A stretch of 64,000 bases of DNA from assembly GCA_024645045.1 (NCBI GenBank), contig JAHEGO010000001.1:1-64000 (forward strand). Reading direction: 5' to 3'. A program made the translations under genes and the position numbers. Shown here in pieces: positions 1 to 64,000 of this stretch; position 1 is the first letter of the stretch; each line of letters starts with the position of its first letter. Source of the DNA: Sphingobacteriaceae bacterium (GTDB lineage: Bacteria > Bacteroidota > Bacteroidia > Sphingobacteriales > Sphingobacteriaceae). A model generated the notes under the pieces. The model saw only the letters and a list, made by a program, of their open reading frames with translations. It was not told where the DNA came from and ran no database searches.

Positions 1-1396
1 TATATACAGCAACAGACAAATCGTTGATATTACTCATCTTTTGAAGAATAATAGATTGTTTGGTACTGTCAAAATCTCTGATAATGCTCATGCTTCTTTT
101 CGGAGGCAATTGCGCTAAAACAATGGCTGCGAGTTCTTCGCTTTCTTCTTTAATCAAGAACATAATTTGTTGTTCGTTCAATTGATTTAAGAAATGGAAA
201 ATATCACGATCTTTGGTTTTTGGCGCAGCTTGTAAAGTGTTAATCTCTTTTTTAAATTCTTCAATTTGTTTGATTTGTTCTTCAGGAACAATTGTTAATG
301 TATCGTCTAAAGAAATTTCCACATAGTTGTAGTTGTCTTTAGATAAATGAGAATTTAAAAATGGCAACAACTTAGGGTTTGTTGCTTTTAAAATATTGAC
401 AATTTTTTGTAAGCCTTTGCGCTCGTCTTCTTCAACCCAGTTGTTGAATAAGTCTGCTACTTTTGCTTTATTACTGATAAATTCTTTAGTTACATAAGAA
501 CGCATTTCTGCAAGCCTTGCAAATTGCTCCAGGTTTTCATCTTGATTAATAATAACCGGATTTTTTTGAGCTGTTTCTAATTGTTCTACTTTGTTATGTA
601 AAATTTGTAAGGCTTCGTCTGCTTTCGTATTCTTCTTAGGCTTCAATAATAAATAAAGCAATACAAATGCAAACACCATGATGATTAACAAAATGGCTAA
701 ATATGGTAAGAATGCCGACAAGCTTAAACCACCAGCTGCTGGAGCCGCTTGTGGATCTTTGCTATTTTGCGGAAAAGTTTGGTTGATGGTAGGAGGTTGT
801 TGCTGCATCATTTGCGGAGGCATTTGACTTAAGGCAGCTACGTTTCCAGCTGTTTTTTGAAAATCTTGATAAGCATTTGGTGATGGCGGAAACACTTGCG
901 ACTGTACAATTAAACGATCGCCATTTGCAGCATCTAAAGGAATAGAATTTCTAATTAATTGATCGATGAAACCTAGCGCATTAGAATCGTAACAAGTATC
1001 CATTACTACCAATACTGTTTTTTGTTTACCACTTCCTATATTGAAAGGAGCATAAACACCTTCATCATTGGTTACTACATTTGAACCATCCATTACACCT
1101 GGTAAGTAATCGACAGACATAGTAGTGTCTAAAACCGGCACTACCGAATCCATTACAAATTGTGGCGATTTAATTTTAACGTCTACTAAAAAATTAGTGC
1201 CTTTTAAATAGGGTAAAATAGTATTGTAAACCATACGCTCCAGCTTTTTGGCTTCGGTATAGTTTTCTTTAGAAAAAGGGTTCTCTTGCAAATTGATACC
1301 TTGAGCAAAGGCCTTATTTTGAAGCGATGAAAACACCGCAACAGCCCATAGGAATGCAAAAAATAATATATAAGTCTTCTTTCTGTTGTACAACAT
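1..1396 (-). CDS. FliF-C-like / FliG-middle-domain-like fusion membrane protein (3' end truncated by window edge)
   Basis: Manual translation of the minus strand from ATG at 1396: MLYNRKKTYILFFAFLWAVAVFSSLQNKAFAQG signal peptide; KQKTVLVVMDTCYDSNALGFIDQLIRNSIPLDAANGDRLIVQSQVFP resembles the C-terminal periplasmic part of FliF; TM LSAFLPYLAILLIIMVFAFVLLYLLL; then FLNQLNEQQIMFLIKEESEELAAIVLAQLPPKRSMSIIRDFDSTKQTIILQKM resembles the FliG middle domain. ORF stays open to base 1. Confidence 0.75.
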   Translation of the reverse strand, partial: MLYNRKKTYILFFAFLWAVAVFSSLQNKAFAQGINLQENPFSKENYTEAKKLERMVYNTILPYLKGTNFLVDVKIKSPQFVMDSVVPVLDTTMSVDYLPGVMDGSNVVTNDEGVYAPFNIGSGKQKTVLVVMDTCYDSNALGFIDQLIRNSIPLDAANGDRLIVQSQVFPPSPNAYQDFQKTAGNVAALSQMPPQMMQQQPPTINQTFPQNSKDPQAAPAAGGLSLSAFLPYLAILLIIMVFAFVLLYLLLKPKKNTKADEALQILHNKVEQLETAQKNPVIINQDENLEQFARLAEMRSYVTKEFISNKAKVADLFNNWVEEDERKGLQKIVNILKATNPKLLPFLNSHLSKDNYNYVEISLDDTLTIVPEEQIKQIEEFKKEINTLQAAPKTKDRDIFHFLNQLNEQQIMFLIKEESEELAAIVLAQLPPKRSMSIIRDFDSTKQSIILQKMSNINDLSVAVY

Positions 1397-1642
1397 CAAT
1401 CTTGGCGTAAGGTCAAAATTTATAATCCTAGTCTTTATTATTCAAGCTATTAATGCGCTAAAATAACAAAAATCTATTGTTTTCAACATTTTTGTGTGGA
1501 AAATTAACATAGCCATGTCATAAAAGTGTCAATAACTGCATTAAACGCGGTTTTTAAGCTTTTAAGGATATTAACAAAAGGCAATTTCGACAATTATATG
1601 AGGAGCATAAAAATCCCTATCTTGGCATTCTAAATTATCATT

Positions 1643-3685
1643 ATGAAAAAACCAGCTAATTATTTACTAGCCTCTTTGGGTTTAGTTATGGCTATTTCAA
1701 GCTGTAAAACTAACCAAGGCGGAGAAAAAATTAAAGCAATTGATGTAGCCAATATTGACACATCGGTTCGCCCACAAGACGACTTTTATGCTTACGCGAA
1801 TGGTTTGTGGTTGAAAAACAATCCAATTCCTAGTACAGAAACTCGTTGGGGAGCATTCAGTATTTTACAAGACCAAACCAATAAAAAATTGAAAGTTTTA
1901 TTAGACGAGTCGGCTGCAAATACAGCTGCAGAAAAAGGAAGCAACGAACAAAAAGTTGGCGATTTTTATGCAAGTGGAATGGATTCTTTAGCCATTGAAA
2001 AAGCTGGATTAACACCATTGAAAGCAGAGCTTGCAAAAATTCAAGCAATACAAAATACCAACGATTTATTAAATGAAGTTGCACAACTGCAAAAAAAGGG
2101 AGTAGGCGCATTGTTTAGTTTTTATGTTTACCAAGACATGAAAATTAGCACAGCATATATTCCATATGCAGACCAAGGCGGATTGAGTTTACCAGATAGA
2201 GATTACTATACTAATACCGATGCACGTTCGGAAGAAATTAGAAAACAATATCGCATTCATTTAGAAAAAATGTTTGTGATGATGGGCGACGATCAAGCAA
2301 CAGCACAAGCAAATGCTGCAACAATTATTCGCTTGGAAACTGAGCTAGCAAAGGCTTCTATGACAAGAGTAGAAATGCGCGATCCATATGCCACTTACAA
2401 TAAAATGAGCATTGCTGATGCAAATAAAATTACAAAAAGCATTAATTGGAATACAGTAATTAGTAAAGCAGGATTATCGAATGTAAATGAAATGATTGTT
2501 AGCCAACCTAAATTTTTTACAGCACTTGACAACATGTTAAGTACTGAAAAAATTGACGCTTGGAAAACATATTTAAGATGGCATTTAGTGAGCGGCTTTG
2601 CTGGTAATTTAAACCAAGCTTTTGTTGCAGAAAGTTTTGCATTTAATGGAACCGTAATGAATGGTGCTAAACAAATGCGCCCAAGATGGAAGCGAGTTTT
2701 AGGCGACATCAACGGTGGTTTAGGAGAAGCATTAGGTTCGGTTTATGTAAAAAGATATTTCCCTGAAGAAGCTAAAAAAAGATGTTTAGAAATGGTGAAC
2801 AACATGCAGGTAGTTTATCGTGAGCGCATCGAAAAATTAGATTGGATGGGAGATTCAACGAAGAAACAAGCCATAGAAAAATTAGAAGTATTTATAAAGA
2901 AAATTGGTTACCCAGATAAATTCAAAGACTATAGCAAATTGACTATTAGCAGAGAATCATATGTACAAAATATTATTGCTGCAAATGAATTTGCATTCGA
3001 AGAAATGATCAACAAATACGGTAAACCAGTTGACAAAACAGAATGGGGAATGACTCCACATACGATCAATGCCTATTACAATCCAAACATTAACGAGATT
3101 GTATTCCCTGCAGGTATTTTACAATTCCCATTCTTTGACCCAAGTGTAGACGATGCGATTAATTACGGTGGTATTGGTGCAGTAATTGGCCATGAAATGA
3201 CACATGGTTTTGATGACCAAGGTTGTCAATTTGATAAAGATGGTAATTTAAAAAACTGGTGGACTGAACAAGACAACAATAAATTTAAAGCAAAAACTAA
3301 AATGTTAGTTGATCAATATTCAGCTTATACAGTTTTAAATAATGTACATGTAAATGGCGAATTAACATTGGGCGAAAATATTGCCGATGTTGGTGGTATT
3401 AACATTGCATACGATGCATTTAAAAGAACAGCACAAGGAAAATCATCAGAAAAAATTGATGGCTTTACTGCAGACCAAAGATTCTTTTTAAGTTGGGCAC
3501 AAGTTTGGAGACAAAACATTACAGACGAAAACTTGAACCAAAGAATTGTAACAGACCCGCATTCTCCGGGTAAATACAGAACCAATGGTCCGTTAACCAA
3601 TATGCCAGAATTTTATGAAGCATTTGGCATTAAACAAGGCGATAAAATGTACAGACCAGCAGCAGAACGCGTAAAGGTTTGGTAA
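1643..3685 (+). CDS. M13 family zinc metallopeptidase (neprilysin/PepO-like), lipoprotein
   Basis: VIGHEMTHGFDDQG (HExxH) and GENIADVGGI motifs; lipobox-like SSCKTN; 680 aa. Confidence 0.95.
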   Translation: MKKPANYLLASLGLVMAISSCKTNQGGEKIKAIDVANIDTSVRPQDDFYAYANGLWLKNNPIPSTETRWGAFSILQDQTNKKLKVLLDESAANTAAEKGSNEQKVGDFYASGMDSLAIEKAGLTPLKAELAKIQAIQNTNDLLNEVAQLQKKGVGALFSFYVYQDMKISTAYIPYADQGGLSLPDRDYYTNTDARSEEIRKQYRIHLEKMFVMMGDDQATAQANAATIIRLETELAKASMTRVEMRDPYATYNKMSIADANKITKSINWNTVISKAGLSNVNEMIVSQPKFFTALDNMLSTEKIDAWKTYLRWHLVSGFAGNLNQAFVAESFAFNGTVMNGAKQMRPRWKRVLGDINGGLGEALGSVYVKRYFPEEAKKRCLEMVNNMQVVYRERIEKLDWMGDSTKKQAIEKLEVFIKKIGYPDKFKDYSKLTISRESYVQNIIAANEFAFEEMINKYGKPVDKTEWGMTPHTINAYYNPNINEIVFPAGILQFPFFDPSVDDAINYGGIGAVIGHEMTHGFDDQGCQFDKDGNLKNWWTEQDNNKFKAKTKMLVDQYSAYTVLNNVHVNGELTLGENIADVGGINIAYDAFKRTAQGKSSEKIDGFTADQRFFLSWAQVWRQNITDENLNQRIVTDPHSPGKYRTNGPLTNMPEFYEAFGIKQGDKMYRPAAERVKVW

Positions 3686-3706
3686 TAAAATAATTTTAAA
3701 ATTGAA

Positions 3707-3738
3707 AAGGCGCGCTAAAATTTAGCGCGCCTTTTTTT
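3707..3738. terminator. Intrinsic terminator
   Basis: aaggcgcgctaaa / tttagcgcgcctt hairpin followed by T-run. Confidence 0.85.
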
Positions 3739-3811
3739 ATGTCAGATATGGTCAAAACAGTTAATGGATGAAGATGGAATTTTTATTTCTTTTTATTAAC
3801 ACCAAATTTGA

Positions 3812-4180
3812 TTGATCAAAAAAATGGGACTAAGAAGAATTGTAAAAAAGGTTTTATCAAAAAAACGAAGCGCGAAAGCAAGCTTACAATTTTTTAAAAT
3901 TGGCGACCATGTTGCATATCATATTTTAGCGCCAGACACAATCGGAAACGACATCAATAAAATTAAATTTTATTTTGTAGATGAAAATGGCCAATTAATT
4001 TGTCGCACAAATATTCCTTCACTATTGCATTACGAATTCACCGCAAAAAGAAGAGATTGCTTTTTATTTGCACTGGTTGTTTCAGAAAACGACATTCCTT
4101 TTAAAGTTTCAATTGAAGTAAATGGAATGCCCTACCAAGCGCAACAATTTTCGGAAGAAATTGTGGCTATTGAAATTTAA
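3812..4180 (+). CDS. Hypothetical protein, 122 aa
   Basis: ORF with basic N-terminus; no recognised family; converges on ppx/gppA with a few-base 3' overlap. Confidence 0.55.
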   Translation: MIKKMGLRRIVKKVLSKKRSAKASLQFFKIGDHVAYHILAPDTIGNDINKIKFYFVDENGQLICRTNIPSLLHYEFTAKRRDCFLFALVVSENDIPFKVSIEVNGMPYQAQQFSEEIVAIEI

Positions 4181-5052
4181 TCAACCAGCACTTGGTCATA
4201 TAGGTGATGAATTAGGCCATCGACTAAGCCAATTTTAGGCACATTGATGTTTTCGATGTTAGCCCATTTCATAATATTATGATAGATTAAGAGCGCTGGA
4301 ACAATTACATCGGCTCGGTCTTTTTTTAGCCTATACAATTCCATTCTTTCTAATAAACTCAATGGTGCTAATTCATTGTAAATTTGTTTGATTTCTTTAT
4401 AATTTAAAACAGCATCGTTTCTCTGAATTGATAAAATTTTATTGATGTTACCACCAGAACCAATCGCTTCAATATTAGGGTAATCTCTTGCAATGCTTTT
4501 TAAGTCTATTTTTAATTTTTGCCAAACATCATCATTTACCATATCGGTAAGCACCCTAACGGTGCCAATATTATATGATTTTTGAAATTTAACTTTTGAA
4601 TTATGGTATAGGGTAATTTCTGTACTGCCACCGCCCACATCAATATACATATAGCATTTATTGTTACTGAGCATTTCCGCTATATGGTTTTCATAAATAA
4701 TTTCCGCTTCTAATTGACCAGAAATAATTTCAATTTCGATTCCTGTTTCATCTTTTATTTCATCGATGATATCTTTTGAATTATTTGCATCTCTCATTGC
4801 GCTCGTTGCACAAGCCATATAGTGGTCTACATCATAGACCTTCATGAGTTGGTCAAATGTTTTTATAGTATTGAAAAGCATCTTTTTTTTCTTCGATCCT
4901 ACTGCACCTTTTGTAAAAACATCAAAACCCAATCGAAGTGGAATTCTTAATAAGTTTAATTTTTCAAAACGCAAATCCGAGTCATTTTTAATGACCTCAC
5001 AAATAAGAATGCGAGCGGCATTACTGCCTATGTCTATTGCTGCGAGTACCAA
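4177..5052 (-). CDS. Ppx/GppA family exopolyphosphatase
   Basis: AAIDIGSNAARILICEV and YIDVGGGSTEIT motifs (ASKHA phosphatase). Confidence 0.93.
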   Translation of the reverse strand: MVLAAIDIGSNAARILICEVIKNDSDLRFEKLNLLRIPLRLGFDVFTKGAVGSKKKKMLFNTIKTFDQLMKVYDVDHYMACATSAMRDANNSKDIIDEIKDETGIEIEIISGQLEAEIIYENHIAEMLSNNKCYMYIDVGGGSTEITLYHNSKVKFQKSYNIGTVRVLTDMVNDDVWQKLKIDLKSIARDYPNIEAIGSGGNINKILSIQRNDAVLNYKEIKQIYNELAPLSLLERMELYRLKKDRADVIVPALLIYHNIMKWANIENINVPKIGLVDGLIHHLYDQVLVD

Positions 5053-5054
5053 TG

Positions 5055-7109
5055 CTAGTATTTTTTATTAATCAAAAACTGATAAGTTGCTTCTTGCGAC
5101 CGTATCATTTTTCTGCCAACTAAAGGTACATGTTTATTCAATAAATCTGCATCTAAAATGCGTGCTTTTTGATTGTCTTTTAATTGAATTTCGATGATGT
5201 CAATTAATTCTTGTTTGATGGCTTTATCGAAAATTGGTGTGGCTACTTCAATCCTATGATCTAAGTTTCTCACCATCCAATCGGCACTTGAAATATATAC
5301 TTTTTCATTTCCATTGTTGTGGAATATCATCACCCTTGCATGCTCTAAATATTGATCCACAATACTTATTGCATTTAAAGAATCATTGGCTTTTTTAGGT
5401 GTATAAATACCACGAATAATTAAATGAACTGCTACACCTTGCTTACTTGCTTTATATAAGTTTTCCAATAGCGTTAAGTCACTTAAAGAATTTAATTTGA
5501 TGATAATTTTTGCCGGCTTACCCTTTTTCGCATATTTAATTTCATTTTCAATAAGCTCTACAAGTGAAGCCCGCATGTTGATTGGTGAAATCAATAAGTG
5601 TTTCATTTTAGCAATTGGCTTATCACCCATTTGCCAATTCAGCAAGTAGTCAAAAATTTTACTTACCTCATTCATTAATGCTCTGTTAGCTGTTAATAAA
5701 CAATGGTCGGCATAAATTCTTGCTGTTTTTTCGTTCAAATTGCCTGTGCTAATAAAACCATATTTGATTATTTTATTATTTACTTTCTTTTGAATCAAAC
5801 AAACTTTTGCATGCACTTTTTTATTCGGCACACCAACTAACACAGTTACGCCTTCTTCCTCCATAATCGACTTCCATTTTAAATTGGCTTCTTCGTCGAA
5901 TCTGGCTTTTAGCTCAATGAAAACAATTACTTGTTTACCATTACGCGCTGCGTTTATGAGTGCATTTATAATTTTAGAATTATCGGCTAAGCGGTAGGCG
6001 GTTATTTTAATACTGTAAACATCGTCGTCCATGGCCGCCTCGCGCAACATGTCAATTACCGGATCGAAGGAATGGTAAGGGAAGTGCAACATGACATCTT
6101 GTTTAACAATAATGTCGGCTATTTGCACTCGTTTCTTAATGGCTGTATGTTGAAATGGTTTAGGCCTACTTAATTTTTGAGAAATTACATTAGGGAAATC
6201 CATAAAGTGTCTAAAATTATGAATATGCCCACCAGGAATAATACTGCTTCTTCTCGTTAGTTTTAATTTTCTAATTAAAAAATCTAACAATTCTGTATTC
6301 ATACCTTTTTCATAGACAAACCTAACTGGTTTGCCTTTTCTTCTGTTTTTAATTCCTTTAGAAATTTTTTCAATGAAATTAATGCCAACTTCTTGGTCCA
6401 AATCTATCTCTGCATCTTTTGTTATTTTGAAAACATGCGCTTCAAATTGATTGAATTTAAAATGAGAAAATATAATTGGCAAATTAAATTCGATCAGATC
6501 TTCTAATAAAATAATATTGGTATAACCAGGCTTTGAAGGCAGAATTACAAAGCGTCCTACGGCTTTACTTGGAATTTCAATTAAAGAAAATTTTTGTTGA
6601 TAGGCACTGTTGCGATTTTTCATCGCTATAGCTAAGTATAAACTTTTGTCTCTTAAATATGGCAGTTCGGGCAAATTTTCAATCATTAATGGAATGATAT
6701 ATGGCCTTACTACGTCTTCAAAATATTGTTTAACAAATTCTTTTTGTTCTTTATTTATTTTTTTATCATTTATTAAAACAATTTTATTTTGAACAAGCTC
6801 TCTATTTATTTTACTCCATATCCTATTGAATTCACCTTGTTGTTTTAGAACTATTTTTTGAATATCATCTAAAATAACCTGAGGCGCATCTATAAAATCT
6901 AAATTCAGCGCATTCTTTTTATCGGCAAACTCTACCATTCTTTTTAGTGTAGCTACGCGCACCCTAAAAAACTCATCCATGTTGTTTGAGAAAATTCCAA
7001 GAAAACGTATGCGATCGGCTAGTGGTGTTTTGCTGTCGTCTGCTTCTTGTAAAACCCTTGCGTTAAAACTTAACCAGCTGATGTCTCTTGCAATGTATTT
7101 AGGCTTCAT
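5055..7109 (-). CDS. ppk1: Polyphosphate kinase 1
   Basis: RDISWLSFNARVLQEADD, HFPYHSFDPV, HAKVCLI and STGNLNEKTA motifs; 684 aa. Confidence 0.96.
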   Translation of the reverse strand: MKPKYIARDISWLSFNARVLQEADDSKTPLADRIRFLGIFSNNMDEFFRVRVATLKRMVEFADKKNALNLDFIDAPQVILDDIQKIVLKQQGEFNRIWSKINRELVQNKIVLINDKKINKEQKEFVKQYFEDVVRPYIIPLMIENLPELPYLRDKSLYLAIAMKNRNSAYQQKFSLIEIPSKAVGRFVILPSKPGYTNIILLEDLIEFNLPIIFSHFKFNQFEAHVFKITKDAEIDLDQEVGINFIEKISKGIKNRRKGKPVRFVYEKGMNTELLDFLIRKLKLTRRSSIIPGGHIHNFRHFMDFPNVISQKLSRPKPFQHTAIKKRVQIADIIVKQDVMLHFPYHSFDPVIDMLREAAMDDDVYSIKITAYRLADNSKIINALINAARNGKQVIVFIELKARFDEEANLKWKSIMEEEGVTVLVGVPNKKVHAKVCLIQKKVNNKIIKYGFISTGNLNEKTARIYADHCLLTANRALMNEVSKIFDYLLNWQMGDKPIAKMKHLLISPINMRASLVELIENEIKYAKKGKPAKIIIKLNSLSDLTLLENLYKASKQGVAVHLIIRGIYTPKKANDSLNAISIVDQYLEHARVMIFHNNGNEKVYISSADWMVRNLDHRIEVATPIFDKAIKQELIDIIEIQLKDNQKARILDADLLNKHVPLVGRKMIRSQEATYQFLINKKY

Positions 7110-7273
7110 TTAAATTGGTATTTGCCCAAAAATACGCTATTCGAATTGTCCTATATTTAAAAACAAAAAACATAACCTTAAGCTAACATTAGCCTTTCAA
7201 TTTTTTAACATTGAATAGATGCAATGCGCTTTTAAGCTAAAAAACAAACATATTTTTGTATTTTTGTAACCTT

Positions 7274-7345
7274 GGCGCCGTAGTTCAACGGATAGAATAG
7301 ATGTTTCCTAAACATTTGATACAGGTTCGATTCCTGTCGGAGCCA
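7274..7345 (+). tRNA. tRNA-Arg (anticodon CCT)
   Basis: 72-nt cloverleaf: GGCGCCG TA GTTC-AACGGATA-GAAT A GATGT-TTCCTAA-ACATT TGAT ACAGG-TTCGATT-CCTGT CGGAGCC A. Position 4-69 is a G.A mismatch. Confidence 0.9.
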
Positions 7346-7473
7346 CTTCTTTAAAAATCAATTACTTACCTTTTATTTTCTTGAAGTTTTTACTACAGGT
7401 TTGCAGTGAACTTTGCAGTGTTTTGCTTTAGTAGTGGTTTTGGTCGGGAACTTGGAAGTAGGTGGCAGATGTG
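7329..7473 (+). repeat. Direct repeat copy 1 (tRNA-Arg 3' end plus downstream sequence)
   Basis: gtcggagccacttctttaaaaat identical (23 bp) to 8915-8937; similarity continues through ttcttgaagttt to ggtggcagatgtg. Confidence 0.85.
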
Positions 7474-7588
7474 GGGGGTAGAGAATATAAAAACACAATT
7501 TATTTATAATTTCGTGTTATATATATTTACTTATCAAACCATTAAAAATGAAATTCAAACCAAAATCAATTGGTTTAATTCTTGACCC

Positions 7589-8899
7589 ATGAAAAAAATA
7601 TTACTTCTAACAATTATCGGTTTAGCAGGTTTGTTTCAAGCGACAAAAGCACAAACCCTTTACTTCCCTCCACTAAGTACTACGGCTACTTGGGATACCA
7701 TTTCTCCTGCTTCTTTAGGTTGGTGCACAAATGAAATTGATGCTTTATATGATTATTTGCAGCAACAAGATACTAAAGGTTTTATTGTATTAAAAGACGG
7801 CAAAATAGTTTTAGAAAAATACTTCGGAACATTTACGAAGGATAGTTTATGGTATTGGGCATCCGCGGGTAAGACAATTACTTCCTTTTTAGTAGGTAAA
7901 GCACAGGAAGAAAATTATATATCAATTACAGATACTTCATCAACATACTTAGGTAAAGGCTGGACGAATTGCACGATAACCCAAGAAAACAAAATCAAAA
8001 TCAGAAATCAATTAACAATGACTTCGGGCCTTGACGATGGTGTGCCTGACAATCATTGCATCATTGACACTTGTTTAAACTATTTAGCTGACGAAGGAAC
8101 TCGTTGGGCTTATCACAATGCCCCATACACTCTTTTAGAAAAAGTATTAACAACTGCAACTGGCATGCCCATTAATTCTTACACACAAACAGAACTAAAA
8201 AGAAAAACTGGCATGACTGGTGCTTGGGCTTATGTTGATTACGACAATGTATTCTTTAGTAAAGTTCGAAGTATGGCTCGTTTCGGTTTATTAATGCAAA
8301 ATAACTGCATCTGGAATAACGACACTTTACTTTACGATACTAGCTATGTTCATCAAATGACAAACACTTCTCAAAGCCTCAATCTATCTTATGGCTATTT
8401 ATGGTGGCTGAATGGGAAATCTTCCTATATGCTTCCAACCTCTCAGATAGTTTTTCCAGGTTCTTATGCTCCTGCTGCCCCGAGCGATATGTTTGCGGGT
8501 CTTGGAAAAAACGGACAGATTGTAAGTATTTCAAAAAGATTAGGATTAGTCGTAGTTAGAATGGGTAATCAGGCAACAAGCGGTGAAGTTCCAACACAAT
8601 TATGTAATACTATTTGGGAAAAACTAAATTCCGTAATGTGCAACTTAACATCAATTAATGAAACTTTACCGAATACAGCAACAGTTACCATTTTTCCAAA
8701 TCCAGCAAATTCCGAAATAAATATTGTCTTACCTTCAAACGACAATACTCAAATTGAAATTACAAATACTATGGGGCAATTAATTATTAAAGACCAGAAC
8801 AAAAATAAAATTGACATTTCAAACTTGAAAAATGGATTATACTTTATTTCAGTAATACATGGCCAAAAAACTTACACACAAAAAATAATTAAGCAATAA
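7589..8899 (+). CDS. Serine hydrolase (class C beta-lactamase-like) with T9SS C-terminal sorting domain
   Basis: SAGKTITSFLVG (SxxK), YHNAPYTLLEKV (YxN region), C-terminal IFPNPANSEINI...GQLIIKDQ...LKNGLYFISV...YTQKIIKQ. Confidence 0.9.
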   Translation: MKKILLLTIIGLAGLFQATKAQTLYFPPLSTTATWDTISPASLGWCTNEIDALYDYLQQQDTKGFIVLKDGKIVLEKYFGTFTKDSLWYWASAGKTITSFLVGKAQEENYISITDTSSTYLGKGWTNCTITQENKIKIRNQLTMTSGLDDGVPDNHCIIDTCLNYLADEGTRWAYHNAPYTLLEKVLTTATGMPINSYTQTELKRKTGMTGAWAYVDYDNVFFSKVRSMARFGLLMQNNCIWNNDTLLYDTSYVHQMTNTSQSLNLSYGYLWWLNGKSSYMLPTSQIVFPGSYAPAAPSDMFAGLGKNGQIVSISKRLGLVVVRMGNQATSGEVPTQLCNTIWEKLNSVMCNLTSINETLPNTATVTIFPNPANSEINIVLPSNDNTQIEITNTMGQLIIKDQNKNKIDISNLKNGLYFISVIHGQKTYTQKIIKQ

Positions 8900-8907
8900 T
8901 GATAAGC

Positions 8908-9061
8908 GATTCTGGTCGGAGCCACTTCTTTAAAAATAAACTACTTACCTATTATTTTCTTGAAGTTTATGTTGGGGTATTGCAATAAACCTTGCAGTTG
9001 TTGCTATAGTGGTGGTTTTGGTCGCGAACCTGGGTGTATTTGGAGGCAGGTGGCAGATGTG
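8908..9061 (+). repeat. Direct repeat copy 2 (contains tRNA-Arg 3'-end fragment)
   Basis: cgattctggtcggagccacttctttaaaaat...ttcttgaagttt...ggtggcagatgtg parallels 7329-7473. Confidence 0.85.
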
Positions 9062-9211
9062 ATAAAATAAAATCCTATATTTAATACTAAATTTAGGATA
9101 TAAATAAGACAATATGAGAAGCATAATTACATTGTTATTTATTCTAACATTCACAATGGATGAGTCTGCTCAACAATTAAAATAGTTATACAAGACATTA
9201 AGCTTAATAGA

Positions 9212-9418
9212 TTGAATTATAAATTATATGATTTACTCTGCAAAGAAACTATATCAGGCGACATACAAAACAATCAAACAGAATTAGATTTAAACAACCT
9301 TATGCCTGCGGTTTACTTTATAAAAGTATTTCGTTACAATTCATCTCTCAAGGATTTTAAAATTAAAAAAAATAATTATGCGCAGAATTTTAACCATCAT
9401 TGCAATTTTTTTTGTTAA
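9212..9418 (+). pseudogene. Remnant of a T9SS C-terminal sorting domain
   Basis: YKLYDLLCKETISGDIQNNQTELDLNNLMPAVYFIKVFRYNSSLKDFKIKKN matches a sorting domain without a passenger domain. Confidence 0.6.
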
Positions 9419-9872
9419 TATGATTGCAGTGGCACAGGCTTCTTCTAAGATTAGCTATCAAGCAGTCATTCGTTCAAACAATGCCTTGGTAGTTTCAACA
9501 CAAATAGGAATGAGAGTAAGTATTATCAAAGATTCTGCAACTGGTATAGTTGTTTACCAAGAAACTTATAACCCCCAACCAACAACTAACGCCAATGGTT
9601 TAGTAAGTGTTGAAATTGGTGGTGGCAATCCAAGTGTTGGTTTATTTGAAAATATTGATTGGTTGGCGGCTACCTATTTTGTTAAAATAGAAACAGATGT
9701 AACAGGTGGAACAAATTATACGAATGTTGGTGTTAATCAGTTGTTAAGAAAAGGAGACGATACACCCAAAAAGAAAAATGTAGGTCGTATTATATTTTTA
9801 TTTTTTAAGGCATATTTTATTATTATGGCTGTAGGATGGGGTATTGCCACAATAGGAAATGCAAATAGATAA
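9378..9872 (+). pseudogene. Truncated/chimeric secreted tail-fibre-like or collagen-like N-terminal domain fused to a hydrophobic tail
   Basis: KISYQAVIRSNNALVVSTQIGMRVSIIKDSATGIVVYQETYNPQPTTNANGLVSVEIGGG... is a common Bacteroidota N-terminal domain; the expected VPYALYA-type continuation after NQLL is replaced by RKGDDTPKKKNVGRIIFLFFKAYFIIMAVGWG. Confidence 0.55.
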
Positions 9873-9976
9873 TTATTTATAATTAAATTTTTTACTCTAT
9901 TTTCTATTCCAATATTTTACTCAGGAAAATATAAGTCTAACTATTACCTGCCTAACCAATTTGGAGACCCTTGGGC

Positions 9977-10025
9977 AATCTTTAAAAATCAATCAATATC
10001 TTTTTTTCTTGAAGTTTTACTACAA
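9977..10025 (+). repeat. Direct repeat copy 3 (degenerate, lacks tRNA fragment)
   Basis: tctttaaaaatcaatcaatatctttttttcttgaagttttactaca vs copy 1 tctttaaaaatcaattacttaccttttattttcttgaagtttttactaca. Confidence 0.7.
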
Positions 10026-10307
10026 TAAATTATATGTAAACACCAAATAAAGAAACACACAAAAACCTGTCAAAAGATTTATTGTGATTCCCAAAATAGC
10101 TAAAGCTTTAACCCAAACATCATCTTTAGTAGATTTTCTTAATGCTTAACAACTGCTATGCTATTGTAATTCGAACTTTTAGTATTGTTTTCAAATTGAT
10201 ATAATTCTGATACCAAAGCCAGATTTACATCTTTTTCATAAATCAAGTTTTCAATGTAATTAGCATTTTTATTAACTATAACTAATTTAAATATTTACCA
10301 ATAATTA

Positions 10308-11036
10308 TTAAATCTTAGCAATCTTACGCCAAGGAAGCGTAATAAAATAAATCAAGACGATAGGTATGATGATTGGAACAAGATGGGTGTAAACCAATAA
10401 CATAAAAATTGCTCCAAATATTAGCCCAATTAAAGCGTACCAATATATTTTTTTGTTTGTAGGAATACCATTAATTGATCGTTCTATAAAACCTATTAAT
10501 TTCATTATTCCTAATAGCAACAAAATAAAAAAAGCACCTATTATTATCATACCAAAAACAATTGGGCCAATTAAAGCAAGCATTAAAAAAATGATTGCAA
10601 TTGAAAACAATAAAGTTATTGAAACGTTTTTTTTGTATTTAGGCTCAGACTTTTTCTCTAAGGCGCGTTTACTTTTCTTTTTGATAAAAGTGCTTTCAGT
10701 TTTTTTATTTTCAATTGAAATATCAATCACGGGCGCAGCTAATATTATTTTTGAAGATTTTAAAAGGAAGGTTTCTGTTTCTGCTGTTGAAGCAAAAACC
10801 TGTTCCGCTTCTTGTTCGGCGTTCATATCCGAATACACTTCAACAGGCTCAAGCGTTTGTTTTTCTACTAAAAGACCAGCGCATAAAGCACATCTATCAA
10901 ATTTACCACTATGTACTAAATGTTCATTCTGATTTACAATGCAATTATTTAAAATAGCATTTTTATTAATACTACATGATGAGAAAGTAAAAGCCAGAAA
11001 TATTAGTAACAAATGAATGTTGTTCGGTTTTCTCAT
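10308..11036 (-). CDS. Hypothetical lipoprotein-leader membrane protein with several C-terminal TM helices
   Basis: MRKPNNIHLLLIFLAFTFSSCS lipobox; CALC motif; hydrophobic segments SITLLFSIAIIFLMLALIGPIVFGMIIIGAFFILLLLGI and IYWYALIGLIFGAIFMLLV. Confidence 0.75.
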   Translation of the reverse strand: MRKPNNIHLLLIFLAFTFSSCSINKNAILNNCIVNQNEHLVHSGKFDRCALCAGLLVEKQTLEPVEVYSDMNAEQEAEQVFASTAETETFLLKSSKIILAAPVIDISIENKKTESTFIKKKSKRALEKKSEPKYKKNVSITLLFSIAIIFLMLALIGPIVFGMIIIGAFFILLLLGIMKLIGFIERSINGIPTNKKIYWYALIGLIFGAIFMLLVYTHLVPIIIPIVLIYFITLPWRKIAKI

Positions 11037-11180
11037 AATTACATTTTAATTATTTGATAAAACGTATACAATATAAGTTTTTACAAGAGGATTCAAAAAA
11101 AGCTTAGCAAATATTTGTATGTTTATTAGTACTACATAGTAATTTTATAGATACTTTCGCCTAATCTTAATTAACAAAAA

Positions 11181-12209
11181 ATGAAACAAAGCAATTTCAT
11201 GTTTATCAAATATTTTTTCAGCTTTTGCTTTGTTTTACTAATTCTTGCAGTTTTTGTACCTAGAAAATATAAAGCCTTACAATTTCTCAAGCTGAAAAAT
11301 GTGCAATTTTTCGAATTAAAAACAGGTTCTAAAATTACATATACACATCTAGTTGCTCAGGGAACAAAAAAGCCATTTCCAATTATTTATTTACATGGAG
11401 GTCCAGGTGGATTTATTTCCGAAAGAGAAATTAAAATATTAGAACCGCTTACAAATGATGGATTCGAAATATATTTATATGACCAAATTGGAAGTGGTCA
11501 GTCTGAAAGATTATCAGATATTAAAGAATACACAGCTGATCGACATAAAAAAGACCTAGAAGAATTAATAAAAAAGATTGGTGCCGAGAAAGTAATTTTA
11601 ATAGGCCAATCGTGGGGTGCAGTTCTTTTTACTTTATATATTGCAGACAACCCCAATAAAGTTGACAAAGCGATTTTAATAGGTCCAGGTCCAATTCAAC
11701 CAACAAACTTTGCTTTGTTAAATATCAATCCACCTGATAGTTTAAAATTAACAATACCTACCTTTACTAATAAAGAGGCGAATGAAAAATCAAAAAACAT
11801 AAGATCAAGTGCAGTTGCTTTTTGTGCAAGAACCTTCGGCAAGAAACTTGCATCAGATAATGAAATGGACAATTTCCAAACACTACTTAATTCTGAATTG
11901 AATAAAGCAACTGTGCGCGACACTACTAATGCTTTGAATCCTCAGGGTGTTGGCGGTTTTTATGCTCAAATAATGACTATTCAAAGCCTAACTAAAATTC
12001 AAGATACAAGACCTAAACTAAAAAGCGCCCATGTTTCTGTTTTAATTATGAAAGGTCAATTTGACAATCAGCCTTGGGGATTTGTAAACGAATATTTAGA
12101 AATTTTCTCCAATCACTTATTAAAAATTATACCAGATGCAGGCCATGCCATTTCAGTTGAACAACCTGAAAAATATATTAAAACTATTCGCGAGTTTTTA
12201 ATTAAATAA
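11181..12209 (+). CDS. Alpha/beta hydrolase (proline iminopeptidase-like)
   Basis: YLHGGPGGF oxyanion motif, LIGQSWGAVL nucleophile elbow, PDAGHAISVEQPE His. Confidence 0.9.
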   Translation: MKQSNFMFIKYFFSFCFVLLILAVFVPRKYKALQFLKLKNVQFFELKTGSKITYTHLVAQGTKKPFPIIYLHGGPGGFISEREIKILEPLTNDGFEIYLYDQIGSGQSERLSDIKEYTADRHKKDLEELIKKIGAEKVILIGQSWGAVLFTLYIADNPNKVDKAILIGPGPIQPTNFALLNINPPDSLKLTIPTFTNKEANEKSKNIRSSAVAFCARTFGKKLASDNEMDNFQTLLNSELNKATVRDTTNALNPQGVGGFYAQIMTIQSLTKIQDTRPKLKSAHVSVLIMKGQFDNQPWGFVNEYLEIFSNHLLKIIPDAGHAISVEQPEKYIKTIREFLIK

Positions 12210-12212
12210 AAT

Positions 12213-12797
12213 TTATTTCACTACTTCAATAGCTATTTCATTTCTGCGATTAATTACATCCCAAGGTGCATTGTAGCCCATGTACATATAAGGCCCTGTA
12301 ACTTTTAAATTGTTTTTAGAAACAATAGCAGCTAAATTATTTTTATATTTTTCAATTTTTTTATCGGAAGAAAATCCGCTGTAACGAATTACTGCAAGCA
12401 CCCTTGCTTGTTCTTCAACAATTTCAACTTTTGTAGAATTTGGTTTAGGTAATTGATTGCTTGAATATTTTTTAGGCATCATGAAATACATACTTGCCGT
12501 ATCCCCCATTTTCATTACTACTGGTGCGGTCATTGCAATTTTTTGATTGCGCTCGTTGCCGCCAAAAATATAACCTGCGATGGTCCTGAAACCATTGCTC
12601 ATTTTTTCTTGGTTTGAACTTTGCATTAATTGTGTTTGTGCAACAATCATTGCGGGGTATTCTCTAATTTCTATATCACCATATTTTTTAATAACACGGT
12701 AAGCAGGCATTTCAATGCCATCAGATTTAAAAGCAAACAGTGCGCCTACAGCAGCAATCATTATTACTAGAAATAAAATAGCCATGGTTTTTTTCAT
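12213..12797 (-). CDS. SOUL family heme-binding protein
   Basis: MPAYRVIKKYGDIEIREYPAMIVAQT...GFRTIAGYIFGGN...IAMTAPV. Confidence 0.92.
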   Translation of the reverse strand: MKKTMAILFLVIMIAAVGALFAFKSDGIEMPAYRVIKKYGDIEIREYPAMIVAQTQLMQSSNQEKMSNGFRTIAGYIFGGNERNQKIAMTAPVVMKMGDTASMYFMMPKKYSSNQLPKPNSTKVEIVEEQARVLAVIRYSGFSSDKKIEKYKNNLAAIVSKNNLKVTGPYMYMGYNAPWDVINRRNEIAIEVVK

Positions 12798-12866
12798 ATC
12801 CTAAAGAACAATCTGGTTTTCAATTTGTTTTATTTGATTAACTTTAAATTTTATAATTATTAATGA

Positions 12867-13631
12867 ATGAAAAGATATTTTTTGATATTGCTTGTATTTG
12901 GTTTATTTATATGTAATAAGTTGTCTGCTCAATCCCTACCACCTATTCAGTTAGACAGGCCAGACCAAACGGAATGCCCTTTTATTACCCCTGAAAATTA
13001 TATACAGGCAGAGAGTGGTTTTAACATTGAAAACGTAAGTGCAGATAGACAATTGTTAACTACGCCAACTGTATTGTGGAAGTATGGAGTTAATAAAAAA
13101 TTTGAACTCCGTTTCATTACAGAACTAATTACAGACAAAAATAATTCGGATAAATTCACAGGCCTTGCACCTCTTACTTTTGGATTTAAAACTGCATTGT
13201 TTGAAGAAAAAGGCATTATACCAAAAACTTCTTTTATAGGACATATTACTACTGCTACTATGGGCAGCGAAAAACTGCAAACCAAATACATTGCACCTTC
13301 TTTTCGTTTTACAATGCAACACACCATTTCTGACAATATGGTTTTAGCATATAATTTAGGCGCAGAATGGAACGGAGAAGCGGCAGCGCAAACCTATATT
13401 TATACTTTAACCACAGGATTGAGTTTAACAGAAAAATTAGGCATGTACACAGAGCTTTATGGTTTTAAAACAGCTTACATGCCCGCAGATCATCGTTTTG
13501 ACGGCGGCTTTACTTATTTAGTCAATAGTAATTTTATGGCCGATATTTCGGGTGGCTTTAGAATAACAGACAACGCTCCTAAAAATTATATTTCTTTAGG
13601 ATTGTCTTATCGGATGAAAGTCAAAAATTAA
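12867..13631 (+). CDS. Outer-membrane transporter-like protein (phenol meta-pathway-like family)
   Basis: Signal peptide, LDRPDQTECPFITPENYIQAESGF, C-terminal beta-barrel ISLGLSYRMKVKN. Confidence 0.75.
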   Translation: MKRYFLILLVFGLFICNKLSAQSLPPIQLDRPDQTECPFITPENYIQAESGFNIENVSADRQLLTTPTVLWKYGVNKKFELRFITELITDKNNSDKFTGLAPLTFGFKTALFEEKGIIPKTSFIGHITTATMGSEKLQTKYIAPSFRFTMQHTISDNMVLAYNLGAEWNGEAAAQTYIYTLTTGLSLTEKLGMYTELYGFKTAYMPADHRFDGGFTYLVNSNFMADISGGFRITDNAPKNYISLGLSYRMKVKN

Positions 13632-13636
13632 TTCAT

Positions 13637-13669
13637 AAAAAAAGGGCTCCAATTTGGAGCCCTTTTTTT
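13637..13669. terminator. Bidirectional intrinsic terminator
   Basis: aaaaaagggctccaa/ttggagcccttttttt between convergent genes. Confidence 0.85.
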
Positions 13670-13687
13670 ATTTACTTTTTGTCTAAA

Positions 13688-16600
13688 TTATTTCACGATG
13701 GCAATTTTACCATTTGATAAGCCATAGTTATTGGCATCAATGTAATGGTAGAAATAAATACCTGAACTTAATTTATCTGTAGCGATGATGTTTACACCAT
13801 CAGTTAATTTTTCGGTTATCAATAATCTTCCGCTTAAATCGTAGATATTAATTTTACCCAATTTGTTTTTCAATTGAACAACATTCAATTGATTCGCTGC
13901 AGGGTTTGGATAAATTTTTACAAAATTATCTGTTAATACATTCTGTAAACCTTGCACTACAAATGTGTCAATATTAACTACATAATCTTCTGTTTCGCCA
14001 GATCCAAATTGAGTACAAGGATCAAGCGCGGTAAGGGTTCCAGCAATTGCTCTTGTACGAATACGCATTCCTGTTTTTCCTAATTGTGCGTTTGCAGGAA
14101 TGGTAATCATGGTTTTAGTAACCGAATCTAAAATTGATGTATCTGCAATAGAAACATATTCTGTAGAATCAAACGAACCACTGTGGTCAAAATCAATCCA
14201 AGCACCAGCTCTAGAAACACCAGCAAACTTTGTCAACAATTCGTATGTAAAGTTTTTATGTAAAGTTGCTGTTGAATTTCCTGAATCTGGATAAGATGCA
14301 TAATTATTTAACGAACAACCTGTAAATCCATAATGCATGGTGGTATTAGTAATGTTCACCGAATCTATAGCAGTCAATGAAGTAATACAACCACCACCTA
14401 ATGTTGAGGTGCAATAGCAATTGTAAAATGGATTAATGCTTATTAAATGTGCAGCAGTTGTGTCTGAAACATTTGAACAAGATAATACACATGCATAGTA
14501 AGTCGCTGTGTTTACAGTGTCTTTAGTACTTAAAGCTTGACTGCTCATGTTTGTCCAATTTTTTCCGTCTGAAGATTTAATCCATTGGTAAGTTTGTCCT
14601 AAACCAATTGAATTACCTTTCAACGATAAGTTTACAATTCCACCTGGACAAACTGCCGATTTAGAACTTACTACATTACCTGTTGTTGGAGGTGTAGTAC
14701 AAGCAATTGCTTGGATAATATTTACTTTATAATCTTCTGTTTCTCCAGAACCAAATGTTGAACATGCAACAGTTGAATCGTTTTGACCATTACCTGAACG
14801 TGTGCGGATACGCATTCCTGTTACGCCAGTTAATGCAGTTAATGGAATATTTAAATTAATGCTTTGTACAACATTCGCTACACTGCTTGTGCAAATTTGT
14901 TGCCACTCTGAATTGTCAAATCTACCGTTATGGTTATAATCAACCCAAACAGATGCTTTAACAGAACCTGTAAATTTAGCTTTCAACAAATAACTCTGTC
15001 CTTGCATTAAAGTTGCAGTAGTATTTCCGCTATTTGGATAAGAAGTATATGCGCCTGTTCCGCAACCGGTATTTCCATTATCTAAAGTTGTACCTTCTAT
15101 AGCCAATGAATCTAATGCAGTAGCTTGAGTTGTACAATTCCCTCCAATACCTGTAACACAATAGCAATCGCTAAATGCTTTAATGTTAACTTGAACTACA
15201 TTAGTAGTTGAAGTTAAACCACTACAAGTAATTTCACATTTGTAAAATCCGTTTGCAGATAAAGTTGTAGTATAAACTTTATCAGTTGCAGATGTTATTG
15301 GATTCCAAGTTGTATTATTAGTAGAACTAAACCAAGCATATGTTTGGCCAGTACCAATGGTGTTACCAGTAATGCTAAATGTAACTGGGCTATTTGCGCA
15401 AGCCAAAGTGTCTGTAACGCTTAATACTCCAGGGTTTGGAGGTGCAATACATGCAGTTGCTGCAACAATGTTAATGATGTAATCTTCTGTTTCTCCAGAG
15501 TTACCGAAGTTAGTACAAGCTGAAGTTGAATCGTTTGTTGAATTTGCAGATCTTGTTCTGATACGCATACCAGTTAATCCTGCTTGTGCATTTGATGGAA
15601 TGCTAATGTTGTTGTTGATAACAGTACCTGTTGCAGAAGTTAAACTCAATTGTTTCCATTCTGAATTCTCAAAAATACCATTTCTATTGTAGTCAATCCA
15701 AACAGATGATTTAACAGAACCCGTAAATTTATTACTTAAAGTATATGTTTCACCTTGTGTTAAACTCGCTGTGGTATTACCAGATGCAGGGTATGCAATG
15801 TAGCTGCCAGTTGCACAACCGGTACTTCCTTTAGCCAATGTAGTATTTGTAAATGAAACCGAGTCTATTGCAGTTCCTTGGCCGCCTGTACATCCACCAC
15901 CTAAGTTTGTTGCACAATAGCAATTGTAAAATGGATTCATTGTTACATTAACCGATGTTGATGTATCTTTTTGTCCGTTACATTGAATAATGCAAGCGTA
16001 ATATTTTGCAACAGCTTGATTGGTTTGATAACTTACAGTTGTTGCGCCAACAATCGTGTCCCAAGAAGTATTATTATTGGATGATAACCATTGGTAAGAC
16101 AAACCTAAACCAGTACTAGCACCAGATAATGATAAAGTAAAGTTTGAACCTACGCAAGTTGAAATAGCTGAACTTAACGCCGTGCCTGCGTTTGGAGGTG
16201 TTGTACATGCAGGAGCTGTAGTAATTAACAACTGAACATTTGGTCTGTAGTTAGTTAATGTTCCGTTGGTTGTAGGAATCACATTGCTATTCGCTGCACT
16301 TTGCCAGTACTGAGTACTATTCACAACGCCTTTAGTAGAAAATCTAAATCCTTTTGACAAAGTTGTCAAATCTGAACCGTTAGTTCCACCAGAATTTGTT
16401 TCAATAATTATTTCAATATTGGTTTGGTTTGCATGTAAAAATGGTGTGCTAAATGTAATTGGCACCCATGTGTTTTTTACAAACAAAGTACTGTTAAGCG
16501 TATCTGCGAAAACAAGCGTAGCGCCTGCTTCTTCTGTAGCTACAGTGCTTGCAGTAAATGTACTATCTGCAACTTCTTTCATGTAAATTTTTACAGGTGT

Positions 16601-16867
16601 TCTACCTGGGTTAATTACCGTGTCGCAATAGAATGCAATACCGCTAATGTTACCTAGCGAACCAATTTCGGCTTTGGTATATTTTATTGCAGTTCTTTCA
16701 TAAGAACGATTACTACCCAAAGGCTTTCTTCTGATAGTTGCTGCACTGTTACCGGTAATAGTCACTGCAGTATTTGCAGTAGGAATGGTTACCGTAGTTT
16801 GTGCTATTAATTCTGAATGAATAAATAAAACAGCACAAATTAAAAAGAGTAAATTTTTTAATTTCAT
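13688..16867 (-). CDS. Large secreted protein with three GEVED domains, interspersed Ig-like segments and T9SS C-terminal sorting domain
   Basis: Three W(I/V)D(Y/F)(N/D)(R/H)(N/S)G...GETEDY modules; C-terminus IYPNPAANQLNVV...GIYFYHYIDANNYGLSNGKIAIVK. Confidence 0.92.
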   Translation of the reverse strand: MKLKNLLFLICAVLFIHSELIAQTTVTIPTANTAVTITGNSAATIRRKPLGSNRSYERTAIKYTKAEIGSLGNISGIAFYCDTVINPGRTPVKIYMKEVADSTFTASTVATEEAGATLVFADTLNSTLFVKNTWVPITFSTPFLHANQTNIEIIIETNSGGTNGSDLTTLSKGFRFSTKGVVNSTQYWQSAANSNVIPTTNGTLTNYRPNVQLLITTAPACTTPPNAGTALSSAISTCVGSNFTLSLSGASTGLGLSYQWLSSNNNTSWDTIVGATTVSYQTNQAVAKYYACIIQCNGQKDTSTSVNVTMNPFYNCYCATNLGGGCTGGQGTAIDSVSFTNTTLAKGSTGCATGSYIAYPASGNTTASLTQGETYTLSNKFTGSVKSSVWIDYNRNGIFENSEWKQLSLTSATGTVINNNISIPSNAQAGLTGMRIRTRSANSTNDSTSACTNFGNSGETEDYIINIVAATACIAPPNPGVLSVTDTLACANSPVTFSITGNTIGTGQTYAWFSSTNNTTWNPITSATDKVYTTTLSANGFYKCEITCSGLTSTTNVVQVNIKAFSDCYCVTGIGGNCTTQATALDSLAIEGTTLDNGNTGCGTGAYTSYPNSGNTTATLMQGQSYLLKAKFTGSVKASVWVDYNHNGRFDNSEWQQICTSSVANVVQSINLNIPLTALTGVTGMRIRTRSGNGQNDSTVACSTFGSGETEDYKVNIIQAIACTTPPTTGNVVSSKSAVCPGGIVNLSLKGNSIGLGQTYQWIKSSDGKNWTNMSSQALSTKDTVNTATYYACVLSCSNVSDTTAAHLISINPFYNCYCTSTLGGGCITSLTAIDSVNITNTTMHYGFTGCSLNNYASYPDSGNSTATLHKNFTYELLTKFAGVSRAGAWIDFDHSGSFDSTEYVSIADTSILDSVTKTMITIPANAQLGKTGMRIRTRAIAGTLTALDPCTQFGSGETEDYVVNIDTFVVQGLQNVLTDNFVKIYPNPAANQLNVVQLKNKLGKINIYDLSGRLLITEKLTDGVNIIATDKLSSGIYFYHYIDANNYGLSNGKIAIVK

Positions 16868-16987
16868 AAAGTTGATTTAGTGTAGCTTAAAAATAACGTA
16901 AAATGATGCATAAGTCCTAATATTAAGACGAATTACTTGAAATTATAGACAAATCGAGGATATTTTGGCATCTTTACCGCTACATTT

Positions 16988-17059
16988 GGCCCTTTAGTTT
17001 AATGGATAGAATGGGAGATTCCGGTTCTCTCGGTACAGGTTCGATTCCTGTAGGGGCCA
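16988..17059 (+). tRNA. tRNA-Arg (anticodon CCG)
   Basis: 72-nt cloverleaf; acceptor GGCCCTT/AGGGGCC, anticodon loop TTCCGGT, T-arm acaggttcgattcctgt. Confidence 0.9.
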
Positions 17060-17079
17060 CTAAAAACACAACCACGTCT

Positions 17080-19269
17080 ATGTTCAAATTTCAAAAATAT
17101 TTTCTATCCATTTTATTTTTCCCAGTTTCTTTATTTGCGCAAAATATTGCTGTGAAGTTTAGTGTTGATATGCACCATCAAAATATTTCGCCAAATGGTG
17201 TGCACGTTGCAGGAAATTTTCAAAATGAAGCTGGCTTTGTTTCTGATTGGGATCCGGCTGCAACATTATTAACAGATGCAAATGCAGATAGCATTTATGA
17301 AGTAACATTAAATTTCCCTGCTGGTTATTATGAATATAAATTTATCAATGGAAATAGTTGGACAGGAGCTGAGAATCCACCCGTGTATTGTAGTGTGGGC
17401 AATACTTACAACCGTTATCAAACTTTTACAGGAAATATAAATTTACCCGTAGTTCCATTTAACAAATGCAATGCGCCAGCAACAAATTATGATACCTATT
17501 GGTGGAACGATGCAATTTTCTATGAACTATTTGTGCGCAGTTTTTACGATAGCAATAACGATGGCATCGGAGATTTTAAAGGCATCATTCAAAAATTAAA
17601 TTATTTAAATGACGGCAATCCAAATACAAAATCTGATTTAGGAATTACAGCACTTTGGTTAATGCCAATGATGGCATCGCCGAGTTACCATGGTTACGAT
17701 GTGACAGATTATTATGCAACTGAACCCGATTATGGAACCATGGCTGATTTTGAAGAATTAATTGACAGTGCACACGCACATGGAATTAAAATTATCATAG
17801 ACTTTGTGATGAATCACACATCAAATCAACACCCATGGTTTACTCAATCGGCTAATAATGTCAATAATTACCGTAATTGGTATGTTTGGAGCCCAACCAA
17901 CCCGGCATTTTTAGGCCCTTGGGGACAAACCGTTTGGCATAATTACAACAACAGCTATTATTATGGGCTTTTCTATAATGGAATGCCCGATTTAAATTAT
18001 GATAACGCTGCCGTTAAAACAGAAATGTTTAAAGTAAGCGATTTTTGGCTAAACAAAGGTGTTGATGGTTTTAGGTTAGATGCGATAAAATATTTAGATG
18101 AAGATGGAACAATTCTTGAAAACACACCAGGAAATTTTTCATTGTTACAAGATTTTAATGCATCATATAAAACAACAAACCCAGATGCTTTTGCCATTGG
18201 CGAAGTTTGGTCCCCTACCGCTTCTATTGTTCCTTATGTAGAAAATAAAAGATTAGATGCTTGTTTTGAATTTGGATTGGCTGGCGCAATTTTAACATCT
18301 GTAAATAATAAAAATGCTGATGCATTAAAAAATCAAATTAAAGTAGTAGCACAAGCCTATCCAAGTTTACAATACGGAACTTTTTTAACCAACCACGATC
18401 AAGATAGGGTATATACACAACTTGCGAACGATACCAGTAAAATGAAATTAGCAGCAGCCCAATACTTAACACTACCAGGCGTTCCATTCATTTATTATGG
18501 CGAAGAAATTGGCATGATAGGATCAGGTGCAGATGAAAATAAACGCAAACCAATGCAGTGGACTGCTGGAACAAACGCAGGTTTTAGTACACATATTCCT
18601 TGGCAAACTTTAGGAGCTAACTACTCAACAAATAATATTCAAAACTTACAAGCAAATCCAAATTCTATTTGGAACCATTATCAAAAATTAATTCAAGCGA
18701 GAAAAGAAAACGAAACTTTAAGAAAGGGTTATGTATTATTATTTGAAAACAAGAAAAGTGTCAATTTAGCTTTTGCAAGAATTTACAATCAATCTGCAAC
18801 TATTAGCTTAACAAATTTTTCTAATGCAAATTCAATTGACACTTTTACGTTAGGTATTTCTACTTTAATACCTGGGACATACCATGCAAGTAATTTAATT
18901 ACAGGCGAAAATTTAGGCAATGTGACCATCAATAATAACGGTGGCATAAATGCATTAATCGTCAATGTAAAAGCAGCTAGCAACATGCTGATAAGCCTAA
19001 AAAGCGCTGTTTCTGTACCTTTTATTCAAAAAAACAGGGCAATTATCATGAGCCCTAATCCTGCACACGCAAAAGTTAATTTCAATTTAAGCAATGTAAA
19101 TGAGGAGTTTCTGGTAGAAATAATAGACATGAGCGGCCTAGTTTTATTTACTCAAAAAATAAACAGCAACAATAATAATGTCAATATTGAAGCGCTACCT
19201 AATGGAATTTACTTCGTTAAAATTAAAGACAAAAATAATATACAAATAGAAAGAATGCTGAAGCAATAA
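17080..19269 (+). CDS. Secreted alpha-amylase family glycosyl hydrolase (GH13) with N-terminal early-set/starch-binding-like domain and T9SS C-terminal sorting domain
   Basis: DFVMNHTSNQHPWF, GFRLDAIKYL, GEVWSP, LTNHDQDR motifs; C-term MSPNPAHAKVNFNL...GIYFVKIKD. Likely start MFKFQKYF at 17080; the track start at 17002 lies inside the tRNA. Confidence 0.94.
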   Translation: MFKFQKYFLSILFFPVSLFAQNIAVKFSVDMHHQNISPNGVHVAGNFQNEAGFVSDWDPAATLLTDANADSIYEVTLNFPAGYYEYKFINGNSWTGAENPPVYCSVGNTYNRYQTFTGNINLPVVPFNKCNAPATNYDTYWWNDAIFYELFVRSFYDSNNDGIGDFKGIIQKLNYLNDGNPNTKSDLGITALWLMPMMASPSYHGYDVTDYYATEPDYGTMADFEELIDSAHAHGIKIIIDFVMNHTSNQHPWFTQSANNVNNYRNWYVWSPTNPAFLGPWGQTVWHNYNNSYYYGLFYNGMPDLNYDNAAVKTEMFKVSDFWLNKGVDGFRLDAIKYLDEDGTILENTPGNFSLLQDFNASYKTTNPDAFAIGEVWSPTASIVPYVENKRLDACFEFGLAGAILTSVNNKNADALKNQIKVVAQAYPSLQYGTFLTNHDQDRVYTQLANDTSKMKLAAAQYLTLPGVPFIYYGEEIGMIGSGADENKRKPMQWTAGTNAGFSTHIPWQTLGANYSTNNIQNLQANPNSIWNHYQKLIQARKENETLRKGYVLLFENKKSVNLAFARIYNQSATISLTNFSNANSIDTFTLGISTLIPGTYHASNLITGENLGNVTINNNGGINALIVNVKAASNMLISLKSAVSVPFIQKNRAIIMSPNPAHAKVNFNLSNVNEEFLVEIIDMSGLVLFTQKINSNNNNVNIEALPNGIYFVKIKDKNNIQIERMLKQ

Positions 19270-19270
19270 A

Positions 19271-20170
19271 TTATAATTGTTGAAATAAAATTTCATTTTC
19301 TTTCACTTCAATTTTTGCGGGACAATTAAATTTCAATGCAAAATTGAATACCAAATGTCCTGCTGGGAAATTAAAATAAACTGGAAAATTATATGGCTTG
19401 CAAGCAGCTAAAATAATTTCTTCTACCGAACTTCCAAACGGAATTTCATGGTCTTTCATTGCCGTCATTCCTCCTATTAATAAGCCTTTCAAGCCTTTCA
19501 ATTTTCCAGCCCTATCCAAACTAATCATCATTCGATCGATGTGGTATAGGTATTCGTCGAGGTCTTCTAAGAATAAAATTTTACCATTGGTATCGATATC
19601 ACTATCGCTTCCTTGTAATGCGTAAATTAAAGATAAATTGCCGCCAACTAACAATCCTTCTGCATTACCAAATTTATTGAATTCGCTTTTTGAAAAATGT
19701 ATTTCATTTTTTTCACCCATTAAAGCTCTACGCATTGAATGTAAAGTTTCATGATCTATTTCGGAAGGGAAAAGCGAAGGCATAGATGAATGAATACTAG
19801 CAACTCCCATCGCAGATAAATGAGAATGTAAAACGGTAACATCAGAAAACCCACATATCCACTTAGGATTTTTTAAAAAATGATCCCATTGAATCTGGTC
19901 TATAATTTGCATGGTTCCATAACCACCTCGAGCACATAATATGGCATCAATTCGATCATCGTCTAAGAATTCTTGAAAATTAGCGAGTCTTTGCTCGGCT
20001 GTACCAGCAAATTGATGGTGTTCGAGCCCAATCGAACTCCCTAATACCACGTTTAACCCCCAACTTTCAATCAAATTGATGGTAAATTGCAGTGCTTCTG
20101 CATTTATTTTGCGGGCGGTACTTAAAATACCAATTGTATCGCCTTTTTTAAGGTTTCTTGGAATGTGCAT
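19271..20170 (-). CDS. ldcA: LD-carboxypeptidase (S66 family)
   Basis: ILCARGGYGTMQIIDQIQWD, GFSDVTVLHSHLSAMG, FLEDLDEYLYHIDRMM. Confidence 0.93.
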   Translation of the reverse strand: MHIPRNLKKGDTIGILSTARKINAEALQFTINLIESWGLNVVLGSSIGLEHHQFAGTAEQRLANFQEFLDDDRIDAILCARGGYGTMQIIDQIQWDHFLKNPKWICGFSDVTVLHSHLSAMGVASIHSSMPSLFPSEIDHETLHSMRRALMGEKNEIHFSKSEFNKFGNAEGLLVGGNLSLIYALQGSDSDIDTNGKILFLEDLDEYLYHIDRMMISLDRAGKLKGLKGLLIGGMTAMKDHEIPFGSSVEEIILAACKPYNFPVYFNFPAGHLVFNFALKFNCPAKIEVKENEILFQQL

Positions 20171-20218
20171 TGCGTTTAAAGCATTATCTTTGCCAAATTA
20201 TATATTAATCCCTCAGTT

Positions 20219-22252
20219 TTGGAAGATCAATTTAAAAGAACCACCGTTACCGCTGCATTACCATATGCAAATGGTCCGGTACATATAGGCCATTTGGCAG
20301 GTTGTTATTTGCCTGCTGATATTTACGTGCGTTACCTTCGTTCTAAAGGTAAAGATGTGAAATTTATTTGTGGTTCCGATGAGCATGGTGCTGCAATTTC
20401 CATCAGAGCAAAAAAAGAAGGAATTACTTCACAACAAGTAATTGATAAATACCATCAAATGATGGGTGATGCATTTAAAGAATTCGGAATTTCATTTGAT
20501 ATTTATGCAAGAACATCTTCGCCTACTCATCATGAAACTGCATCCGAATTTTTCACTAACCTGTACAATAAAAATATTTTCACAGAAGAAGTTACGGAGC
20601 AATATTATGACGAAGAAGCGAAACAATTTTTAGCCGATCGATACATTGTAGGAACATGTCCTAATTGTAATAATGAAAACGCTTACGGCGATCAGTGTGA
20701 AAGTTGTGGCAGCACATTAAATGCTACAGACCTTATCAATCCTCATTCTACTTTATCTGGCGCTGTACCGGTAATTAAGTCTACCAAAAACTGGTTCTTG
20801 CCTTTAGATAAAATGCAAGGCGATATAGAAAAATATATCAATGCTCACAAAGACTGGAAAGCCAATGTATTTGGGCAATGCAAGTCGTGGTTAAACCAAG
20901 GTTTGCAACCCCGCGCAATGACTAGAGATTTAGACTGGGGCGTTAAAGTGCCGTTAAAAGATGCAAAAGGAAAAGTTTTGTATGTATGGTTTGATGCACC
21001 GATCGGTTATATTTCTGCTACAAAAGAATTAACGCCAGACTGGGAAAAATATTGGAAAAGCAAAGACACCAAATTAGTTCACTTTATTGGCAAAGACAAT
21101 ATTGTTTTTCATTGCATTATTTTCCCTGCTATATTAATGGCACACGGCGATTATATTTTACCAGAAAATGTTCCTGCAAATGAATTCTTAAACCTTGAAG
21201 GAGATAAAATTTCTACTTCAAGAAATTGGGCTGTTTGGTTACATGAATACCTTCAAGAATTTTCGGGAAAGCAAGATGTTTTAAGATATGTATTATGTGC
21301 AAATGCACCCGAAACCAAAGACAACGATTTTACCTGGAAAGATTTTCAGGCTAGAAACAACAATGAACTAGTTGCCATATTTGGTAATTTCATCAATAGG
21401 GTAATGGTGTTAAGCCATAAGTATTTTGATGGAAAAGCCGGTGAAATTAAAGATGCTAGCGCCTATGATACAGAAGTATTAGCCGAACTGGCAACATATC
21501 CAGACAAAATTGCCAGATCAATTGAGCAATATAGATTCAGAGAGGCATTGGGTGAATTAATGAACTTAGCTCGTTTAGGAAATAAATATTTAGCAGATAC
21601 GGAACCTTGGAAAATAATTAAAGAGGAGCCTAAAAGAGTAGAAAATATTTTAGCAATTAGTTTGCAAATTGCAGCTAACCTAGCCATTCTATCGGAACCA
21701 TTTTTACCTTTTACTTCCAAAAGTTTATTTGAGCAATTAAATTTAAGCGCAAGCAATTGGAATGCTGCAGGTGCAGCAAACATAATTAATGCAGGCCATC
21801 AACTTGGCGATCCATCTTTATTATTTGCTAAAATTGAAGACGAGCTAATGGATGCACAACTTGCAAAACTTGCAGCATCAAAAAAAACAAACGAACAAGC
21901 AACCCATCAAATGGAAGCACAAAAACCACTCATCACTTTTGAAGATTTTAGCAAAAACGACATTCGTGTAGGCACCATTATTGCAGCTGAACGTGTTCCT
22001 AAAACTAAAAATTTGTTAAAGATGACCATCGACACGGGTATCGACCAAAGAACCGTTGTGTCTGGCATTGCGGCTTTTTATGAACCTGAAAATATCATTG
22101 GCCAACAAGTTTCTATTTTAGTAAACTTAGCGCCTAGAGCAATAAAGGGTATTAATTCAGAAGGAATGATTTTGATGGCAGAAAATGCTGATGGATCTTT
22201 AGCGTTTGTGGCACCTACTCAAACAATTTCAAATGGCGGAAGCGTCAAATAA
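20219..22252 (+). CDS. metG: Methionyl-tRNA synthetase with C-terminal tRNA-binding domain (TTG start)
   Basis: [27 protein letters not shown]-term [29 protein letters not shown]. Confidence 0.97.
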
Positions 22253-22274
22253 ATTTTATTTTTAAAAATCTTAC

Positions 22275-23456
22275 ATGAGCATTTCATTTGAAATCAAAAG
22301 CAAAATAATTATTACCTGTCCGAAATTTATTGCGCCTTATTTAGGTCAAGAGGTTACAGATTTAGGTTATACAATTACAGAACAATGGGCTACTGGTGTT
22401 GCAATTGAAGGCACACTAAACGATTGTATTAAATTAAACTTTTACATCCGTACGGGCAACCAAGTGCTTTGGTTGATCAAAGATTTTGAAGCCGTAAATG
22501 CTGATTTAATGTATAAAGAAGCATTAAATATTGAATGGGAAAACATCATTAAAAAAGATGGTTATTTATGCATTACTTCTAATGTTGAAAATGATACCAT
22601 TGACAATAATTTATTTGCAAACGTTAAATTGAAAGATGCGATTGTTGATCGCATGAAAGAAAAATTTGGCATCCGACCTGATAGCGGGCCAGAAAGAAAT
22701 AAATTGGTGATTCATTTATTTTGGAGAGAAAACAGGGTGTCAGTTTTCATCGATACTTCAGGAGAAACTTTATCGAAACACAATTACAGAAAATTACCTG
22801 GTTCTGCTCCAATGCAAGAAAGCCTTGCGGCAGCAACTATTATAGCTAGTGGTTGGGATAGAAAATCTGATTTTGTAAATCCAATGTGTGGTAGCGGAAC
22901 ATTAGCCATCGAAGCAGCATTAATGGCATTGAATAAATACCCGGGTTTGTTAAGGGCCTATTACAGCTTCATGCACATTGAAGGATATAACGATGAATAT
23001 TATCAAAGTGTTAGAGCAGAAGGAAGAGCAGTTGCATTGAAAAGCACGCCAGCAAAAATTATTGCTACAGATATTAATCCGAATGCAATTAACGCAACAC
23101 GAATGAATGCGCAAACCGCAGGTGTGGACCACATTATTGACTTTGAAGTTTGTGATTTTAGAGATACAAAAGTACCTACAGACAATCCAGGTGTAGTCAT
23201 GTTTAACCCTGAATATGGCGAAAGACTTGGTGAATACGAAGAATTAGAAATTATTTACAAAGCCATTGGCGATTTCTTGAAAAAAAATTGCCAAGGGTAT
23301 AAAGGTTTTATTTTTACAGCAAGCCCAAACTTAGCAAAAAAGGTAGGTTTGAAGGCTTCCACTAAAACAGAATTTTTCAATAGTAAATTAGAATGCAGAT
23401 TGCTCTCTTACGAATTATACGGAGGAAGTAAACGCGAACCCAAAATAATGTCTTAA
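22275..23456 (+). CDS. THUMP-domain class I SAM-dependent RNA methyltransferase (RlmL N-terminal-like)
   Basis: NPMCGSGTLAIEAALMA, DTSGETLSKHNYRKLPGSAPMQESLAAATI, MFNPEYGERLG. Confidence 0.93.
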   Translation: MSISFEIKSKIIITCPKFIAPYLGQEVTDLGYTITEQWATGVAIEGTLNDCIKLNFYIRTGNQVLWLIKDFEAVNADLMYKEALNIEWENIIKKDGYLCITSNVENDTIDNNLFANVKLKDAIVDRMKEKFGIRPDSGPERNKLVIHLFWRENRVSVFIDTSGETLSKHNYRKLPGSAPMQESLAAATIIASGWDRKSDFVNPMCGSGTLAIEAALMALNKYPGLLRAYYSFMHIEGYNDEYYQSVRAEGRAVALKSTPAKIIATDINPNAINATRMNAQTAGVDHIIDFEVCDFRDTKVPTDNPGVVMFNPEYGERLGEYEELEIIYKAIGDFLKKNCQGYKGFIFTASPNLAKKVGLKASTKTEFFNSKLECRLLSYELYGGSKREPKIMS

Positions 23457-23470
23457 CTAAAACTTATACC

Positions 23471-26026
23471 ATGTTAAAAAGAAGTATAATCGTTGCGATT
23501 ACTTTCTCAAGTGTTTTATTTTTTAATAACGCTATTGCACAGAAAAATAAAAACGCAGTAATTGCTCCAACTACTGAAGCGCCAAAAAAAGACGCCAAAA
23601 AAACAATTAAAGAAACAGTAAAACCAACTAAACTAATAGATGGTTTATTCGCCATGTATCAAGATACAGCTATTGGAACTGTTTTTATGAAAATTAAAAA
23701 AGAGCAATTAAACAAAGAGTACATTTATTTTAATTACGCTGAAAATGGTGTGGTTGCTGCAGGTGCATTTAAAGGCTCTTTCAGAGACAACGAAATTTTC
23801 TCTATCAGAAAATATTTTGACCGCATAGAATTCATTAAAGAAAATACTAATTATTATTTCGACCCAGCAAATCCAATTTCAAAATCTTCAGATGCAAACA
23901 TCAACAAACCAATATTAGCATCTTTAAAAATTGTCGCAGAAGAAGGCGAAAATTATTTAGTTAAAGCAGACGAATTATTTCTTTCAGAAAATTTGTCTCA
24001 GATAAAACCATCACCAAATCCAAATGCTAAACCGGGCGCTAGTTTTTCACTTGGAACATTAAGTAAAGAAAAAACCAAATTTGCAAGCATCAGAAATTAT
24101 CCAAAAAACACCGATGTTATTGTAGAGTATGTATACGACAACCCATCGCCAATGAACGGTGGCGGTCCAGACGTTACAGATGCTAGGTCTGTGACCGTAA
24201 AAATTCAACATTCTATAATTGAATCTCCAAAAAACAACTTCAAACCAAGATTCGACGATCCACGCATTGGATATTTTATGCAACAAGTAGAAGACATGAC
24301 TACTCAAAAAGCTACGCCTTATAGAGATGTTATTAATAGATGGAATTTAGAGAAAAAAGACCCTTCTGCTGCATTGTCTGAACCAGTTGAGCCTATTACT
24401 TGGTGGATTGAAAATACTACTCCAGAAGAATTTAGACCAACTATTAAAGAAGCAATTTTATCTTGGAATCAAGCTTTTGAAAAAGCAGGTTTTAAAAATG
24501 CGATTCGTTGCGAAGTACAACCAGATACTGCAACATGGGACGCAGGTGACATTAGATACAATGTATTACGTTGGACTTCTTCACCGTTTCCTCCATTTGG
24601 CGGTTATGGTCCTAGTTTTGTAAACCCTAGAACAGGCCAAATCATTGGAGCAGACATTATGTTAGAGTATGTATTTTTTACCAATAGATTGAAACAAGAA
24701 AAATTATTTGATGCTACTTCAATAGCATCTGAAGAAAATAATTTTAACAAAAATAATTTCTGCGATATTGGAAATTATTTTAGTCAAGCAACCCAATTTG
24801 GCAATGCAGCATTAATGGCTTATAGTGCAAGTGATGTTGAAAAAAGCAATTACATTAAACAGTCTTTATATTATTTAGTATTGCACGAAGTGGGCCATAC
24901 TTTTGGTTTGAACCACAACATGAAAGCCAGTCAATTACACAATACAATAAACATCAATAACAAAGAATTAACTAAGCAAATTGGATTAACTGGATCGGTA
25001 ATGGATTATCCGGCTGCTAATATTGCGCTAGACAGAACTAAGCAGGGGCAGTACTTTACAACCAAACCAGGTCCATACGATTTATGGGCAATAGAATTCG
25101 GTTATAGTCAATCTTTAAGTAACGAAAAAGAAGAAGCAGATAGGTTATTAAAAATTGCAAGTAGATCTAATGACCCTCAATTAAGTTTCGGAAACGATGC
25201 CGATGACATGCGTGCACCTGGAAAAGGAATTGACCCAAGAGTAATGATCAACGATTTAACGAGTGATGCTATTTCTTATTCGATAGATAGAATGAAGTTA
25301 TCAAATAACTTAATGAAGAAATTAAAATCAAAATATATCAAAGAAGGTCAATCATACCATGAAATGCGCAATGCATACTTAGTTGCTGCAGGAGAATACA
25401 ATACAGCTGCTGGTGTTATTTCAAGATACATTGGTGGCGTTTACATTGATAGAAGTTTCCCAGAGCAAAAAAGTACTGCAAAGCCTATTGCTGCTGTAAG
25501 CTACGCCGATCAAAAGAGAGCAATGAAAGCATTGTCAGAATATGTATTTGCGCCTAAAGCCTTCGATTTGCCGGCAGATCTTTACCAATATTTACAGTAC
25601 CAAAGAAGAGGTTTTAACGGTGGGAATGAAGATCCAAAAATTCATGAAAGGGTATTAAATATTCAGAAAGGAATTTTTGCACACATTTTGAGTGCAAATG
25701 TTTTGAAGCGAATTTCTGATGGAAGCTTATACGGAAATCAATATTCGGTTTCTGAAATGATGAATGATTTAACAAATGCAATTTTTAACGCTGATGCACA
25801 AACTAACGTGAATGGCTTTAGACAAAACGTACAATTAGCATACGTCGATAATTTATTAGAAATTGTAAACGGAGCAAATTTTGATTACCGTTCTCAATCA
25901 AATGCATTGGCTAATTTGCGAAAGATAAAATCTATTTCTACTACAGCTGCAGCCTTAGGAGATGCAGATACAAAGGCACATAGAGCGAATATTATTTATA
26001 CAATCAACAAAGGGTTAGAAAAATAA
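23471..26026 (+). CDS. Zinc-dependent metalloprotease (metzincin; DUF5117/DUF5118-type)
   Basis: LHEVGHTFGLNHN zinc motif followed by SVMDYP Met-turn; 851 aa. Confidence 0.92.
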   Translation: MLKRSIIVAITFSSVLFFNNAIAQKNKNAVIAPTTEAPKKDAKKTIKETVKPTKLIDGLFAMYQDTAIGTVFMKIKKEQLNKEYIYFNYAENGVVAAGAFKGSFRDNEIFSIRKYFDRIEFIKENTNYYFDPANPISKSSDANINKPILASLKIVAEEGENYLVKADELFLSENLSQIKPSPNPNAKPGASFSLGTLSKEKTKFASIRNYPKNTDVIVEYVYDNPSPMNGGGPDVTDARSVTVKIQHSIIESPKNNFKPRFDDPRIGYFMQQVEDMTTQKATPYRDVINRWNLEKKDPSAALSEPVEPITWWIENTTPEEFRPTIKEAILSWNQAFEKAGFKNAIRCEVQPDTATWDAGDIRYNVLRWTSSPFPPFGGYGPSFVNPRTGQIIGADIMLEYVFFTNRLKQEKLFDATSIASEENNFNKNNFCDIGNYFSQATQFGNAALMAYSASDVEKSNYIKQSLYYLVLHEVGHTFGLNHNMKASQLHNTININNKELTKQIGLTGSVMDYPAANIALDRTKQGQYFTTKPGPYDLWAIEFGYSQSLSNEKEEADRLLKIASRSNDPQLSFGNDADDMRAPGKGIDPRVMINDLTSDAISYSIDRMKLSNNLMKKLKSKYIKEGQSYHEMRNAYLVAAGEYNTAAGVISRYIGGVYIDRSFPEQKSTAKPIAAVSYADQKRAMKALSEYVFAPKAFDLPADLYQYLQYQRRGFNGGNEDPKIHERVLNIQKGIFAHILSANVLKRISDGSLYGNQYSVSEMMNDLTNAIFNADAQTNVNGFRQNVQLAYVDNLLEIVNGANFDYRSQSNALANLRKIKSISTTAAALGDADTKAHRANIIYTINKGLEK

Positions 26027-26040
26027 AATAGCTCATTCAT

Positions 26041-26077
26041 AAAAAAAGGCCTTGCAATGCGCAAGGCCTTTTTTTAT
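26041..26077. terminator. Bidirectional intrinsic terminator
   Basis: aaaaaaaggccttgc aatgc gcaaggccttttttt. Confidence 0.85.
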
Positions 26078-27087
26078 TTTTGAATGAGCCCAAGCCCAGG
26101 TTTGTTTTCTAATATTAATTTTCCATCTACTAATTTTGGAGTTTGAAAAGGATTGTTCTTCACCATCCACGGACTATCTAAATCGCAATAGTCTACCTGT
26201 GGTGCTAATGCAGCAGCTGCATAAATTCCGCAAGAAGTTTCACTCATGCAGCCTATCATAATTTTTAAATTTAGGCTACGGGCTTTAGCAATCATTTTTT
26301 GTGCTTCAACAATTCCTGTAGATTTCATCAGCTTGATGTTGATGCCATGAAATGCTTGTGAAATATTGTCTATGTCGTACAAACGCCTGCAAGATTCATC
26401 TGCAAACAATGGCAATGGCGATTTTTCTTTCAACCAACACATGTCTTCTATTTGATTGATTTCTAATGGCTGTTCAATGATACTTACGTTTTTGGTGGCT
26501 AACCACTCTATCATTGATAAAGCATATTCTTTATTACCCCAGCCTCTATTTGCATCTACATAAATTGGCTTATCGCTGATACTTCGAATGGTTTCAATAA
26601 TTTCTTTATCCTGTTGCGATCCCAACTTCACCTTTACAAAATGGAAAGGTTTTGCATCTTCCATTTTCTTTGCAATTATTTCCGGGTGGTCAATTCCTAT
26701 TGTAAAAGAAGTGAAAGGCATTTTGCTAGGGTCTGAACCAAGTAATTCGTAACATGGTATGCCATTTATTTTTCCAATCAAATCGTGTAAAGCTATATCT
26801 ATGGCTGCTTTTGCAGCATTGTTACCAGGAGCTAAACCATCAATGTATTCAATAATTGATAAATATTGTGAGGGTTCGAAATTTTTTAAATTCACTTTCG
26901 TAAAGAATTCGTTTGCGCTTTCAAATGTTTCTCCCAAGTACGGTGGCATAGACGCTTCACCATAACCAATATGTGTTTCATAACTCAATTTAACTAAGAC
27001 AACAGGCGTATAGTTTCTAGAAAAATTCGAAATCCTAAAGGGATAATTTAACTCAAGTTTTAATTCCTCCTTGCTAAATTCTATCAT
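26074..27087 (-). CDS. Dipeptide epimerase (L-Ala-D/L-Glu epimerase-like, enolase superfamily)
   Basis: FVKVKLG, YVDANRGW, FADESC and MIGCMSETSCG motifs. Confidence 0.9.
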   Translation of the reverse strand: MIEFSKEELKLELNYPFRISNFSRNYTPVVLVKLSYETHIGYGEASMPPYLGETFESANEFFTKVNLKNFEPSQYLSIIEYIDGLAPGNNAAKAAIDIALHDLIGKINGIPCYELLGSDPSKMPFTSFTIGIDHPEIIAKKMEDAKPFHFVKVKLGSQQDKEIIETIRSISDKPIYVDANRGWGNKEYALSMIEWLATKNVSIIEQPLEINQIEDMCWLKEKSPLPLFADESCRRLYDIDNISQAFHGINIKLMKSTGIVEAQKMIAKARSLNLKIMIGCMSETSCGIYAAAALAPQVDYCDLDSPWMVKNNPFQTPKLVDGKLILENKPGLGLIQK

Positions 27088-27125
27088 GGCTTTTGTATTA
27101 TATCAGTACAATTCAAATCATTTAT

Positions 27126-27133
27126 TACTTTTG
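27126..27133 (+). promoter_or_regulatory. Putative Bacteroidota -7 element TACTTTTG
   Basis: Match to TAnnTTTG, 13 nt upstream of ATG at 27146. Confidence 0.4.
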
Positions 27134-27145
27134 TAAATATAGATT

Positions 27146-28084
27146 ATGCAACAGACATTATACAATCCATTTATTAATTTTGAGTTTAGGCCAAACACTT
27201 GTTTCTTAACAGGTGAAAAATTAGCCACAGACGCAACTCCGCTTAACATTTTCCCTGATTGGATCATGAATGAATTTGAGCTAAAGGATCAACCTTTTAA
27301 GCTCTTAGACGAAACCTATACCACTTACGGGAAATTAACACTGCCTTGTAGCGAAAATGCATATAAACGCATTCTACTTTTGCAAACAGAAGTTAAATTG
27401 GCATTTCAAAACGGTCCAGATGCATTGGCTAATTTAACTGAATGGAAATTATTTTTTTGGTCTGGTTTAATTGCATACGGTTTAATTTATAAAGAAATAA
27501 AACACGGATTAATCAATCAACAAAGAGGAGAAATATTTGATTTATCTCCTGCCTTAATTGAAAAGTTCAAAAACCTTTTATTTTTTTTACAAGGCATTGT
27601 TTATGAAATGGATAAATCAGAAGCAAAACCGTTTTCGCTTTTTACATTTAATGTTGAAAATGACGAAACCCTTGCTCCATTTGAGCATCGTAACGAAATA
27701 AACACAATGACATTGATGTTGCGAATTAAAAACACCGCCATTTTAATTTGTCTTCAAGACAATGGTGCAAATGAAATTTACCATCAAGCGTTAGTTGAAA
27801 AAATAAATAAACAGGCAATTTCCGCAAAACAATTTCAAGAGATTAACGCAAAAGTATTTTATTCAAACTACTTGTTTAATCAAATTATGCAATATGATTT
27901 TGTTATACACCAAAACAAAATTTACATCAGTAGCCTTAATGGATTTTTTGCTAAACCTCCTTTTGATGAATGGATTAATAAAACTTATGCCCAGGTATTG
28001 GAAGCGTTTTGGAAACCTTGGAATGTATCTTTAATGGATATCTTAAAAGATCCAACTTGTCCAGTTTCGGCTTTTGAAGCTTAA
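27146..28084 (+). CDS. Conserved hypothetical protein, 312 aa
   Basis: Begins NPFINFEFRPNTCFLTGEKLATDATPLNIFPDWIM; no confident family. Confidence 0.75.
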   Translation: MQQTLYNPFINFEFRPNTCFLTGEKLATDATPLNIFPDWIMNEFELKDQPFKLLDETYTTYGKLTLPCSENAYKRILLLQTEVKLAFQNGPDALANLTEWKLFFWSGLIAYGLIYKEIKHGLINQQRGEIFDLSPALIEKFKNLLFFLQGIVYEMDKSEAKPFSLFTFNVENDETLAPFEHRNEINTMTLMLRIKNTAILICLQDNGANEIYHQALVEKINKQAISAKQFQEINAKVFYSNYLFNQIMQYDFVIHQNKIYISSLNGFFAKPPFDEWINKTYAQVLEAFWKPWNVSLMDILKDPTCPVSAFEA

Positions 28085-28183
28085 AAAGCAGTATTTTTTG
28101 TCAAAAACCACCTAAAAAACAAGAAAAGCGACGCTACTTTCGCATTTTTATTAACTTGCAGCAGAATATAATATCAATAATTT

Positions 28184-29563
28184 ATGAAAAGAAAACTTTT
28201 ACTTTTATTAGGCTTAGTAGTTGCAGGTTTTTCAGTATCTGCACAAAAAGCATTTCACACGCAAAATTCTGGTTTTGCAACGGCATCTAGAGGCATCAAC
28301 GATTTTGATGTTGTAGATTCTAATATTGTTTGGGCAGTTGCCTATGATGGTTCTGGCGCAGCAGCTACCATTCGTGATTTTACAGTAACAACTGATGGTG
28401 GATATTCTTGGTTAGCAGGCGCTGTGAAAGGCACAACTGCAACAGCTTTGAACAATTATGGCTTAGCAAACATTTCAGCAATTAATGGTACTACTGCTTA
28501 TGCATCAATCTACCCAGTAACAACTGCAATTGGGTTACAAGGTGTTTACAAAACAGAAAATGCAGGCGCAACTTGGACTAAAGTTTCTACAGGTGCATTT
28601 ACTAATGCAAGTTCATTTATCAACGTAGTTCATTTTTTTGATGCACAAAATGGTATTGCAGCAGGTGATCCAGCAAATGGTTATTTTGAAATCTATACAA
28701 CTTCAAATGGTGGTGCGAATTGGACTCGTGTTCCAAGTGCAAACATTCCTTGCACTCCATTAGCTAGCGAGTACGGAACCGTAGGTTACTATGCTGCATA
28801 TGACAGTACATTTGTTTACCCAACAACATTTGGTCGTATATTATTAAGTAGAGATATGGGTGCTACTTGGGCTTTGGGAACAACACCACTAGACAGTACA
28901 GATGGTACTGCTTTACCAAGCATTTCATTCCAAGATCATGATTTTGCAGTAGCAGTAATGGCTAACACAACTGCAGCAGTTAATACATTTATTATTTCTC
29001 AAGATGGTGGATTAAACTGGGATTACGCCGGAATTGATACTGTTGGTGGCGTTTATGATTTCAATGCAATAGAATATGTTAAAGGTACAGTGGGCACTTG
29101 GTTTGCTACATCAGCAAATTCAACATCTGGCGGTATGGGTGCGGCTTATACAGAAGATGGAGCACAAACTTGGATCAGTATTGATAAAGAACAACACACT
29201 TGTGTTCGCTTCAATGACATCAACAATGGATGGGCAGGCGGATTCAATACATCTGCTACTGTTGGAGGAATTTCGAAATGGGGTTCTGTAAGAACCGCTG
29301 CAGGTATTTCAAACAATAAAGTTGATGGTTTTGTAGTATATCCAAATCCTTCTAATGGTAAATTTTATGTGAAAGCAAACGTTAAAGGTGCTTCAGCTAT
29401 TAAAGTAATGGACTTAACAGGAAGAGTAGTATTCCAAGAAAACTACCCAACTAAAGCGTTATTATTCACTTCAATTGATTTGAGCAATCAAACACCTGGA
29501 ATATATTTTGTAGAAGTTCGCGAAGGAAACAATGTTTCTATTCAAAAAGTTAGCGTACAATAA
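28184..29563 (+). CDS. Secreted BNR/YCF48-like beta-propeller protein with T9SS C-terminal sorting domain
   Basis: Repeated TTDGGYSW, KTENAGATWTKVS, TSNGGANWTRV, SQDGGLNWDY; C-term VYPNPSNGKFYV...GIYFVEVREGNNVSIQKVSVQ. Confidence 0.9.
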   Translation: MKRKLLLLLGLVVAGFSVSAQKAFHTQNSGFATASRGINDFDVVDSNIVWAVAYDGSGAAATIRDFTVTTDGGYSWLAGAVKGTTATALNNYGLANISAINGTTAYASIYPVTTAIGLQGVYKTENAGATWTKVSTGAFTNASSFINVVHFFDAQNGIAAGDPANGYFEIYTTSNGGANWTRVPSANIPCTPLASEYGTVGYYAAYDSTFVYPTTFGRILLSRDMGATWALGTTPLDSTDGTALPSISFQDHDFAVAVMANTTAAVNTFIISQDGGLNWDYAGIDTVGGVYDFNAIEYVKGTVGTWFATSANSTSGGMGAAYTEDGAQTWISIDKEQHTCVRFNDINNGWAGGFNTSATVGGISKWGSVRTAAGISNNKVDGFVVYPNPSNGKFYVKANVKGASAIKVMDLTGRVVFQENYPTKALLFTSIDLSNQTPGIYFVEVREGNNVSIQKVSVQ

Positions 29564-29580
29564 ATAATATTAATCAATGA

Positions 29581-29607
29581 AAAGGCGGGCTTGTCCCGCC
29601 TTTTTTG
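29581..29607 (+). terminator. Intrinsic terminator
   Basis: aaaggcggg cttgt cccgcctttttt. Confidence 0.85.
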
Positions 29608-29641
29608 TTTAGCGGTGCATATAAAATAATTATATTCGCTT

Positions 29642-30715
29642 ATGCAAAATTACCATGTTATCGGGCTCATGTCTGGCACCTCTTTAGATGGTGTAGATTT
29701 GGCTTATTGCAAATTTATTTTTAAAAATAACAGTTGGGAATATCAAATTATACACGCCAAGTGTATTCAATATGATCAACTATGGAAAAAAAAATTAGCT
29801 AATGCAGAAAACGAAAACGCATTAGCAATTAGTATGTTGGATGTTGAGCTTGGGAAATATTTTGCAATACTTATCAATAATTTTATAGAAGAAAATAATA
29901 TAAATGCTGTAGATTTTATCGCTTCACATGGGCACACAATTTTTCATCAGCCTGAACATAATTTAACTTTACAAATTGGATCTTGCGCGTCAATCTCAGC
30001 TAACACAGGCATTAGCACGGTTTGTGATTTTAGAACAATGGACGTTTCAATGGGTGGACAAGGTGCTCCATTAGTTCCGATCGGCGACCGAGATTTGTTC
30101 TCAAACTTTGATTTCTGTTTGAATATTGGTGGTATTGCAAATGTTTCTTTTAATTTAAATGGAGAACGATTGGCTTATGATATTTGTCCGGCAAACATGA
30201 TGTTAAATTATTATTTGCCAGACAAGCACATGATGTTTGATCATTCTGGAGTCATTGCAAGATCGGGGTCGTGTAATAGTGACTTATTAGCCGAATTAAA
30301 CATGCTTGCCTACTATAATCAAGAGCCGCCAAAGTCTCTCGGAAAAGAATGGGTGCTTGCGAATATTTATACTTTAGTATCAAAATTTAAACTCAACAAT
30401 CAAGACATACTAGCAACTTTAGTAGAACATATAGCTATGCAAATCGCTAAAAGTTGCAGAAACACTAGCAAAAACCCTAAAGTTTTAATTACCGGCGGCG
30501 GGGCTTATCATCATTATTTAATAGAAAGAATTAATTTTCATACATCTGCACAAATCATAATTCCCGCAGCAGAGTTAATTGAATTTAAAGAAGCATTGAT
30601 TTTTGCTTTTTTAGGAGTGTTAAGAATGAGAAATGAAAACAATTGTTTAGCTAGCGTAACTGGCGCCAAAAAAGATAATTGTGGCGGCGCAGTTTATTTT
30701 GCAAATCAAAAATAA
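29642..30715 (+). CDS. anmK: Anhydro-N-acetylmuramic acid kinase
   Basis: GLMSGTSLDGVDLAYC, SHGHTIFHQP, GGQGAPLVPIGD, LITGGGAYHHYLIERI. Confidence 0.96.
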   Translation: MQNYHVIGLMSGTSLDGVDLAYCKFIFKNNSWEYQIIHAKCIQYDQLWKKKLANAENENALAISMLDVELGKYFAILINNFIEENNINAVDFIASHGHTIFHQPEHNLTLQIGSCASISANTGISTVCDFRTMDVSMGGQGAPLVPIGDRDLFSNFDFCLNIGGIANVSFNLNGERLAYDICPANMMLNYYLPDKHMMFDHSGVIARSGSCNSDLLAELNMLAYYNQEPPKSLGKEWVLANIYTLVSKFKLNNQDILATLVEHIAMQIAKSCRNTSKNPKVLITGGGAYHHYLIERINFHTSAQIIIPAAELIEFKEALIFAFLGVLRMRNENNCLASVTGAKKDNCGGAVYFANQK

Positions 30716-30718
30716 CAA

Positions 30719-33700
30719 ATGCGAATATTTAAAAAAAATACTAAAACATTTATTTTATGGGCTTTATTTTTTAGCTCATTGTCAATCACTAGTATTTATT
30801 TTCAGCGCAAAACACAAGTAATTCAGCGCGAAAAAATTAGCATTCAAAAAAAAATTCTAAAAGAATTAAACCTTGCCGAAACATTTTTATCAGACACCAT
30901 CGTTCAACAGATATGTGCTACAAATATTGATTCTATTGATAAGCAAGCATGGGACTATTTAATAGAACAGACCAATAAGCGTCAGCATATCGCGCTAATT
31001 TATCAACACAATAAGTTAAAATATTGGACAAATAATGCAATAGTATTAAACGAAAAAGAATTAGTAAGCTTACCTAATTTCTCGTTTCAGAAAATTAGAA
31101 ATGCGTATTATATCATTTATAAAAAATCAAATAAAAAAAATATACTGCTTTTATTAATTCCCATTAAGCATGCTTATTCATACGAAAATGAATATTTAAA
31201 AAATAAATTTGAAGAAAGATTAAAAATTCCAGATTACATTTCTCTAAATGAAAAAGATGCATCTGACAAATCGAGTATCCTAGATTTAAAAGGGAATGAA
31301 ATCTTTACTATTTCCATTTCTGATTCAAAACTAAAAAGTCATCACTTTTATTTTGAAATATGCTGTGAATTACTGGCATTTATTTTTGCTATGTCTGCAT
31401 TACTTCTGTATTTGGCTCAATTGGCACATAGAAAAGCTAAAGGACTAGCAATACTTGCCTTGTTTGCTATATTATTAGCCTTAAAAACAGTTACATTATA
31501 TTTTCATTTACCTAAGGCCATCTTTCAGTTGCCTATTTTTGGGCCAAGTCTATTCGCGAGCAACTTTCTATTCGCTTCATTTGGTGAGTTAATTTTTAAC
31601 GTATTTCTTTTATCAATATTTATCCAGTTTTTATATTCTACTATAGCTAATCATAAAATTATAAAATCTGGGACCTTTTTATTTTTATTGCAAATTATAA
31701 TAGCTGCTTTAGCAGTATTTTACACTTTCTTTATTAAGACACTGGTTTTAGATTCAAGTATATCATTCGACTTTTTCAATATTGAAAACCTAAACATATA
31801 CAGCCTAATAGGATTAACACTTATAGGGATTGTAAGCTATCAGTTTTACTTATTACTATACACTGCAATTTCCATAGTCGACAGTTCGATTTTTAATTTA
31901 AAACTTCGAAAAATAATTTTTACCCACGCTGCATTAATGATAGTAGCATATTTTTATGTTACAATTGTAATAATACCGCTAAGCATAACATTTGTTATTT
32001 CATTTGCATTACTCAACAGTAAATTTTCTGATAAGCAGCGTTTCCCTTTATCATATATTATATTAATAATATCGTTGTTTGTTTTACTTACGGTAAGTCT
32101 ACTGTTTTATTATTCAAATCAGAAAGAAACACAAAACAGAGAATTACTAATCTCAAAATTAGCCCTTGCAAACGACCCCATTGCTGAGTATTTACTGGAT
32201 GATATTTTAATTAATGCTGCTAAGGATCCTTATATTATCAATCAAATGGGGAAAAGCCAGCCAAATCTGGGTTTAATTTCTGATCGATTAAAGTCTAATC
32301 ATTTTAATGGTTATTTTTCAAAATACAATCGCAACATCCAGTTTTTTTCTTTAAATAACAAATACGATCGTTATCAATCGTTGTTGATGGATTCGTTTAT
32401 TTCTAATGCATGCGAAGCAACAGCAAATCAAAATTTATTTTACCAGACTAATAACGACGGTATATTAAATTATTATGCAAAAATAAAATACCATATTCAA
32501 GGGAGTGAAATTTTAGCAATTGTATCATTAACTGCAAATTATTTTAGAGAAGATAATATATATCCAGAATTATTTTTAGAAGGGAATCTACGTGTCAATA
32601 AAGACTTTAACCCATATTCTTACGCAATTTATAAGAATGAAAAATTAATTTCTCAAAAGGGAGACTACCCTTATTTTTCAACACCAAAAGATTTTTATAT
32701 TCCATTAAAAGATTTTGTCAAAAATGGCTATAGCCATATGGTTTATAGGCCTAACAAAGAATCGCTAATTGTTGTAAGCAAAGAAAATTATAGTTTGGTA
32801 AAATATTTTTCTTTTTACATTTATGTTTTTTTGGCTTATTTGTTTTTGTTTATTATCATTTACTTAGTAGGTATATTTATCAAAACCAAAACAAGTTTAA
32901 TTTCTTGGAATGCAATAAATCACAGAATGCACTTGCTTTTCAAAACCAGGATACAATTATCTTTAGTTGTTGCTGTTGTCATTTCTATTTCAATAATGGG
33001 TATTGTTACCTATTCATATATTAGCAATCTAAATGAATCGCAAGAACAAGATAAATTAAGTCAAAAATTACATGCCATTCAAAATATATTAAATGAACAA
33101 ACAAATTCAGCAAGATTTATTTTAGCTGTAAATAATGATCAATTTAACCAAGACTTCCAGAGAGTTGCTGATTTATATCAAAGCGATATAAACTTATATG
33201 ACTTAAACGGGAAACTACTATTATCCACAAGACCTAAACTTATTGCTGCTGGTCTTACAGCTAATTACATGAATCCTACGGCTTTTTTAAAACTTTCAAT
33301 TGATGGTCAGTCGGAATTGTATTTAAAGGAGCAAGTTGGTGATTTAAAATATTTGTCTGCCTATATACCTATCAGAAATTCAAAATCTGAAATCATAGCC
33401 TATTTGAATTTACCCTACTTTGCAAATGTTGACGAATACAATCAAAAAATAGCGCTTTTTTTCAGCACCATTATCAATAGTTATGTTTTAATTATTTTTA
33501 TTTTTTCAGCAATTGCTTTCTTTATTGCAAAATCGCTCACTGCTCCTTTAAATCTTATTCAGAAAGAATTAGCTAAAATTAAATTGGGTGAAAAAATGAA
33601 ATCGATTAATTGGAAGAGCAACGACGAAATTGGCACTTTGATACAAGCATACAATAATATGATTATTGAATTAGAAGAAAGTGCAAATATGCTTGCAAAA

Positions 33701-34381
33701 TCTGAAAGAGAAAGCGCATGGAAAGAAATGGCAAAGCAAGTAGCACATGAAATCAAAAACCCTTTAACACCAATGAAATTAGGCCTTCAGTTACTTGAAA
33801 GGTCATACAAAAACAATGATGAAGACTTTAACACAAGGTTTGAAATTTTTGCTAAATCATTTATTCAACAAATTGATAACTTAACAAATATTGCGAATGA
33901 ATTTGCTAATTATGCGCAAATGCCTAAAACTAAGTTAGCAGAAATAAATATTAAAACAGCATTACTTGCCTCTTTAGAATTATTTAAAAATAATACACAT
34001 GCAGTAATTAAAATAATTGATGAAACATCTGAAAAAATTACAGTATTAGGAGACCACGATAATTTTATTAGCATATTTAACAACTTGCTGAGCAATGCAA
34101 TTCAAGCAACCGAACAGATTGAACAAGCTCAAATAAGTATTCACTTATCAATTACTAAAGAAAAACTTTTATTAAAATTTGAAGATAATGGAGCAGGAAT
34201 TCCATTATCAATTCAACCCCAAATTTTTGAACCTAGTTTTACAACTAAAAATAGTGGTATGGGCTTAGGTCTTGCAATTGTAAAGAGTAATTTGGCACAA
34301 ATAGGAGCAGATATCTGGTTTGAGAGTACAGCCAATAAAGGCACTACATTTTACGTTTTAATACCTATTATTAAACAATAA
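30719..34381 (+). CDS. Large multi-TM sensor histidine kinase with HAMP domain
   Basis: KQVAHEIKNPLTPMKLGLQLLERS H-box, NLLSNAIQATEQ N-box, EDNGAGIPLSIQPQIFEPSFTTKNSGMGLGLAIVK G-boxes; multiple TM helices. Confidence 0.94.
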   Translation: MRIFKKNTKTFILWALFFSSLSITSIYFQRKTQVIQREKISIQKKILKELNLAETFLSDTIVQQICATNIDSIDKQAWDYLIEQTNKRQHIALIYQHNKLKYWTNNAIVLNEKELVSLPNFSFQKIRNAYYIIYKKSNKKNILLLLIPIKHAYSYENEYLKNKFEERLKIPDYISLNEKDASDKSSILDLKGNEIFTISISDSKLKSHHFYFEICCELLAFIFAMSALLLYLAQLAHRKAKGLAILALFAILLALKTVTLYFHLPKAIFQLPIFGPSLFASNFLFASFGELIFNVFLLSIFIQFLYSTIANHKIIKSGTFLFLLQIIIAALAVFYTFFIKTLVLDSSISFDFFNIENLNIYSLIGLTLIGIVSYQFYLLLYTAISIVDSSIFNLKLRKIIFTHAALMIVAYFYVTIVIIPLSITFVISFALLNSKFSDKQRFPLSYIILIISLFVLLTVSLLFYYSNQKETQNRELLISKLALANDPIAEYLLDDILINAAKDPYIINQMGKSQPNLGLISDRLKSNHFNGYFSKYNRNIQFFSLNNKYDRYQSLLMDSFISNACEATANQNLFYQTNNDGILNYYAKIKYHIQGSEILAIVSLTANYFREDNIYPELFLEGNLRVNKDFNPYSYAIYKNEKLISQKGDYPYFSTPKDFYIPLKDFVKNGYSHMVYRPNKESLIVVSKENYSLVKYFSFYIYVFLAYLFLFIIIYLVGIFIKTKTSLISWNAINHRMHLLFKTRIQLSLVVAVVISISIMGIVTYSYISNLNESQEQDKLSQKLHAIQNILNEQTNSARFILAVNNDQFNQDFQRVADLYQSDINLYDLNGKLLLSTRPKLIAAGLTANYMNPTAFLKLSIDGQSELYLKEQVGDLKYLSAYIPIRNSKSEIIAYLNLPYFANVDEYNQKIALFFSTIINSYVLIIFIFSAIAFFIAKSLTAPLNLIQKELAKIKLGEKMKSINWKSNDEIGTLIQAYNNMIIELEESANMLAKSERESAWKEMAKQVAHEIKNPLTPMKLGLQLLERSYKNNDEDFNTRFEIFAKSFIQQIDNLTNIANEFANYAQMPKTKLAEINIKTALLASLELFKNNTHAVIKIIDETSEKITVLGDHDNFISIFNNLLSNAIQATEQIEQAQISIHLSITKEKLLLKFEDNGAGIPLSIQPQIFEPSFTTKNSGMGLGLAIVKSNLAQIGADIWFESTANKGTTFYVLIPIIKQ

Positions 34382-37300
34382 TGTATCATAAGGCCTTATT
34401 TTTCACTCTTTTGCTCTCTATGCCGTCATTTATCTATGCACAAAATGCCATTGAAAGCAAAGATTCAATAAATAAACCATTACCTACTTTCTTAACTAAA
34501 AAATATTTTCACCGCGACAGTTTAACACTTTTCCAAAGAAGCGCACCGGTAGCAAACCCATTTGCTATTCCTAAAAACTCCACTGATTTTAATTTAGACA
34601 ACGGCATTTCTAAAACTGGAAGTATTTCAAGGGCAATAAATATTGGCAACACACAAGACCTGGGAGTTATGTCATCTTTTAACTTGCAACTTTCTGGAAA
34701 ACTGAGCAACGAAATAGATTTATTAGCAGTTATTGCAGATGACAATATTCCAGTTCAGCCCGATGGCAACACACAACAGCTTCAAGAATTTGATCGTGTA
34801 TTTATACAGTTAAACAATGCTAAAAGTAAATTAATTGCAGGTGACTTTGAATTGAAAAGTAACGGAAGTTATTTTTTAAATTATTTAAAAAAAGGTAAAG
34901 GATTTCTGATAAACACAAACCAAAAAAACTATCAACTTTCTTTTGGCACTGCAATAGCAAAAGGGAAATATAGCAAATATAATTTTCTTGGAACCGAAGG
35001 CAGTCAAGGGCCTTATAGAATTAAGGGACCAAATAATGAGCCCTATATAATTATTATGGCTGGTACCGAGCGTGTATACATTGACGGAGAATTGTTAAAG
35101 AGAGGCGAAACGCAAGATTATACAATTGACTATAATACAGCTGAAATAACTTTTACAAACAAGCGTATGATTACTGCATATGCAAGAATAACAATTGAGT
35201 TTGAATATTCTGAAAAAAGTTATAGTAGAACAGTAAATGTTTTAAATGCATCTTTCAAACAAGAAGAAATTGATTATAAAATAAATTATTACAACGAGCA
35301 GGATAATAAAAATATTAGCTTCCTACAGAATTTATCGAATGAACAAAAAGTATTCTTAAGCAATTTAGGCGACCATATTGATCAAGCATATACAAGTTCT
35401 GATGATACGGTTTCGCTAAATACCAATCAAATTCTCTACCAAAAAATAGATAGTTTAGGGTACACAATTTATGTTTACCGACCGTTATATGATGGACAGA
35501 AATACAGATTAATTTTCACCGATTTAGGCCCCAACGCAGGGAATTATATTCTTAGCAATAATAGTGCTAATGGCCGCGTATACCAATGGATACAACCAAT
35601 TTCAGGTGTACCACAAGGGAATTACGAGCCAGTTGTTAAATTAATTACGCCAAAAAAACACGAGCAACTGAGTATTGGATTATCTTTCACGCCACACAAA
35701 AATTGGAAAATTAGCAATGAGACAGCAATTAGCAATAAAGATTTGAATTTATATGCAACCAAAGACGATCAAGACAATATTGGTTTTGCAAACAAGACCC
35801 AAATTTATAATCAATTAAAACTATTTAAAGATAGCGTTAGAAGTATAAATTTAGAGAATAATATTTCAATAGAATTAAGTGATAAAAACTTCAATGCTAT
35901 AGAGAATTATCGACCGATACAGTTTAACAGAAGTTATAATATTACGAACACAAACAGGGCAAATGATATATGGATAAATTTAAATAGTAGGATAATCAAG
36001 GACGCTGATAATTTTTTAGAATACCATGCAAGCTTTTATCATCAAAAGAATCAGTATAACGCATTACAACACCAAATTACCGGTGGCATTTTAAATAATA
36101 AATGGAAGCTCAACACCAATACATCTCTACTTCTTAGCGAATCGACTTACATTTTATCGAGCACAAATTACGTAAAACAAAAAGCGAACTTAGAAAGAAA
36201 TTTACATTTATTTACACTTGGCATTTTCCAAGAATTGGAAAACAATAGGACAAGAATGAAGCTCAGTGATTCGCTAAATAAAAATAGCTTTGCATTTAAT
36301 GATTTTGGAATTTATATAAAAAACAAAAACAATAGCAATCAAAATATTAAAATTGCTTACAATCATCGAACAGATCAAAATCCATATTTAAATAATTTAA
36401 GCACAAGCACTTTCGCTAATGCAGTTTCTTTGAGCACTGAATTCAATGGAAACAAAAAATCTATTTGGGCACTTAATTATTTATACAGAAAATTTGAAGT
36501 TAACCAAAGTAATACGAGTTTAAAAAATGATGAAAATGCAATTGCTAGAATTAAACACGATGGTGTTATTTGGAATGGTGTTATTCAAACTGCTACATTT
36601 TACGAATTAGGATCAGGCCAAGAGCCTAAAAGGGCATATTCCTTTGTTGAAGTGCCTATCGGGCAAGGCTTATATGTATATAAAGACTATAACAATAACG
36701 GAATTAAAGAATTAAATGAATTTGAACTTGCCAAGTTCTCGTATGAAGCCAATTACATTAAAGTAAGTTTAATGTCAACTGATTTTATCAGAACTAAATC
36801 TACTAGCATATCAGAAAATATTTTATTTGACCTAAGCAGTATACAATCTGAAATGGGTTTGATTCAAAATGCATTGAAACTTTTTTCAAATCAATTCACT
36901 TTAAAGTTAGATAAGAAAGTCGCTGATGGCGGAGATTTTAGTATAAATCCATTTTTAATTAAACAAATGGATACTTCTTTGATTTCTTTTGCAAAAGCAA
37001 TCAGAAACACATGTTATTTTAACAGAGCAAATCCTGTTTTTGGGGTGGATTATACCTATCAGCAAACTGAAAACAAAAGCCTATTGGTGAACGGTTTTGA
37101 GAGTAGAAAAAAATTGGAACACATTTTGCAAATTCGTAAGATATTCTTTGAGAATTACCTTACAAATATTTTTCTTCGTTTAGGCTCAAAGGGCTTTAAT
37201 TCTTACTATTTTACAGAAAAAAACTATGCAATTAGTTTCATAGAATTTAAGCCAGAATTAACTTATCAATTCAATAGTTTCTGGCGTTTAACCACAGCGG

Positions 37301-37632
37301 CAAGTTATGCAGCGCAGACCAACCAGAGCACCATTAAAGAGCAAGCAACAAGATTGTCTTTCAACGCAGAAGCAAATTATAATGCAGCTAGTTCTTATAG
37401 TATTAGTAGCAAATGCAGCTTTATTAAGAATTCTTATAATGCGAATACAAATAATACCATAGCTTATGAAATGCTAGAAGGACTTCAAAAAGGGAACAAC
37501 TACACTTGGAGTTTAATCTTTCAAAGAAACTTTTCAACAGGCGTACAATTGAGTTTGATATATGATGGAAGAGCATCCGATCAAGCACCAACTATTAATA
37601 TTGGAAGCGTTCAAGCAAGAGCGTATTTTTAG
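34381..37632 (+). CDS. Predicted outer-membrane / cell-surface beta-rich protein, 1083 aa
   Basis: Signal peptide; GTEGSQGPYRIKGPNNEPYIIIMAGTERVYIDGELLKRGETQDYTIDYNTAEITFT; amphipathic beta-strand pattern to terminal ...SVQARAYF; TAATG overlap with upstream kinase. Confidence 0.75.
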   Translation: MYHKALFFTLLLSMPSFIYAQNAIESKDSINKPLPTFLTKKYFHRDSLTLFQRSAPVANPFAIPKNSTDFNLDNGISKTGSISRAINIGNTQDLGVMSSFNLQLSGKLSNEIDLLAVIADDNIPVQPDGNTQQLQEFDRVFIQLNNAKSKLIAGDFELKSNGSYFLNYLKKGKGFLINTNQKNYQLSFGTAIAKGKYSKYNFLGTEGSQGPYRIKGPNNEPYIIIMAGTERVYIDGELLKRGETQDYTIDYNTAEITFTNKRMITAYARITIEFEYSEKSYSRTVNVLNASFKQEEIDYKINYYNEQDNKNISFLQNLSNEQKVFLSNLGDHIDQAYTSSDDTVSLNTNQILYQKIDSLGYTIYVYRPLYDGQKYRLIFTDLGPNAGNYILSNNSANGRVYQWIQPISGVPQGNYEPVVKLITPKKHEQLSIGLSFTPHKNWKISNETAISNKDLNLYATKDDQDNIGFANKTQIYNQLKLFKDSVRSINLENNISIELSDKNFNAIENYRPIQFNRSYNITNTNRANDIWINLNSRIIKDADNFLEYHASFYHQKNQYNALQHQITGGILNNKWKLNTNTSLLLSESTYILSSTNYVKQKANLERNLHLFTLGIFQELENNRTRMKLSDSLNKNSFAFNDFGIYIKNKNNSNQNIKIAYNHRTDQNPYLNNLSTSTFANAVSLSTEFNGNKKSIWALNYLYRKFEVNQSNTSLKNDENAIARIKHDGVIWNGVIQTATFYELGSGQEPKRAYSFVEVPIGQGLYVYKDYNNNGIKELNEFELAKFSYEANYIKVSLMSTDFIRTKSTSISENILFDLSSIQSEMGLIQNALKLFSNQFTLKLDKKVADGGDFSINPFLIKQMDTSLISFAKAIRNTCYFNRANPVFGVDYTYQQTENKSLLVNGFESRKKLEHILQIRKIFFENYLTNIFLRLGSKGFNSYYFTEKNYAISFIEFKPELTYQFNSFWRLTTAASYAAQTNQSTIKEQATRLSFNAEANYNAASSYSISSKCSFIKNSYNANTNNTIAYEMLEGLQKGNNYTWSLIFQRNFSTGVQLSLIYDGRASDQAPTINIGSVQARAYF

Positions 37633-37637
37633 AAATA

Positions 37638-37669
37638 AAAAAGCCTGATGGATTGCATCAGGCTTTTTA
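37638..37669. terminator. Bidirectional intrinsic terminator
   Basis: aaaaagcctgatg gattg catcaggcttttt. Confidence 0.85.
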
Positions 37670-37693
37670 TATTAAAATATTCCTTCAATATTT

Positions 37694-38608
37694 TTATTTC
37701 AATTTCAATATTGTTTTTCCAATTGATGTGCCATCTGCATATAATACAATGGTATAATCGCCAGGATTTAAACTAGAGCTCTTTGTCCAGTATATGTTGT
37801 ACTCTTGGCTAGGATTGTTCTGGAAATCAAAGTTTCTTTTAACAGAATATTGAAGCGTTTCTCCATTTGCATTGAATTTACTTTCATTTGCATCAGTTAC
37901 AACCTCTGCTTTATTTTCAGGATTGATCACTCTTACAAAAAAATCTTTATTCCCTGTTGAAGCAACTTGATTATCTGCTAAAGTGAAGCTGATTTTTATT
38001 TTCTCTAAACTTTTTACTCTATCTGTTTCAGATTCTTTACCATTTGATCTGAATTTTATTCCAGTTGCAACAAGCGAAGTTGGTTTTAAAATTTCAGCTA
38101 CTGCAACTTTGTTTGATAGTGAAATATTTTTATTCAATAAGTCACTTGACTTTTTTTGTTCTGATTCAACTGTTTGTTTTAATCCGGTATTTTCATTCGT
38201 TAACTCTTCATTTTCTTTTTTCAAGTCAGCAATTTGCTCTTGATATTTATTGATATAATAACGCAATTGATCAATCTCATTTTTTGCTTTTACCAGTTGT
38301 GCTTTGTTCATTTGACCTCGTTTTAAAGCCGCCTGAAGCTCAGCCACCTTGCCTTTTAGCTCTTCGTCTTTAGCTATCAAATTTTGATTTAATGTGTCAG
38401 CATTTGCAGTCGCTGTGTTTAAGTCAACTTCTAGTTGATCTAATTCTGTCTGCAACTTAGATTTTTCATCAGTAGTTTGTTCGTATTTGGTTTCAGATTT
38501 ATTTTTCTGTAACCAAAGAAATACATTTGTTGCAATAAGTAAAGCGATTACAACTAAAAGCGTGTATATCTTTTTAGTGTCTTTTTGCGGAGTTTGATTG
38601 TTTTCCAT
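37694..38608 (-). CDS. Single-TM coiled-coil hypothetical protein
   Basis: N-terminal TM LLVVIALLIATNVFLWLQ, long coiled coil, beta-rich C-terminal domain; more likely start MENNQTPQ at 38608 than track start 38638. Confidence 0.8.
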   Translation of the reverse strand: MENNQTPQKDTKKIYTLLVVIALLIATNVFLWLQKNKSETKYEQTTDEKSKLQTELDQLEVDLNTATANADTLNQNLIAKDEELKGKVAELQAALKRGQMNKAQLVKAKNEIDQLRYYINKYQEQIADLKKENEELTNENTGLKQTVESEQKKSSDLLNKNISLSNKVAVAEILKPTSLVATGIKFRSNGKESETDRVKSLEKIKISFTLADNQVASTGNKDFFVRVINPENKAEVVTDANESKFNANGETLQYSVKRNFDFQNNPSQEYNIYWTKSSSLNPGDYTIVLYADGTSIGKTILKLK

Positions 38609-38615
38609 TTCCTTT

Positions 38616-38873
38616 TTATTTTTTTGCAATTTCGTCAACGTAGTTTAATCGTAAATCTGATAAAAATTGACTTAACAATTTTTCAGCATCTACACTAATA
38701 TTACCTTTTGTTTTATTTTTTAACATTTCAAGCATGTCTATAGCTTGTTGTGCTTGCTCTATGTTTTTTTCAATGGCGTTAGTCATTGGATTCATTACTT
38801 TGCCTAAACCCTGCATGCCAGTTGAATGAAACAAGTAAATTAAAGAGGCAAATAACTGTTCGTCTTTTTCCAT
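38616..38873 (-). CDS. DUF1844-type small protein
   Basis: EQLFASLIYLFHSTGMQGLGKVMNP...AQQAIDMLEMLKNKTKGN. Confidence 0.85.
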   Translation of the reverse strand: MEKDEQLFASLIYLFHSTGMQGLGKVMNPMTNAIEKNIEQAQQAIDMLEMLKNKTKGNISVDAEKLLSQFLSDLRLNYVDEIAKK

Positions 38874-38901
38874 AGCGAAATAATTTTGAACAAATATAAA
38901 T

Positions 38902-38932
38902 AAAAAGGCCGAAATTCTATTTCGGCCTTTTG
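38902..38932 (-). terminator. Intrinsic terminator
   Basis: aaaaaggccgaaat tct atttcggcctttt. Confidence 0.75.
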
Positions 38933-38950
38933 TTAAGGAGTTTGGGTGTT

Positions 38951-39520
38951 TTAATATTTAATACTGTTGAGTAGTTCTTCGCTCATTGGTTTTGTGGTTG
39001 ATGGAAAATATTTGATTAATTCGCCATTTTCATCAATTAGGTATTTATTAAAGTTCCAATTAGGCTGCTGGCTATTCCAGCCATTGGCATCTTTATTTGC
39101 TAACCATTTAAATAAATCACAAGCGTTGTTGCCAACAACATCAACTTTTTCGAAGAGCTGAAATGTTACCCCATAGTTTTTTTGGCAAAAACTCGCAATC
39201 TCGTGGTTATTACCTGGTTCTTGACCTCCAAAATTATTTGCAGGGAAACCAAGTATTATTAAACGATCACCATATGCTTTATGTAAGGCCTCTAGTGCTT
39301 CATATTGAGGGGTAAAGCCGCATTTTGATGCTGTATTAACAATTAATACTTTTTTGCCTTTATAAACAGAAAAGTCAATCAACGTTCCGTCAATTGCTTT
39401 CATTTTAAAAGCGTAAAAGTTTTTAGTGCTAGTATTTTTTAATTCAGCAGGCTTGCTTTTTACTTGGTTAAAACCCAAACATGAAGTAAGCAATGTTAAT
39501 AGTGGAATAAATATTTTCAT
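38951..39520 (-). CDS. Glutathione peroxidase family protein
   Basis: VNTASKCGFTPQYEALEALH and GFPANNFGGQEPG motifs; signal/lipobox-like N-terminus. Confidence 0.94.
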   Translation of the reverse strand: MKIFIPLLTLLTSCLGFNQVKSKPAELKNTSTKNFYAFKMKAIDGTLIDFSVYKGKKVLIVNTASKCGFTPQYEALEALHKAYGDRLIILGFPANNFGGQEPGNNHEIASFCQKNYGVTFQLFEKVDVVGNNACDLFKWLANKDANGWNSQQPNWNFNKYLIDENGELIKYFPSTTKPMSEELLNSIKY

Positions 39521-39577
39521 AATCTTTTAACGATTGACGTTTGTTTTTGTTTTATTTTTTTAGAAAATCTAAATACA

Positions 39578-41305
39578 TCATTTGCTTGTAAGGGATTTGT
39601 ATTTTTTTGCTCGTTGCTTGAGTTCTTTTTCAACTTGTTCAGAATACCCTATGCTTTCTTTGCAGCCTTTTAAAATAGATTTCCATATTAAGTTAAAAAA
39701 ACCTTGTTGCGGCTTTCTTTTAAGGTAAAACTGAGGTTGTATGAATTTGCCATAAACTGATGGATTATCATTAGAAAGCACCATTACATTTGCTAAAAAT
39801 GAATATAATTTATGCTGCTTAAGTTGTTTATCTCTGTTATCAAATTCTAAAACCCTAACTCTTAAATTTTTATATTTCATTGAAATATTAGCATCTAAGC
39901 CGTTTTCATTTCCTTTTAGGTTTATTTTTAACTGTTGCAATTTGCAATTTGCAATTTCAATTTTAGCCAAAGGATGCAATATGGCATTTAACTTTGCCAA
40001 ATTATAAACACCCATTTCACCTTTACAATAAAAAGACCTTAGCGAATCGCCGTAAAATAAGCCAAGATTCAGTGAAGTTTTAGCTTCATTATTGAGCATA
40101 AATGCCAAGTCGACTTTCAATAAGTTATTTTCTAGAATTTGAGACGGCTCATTACTAAAATTACTAATACCTCCACTTGTATTTTTAAATGAAAAATCCC
40201 AGCGTAAATTATTAGCGGGCAATTTTTCGGAGTAATTTATGTCTCCATTTACTATTTTGATATTATTTATTGTAATAGGAAAGTTTATATCAAATGGTAA
40301 TTGTTGAGGAAACTTTCTTTCTTTAAATGGATTAATTTCGAAACTTTTATTCAAATGAATTTTACATTTCATTTTTTCTACTGTTAATAGATCTGCATGA
40401 AATTTTTGTAAATAAATAAACTGCTCAAAATTAAAATTCGAAAAATTTAATCTTTTAAAAGCAAACTCATACCTTGTTTTTTGAAACCCAAATTCATCAC
40501 AAAAATCAGACTCTTGACGATTAGGCGTAATGTTTAAATTGTATACATTAAAGCCTTTAGATGCAGTGCTTGCAGTGCATTCCTCAAAATTAATACGATA
40601 TAGGCTGTCGTTACTTGTATATGAATAATCTCGTACGGTTAGCCCCACATCATCTGCATAAAATGCTTTGTGATTAATAGATGATTGAGCATTTATATTC
40701 AAATTTTTTACATAAAAATTGGAAAGGAATATGCGTTGTCTATTTCTTTTTAATGCGCTATCAATTTGTAAACAAAGTGTAATATTTTTTAGGTAAATAT
40801 TCTTGATATTTAACGATAGCATTGAATTTTTAATCAATTCATAAGGGTGTTGAAATTTATTTCCCTTCAATTTATTTTTCGTTGCCATTGCAGCATTATA
40901 ATAAACTGCTATGATTGGTTTTTCTATTTGTAATTGATTAATGAACAATTTTTTATTGAAGTAGAATTCAATTGGATGTGTGTTTTTAATTTCCAGTTTT
41001 TTAATGATAATGCTGAATAAATAAATAGGGGCTTCATTATTACGATACAGTTGATGATAAACTGATGCATTTGGTTTCAACCTTAAGCTGTCAATACTGA
41101 AATTTCCAGTCAAGAAATTAATGTGTATGTCTTTAAAGGCAACACTATATAAATTATTGGTCGATGCTTCGATATTTTTTCGGATAGCATTGGCAACGCT
41201 CGGTTTCCAATACCAAGCTAAAGAAAAGGCGCACAACATCACAACAGTTATAAAAACTGCCAAAACTTGTAATATTCTAAGCCCAACTTTCTTGTTTAAA
41301 TGCAT
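39578..41305 (-). CDS. Hypothetical AsmA-like / DUF748-like envelope protein
   Basis: Single N-terminal TM followed by long beta-rich region (SVAFKDIHINFLTGNFSIDSLRLKPN...); family assignment tentative. Confidence 0.6.
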   Translation of the reverse strand: MHLNKKVGLRILQVLAVFITVVMLCAFSLAWYWKPSVANAIRKNIEASTNNLYSVAFKDIHINFLTGNFSIDSLRLKPNASVYHQLYRNNEAPIYLFSIIIKKLEIKNTHPIEFYFNKKLFINQLQIEKPIIAVYYNAAMATKNKLKGNKFQHPYELIKNSMLSLNIKNIYLKNITLCLQIDSALKRNRQRIFLSNFYVKNLNINAQSSINHKAFYADDVGLTVRDYSYTSNDSLYRINFEECTASTASKGFNVYNLNITPNRQESDFCDEFGFQKTRYEFAFKRLNFSNFNFEQFIYLQKFHADLLTVEKMKCKIHLNKSFEINPFKERKFPQQLPFDINFPITINNIKIVNGDINYSEKLPANNLRWDFSFKNTSGGISNFSNEPSQILENNLLKVDLAFMLNNEAKTSLNLGLFYGDSLRSFYCKGEMGVYNLAKLNAILHPLAKIEIANCKLQQLKINLKGNENGLDANISMKYKNLRVRVLEFDNRDKQLKQHKLYSFLANVMVLSNDNPSVYGKFIQPQFYLKRKPQQGFFNLIWKSILKGCKESIGYSEQVEKELKQRAKKYKSLTSK

Positions 41306-41398
41306 TTTCTGCTGTCCGATATACTAATATAGGCTAAATTGCCGGTTTATTTAATAATTCAATAAAAATTAAAAACTGACATTTTTTCAGATTTTTAG

Positions 41399-41406
41399 TA
41401 TTTTTG
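41399..41406 (+). promoter_or_regulatory. Putative Bacteroidota -7 element TATTTTTG upstream of miaB
   Basis: Match to TAnnTTTG 10 nt before ATG at 41416. Confidence 0.4.
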
Positions 41407-41415
41407 TACAATCAT

Positions 41416-42843
41416 ATGGAGCAAATTAAAGAGATATTTCAAAAAGAGCACGACGAACAAAGGCAAGGCGAAGCTACCATGATTGAATCGCCAATTGCAA
41501 ATGATCATGCTCGAAAACTATACATAGAGAGTTATGGCTGTGCCATGAATTTTGCAGATTCTGAAGTGGTTGCGGCAATCATGTTAGAAATGGGTTTTCA
41601 GACAACAGCTGACCATAAAGAAGCCGATGTTATTTTCGTAAACACCTGTTCTATTAGAGAAAATGCAGAACAGAGAATTCGCAAAAGACTCACCGATTTT
41701 AGGTCGCAAAAAATAACAAAACCCGGAACTATTGTTGGGGTGTTAGGTTGCATGGCTGAAAGGCTGAAAGCCAAGTTTATGGAAGAAGAGAAGTTGGTTG
41801 ATTTGGTAATTGGCCCTGATGCATATAGAGATTTACCCGTTCTATTATCCCAAATTGATGGCGGACAAAAAGCTATCAATGTATTATTGTCTAGAGAAGA
41901 AACTTATGCAGACATAACACCTATTAGATTAAATACAAATGGCGTGAATGCTTTTGTTTCAATCATGCGTGGTTGCGATAATATGTGTTCCTTCTGTGTT
42001 GTACCATTTACAAGGGGTAGAGAGCGAAGCAGATCTGCAAATTCTATCATCAACGAAGTAACAGAATTATTTGAAAGCGGATATCGTGAAGTGGTTTTAT
42101 TAGGACAAAATGTAGATTCATATAAATGGGTAAACGAATCAACCAACGAAGTTGTTAATTTCGCTAAACTTTTAGCAATGGTTGCGCAAGTAAATCCATT
42201 AATACGTGTAAGATTTTCTACATCACATCCAAAAGATATTACAGATGAAGTGTTACAAACAATTGCCGACCATGCAAATATTTGTAATTCCATTCATCTG
42301 CCTGTTCAATCTGGAAGCACTAGTGTATTAGATAGAATGAACAGAAATTATTCTAGGGAATGGTATTTAAATAGAATTGATGCCATTAGAAGAATTATTC
42401 CTGGTTGTGCAATTTCAACAGATATTATTACTGGTTTTTGTGGCGAAACAGACGAAGAGTTTAACGATACTTTAAGCATGATGCATTACGTAAAGTTCAA
42501 TTATGCCTATCAGTTCTCTTATTCTGAAAGACCCGGTACGCCTGCAGCAAAGAAGATGAAAGATGATATTGATGAGCAGACAAAGGCAAGACGTTTAGAC
42601 CAAGTAATTGCTTTGCAAAGAGGCCATAGTTTAGAAAAATTAAAAGAGTTTGTTGGTCAAATTCATGAAGTATTAATCGAAGGGTTTTCAAAAAAATCTA
42701 CAAATGATTTTGCAGGAAAAAACGATCAAAATGCAGTTGTGGTTTTTCCTGCAGATAACAGATTTAAAAAAGGAGATTATGTAAAAGTTTTAATCGAAAC
42801 TTGTACATCTGCAACTTTAATTGGTAAAATTATTAACGAGTAA
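41416..42843 (+). CDS. miaB: tRNA-2-methylthio-N6-dimethylallyladenosine synthase
   Basis: [15 protein letters not shown], radical [26 protein letters not shown]; likely start MEQIKEIF at 41416. Confidence 0.96.
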
Positions 42844-42850
42844 AAACAAC

Positions 42851-44131
42851 ATGGAATTACAAGTTATAAAAAACAGGTTTGGTATAATCGGGAATTCACC
42901 TTTATTAAATAGAGCTATTGACATAGCAACTCAGGTTGCTCCTACAGATATTTCTGTTTTAATTACAGGCGAAAGCGGAAGCGGTAAAGAAGTATTTTCA
43001 CAAATCATTCATCAATTAAGTGCGAGAAAACACGGTCCTTTTATAGCAGTTAACTGCGGCGCAATACCCGAAGGAACAATAGATTCAGAGTTATTCGGAC
43101 ATGAAAAAGGTTCTTTTACAGGAGCACACGAAGCTCGAAAAGGTTATTTCGAAGTGGTAAGTGGAGGAACTATATTTTTAGATGAAGTAGCGGAACTTCC
43201 AATTGGTACACAAGCAAGGTTATTAAGAGTTTTAGAAACAGGCGAGTATCTCAGAGTAGGTTCTTCTAAAGTTCAAAAAACAAATGTACGAATAGTTGCT
43301 GCCACAAATGTAAACGTATACGAAGCAGTTCAACGCGGAAAATTTCGCGAAGATTTATATTATAGATTAAATACAGTCCCATTAAAAGTTCCTTCTTTAA
43401 GAGAAAGAAAGGAAGATGTTTATTTATTGTTTAGGAAATTCATATCAGATTTTTCGGTTAAATATAGAAGTCCAAATATTCAATTAAATGAAGAAGCTAG
43501 GGCCATACTAGAAAATTATTCTTGGCCTGGAAATATTCGTCAATTGAAAAATGTAGCGGAGCAGATTTCGGTCTTACAAAACGGCCAACAAGAAATTGAC
43601 GCACAGGAGCTCATCAAATATTTACCCTTTGAACAACCGATGAGTGGCTTGCCTGCTCGTTTAGGCCAGCATTCAGAAAACGATTTTTCCGAGCGAGATA
43701 TTTTGTATAAAGTCTTATTCGATATGAAGAAAGACCTTACCGATTTAAAGAAGGTTGTGTTAGATTTATTGCAAAATTCTGGCACTGCAAATGAATTTAT
43801 TGCAGACAATACGAGCATTATCAATAAATTGGTTCAAGAAATTAATCCTACAAATATTGACATGGCAGGGTTTCAAATGCCAATGCAAGTAAATCCTGTA
43901 AGCCAACCTAGCAGCAACTTTCAACCAAATAATTTCCACGCTACTCCATATAAACTAGAAAGTCCGATAGAAGAGGTGGAAGAAACCTTATCTTTGGAAG
44001 ACAAAGAAATAGATTATATTAAAAAGGCTTTAAAAAAGCATAAGGGAAAGAGAAAATTAGCAGCTCAAGAACTAGGCATATCAGAGCGAACCTTATACCG
44101 AAAAATTAAAGAATATGACATCAATCTTTAA
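42851..44131 (+). CDS. Sigma54-dependent AAA+ transcriptional activator without receiver domain
   Basis: GESGSGKEVFSQIIH Walker A, HEKGSFTGAHEARKGYFE (GAFTGA loop), FLDEVAELP Walker B, C-terminal Fis-type HTH KRKLAAQELGISERTLYRKIKEY; likely start MELQVIKN at 42851. Confidence 0.95.
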   Translation: MELQVIKNRFGIIGNSPLLNRAIDIATQVAPTDISVLITGESGSGKEVFSQIIHQLSARKHGPFIAVNCGAIPEGTIDSELFGHEKGSFTGAHEARKGYFEVVSGGTIFLDEVAELPIGTQARLLRVLETGEYLRVGSSKVQKTNVRIVAATNVNVYEAVQRGKFREDLYYRLNTVPLKVPSLRERKEDVYLLFRKFISDFSVKYRSPNIQLNEEARAILENYSWPGNIRQLKNVAEQISVLQNGQQEIDAQELIKYLPFEQPMSGLPARLGQHSENDFSERDILYKVLFDMKKDLTDLKKVVLDLLQNSGTANEFIADNTSIINKLVQEINPTNIDMAGFQMPMQVNPVSQPSSNFQPNNFHATPYKLESPIEEVEETLSLEDKEIDYIKKALKKHKGKRKLAAQELGISERTLYRKIKEYDINL

Positions 44132-44639
44132 CATAGCAAAAAAAGCTAGCGGCGTATTTTTTATAATATTGCTGTTAACCTTGAGCGCATGCGGAATTTA
44201 TTCTTTTACAGGTGCTTCTATTTCACCAGATACAAAAACGGTGTCGGTTACATTGTTTCAAAACAATGCCAATTTAGTTGTGCCTACTTTAAGCCAGACC
44301 ATTACCGAGTCATTGAAAGACAGAATAGTTACGCAAACTAATTTGCAAATTACTAGAAGTGCTGCTGATATTGAGTTTGAAGGTCGAATTATAGATTACA
44401 GTGTAAAACCAATGTCACTTCAAGGCAATAACCAAACTTCACAAAACAGATTGAGTATTTCCGTTAAAGTGAAATACGTCAACAAAAAAGAAGAAGCTAA
44501 AAGTTTTGAATATACTTTTACAAGGTATGCCGATTTTCCAGGAACAAAAAATTTAGCCGAAGTAGAAAACGAATTAATAAAAACTATTTCGACACAATTA
44601 ATAGATGATATTTTTAACAAAGCATTTGTAAACTGGTAG
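44115..44639 (+). CDS. lptE: LPS assembly lipoprotein LptE
   Basis: LLTLSACGIYSFTGASISPDTKTVSV...LSQTITESLKDRIVTQTNLQI; ATG overlaps the upstream gene end. Confidence 0.85.
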   Translation: MTSIFNIAKKASGVFFIILLLTLSACGIYSFTGASISPDTKTVSVTLFQNNANLVVPTLSQTITESLKDRIVTQTNLQITRSAADIEFEGRIIDYSVKPMSLQGNNQTSQNRLSISVKVKYVNKKEEAKSFEYTFTRYADFPGTKNLAEVENELIKTISTQLIDDIFNKAFVNW

Positions 44640-44640
44640 T

Positions 44641-45633
44641 ATGAATTCAACAAATATTATTGCTTACATAGATCAACCAGCTAACATGGACAAGTCGGCA
44701 TTGCCTGTCTTGAAATCACTCATTGATGAATTTCCTTATTGCCAAACATTTCATTTATTAAACGCTAAAGCGCAACATAATACCAATGAAATTATGTTTG
44801 ATACAACCTTGCGCCAAACAGCTGCCTATGCTGCAAATCGGAAGGTGTTGTATTATTTAATTCATGAGCAAAAAGCGAAGACAATATTGCCATCACCTGA
44901 ACCTACAGCGGAATTTAATGCTAATGCACTTGATGTTATTTCTAATGCGGAAACGGAAACAATTGCAGCAGTTGAACCACCACTTGAAAATATTTCAATT
45001 AGCCCTATTGATGTTACCGAAGAGAAAATTACAAACACTGAAATTATTTCAGCAACAAATTCAGAAACAGACATAACAATAAAAGAAGAAATATTGCCAG
45101 AAGAAACTCAAAACAACGACGGCACTTTTTCTTTTACAGAATGGCTTCAAAAAAAATCAAAAAATCAAATAGTAAACCCAAGTTTGACTTCAAACTTATC
45201 TGAAAGCAAACCTCAAATAAAATTAGACACATCAGAGCAAATTCAATCTTTGATACAAGATGAGATTGGCGAATTGATTTTGGGAAATGTTTTCAGCGAA
45301 GGATATTTTGCAAGTGATGCAGCCTTAGCTAAAAAACCAATTGTTGGAAATCAAAAACAAGAGGCTTTAATTGAAAGTTTTATTCAGTCCGAACACCCTA
45401 AAGTAATTAAGGTGAACAAAGATGAAAAGGTTATTAATTTAGAGAATAAAGCGAAAAAGAGTGCCATTGACTCACAAATTCCAGTCAGTGAGACTTTGGC
45501 TGCAATTTATGTCAAACAGAAACTTTTCAATAAAGGAATTGAGGCTTATGAAAAATTAAGTTTGAAATATCCCGAAAAAAAGGCTTACTTTGCTTCCCTT
45601 ATAGAAGAAATTAAATCAGAGATTAACAAATAA
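44641..45633 (+). CDS. Hypothetical protein with C-terminal TPR-like segment
   Basis: C-term SETLAAIYVKQKLFNKGIEAYEKLSLKYPEKKAYFASLIEEI. Confidence 0.75.
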   Translation: MNSTNIIAYIDQPANMDKSALPVLKSLIDEFPYCQTFHLLNAKAQHNTNEIMFDTTLRQTAAYAANRKVLYYLIHEQKAKTILPSPEPTAEFNANALDVISNAETETIAAVEPPLENISISPIDVTEEKITNTEIISATNSETDITIKEEILPEETQNNDGTFSFTEWLQKKSKNQIVNPSLTSNLSESKPQIKLDTSEQIQSLIQDEIGELILGNVFSEGYFASDAALAKKPIVGNQKQEALIESFIQSEHPKVIKVNKDEKVINLENKAKKSAIDSQIPVSETLAAIYVKQKLFNKGIEAYEKLSLKYPEKKAYFASLIEEIKSEINK

Positions 45634-45644
45634 AATAGCACAAA

Positions 45645-46004
45645 ATGTATACTTTTTTAATAGTAATTGCCTTAATTATCAGTGTTTTATTAATTTTAGT
45701 GGTTTTAGTACAAAACCCTAAAGGCGGAGGATTATCTTCTAGTTTTTCATCGTCAAACCAAGTAATGGGTGTTAAAAAAACAACTGACTTTTTAGAAAAA
45801 GCGACTTGGACATTAGCAATCGCACTTTTAGTAGTTTGTTTAGTAATCAATATGGTGAAACCAAGCGCAGAAGAAGGCACTACAGAGCAATCTGCGGTAC
45901 AAGAGCAAATTGACAATGCTTCAACAGCGCCTCAAACACCAGCAGCTAATATGCCAGCAAATTCAACATCAGCAGTACCTGCAGCAGCAGATACTACAAA
46001 ATAG
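45645..46004 (+). CDS. secG: Preprotein translocase subunit SecG
   Basis: ILVVLVQNPKGGGLSSSFSSSNQVMGVKKTTDFLEKATW. Confidence 0.94.
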   Translation: MYTFLIVIALIISVLLILVVLVQNPKGGGLSSSFSSSNQVMGVKKTTDFLEKATWTLAIALLVVCLVINMVKPSAEEGTTEQSAVQEQIDNASTAPQTPAANMPANSTSAVPAAADTTK

Positions 46005-46022
46005 TTTCAGTAAATCCATTTT

Positions 46023-46052
46023 AAAAACCCTCGCAAATAGCGGGGGTTTTTT
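46023..46052 (+). terminator. Intrinsic terminator
   Basis: aaaaccctcgc aaata gcgggggttttttattt. Confidence 0.8.
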
Positions 46053-46212
46053 ATTTGTGTCAGGCTGTCACGCTTCCTGCCTTAATTGACGTATAAAAGG
46101 GCCTTAAAAATGAAAAATTGTCGCTTTTGATGTCTAAAATTAAGCAAAAGTCTAATTGGCATAGCTTGTGATAGATAGGGGTAAATTGTTAAACTTTTAA
46201 TATTAAAAAAAT

Positions 46213-48158
<1,946 letters not shown>

Positions 48159-48173
48159 TCATTTTCTCAAAAC

Positions 48174-48227
48174 ACATTGCATAAAAAAAGTCCTCATCAA
48201 ATGATGAGGACTTTTTTTATGCAATGT
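48174..48227. terminator. Bidirectional terminator within a perfect 26-bp inverted repeat (2-nt spacer)
   Basis: acattgcataaaaaaagtcctcatca aa tgatgaggactttttttatgcaatgt. Confidence 0.88.
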
Positions 48228-48237
48228 TAAAATGATA

Positions 48238-48798
48238 TTACAAGTTTACTTTAACATTAAAACTTAATTTTGCTTTAACGTATGTTCTTGTATTGATGCT
48301 GGTATTTACACCACCTGTTAATCTAACTTTGAAAGTTGGTTTAGCTAAGTAAGGAACAATGTTAACAACGGTAGTATCTACCACTAAACTAATTGGGTTT
48401 GTGTTTTGTGGTACTGGGCTTAAGGTTGCAATGTTTTGAAACAAAGCGCCTGTTGTATCTTTAGCAATTGCAGCAGTCATGTTAGACAACGCATTGAAAT
48501 TGCCACCCGCTAAAGAATTACCAGCTGAGTCAACCATGGTTAATTTAAATTCTGTTAAAGTAATAGATTCTAATAAGTCTCTATCAGCATTATTAGCTGC
48601 TAAGATTGAATCTAATCCAGAAGGGACTACACCAATAGTGTCTAATGCACCAGTGCTATCTACTTGGTCAAATTGAAATCTTACTTCTTGTGTAAGAGGA
48701 ATAGTTACAGCAACGCCTAAATCGTTACAAGAAACTAAAATTGTCGATCCCAATAAGATCGTTCCAGCAATTAAGCTATGGAGTAAAGTTTTTTTCAT
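48238..48798 (-). CDS. Hypothetical lipoprotein
   Basis: MKKTLLHSLIAGTILLGSTILVSCNDLG lipobox; 186 aa. Confidence 0.8.
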   Translation of the reverse strand: MKKTLLHSLIAGTILLGSTILVSCNDLGVAVTIPLTQEVRFQFDQVDSTGALDTIGVVPSGLDSILAANNADRDLLESITLTEFKLTMVDSAGNSLAGGNFNALSNMTAAIAKDTTGALFQNIATLSPVPQNTNPISLVVDTTVVNIVPYLAKPTFKVRLTGGVNTSINTRTYVKAKLSFNVKVNL

Positions 48799-48874
48799 AT
48801 GGATTGTTTTTTAATTACACATTGATAGCACAAAGTTAAGGATAATTTTTTTATCCAAAAACCCTTAAATAAGG

Positions 48875-50005
48875 CTACTGCGCTAGTTCATTTACATATT
48901 GAATCACTTCATAAGGGTGATTATTCACCTTTTTTTCACCTCTTTTTTTGCCTAAACGAACAATTATGGTGTTTTTGCTTGGGACAACAATAATGTATTG
49001 CCCCAAAATACCCCTGCAATAAAATGCTGGAACTTTAGCGTTTTGTAACACCCACCATTGGTAGCCATAATAGTCTGTTTGATTTCCAAATTCATCTTTT
49101 AAGCCATTACTTTCTGTTGAAACAGTTACCCAATTACTATCTACAATTTGTTGGTTATTCCATTTACCTTTTTGTAAATATAATTTTCCAATTCTTGCAA
49201 AATCACGCGCGTTGGTATAAAAACAACAAAATGCTTTTTCATCTCCATCCGCGTGGTCGATGCTCCATTTTGCATCGTGTTCTGCTCCAATTTTTGACCA
49301 TAATTTTTCAGATGCATAAGCAGCATTGGATTTTCCAGTTGCAGCACTTAGTACTAAACCCAACAATTGGGTGTCACCACTTTTGTATTTAAACTCAGTG
49401 CCTGCAGGCTTTTCAGCCTTTAATGAAAATACTAATTTCTTTAAGTCAGTTCCATAATATGCATCTGTAGTTTGATTGATAGGCGTACTATAAGATTCGT
49501 GAAAATTTAGCCCCGAAGACATTCTTAATAAATCTTTGATGGTTATTTTCGCAAGCTCACCAGTATTATATGTCGGAAGATATTTTCCTATAGGGTCATT
49601 TACGCTCCCTATTTTTCCTTCATCGATTGCAATTCCCACTAAAATACTGATGATGCTTTTTGCCATTGAAAAAGAATTAGAATAGGAGCTATCTCCATAG
49701 CCATCCCAGTATTCCTCATATTTTATGGAGTCGTTTTTAATCACTAGAAACGCAACCGATTCGGTCTCTGTAAGTGTTTTTCTTAGGGAGTCTGAAAGCG
49801 GTATAGCGTTTTTGTCTAATGCGCTAGGCCAAGGTGTTTTAGTGCCATTGTTTGGAACTGTCCTGTATTCGAAAATGTTTAAATCATCGATGTTGGCTTG
49901 TTGATGTATAAGTGCCTTGTAAATATAAGTAGTACCAGTTGCCCAAATTGCTAGATTAGCTAATAAGACAATCGCAATTCCATAACGAATTATTTTTTGT
50001 TTCAT
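48875..50005 (-). CDS. Serine hydrolase (class C beta-lactamase family)
   Basis: SFSMAKSIISILVGIA (SxxK), YKSGDTQLLGLVL (YxN-like). Confidence 0.92.
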   Translation of the reverse strand: MKQKIIRYGIAIVLLANLAIWATGTTYIYKALIHQQANIDDLNIFEYRTVPNNGTKTPWPSALDKNAIPLSDSLRKTLTETESVAFLVIKNDSIKYEEYWDGYGDSSYSNSFSMAKSIISILVGIAIDEGKIGSVNDPIGKYLPTYNTGELAKITIKDLLRMSSGLNFHESYSTPINQTTDAYYGTDLKKLVFSLKAEKPAGTEFKYKSGDTQLLGLVLSAATGKSNAAYASEKLWSKIGAEHDAKWSIDHADGDEKAFCCFYTNARDFARIGKLYLQKGKWNNQQIVDSNWVTVSTESNGLKDEFGNQTDYYGYQWWVLQNAKVPAFYCRGILGQYIIVVPSKNTIIVRLGKKRGEKKVNNHPYEVIQYVNELAQ

Positions 50006-50733
50006 GATGCTATAATTTCCATTTCAAATAAATCAGCTAAGTGTTTTTTTAGTTTTGTTTTCACTATTTCAAAATCAACTTTTTCACCAAGTTCAGCCTC
50101 CATAGATGTCACCGCTTTGTCATCGATTCCACATGGAATAATATTTTTAAAATGCGCTAAATTAGTATTTACATTAAATGCAAAACCATGCATGGTTACC
50201 CATCTACTACACCTTACGCCCATGGCACAAATTTTCCTAGCCTTAAAAGGATTGTCGCTCTCTAACCACACGCCTGTTTGACCTTCAGAGCGACCACCTT
50301 GAATTCCATATTCTGCTAATGTTAATATTACAGCTTCTTCTAGTAGTCTTAAATATTTATGAATATCTGTAAAAAAATAGTCTAAATTTAAAATAGGGTA
50401 ACCTACAATTTGTCCTGGTCCATGATATGTTATATCACCACCTCGATTTATTTTATAGAAACGTGCATGATTATCAATTAATCCTTTTTCGTCTAAAAGC
50501 AGGTGTTCTATTTTTCCGCTTTTACCTAAAGTATATACTGGCGGATGCTCGCAAAAAATTAAATAATTTTTAGTAGGATCATTGCTGTTATTTGTTCTGT
50601 TTGCAGTTTTAATTTGAACAATTTCTGCAAACAATTTCTCTTGTTGATCCCATGCTTCTTGGTAATCAATTAAACCCCACTCTTGAAATTCGACGGGTAT
50701 TTTTTTTGTCTCAGCTGATATTAAATCTTGCAT
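50002..50733 (-). CDS. lipB: Octanoyltransferase
   Basis: FCEHPPVYTLGKSG, RGGDITYHGPGQIVGYPILNL, KICAMGVRCSRWVTMHGFAFNV. Confidence 0.95.
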   Translation of the reverse strand: MQDLISAETKKIPVEFQEWGLIDYQEAWDQQEKLFAEIVQIKTANRTNNSNDPTKNYLIFCEHPPVYTLGKSGKIEHLLLDEKGLIDNHARFYKINRGGDITYHGPGQIVGYPILNLDYFFTDIHKYLRLLEEAVILTLAEYGIQGGRSEGQTGVWLESDNPFKARKICAMGVRCSRWVTMHGFAFNVNTNLAHFKNIIPCGIDDKAVTSMEAELGEKVDFEIVKTKLKKHLADLFEMEIIAS

Positions 50734-50789
50734 AAAAGCAATTGAAGTTTAAAATCAAAGTTACAAACTTTATAGATTGTATAATTGAT

Positions 50790-51146
50790 ATGGCAATACA
50801 TAATGATTTTGGAAGAGAAGGAGAACAAATAGCCAAGGCTTATTTAGTTAAGCAAGGCTATCAAATAATAGCTGAAAACTATCAATTTAGCCATGTAGAG
50901 ATAGACTTAATAGTCCAAAAGAATAAGATACTTGTTTTTGTGGAGGTAAAGTCTAGAGGAACTTCAAAGTATGGTCACCCAGAAAACTTCGTAAATAAAG
51001 ATAAGCGCAAATACCTTAAGCGGGCTGCAAGAGCATATCTTGCAGGTGCAGGTCATCGAGGCGAAGTGAGGTTTGATATAATTGCAATCATCAAAGAACG
51101 GCATCTTTTCAAAGAGCTGAAACACTTTGAAGACGCATTTTTTTAA
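50790..51146 (+). CDS. YraN/UPF0102 family nuclease-like protein
   Basis: FGREGEQIAKAYLVKQGYQIIAENYQFSHVEIDLIVQKNKILVFVEVKSR; likely start MAIHNDFG at 50790. Confidence 0.92.
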   Translation: MAIHNDFGREGEQIAKAYLVKQGYQIIAENYQFSHVEIDLIVQKNKILVFVEVKSRGTSKYGHPENFVNKDKRKYLKRAARAYLAGAGHRGEVRFDIIAIIKERHLFKELKHFEDAFF

Positions 51147-51183
51147 AAGGCGTTTTACACTTTTGCATTGTCAATCAATTTCT

Positions 51184-51191
51184 TATTTTTG
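51184..51191 (+). promoter_or_regulatory. Putative Bacteroidota -7 element TATTTTTG with TTTG at 51162-51165, upstream of prfB
   Basis: TTTG-N18-TATTTTTG; ATG of prfB at 51196. Confidence 0.4.
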
Positions 51192-51195
51192 TTTC

Positions 51196-52273
51196 ATGAC
51201 CAACGAACAGATCAAGGATTTAAGAGATCGCATCACATCTCTGAGGAGGCATCTTTGACATCGATCAAAAATTAATTGAGATCGAAAAAGAACAAGCGCA
51301 AACTTTAGCGCCAGATTTTTGGGAAGACCAAAAAGCAGCAGAAAAAATCTTACATCAAATTAAAGCCAAAAAAGTTTGGACAGAAGCATTTGCACATGTA
51401 AATGCAGTTGTTGAAGACACCATTGTGCTTTATGAATTCTATAAAGACGGAGCCGTACTTGAGCCTGAAATGTTTGACCAGATGGAGCTTGCGTGGAAAG
51501 CATTAGATGAGCTAGAGTTTAAAAATATGCTCAGTGGCGAAGAAGATCAACTCAATGCGGTGCTTACTATAAATGCAGGCGCGGGTGGAACTGAAAGCTG
51601 CGATTGGGCAGCGATGTTGATGCGCATGTATATAATGTGGGGTGAAAAAAATGGATATCAAGTTAGAGAAATTGATTATCAAGCAGGAGAAGGCGCTGGA
51701 ATTAAATCTTGCACATTAGAGTTTGAAGGCGCTTTTACTTATGGATATTTGAAAGGCGAAAACGGCGTACATCGTTTGGTAAGAATTTCTCCATTTGATT
51801 CAAATGCAAGAAGACACACTTCATTTGCTTCGGTATATGTTTACCCACTCGTAGACGACTCTATTCAAATTGACATCAATTTAGCAGATGTAAGTTGGGA
51901 TACTTTTAGAGCAGGTGGGAAAGGTGGCCAGAATGTCAATAAAGTAGAAACTGCTGTTCGTTTAAAACATGCACCATCTGGAATAATTATTGAATGTCAA
52001 CAGGAACGTTCCCAAAACCAGAATAAAGAAAAAGCTTTAAAAATGCTTAAATCCCAACTATACGAGTTGGAGTTGAGGAAGAAAAACGAAGCAAAACAGG
52101 CCGTTGAAAGCACAAAAAAGAAAATTGAATGGGGTTCTCAAATTAGGAACTATGTGTTACACCCTTATAAATTGGTAAAAGACCTTAGAACAAACATGGA
52201 AACCTCTAATGCTCAAGGAGTTTTGGATGGAGAACTCAACCCTTTTATCAAGGCTTATTTAATGGAGTTTTAA
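51196..52273 (+). CDS. prfB: Peptide chain release factor 2, expressed by programmed +1 frameshift at CTT TGA C (51253-51259)
   Basis: ATG ACC AAC GAA CAG ... CTG AGG AGG CAT CTT TGA C; downstream frame has GGQ motif [19 protein letters not shown]. Confidence 0.95.
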
Positions 52274-52339
52274 AAAATATTAAAAATTGATACTTATGCT
52301 TAGTCATAGTATATTTAACCATAATTAATTCGATACGTT

Positions 52340-53458
52340 TTGAAAATCTGTGTACCCAAAGAAAATAAAGAGCGCGAAAATCGTGTGGCTTTAACACCCT
52401 CGGTGGTGAAACAATTAACAACTGCTGGTTACGAAGTTTGCGTGGAAGCAGGTGCTGGTTTGAAATCATATTTTGATGACGCAAGTTATCAAGCAGCTGG
52501 AGCAAGCATCGAAAATGATGCACAAAAAATTTATACTTCAGCAGATGTAGTATTGAAAGTAAATGCACCTAATGCATCTGAAATTGCAAACATGAAAAAA
52601 GAAGCAATTCTAATTTCATTTATGTGGGCAGCAACAAACCCTGAATTAGTAGCAGCATGCACAAATGCTGGCATATCTGCTTTTTCTATGGATGCAGTTC
52701 CCCGTATATCACGCGCTCAAAAAATGGATGCGCTCAGTTCGCAAGCAAACTTAGCTGGATATAAAGCAGTGTTAATGGCAGCAAATGAAATGGGAAAAAT
52801 TTTACCCATGATGACTACTGCAGCAGGAACTATTCGTCCTGCAAAGGTGGTGATTTTTGGCGCGGGAGTAGCGGGCTTACAAGCAATCGCAACTGCAAAA
52901 AGATTAGGGGCTGTTGTAGAAGTAAGTGACATTCGTCCAGAAACAAAAGAACAAGTCGAATCTTTAGGGGGCAAATTCATCGAAGTAAAAAGTGATGACA
53001 GTATTAAAATGGAAGGTGGCTATGTAAAAGGTGTTTCTGATGAGTTTTTGAAAATGCAACAGGAGTTGGTTTCTAAACACATTAAAGAAGCTGATATTGT
53101 AATTACCACTGCACTTATTCCAGGCAAAAAAGCACCATTATTGGTAACCGAAGAAATGGTAGCAAGCATGAAATTCGGATCTGTTATTTTAGACATGGCC
53201 GTTGAACAAGGTGGTAACGTTGTGGGTAGTGAGCTCAACAAAACGATTCAAAAAAATGGGGTTACCATTATTGGAGAAAGTAATATTCCAAGTTTATTGC
53301 CAATGAATGCTAGCGAATTATATGCAAAAAATATTCAAACGTTATTGGTTCATTTAGCTACCAAAGAAAAATTTAATTGGGAGTTAGACGAAGACATTAC
53401 CAAAGGTTCTTTAATTGTACACAATGGTACAGCAGTTCATCCGTCAATCATTAAATAA
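52340..53458 (+). CDS. pntA: NAD(P) transhydrogenase alpha subunit, NAD-binding part
   Basis: KICVPKENKERENRVALTPSVVKQL, VVIFGAGVAGLQAIATAKRLGAVVEVSDIRPETKEQVESLGGKF. Confidence 0.95.
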   Translation: MKICVPKENKERENRVALTPSVVKQLTTAGYEVCVEAGAGLKSYFDDASYQAAGASIENDAQKIYTSADVVLKVNAPNASEIANMKKEAILISFMWAATNPELVAACTNAGISAFSMDAVPRISRAQKMDALSSQANLAGYKAVLMAANEMGKILPMMTTAAGTIRPAKVVIFGAGVAGLQAIATAKRLGAVVEVSDIRPETKEQVESLGGKFIEVKSDDSIKMEGGYVKGVSDEFLKMQQELVSKHIKEADIVITTALIPGKKAPLLVTEEMVASMKFGSVILDMAVEQGGNVVGSELNKTIQKNGVTIIGESNIPSLLPMNASELYAKNIQTLLVHLATKEKFNWELDEDITKGSLIVHNGTAVHPSIIK

Positions 53459-53465
53459 AAAATAA

Positions 53466-53771
53466 ATGGAACAGATATTATCATTCATAAGTACGCATCG
53501 AGAGATGATTTACTTTATCATATTAGCAGTCTTTGTAGGAGTAGAAGTAATCGGACATGTGCCCTCTGTATTGCATACCCCATTAATGTCTGGCGCGAAT
53601 GCCATTCATGGTGTGGTTGTGGTCGGAGCGATTATAGTGATGCTTGATACCGACGTTACAAACTACATTTCATTAACATTGGGAACAATTGCTGTAATTC
53701 TAGGAACATTAAATGTGGTGGGAGGTTTTGTTGTTACAGACAGAATGTTGGATATGTTTAAAAAGAAATAA
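53466..53771 (+). CDS. NAD(P) transhydrogenase alpha subunit, membrane part (split PntA C-terminal)
   Basis: FVGVEVIGHVPSVLHTPLMSGANAIHGVVVVGAI...LNVVGGFVVTDRMLDMFKKK. Confidence 0.93.
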   Translation: MEQILSFISTHREMIYFIILAVFVGVEVIGHVPSVLHTPLMSGANAIHGVVVVGAIIVMLDTDVTNYISLTLGTIAVILGTLNVVGGFVVTDRMLDMFKKK

Positions 53772-53787
53772 TCTTAAAGAAAATTTT

Positions 53788-55182
53788 ATGACACAATATT
53801 TATTAGAAATAGCTTACCTCATCGCTTCTATTACTTTTATTATAGGATTAAAGATGATGAGTAATCCTAAAAAAGCAAGACAAGGAAATTTAATTGCAGC
53901 AGCAGGTATGACCATTGCAATTATTGGTACAATTTTTCTTTATACAAAAGAAGGATTAACTTCTCGTGATAACATTAAAATGATTTTAATTTTTGGCGGT
54001 ATAGCAGCTGGTACAATTATTGGCTGGTTAACTGCTAAGAAAGTGCAAATGACTAAAATGCCAGAATTAGTTTCTATGTTCAATGGTATGGGCGGTGCGT
54101 GTGCGGCTTTAATAGGTTTGATGGAATTTCATCACAGTGTTGGACAAACATCTACTATGGTAACCGTGCTTGCCGGAATGATTATTGGCAGTGTTTCTTT
54201 TTCAGGAAGTATCATTGCGTATTTAAAATTAAATGGCGCAATGGCAAAACCAATTCGATTGCCAAAATATAATATCATCAATACTGTTGTCATGTTTGCT
54301 TTATTTGCATTCGCAGCCTATGTGGTAATGAGTGGATCAGACAGCAGCACTTTGTTGTATTTATTATTTGCATCCGCATTATTTTATGGAATTCTATTTG
54401 TAATTCCAATTGGTGGCGCAGACATGCCAGTTGTAATTTCATTGTTAAACTCTTTTACAGGTTTAGCAGCTGCATTTGGCGGATTTCTTTATGACAACAA
54501 AGTAATGTTAACTGGTGGTATTTTAGTAGGGTCAGCGGGTACGTTGTTAACCATTGTAATGTGTAAAGCAATGAACCGTTCTTTATTTAGTGTAATTTTT
54601 GGATCGTTTGGAAGTAGCGCCGCTGCTGCAGATGGCGCCGATGTTGCAGGTTCTATCAAAGATATTTCTACTACAGATGTTGCAGTCTTGATGAACTATT
54701 CTAAACGTGTAGTAATTGTTCCAGGTTATGGATTAGCAGTAGCGCAAGCTCAACACATTATCCATGAATTAGAATTATTATTAGAAGAAAGAGGCGTAGA
54801 AGTTAAATATGCAATCCACCCAGTTGCAGGTCGCATGCCTGGTCACATGAATGTTTTACTAGCAGAATCAAATGTTGATTATGGTAAAATGGTTGAGATG
54901 GAAGAAATCAATTCTGAATTTGAACAAACAGATGTGGTTTTAGTAGTTGGCGCAAACGACGTAGTGAACCCTGCAGCGAAAACCGATCCAAGCTCACCAA
55001 TATATGGTATGCCAATATTAGATGTAGAAAAAGCAAAACACATTATTGTAAACAAACGCTCTATGAGTGCCGGTTACGCAGGCATTGAGAACTTATTATT
55101 CTATAATCCAAAAACAAGCATGTTCTTTGGTGATGCGAAAAAAGCACTAACAGATTTAGTTGCAGAATTAAAAACAATGTAA
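53788..55182 (+). CDS. pntB: NAD(P) transhydrogenase beta subunit
   Basis: GADMPVVISLLNSFTGLAAAFGGFLYDN, VVIVPGYGLAVAQAQH, HPVAGRMPGHMNVLLAE; likely start MTQYLLEI at 53788. Confidence 0.96.
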   Translation: MTQYLLEIAYLIASITFIIGLKMMSNPKKARQGNLIAAAGMTIAIIGTIFLYTKEGLTSRDNIKMILIFGGIAAGTIIGWLTAKKVQMTKMPELVSMFNGMGGACAALIGLMEFHHSVGQTSTMVTVLAGMIIGSVSFSGSIIAYLKLNGAMAKPIRLPKYNIINTVVMFALFAFAAYVVMSGSDSSTLLYLLFASALFYGILFVIPIGGADMPVVISLLNSFTGLAAAFGGFLYDNKVMLTGGILVGSAGTLLTIVMCKAMNRSLFSVIFGSFGSSAAAADGADVAGSIKDISTTDVAVLMNYSKRVVIVPGYGLAVAQAQHIIHELELLLEERGVEVKYAIHPVAGRMPGHMNVLLAESNVDYGKMVEMEEINSEFEQTDVVLVVGANDVVNPAAKTDPSSPIYGMPILDVEKAKHIIVNKRSMSAGYAGIENLLFYNPKTSMFFGDAKKALTDLVAELKTM

Positions 55183-55197
55183 TTTAATAACTTAATC

Positions 55198-55236
55198 AAA
55201 CAACAAATTCTTGCCATTCGCAAGAATTTGTTGTTT
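55198..55236 (+). terminator. Terminator-like hairpin with 17-bp stem
   Basis: aaacaacaaattcttgc cattc gcaagaatttgttgttt; weak T-tract; overlaps the region just upstream of the ATG at 55253. Confidence 0.55.
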
Positions 55237-55252
55237 ATAGCCAAATATAAAA

Positions 55253-56185
55253 TTGAAAAAGACAATCGTCTTATTTTTTTTACTGCTTTCGATAAACGTT
55301 TTTTCACAAAGCAAGAAGCCTTTTTTTTCAGACACATTGCGTTCTGTTGATATCGATTCTGCTATGGTAATAACTGCAAAACGTGGCTTGTCAATCAACG
55401 ATTTTAGAAGTGTTATGCTTCAAGACACTATGTTTTACGAGGCTTTCAGAGCATTAAAAAAATATTCATTTATTGCTGAAAACAAAATCAACACATTTGA
55501 TGAAGACCAAAAACAAATCGCTAAAATTTATCGAAAAATAAAACATGTAAATGAAGGCTTAAAATACCATCAAGAAATTTTATCAAAGACGGATAGCGGA
55601 AAAGTTTTTAAATACAACGGCGAATTTGATTTGTTTACAGTTAAAATGTTTTCCTATATTTTTATGAATGAAAACAACACCGATTTTTTGGCAGATAAAA
55701 AAGTAAAAAAAACAGAAACAGACGAAGAGGGTTATAAAGAAAAACTAAAAACTTTAATTTTTACACCTGGAAAAGCAGTAAAAGGAGTGCCACTGATCAG
55801 CGATAAAACTGAAATATTTAGCCCCGCACTTTCGAAATATTACCAGTACAGTTTTTACTATGCAACCTACCAAGGCAACATTCCTGTATATTATTTCAAG
55901 TGTAAATTAAAAGACGATATCAGCTGGTGGAATCAAGGAGAAACCATGATTCAAGAGCTGACAACCATATTTGACGCTAAAAATATGAATATTTTGGGTC
56001 GATACGTTGAAATGACTTATTCTTCCATTCCCTTCGATTTTCATGTAAAAATGAACATTGAAATGACTTATTTAAACGAAGAAACACTGGTCCCGACACA
56101 TATTTCTTATGATGGAGACTGGGATATACCATTTAAAAAAAGAGAAATCTGTACCTTTGACATTCAACACTATTCATTTAAATAA
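55253..56185 (+). CDS. Secreted DUF3108-like hypothetical protein
   Basis: Signal peptide MKKTIVLFFLLLSINVFSQ; WWNQGETMIQELTTIFDAKNMNILGRYVEMTYSS; family tentative. Confidence 0.65.
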   Translation: MKKTIVLFFLLLSINVFSQSKKPFFSDTLRSVDIDSAMVITAKRGLSINDFRSVMLQDTMFYEAFRALKKYSFIAENKINTFDEDQKQIAKIYRKIKHVNEGLKYHQEILSKTDSGKVFKYNGEFDLFTVKMFSYIFMNENNTDFLADKKVKKTETDEEGYKEKLKTLIFTPGKAVKGVPLISDKTEIFSPALSKYYQYSFYYATYQGNIPVYYFKCKLKDDISWWNQGETMIQELTTIFDAKNMNILGRYVEMTYSSIPFDFHVKMNIEMTYLNEETLVPTHISYDGDWDIPFKKREICTFDIQHYSFK

Positions 56186-58125
56186 TGATTCGCAAAGAGA
56201 CCATTGATAAAATTTTTGAAATCGCCGCTATTGAAGAAGTAGTAGGGGATTTTGTGAATTTAAAAAAGCGTGGCGCGAATTTATTAGGCAATTGTCCTTT
56301 TCATAATGAAAAGACACCTTCGTTTACTGTTTCACCAAGTAAAGGCATTTATAAATGTTTTGGTTGCGGTAAAGCAGGTAATTCCGTGAACTTTATCATG
56401 GAGCACGAAAAACTTACTTATCCTGATGCGTTAAGGCAGTTAGCTAAAAAATACAATATTGCTATAGAAGAAGACGAAACTATTTCTGACGAGGATAGGG
56501 AAAAATATAATCACCGCGAAAGTTTAATGTTGACAACAGATTTTGCAAAGAAATTTTTTGTTGATACGCTATGGAATACTGAATATGGTCAAACGGTCGG
56601 TTTGAGTTATTTTAAAGAGCGCGCATTTAGAGAAGACATAGTAAAAAAATTCGAATTAGGTTTTAGTCCACAAGAATGGTCTGGTTTAACAGATGCCGCC
56701 AAAGAAGCTGGATTCGAGGATCGTTATTTAATTGAAACGGGTTTAAGTATTCTTCATGAAGAAAAGAAATCTGTTTATGACAGGTTCCGCAATCGAGTGA
56801 TGTTCCCTATACATAACATTACAGGAAGAGTAATTGCATTTGGCGGTAGAATTTTAGCAACGAATCCTAATAGCCCAAAATATGTTAATTCGCCAGAGAG
56901 TGAAATTTATCACAAGAGCAATGTGCTTTATGGTATTTATTTTGCTAAAAAAACCATTAGAGATTTAGATAATTGTTTTTTGGTGGAAGGCTATACCGAT
57001 GTTGTTTCCTTGCATCAATCTGGAATTGAAAACGTTGTCGCTTCATCGGGCACCTCGTTAACCACTGAACAAATTAGGTTAATCGGGCGCTTTACAAAAA
57101 ACATTACCATCCTCTACGATGGAGACCCTGCGGGGATTAAGGCCTCTTTAAGAGGAATTGATATGATATTAGAAGAAGGCCTCAATGTTAAAATCGTTTT
57201 ATTCCCTGATGGCCACGACCCCGATTCTTATGTGCGTTCGGTTGGTGGAACTGCTTTTCAAGAATATGTTTTAAAAACACAATCTGACTTTATCGTTTTT
57301 AAAACAAATTTATTATTAGCAGATACACACAATGATCCAATTAAAAAAGCAGATTTAATTAGAGACATTGTAGAAAGTATTGCAAAAATTCCAGATGCAA
57401 TTAAGGCTTCTTTATTTATCAAAGAATGCAGCAAGCTGATGGATATGGATGAACGCTTATTGCTTTCCGAACTAAATAAGTTTAGTTTAAAGAAAGTAAA
57501 AAAAGCGAACAACCAAGAAGAGTTGAGCACTATTGGAATTGAAAGTGAAATTCAGGCTACTCCAATTGTTAAAGAAAATAGGCCAAATGACGCGCAGGAA
57601 AAAGAAGTGATTCGAATTCTGGTTAATTATGCTAATCAAAACATCACCTTAGCAGACGAAGCCGGAAAGCCCCAATCTATAAGTATTGCAGCGTATATTT
57701 TGCAAGTAATTGAGCAAGAACAATTGACTTTTGTAAACGAGCCATATATTCAATTACTAGGTATAATTCAAGCTGCAATAGCAGATGGCATTGCACCTTC
57801 TCAAACATTTTTCAGTAACCATTCCAACCAAATTGTAGCAACCCTTTCTGCAGCGCTACTTTCTTCGCCACATAATTTAAGCGAAAGATGGAAAGAGCAT
57901 GATATTTATATTCCGCAAGAAGAAAAGATATTAGAAAAAGTAGTAAAGAGTGCACTCAATCATTTGCGCTTGAATAAGTCTAAAAAATTATTTTTTGAAA
58001 TCGGAGAACGTCTAAAAGAAAATTTATCTGAGGAAGAAACAACCATGTACTTACAAACACACATGGCCATGCGTGAGCAAATTAAATTCTTTGAAAGAGA
58101 ATTAGGATTAGTAGTATTAAAATAA
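56185..58125 (+). CDS. dnaG: DNA primase
   Basis: CPFHNEKTPSFTVSPSKGIYKCFGCGKAGNSVNFIM zinc finger; FLVEGYTDVVSLHQSGIENVVASSGTSLT and ILYDGDPAG TOPRIM. Confidence 0.97.
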   Translation: MIRKETIDKIFEIAAIEEVVGDFVNLKKRGANLLGNCPFHNEKTPSFTVSPSKGIYKCFGCGKAGNSVNFIMEHEKLTYPDALRQLAKKYNIAIEEDETISDEDREKYNHRESLMLTTDFAKKFFVDTLWNTEYGQTVGLSYFKERAFREDIVKKFELGFSPQEWSGLTDAAKEAGFEDRYLIETGLSILHEEKKSVYDRFRNRVMFPIHNITGRVIAFGGRILATNPNSPKYVNSPESEIYHKSNVLYGIYFAKKTIRDLDNCFLVEGYTDVVSLHQSGIENVVASSGTSLTTEQIRLIGRFTKNITILYDGDPAGIKASLRGIDMILEEGLNVKIVLFPDGHDPDSYVRSVGGTAFQEYVLKTQSDFIVFKTNLLLADTHNDPIKKADLIRDIVESIAKIPDAIKASLFIKECSKLMDMDERLLLSELNKFSLKKVKKANNQEELSTIGIESEIQATPIVKENRPNDAQEKEVIRILVNYANQNITLADEAGKPQSISIAAYILQVIEQEQLTFVNEPYIQLLGIIQAAIADGIAPSQTFFSNHSNQIVATLSAALLSSPHNLSERWKEHDIYIPQEEKILEKVVKSALNHLRLNKSKKLFFEIGERLKENLSEEETTMYLQTHMAMREQIKFFERELGLVVLK

Positions 58126-58761
58126 TTAAGCGATTGCCCAAGTAAGAATATGTTCTTTATACTTGATATAGTTAATCTGATAGTTTTCTTGAAAGCCTGA
58201 GATGTCTATACTAGCTGAAACTGGAGCAGCAGATGCATAATCGAATCGCTCTATTTTTATACCACCAATAAATGGAAGAGAACCTTTTCCGTATAACTTA
58301 AATAAAGTTTCTTTGATTCCCCAGCAAACATACAATTGCGCTAATTCATCTTTATCCGAAATGAACGATAGTTCATCTTCACTTAAGAAACGTTTTTTTA
58401 TTTTTAAAATGCGATCTGTAATTTTTTCAATGTCTACACCTACTTTTTTATTTTCATAAATAATCACAGCTGCAAAGTCGTCTGCATGTGAAATGCTAAT
58501 TTCATATTTCGAGTTTTTGACAAATGGCTTATGGTGTTCGTCGATATTTATTTCGATGTAATGTTCTGTTTGCAACAAGGCTCTCAATAAAACCCTGCTC
58601 CCAAGCCACTGTCTTTTTCTTGCAGGGCTAAGCTTTTCAATATTTTCAAGTTCCGAATCACGCAATTGTAGCATAGCCAATAAGGTTTCGTTCGACTCAG
58701 AGATCTCCCAAATGGCTATTTCACCTTTATCAGCAATTTTATTTGACCAAACAATTGGCAT
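58126..58761 (-). CDS. 4'-phosphopantetheinyl transferase superfamily protein
   Basis: ISISHADDFAAVII, VGVDIEKITDRI, WGIKETLFKLYGKG. Confidence 0.93.
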   Translation of the reverse strand: MPIVWSNKIADKGEIAIWEISESNETLLAMLQLRDSELENIEKLSPARKRQWLGSRVLLRALLQTEHYIEINIDEHHKPFVKNSKYEISISHADDFAAVIIYENKKVGVDIEKITDRILKIKKRFLSEDELSFISDKDELAQLYVCWGIKETLFKLYGKGSLPFIGGIKIERFDYASAAPVSASIDISGFQENYQINYIKYKEHILTWAIA

Positions 58762-58821
58762 ATTTATAAATCAGAATTTTAAAAAAATTATTAATTTAGG
58801 ACAAAAGTAAATAATCGCGCG

Positions 58822-59358
58822 ATGATTTTATCGGATAAAAGAATTTTAGAAGAAATAGAGAAGGGCACAATTGTTATTGAGCCTTTCGAGCAAAAATGTT
58901 TAGGCACCAATTCTTATGATGTACATTTAGGTAAATACCTAGCAGTATACAAAGACAGGGTTTTAGATGCTAAAAAGCACAATGAAATTGAACATTTTGA
59001 AATTCCACCTGAAGGTTTTGTGTTACAACCAAACACTTTGTATTTAGGGGTAACATTAGAATATACCGAAACACATGCGCATGTTCCTTTTTTGGAAGGC
59101 AAATCAAGTACAGGCAGATTGGGTATCGATATACATGCAACAGCAGGGAAAGGTGACGTAGGTTTTTGCAACACTTGGACACTCGAAATTTCAAGCACGC
59201 AACCGGTTAGGATATACCATGGTATGCCTATAGGGCAATTGATCTACTTTGTGGTAGAAGGCGATGTGGAAGTAATGTATAATACCAAAGGCAATGCGAA
59301 ATACAATGGCAAAACAGTAAAGCCTGTAGAAAGCATGATGTACAAAAACGAATTTTAA
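58822..59358 (+). CDS. dcd: dCTP deaminase
   Basis: MILSDKRILEEIEKG, GTNSYDVHLGKYL, EGKSSTGRLGIDIHATAGKGDVGF. Confidence 0.95.
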   Translation: MILSDKRILEEIEKGTIVIEPFEQKCLGTNSYDVHLGKYLAVYKDRVLDAKKHNEIEHFEIPPEGFVLQPNTLYLGVTLEYTETHAHVPFLEGKSSTGRLGIDIHATAGKGDVGFCNTWTLEISSTQPVRIYHGMPIGQLIYFVVEGDVEVMYNTKGNAKYNGKTVKPVESMMYKNEF

Positions 59359-59368
59359 TTTCAACAGG

Positions 59369-60787
59369 ATGCGTCAGTTTTTTACTTTAATCATTTGTTT
59401 ATTTTTTTACAATGTAAGTATTGCACAAATTGGAAACTACCAAGGCAAACCGCATTATTTAATAGATAGCTATCGAGCAGGTATAAAAATTGGCACGATT
59501 GAAGTAGAAATGTACCCAAGCATTGCGCCTAAACACGTTCGAAATTTTGACAGTTTAGTTACGGAACATTTTTTTGATACCACTGCATTTCATCGCGTCG
59601 TTCCTGGTTTTGTAATTCAAGGTGGCGATCCAAATTCGAAGCATGGTCCCAAAAGTACCTGGGGAATTGGCAATCCAAATCAAGTAAATATTCCTGCAGA
59701 ATTTAATCCAATATCTCATCAACGTGGCGTTCTGTCTGCTGCTAGAGACAACGATATCAATTCTGCTAACTCTCAATTTTTTATTTGTGTTGCAGCGGCA
59801 ACTCATTTAGATAATAATTATACAGCATATGGGAAAGTAATATCTGGCATGACAGTAGTCGATAACATTGTTTCCTCTGCTAGAGATGCAAACGATAATC
59901 CTTTGCAAAAAATTGAGATGTTTGTAAGTAAAGGAATTGTTGACACATCAAGTTGCAATAATAGCCCAATAATTATTCAGCCCGAAAATAATTTTGCTGG
60001 CATCAGCGCCAACTATCTTTTCAAATGGAATGCAGTACAAGGCGCATTAATTTATGATTTAGAATTTGCAACCGATAGCTTATTTCAAAATATTGTTCTA
60101 AGAAAATCAACGGCGGCATTAAGTGTTGCCATTAGCGAACTTAGCCCTGGAAAAGTTAAATATTTTTGGAGAATATTTGCCAATAACGGAGGGTTTAAAA
60201 GCCCTGCAAGTATAACAAGAACAGTATATACAGGGCTTGATGCGCCTCAACTTTTTTTACCATTAAACGCTTCTATTGGGAAGTCAACGCAAACCCATTT
60301 CGAATGGGCTAAAGTTGCAAAAGCTAATTCATACCGCATTCAGGTTTGTACTACACCAGCATTTACAGCTTCAGCAATCAAATTAGATTCATCTGGGATT
60401 ACCGATACTTTTTTTAATTATAATTTTTCATTGACCAATAGAAAATATTATTGGAGAATTGCTTCTGAGGTTAATGGAGTTGCTGGTATAAATTCTTCTG
60501 CAATTTATTTTACAACTGGAAGCAGCACCGGCATTTTTCAAAACCAATTACTACAAATAAAGCAATATCCAAACCCCGTTAATGGCACCATAAATTTTGA
60601 TTGCAACAATTGGGCAGCGCAAGTAAAATTGCTTATATATGATTCTAATGGAAAATTGATTTCAATACAAATATTGCATCCCGAAAATAATACCATATCA
60701 TTTCCATTTAATTTGCCAAAAGGCCACTATATCTATCGCGTTGAAAGTGGCAAAGCATTCAGCACAGGTAGCATTGATGCATTATAA
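59369..60787 (+). CDS. Secreted cyclophilin-type peptidyl-prolyl isomerase with Fn3-like region and T9SS C-terminal sorting domain
   Basis: FHRVVPGFVIQGGDPN, RGVLSAARDNDINSANSQFFIC; C-term KQYPNPVNGTINFDC...LPKGHYIYRVESGKAFSTGSI. Confidence 0.92.
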   Translation: MRQFFTLIICLFFYNVSIAQIGNYQGKPHYLIDSYRAGIKIGTIEVEMYPSIAPKHVRNFDSLVTEHFFDTTAFHRVVPGFVIQGGDPNSKHGPKSTWGIGNPNQVNIPAEFNPISHQRGVLSAARDNDINSANSQFFICVAAATHLDNNYTAYGKVISGMTVVDNIVSSARDANDNPLQKIEMFVSKGIVDTSSCNNSPIIIQPENNFAGISANYLFKWNAVQGALIYDLEFATDSLFQNIVLRKSTAALSVAISELSPGKVKYFWRIFANNGGFKSPASITRTVYTGLDAPQLFLPLNASIGKSTQTHFEWAKVAKANSYRIQVCTTPAFTASAIKLDSSGITDTFFNYNFSLTNRKYYWRIASEVNGVAGINSSAIYFTTGSSTGIFQNQLLQIKQYPNPVNGTINFDCNNWAAQVKLLIYDSNGKLISIQILHPENNTISFPFNLPKGHYIYRVESGKAFSTGSIDAL

Positions 60788-60842
60788 TTGAGATATACCT
60801 GTCTTGTATTTTTTTCGCATATTTGTGGCTTAAATAAGCAAC

Positions 60843-62102
60843 ATGAGCCAACACCCACCGGTAGTAGAAAAATTCAATAAATATCAAATCGTCACCATTG
60901 TAATTCTTGCGCTAACGCAATTTACAGTTGTGTTAGATTTTATGGTAATGTCTCCATTAGGCGACATGCTTATGAAATCGATGGGTTTAACAACAGCACA
61001 ATTTGGTTTTGCTGTTTCTAGTTATGCATTTAGTGCGGCTATTTCTGGATTTCTTACAGCTGGCTTTGCCGATAAATTTGATAGAAAAAAACTATTATTA
61101 TTTTTCTACATCGGATTTATCATTGGCACATTAATGTGTAGCCTAGCTACTAATTACAGCATGCTCATTACAGCTAGAATTGTAACGGGTTTGTTTGGTG
61201 GTGTAATTGGTTCAATTTCATTAGCAATTGTTGCTGATTTATTCCCCATACAAAAACGTGGTAGGGTAATGGGCTTTTTGCAAATGGGTTTTGGCGCAAG
61301 TCAAGTATTGGGAATTCCTATTAGTTTATACATTGCAAATTATTTTAATTGGGAAGCGCCCTTCATGATGATTGTAGTTTTCGCATCATTAATTTGGTTA
61401 ATAATTGCATGGAAACTTCAACCAATTAATAAACACCTTTCAATTAAAACAGATAAAAATGCATTCTTACATTTATGGCATACAATCGCTAGAAAAGAAT
61501 ATCGCGTGGGCTTTCTAACTACTGCGTTATTATCTTTAGGTGGATTTATGATGATGCCATGGGGAAGCGCATTTGCTATCAATAACTTAAAAGTAAGTCC
61601 AGCTCAACTACCAATTATGTTTATGGTAGGTGGCGTAAGCTCTTTAGTTATTATGCCATTAATAGGAAGGCTGAGTGATCGTTTCGAAAAGTTTAAAGTG
61701 TTTACCTATGCAAGTATTTGGATGGCTACGGTTGTAATTATTTACACCAACCTTTCAGCCGTGCCGTTTTACTTTATCCTATTCATGAATGTAGTTATGA
61801 TGATTGGAATTTTAAGCCGTATGGTACCTGCAATGGCATTGGTTTCTGCATTACCTGAAATGCAAGATAGAGGAGCATTCATGAGCATCAATTCTTCTTT
61901 ACAACAATTTGCTGGCGGCATTGCAGCTGCAATTGGCGGAATGATTGTAGTACAACAAACCAAAACTAGCCCATTAGAAAATTTTAATGTTTTAGGCTAT
62001 GTAATTTTAGTTCTATCAGTCATTAATATTTTAATGGTTTATCGATTGAGTAAAATCGTTAAAGAGAAACTTGCTAAAAGAGCTGCAGCCGCTACTGTTT
62101 AG
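60843..62102 (+). CDS. MFS transporter
   Basis: 12-TM pattern; GFADKFDRKKLLLFFYIGF motif A-like loop. Confidence 0.93.
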   Translation: MSQHPPVVEKFNKYQIVTIVILALTQFTVVLDFMVMSPLGDMLMKSMGLTTAQFGFAVSSYAFSAAISGFLTAGFADKFDRKKLLLFFYIGFIIGTLMCSLATNYSMLITARIVTGLFGGVIGSISLAIVADLFPIQKRGRVMGFLQMGFGASQVLGIPISLYIANYFNWEAPFMMIVVFASLIWLIIAWKLQPINKHLSIKTDKNAFLHLWHTIARKEYRVGFLTTALLSLGGFMMMPWGSAFAINNLKVSPAQLPIMFMVGGVSSLVIMPLIGRLSDRFEKFKVFTYASIWMATVVIIYTNLSAVPFYFILFMNVVMMIGILSRMVPAMALVSALPEMQDRGAFMSINSSLQQFAGGIAAAIGGMIVVQQTKTSPLENFNVLGYVILVLSVINILMVYRLSKIVKEKLAKRAAAATV

Positions 62103-63579
62103 CGACCCTTCTTAAGCCAGCTTTCGCTTTAGTTTCAATGCTGTTTTTGTATTCCTCATTTTTCATTTGGCTACAAAGGCTGAAATAATACTGTGCTTTC
62201 GGGTAATTTTTTTTATACTCATAAATATAACCTAATTGAAGTGAAGCATTTGCTGCGAAGTAATAAGGAAGGTTTAAGCCAGTGCTTACCGTCGAAGTAT
62301 AAAACATTATTGCTTGTTCAATTTTATTTTGTTGATGATAAATTCTGCCTAGGCGGTAAAGGTATTCCAACTTTTCTTTTGTTAAAGTAAAGCTGCTTGC
62401 TTTTTTATCTTTCAAAGAAAGCAGGGCTTTGTCATAATAGCCGCCATCAAAATATAGTCTTGCTTTTAACAATGCTAAGTCTGGCGGATACACTTGTAGG
62501 CAAAGGTTTTGAGCATCTTTGTCCTTTTCCGAAATGGCTTGTCCTCTAACTTTACAAAGTGAAATATAGGCGTTGTATTTATCAATATTTCCACGCAACA
62601 AATGGAACCAAGCAATTTTCAAATAGGCATCTTTAATATTGAAATTGCCTGTGTAGTTTTTCAAATAACTCTCAAAGTAATTTGCCGCATCATTGTCAAA
62701 TCTATTCAATTTGCATAAGCCTAATAAATAATCTAAGTGATAAAATGATGCATATGCACTTGATTTCGGGCGTTCTATTAAGAGTTGAATTGCTTCGTCT
62801 GTATGCCCCGTTTTGCTTGCTGCTAATGCTTTAATATAAACGCCAAGTAAATTTGTATTTGGTATTGCATCGCACACATTTTTTATTTTGTCAAATGCAC
62901 CAAGGTCGCCTTCTTTACTTAAATAAATAAAACTAAGAAAGAATGCAGATTCATCATACAGATAAGCATAGTTGCTTTTAGGTAATTTCTGCGTCAAATC
63001 TTCGAGCATTGATGTGCCCTGCTCTACATTTCCTTTCAGCCCAATTGATGAAAGTGCCCATTTATATTGCTCAGGCACCATTCCAATTAATCCGTATAAC
63101 AAAGCGAAACTTTTTTTATTTGGTAAAAACTCTGGAAATTTATGTTGATTTTCCTCTAGTAACTTGTATGCTTTTTGTAATTCATAAGCACCGCTGATAA
63201 ATTCTTGGTATTTAAATCGATTGATACAGCTTTGCAAATTAATTTCAGCTTCCACATATAAATACCATGGAGAACTTGCATCGTCGCTAGCAATTAAATC
63301 TAATCTTTTTGACTTGTTTGATTTGAGTACTTCGAAACTAGCATTGGTTTCTGTCGTTAGCACTTTTAAAAAATCGATGTAGTTTTCTAGCAGAACTGGA
63401 ATTCTGTTAGTCGGGTTTATCCTTTTTTCTTGCTGAATTTGCAAAGCACCTTCATTGAACTTCAATGATAAAATATTTTTATATGCTTTGATGCAATTAT
63501 CGTTAAACACAAAATTTGCATTTGCAGTGTTGCAGCAAATCAAGAGGCATAAAAATAATATGGAGCGAAATTTTGACAT
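62092..63579 (-). CDS. TPR-repeat secreted hypothetical protein
   Basis: Signal peptide; YRLGRIYHQQNKIEQAIMFYTSTV, LQLGYIYEYKKNYPKAQYYFSLC repeats. Confidence 0.88.
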   Translation of the reverse strand: MSKFRSILFLCLLICCNTANANFVFNDNCIKAYKNILSLKFNEGALQIQQEKRINPTNRIPVLLENYIDFLKVLTTETNASFEVLKSNKSKRLDLIASDDASSPWYLYVEAEINLQSCINRFKYQEFISGAYELQKAYKLLEENQHKFPEFLPNKKSFALLYGLIGMVPEQYKWALSSIGLKGNVEQGTSMLEDLTQKLPKSNYAYLYDESAFFLSFIYLSKEGDLGAFDKIKNVCDAIPNTNLLGVYIKALAASKTGHTDEAIQLLIERPKSSAYASFYHLDYLLGLCKLNRFDNDAANYFESYLKNYTGNFNIKDAYLKIAWFHLLRGNIDKYNAYISLCKVRGQAISEKDKDAQNLCLQVYPPDLALLKARLYFDGGYYDKALLSLKDKKASSFTLTKEKLEYLYRLGRIYHQQNKIEQAIMFYTSTVSTGLNLPYYFAANASLQLGYIYEYKKNYPKAQYYFSLCSQMKNEEYKNSIETKAKAGLRRVAKQ

Positions 63580-63580
63580 A

Positions 63581-63616
63581 AAAAAAACGACTCCATGAAG
63601 ATAGGAATCGTTTTTC
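63581..63616 (-). terminator. Intrinsic terminator
   Basis: aaaaaacgactcc...ggaatcgttttt inverted repeat. Confidence 0.65.
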
Positions 63617-63641
63617 TATTTTGCTTAAATAATGTCTAAAA

Positions 63642-64000
63642 TTATGCTTCTGCTTTTACAAATCTATCATCTACTAAGATTCTTCCGCAATGCTCGCATA
63701 CTATAATTTTTTTACCTTGTCTGATGTCTGACTGTCTTTGAGGCGGAATTTTATTGAAACAACCAGAGCAAGAATCTCTAGAAACAGTTACAACTGCTAA
63801 TCCGTTTTTTGCGTTTGTTCTTAATCTTTCGTAAGCAATTAATAAACGCTCTTCAATTAATTTTTCAGCTTTAGCAGCTTTTTTCATAGCAGCTTCTTCT
63901 TCTTTTTCAGTTTCTTTAGTGATGACATCTAATTCAGCTTTTTTAAGATCTAAATCTTTTTTTCTTTCATCTAAAGAAGTTTGAGCTCCTTCTAATACTC
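63642..64000 (-). CDS. C4 zinc-ribbon coiled-coil protein (zf-RING_7 / CdsZ-like), 5' end beyond window
   Basis: CSGCFNKIPPQRQSDIRQGKKIIVCEHCGRILV; reading frame continues as a charged coiled coil to the window edge (track start at 63887 is internal). Confidence 0.9.
   Translation of the reverse strand, partial: VLEGAQTSLDERKKDLDLKKAELDVITKETEKEEEAAMKKAAKAEKLIEERLLIAYERLRTNAKNGLAVVTVSRDSCSGCFNKIPPQRQSDIRQGKKIIVCEHCGRILVDDRFVKAEA

Follow-up and report, generated by a model that had tools for sequence, protein, structure and literature searches.

Behind the tRNA-Arg(CCT) gene of this Sphingobacteriaceae genome lies a row of direct repeats that include the 3' end of the tRNA, and the question that the locus raises is how such a row came into being. 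The tRNA gene occupies positions 7274-7346 on the plus strand (ARAGORN) of the window, by which we mean the whole stretch of 64,000 nucleotides analysed here. An initial annotation read the layout as successive site-specific integrations at a tRNA gene, now decaying without an integrase. This is the best-supported reading, because related genomes show copies that start at the anticodon stem, conserved cassette ends with a paired motif, and transfer of a hydrolase gene between species. The genome under study (G000) has an assembly of 1.83 Mb in 70 contigs and is 95.6% complete. Like all genomes compared with it, it is a fragmented MAG, and contig breaks are frequent at the repeats.

A BLAST search with positions 7329-7500 against the whole assembly returned exactly three places, all of them behind tRNA-Arg(CCT): the query itself (copy 1; E 7.5e-86), positions 8908-9061 (copy 2; 79% identity, E 5.8e-32) and positions 9979-10024 (copy 3; 86% identity, E 2.8e-7). 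The repeat is therefore real and local, all three copies in the genome lying at this one locus rather than being dispersed. A left-end profile, R1, built from 16 sequences that comprise the 3' part of tRNA-Arg and the adjoining left arm, scored the copies at 146 bits (over 7298-7476), 127 bits and 20 bits (E 5e-6), respectively. This pattern behind the tRNA gene is not due to chance. The identical 23-bp core noticed earlier at 7336 and 8915 was found exactly there, within longer similarity. Behind the tRNA gene, the left arm (P' arm) of the first cassette extends over 7347-7476 on the plus strand as delimited by R1; it ends in AGGTGGCAGATGTGG and contains a paired TTGCAGT motif at 7401-7419. 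A search of the repeat region against Rfam found the tRNA only. The arm was also considered as a structured RNA, an idea that was rejected since it folds weakly (z -1.4).

Copy 2 (8907-9062, plus strand; BLAST and R1) consists of the T-arm and acceptor part of tRNA-Arg followed by the left arm. The initial annotation needs two corrections, one for copy 2 and one for the third copy. The T-arm of copy 2, TTCTGGTC, is the version found in the relatives, the genome's own tRNA having TTCCTGTC, and the 5' edge of the copy shows a TGATA microhomology with 8900-8905. The edge is a deletion scar rather than an integration boundary: with the anticodon part and the preceding right end lost, copy 2 starts only within the T-arm. 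The third copy (9976-10024, plus strand; R1 and BLAST) was described as tRNA-less and more diverged, and both searches recover it as such, but no more than 46 bp of left arm is left of it. No other copy is as weak, and the relatives have similar stretches at places without a tRNA. A profile of the right end gave no credible match in the window.

The intervals between the copies hold cargo, much of it damaged. Downstream of the first left arm, positions 7550-7585 (plus strand; comparison with relatives) retain the start, ~12 codons long, of a 'fibre' gene that is otherwise deleted and that begins MKFNPKSICLIF.. in the relatives, and this stub is joined through TTTAATTCTTG to the leader of a serine hydrolase gene. 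Leader and gene together form a horizontally exchanged block (7575-8906, plus strand) with 96-97% identity to G003, G004 and G005, three other species of the genus. In accordance with the initial annotation, the gene (7589-8899, plus strand) encodes a secreted serine hydrolase of the beta-lactamase/PBP fold (PF00144, 7.3e-23) with a T9SS sorting domain (PF18962, 1.4e-14). In G003 its end, ..aataatgataag, continues into a degenerate right end, whereas in G000 it jumps to CGATTCTGG via TGATA. The gene fragments reported for the second interval are likewise there: the decayed second cassette (9120-9872, plus strand; Pfam and comparison with relatives) comprises a signal-peptide stub, a T9SS tail fragment (Por_Secre_tail, 9212-9418) and a truncated secreted protein of 164 aa (9378-9872). 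No family could be assigned to the latter, and the cassette has no relative among the relatives' loci compared. A variable lipoprotein gene on the minus strand (10308-11036; comparison of array positions) is probably cargo as well, since members of its family stand first among the cassettes in G004 and G027 and last in G000. Thus, the array in the window is decayed, one cassette gene having been cut to its first codons, copy 2 having lost its 5' half and the second unit being fragmentary. Since fusions of right and left ends that delete the core recur in G001, G003 and G005, decay of these arrays is general.

Four other species of the genus (G001, G003, G004 and G005), as well as G027 from a sister genus, have homologous copies behind their own tRNA-Arg(CCT) genes. 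Across 301 genomes of the family, full-length matches to R1 are confined to the genus of G000 and to G027; outside these, the profile mainly matches the tRNA gene itself. In public genomes the left-end tail was found in Lake Erken and Loclat MAGs (two relatives) and in one more MAG contig, L052. Behind the tRNA, G005 has eight R1 copies or part-copies across 18 kb, G004 and G001 have three each and G003 has two; G004 holds additional copies on contigs elsewhere in its assembly. The units in these rows, which vary by species, measure 0.5-15 kb, mostly 0.5-3 kb. The relatives' intact copies run from (A)TAGA of the anticodon stem through the loop and the T-arm to the tRNA 3' end, beyond which follows a conserved non-coding left arm of ~130 bp ending in AGGTGGCAGATGTGGGAT. 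Six to seven intact copies share this start to within a few bases, and the 16 bases upstream of it match the tRNA at 31% of positions (59/192), which is near chance. The cassettes accordingly carry the 3' half of tRNA-Arg(CCT), from about 7297 in window coordinates, and comparison with the relatives places the inferred core site at the anticodon stem-loop, ATAGATGTTTCCTAAACATTTGA (7297-7319, plus strand). Just upstream of the boundary lies a right end of ~150 bp, 87-92% identical in G001, G004 and G005, which begins with a terminator hairpin (-20.9 kcal/mol, z -6); other sequences upstream of the boundary are unrelated to one another. Several units in the relatives keep both ends, including several intact single-gene units, while in the window the right ends are lost. 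Because copies within an array are 15-25% diverged, no recent integration event is seen.

In lambda-type integrases, arm-type sites flank a core. The cassettes offer a counterpart on both sides: the pattern TTGCAGTNNACNTTGCAGT, a paired TTGCAGT with one mismatch allowed, has 20 matches in seven genomes, every one inside a left or a right end, while the reversed pattern, used as a control, has none. The TTGCAGT sites are 10-12 bp apart and, to the left as to the right, ~100 bp away from the core. In their layout the cassette ends correspond to a lambda-type tyrosine-integrase attachment site whose predicted crossover lies in the anticodon loop, and in which the anticodon stem would be the core inverted repeat and the TTGCAGT pairs the putative arm-type sites.

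Some remnants depart from this form. A different type of left arm (ACAAGATTAATATGTTAATG..) stands behind some tRNA-Arg remnants (L058:2600-2840, L083:1490-1700 and L034:728-838), and in two remnants with this type of arm a palindrome, CCTGCCTGGCGGCAGACAGG, is inserted in the T-loop. Moreover, remnants occur at other loci behind tRNA-Asn and tRNA-Val, which a simple integration model leaves unexplained. At such sites (L023:6758-7171, L028:8407-8790, L027:9763-10170, L052, L058 and L083), a second conserved segment of ~150 bp, with its own terminator-like hairpin, lies between the tRNA-Asn or tRNA-Val gene and the tRNA-Arg(CCT) remnant. This second segment makes the tRNA-Asn gene next to pfkB a second hotspot, although the core there is that of tRNA-Arg.

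The layout of the locus is not shared by all relatives: the conserved neighbours, ppk1-ppx on one side and the SOUL gene on the other (Pfam), enclose cassettes that differ from species to species. The cargo includes the hydrolase, a fibre-like secreted protein, a T9SS beta-propeller protein, lipoproteins and defence genes, of which G005 has PD-Lambda-1 and G004 a type ISP restriction enzyme; in G002, two C5 methylases and an NgoFVII-like nuclease adjoin a tRNA-Arg remnant. The position of the hydrolase within the array also differs among species. At fourfold sites, the hydrolase genes of G003, G004 and G005 are 0.90-0.93 identical to that of G000, far above the flanking genes (ppk1 0.43-0.44, ppx 0.33-0.36, M13 peptidase 0.48-0.54, SOUL 0.53 and porin 0.42), and the block of high identity has sharp edges at 7575 and 8906. 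The hydrolase unit has thus moved between species long after their divergence. With respect to the cargo proteins themselves, a nearly identical T9SS tail (LNKGVYVIKIGEVAQRIVKM) is found on different proteins (L021:12801-14108, L023, L027, L031, L034 and L057), and the G005 hydrolase has this tail in place of the one shared by G000 and G003, which suggests that T9SS tails may be swapped between cargo proteins. In G004, just upstream of the gene for the type ISP restriction enzyme (L026:4977-5600), there are tandem units of ~100 bp with short palindromic GTACAT/ATGTAC motifs.

What moved the cassettes is not encoded with them. The statement that no integrase accompanies the repeats holds for the whole G000 assembly, where XerD is the sole tyrosine recombinase found and no resolvase-type serine recombinase is present. 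No integrase occurs in any array read, and in none of six genomes is a recombinase tied to the cassette ends. Besides XerC and XerD, the genus has two tyrosine recombinases, both in G005: an integrase of 403 aa, which is unlinked, and a truncated one of 154 aa. The 403-aa integrase was considered as the mover and set aside, as it has neither a tRNA nor a left- or right-end match nearby. Viral contigs gave no matches to the left-end tail, core or arm, and plasmid and phage records only short matches that cover the tRNA-Arg part; at the sensitivity used, the cassette ends are absent from the viral, phage and plasmid collections. Neither a circular form nor a viral or plasmid element with cassette ends was found. 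Given arrays without an integrase and collections without the ends, an integrase that acts in trans or has been lost is inferred. An empty-site allele was not recovered: in G002 a contig edge interrupts ppk1, and tRNA-Arg(CCT) has different neighbours in the further genera examined.

Taken together, the region from 7274 to about 10-12 kb is probably a decayed additive island, which arose as small, non-autonomous cassettes integrated one after another at a specific site in tRNA-Arg(CCT). An intact cassette consists of the tRNA 3' half as core, a left arm of ~130 bp, a single gene or a small number of genes, a terminator and a right arm of ~150 bp. As for the identity and source of the recombinase, the proposed enzyme is a lambda-type tyrosine integrase that an element absent from these genomes would provide in trans. 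This enzyme would bind the paired TTGCAGT sites in both arms of a circular cassette intermediate, crossover would take place in the anticodon loop, and the cassette's own 3' half would restore the tRNA. The presumed order of insertion is that each new cassette displaces earlier ones away from the tRNA. The array is later degraded by exchange among cassettes and by deletions at short homologies; in G000 a gene, a right end and the greater part of two att copies have been lost in this way.

A different origin, which we consider possible but rather doubtful, is that the units are ordinary decayed prophage or ICE remnants (CIMEs); each would then be the remainder of an autonomous element of its own whose integrase has disappeared, rather than a cassette built to be non-autonomous. 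Accretion of CIMEs has been described (PMC5704250), integrase-less islands stand among integrase-bearing ones at Dehalococcoides ssrA (PMC3146451), and a recombinase gene fragment is present in G005. However, no unit of the arrays read contains a recognisable phage, conjugation or integrase gene, and most units are only 0.5-3 kb, several being intact single-gene units with both ends conserved. Another explanation gives site-specific recombination a role only in the distant past and makes RecA-dependent exchange, for example after DNA uptake, through repeats, terminators and T9SS tails the main route of cargo. The hydrolase block does end sharply at short homologies, its C-terminal tail is swapped in G005, and coreless fusions of R2 and R1 recur, but such exchange produces neither the shared anticodon-stem boundary of the tRNA fragments nor the motif pairs that flank the core; we regard it as unlikely.

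It is still less probable, to the point of being a minor concern, that the repeat has a regulatory or structural role between genes, such as that of a leader or promoter, and that it was duplicated along with genes and once captured a tRNA end. Many array genes are indeed preceded, in the same orientation, by truncated left-arm tails (..AGGTGGCAGATGTGGGAT), yet the full copies hold the tRNA 3' half with a sharp start, the arm folds weakly, and copies are restricted to array sites and a few tRNA loci. Finally, if the end of the tRNA and the sequence flanking it had been duplicated in tandem on the spot, this would account for the adjacency of the direct repeats, but the contents between the repeats differ and are horizontally acquired, and the T-arm of copy 2 differs from that of the genome's own tRNA; this explanation is extremely improbable.

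We class the array as a variant of additive tRNA islands of the accretion type, with unusually small cassettes, conserved two-arm ends and no integrase in the units seen. Additive flexible islands at tRNA genes are reported for streamlined aquatic bacteria, namely Ca. Actinomarinales (PMC7771536) and, as fGI-2, Methylophilaceae (PMC10872708). As far as these accounts describe them, they resemble the present arrays in having small variable cassettes in a row behind a tRNA, tRNA 3' fragments, and cargo that differs among close relatives. The variation of cassette content at a fixed locus between conserved genes, characteristic of additive islands, is found here too. In the portions of these accounts considered here, only the tRNA fragment (20 bp of tRNA-Lys in Methylophilaceae) is described as repeated, whereas the tRNA-Arg(CCT) arrays have conserved ends of 130-150 bp that share a paired motif. 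The Dehalococcoides ssrA islands are similar in being tandem, separated by repeats of the RNA gene's 3' end and in some cases devoid of an integration module, but many of them encode a serine recombinase and their boundary lies in the tmRNA T-loop (PMC3146451), while no unit here has a recombinase and the boundary is at the anticodon stem. Streptococcal CIMEs, like several of the relatives' units, keep both ends (attL and attR) but have no integrase, and they too are stacked by accretion; they derive from ICEs or IMEs (PMC5704250), whereas no ICE relative of the arrays was seen. Tycheposons, too, are cargo elements that target tRNAs in small aquatic genomes, although, as described in PMC10872708, they measure 4-200 kb and carry a tyrosine recombinase, in contrast to these units of mostly 0.5-3 kb without one. 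Integrons share the row of exchangeable small gene cassettes, but the genus has no integron integrase (IntI), and the units appear to have their own terminator and a tRNA-based core. Of the classical marks of tRNA islands, displaced tRNA 3' ends with a common inner boundary are present, in the relatives' intact copies, and an integrase in the island is not. Repeated putative arm-type sites on both sides of the core, as in a lambda-type attP, are also present in the form of the TTGCAGT pairs.

The movers of additive tRNA islands in small aquatic genomes are mostly unknown, and the defined ends described here (core, two arms and a diagnostic motif) offer a bait with which to look for the missing recombinase. 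The array family also ties the island to the passage of genes for surface (T9SS) proteins and anti-phage functions from one species to another. As a tentative extension, plausible enough to mention although we would not count on it, the arrays may belong to a lineage-specific, integron-like system in freshwater Bacteroidota, in which self-contained transcription units, each made up of core, arm, gene, terminator and second arm and non-autonomous by design, are moved in trans by an external tyrosine integrase, tRNA-Arg(CCT) is the head of the array, and cassettes for secreted proteins and anti-phage functions circulate among species. If the cassettes are indeed non-autonomous by design, they would be a tRNA-based counterpart of integron cassettes.

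The tRNA itself may bear a trace of these events. Its acceptor stem has a G4.A69 mismatch in G000, G001, G003, G004 and G005 and G4.G69 in G027, whereas position 4/69 is paired in four other genomes of the family. This is only suggestive, and concerns a single position, but it would fit a tRNA whose 3' half is supplied by cassettes and has lost its coevolution with the 5' half.
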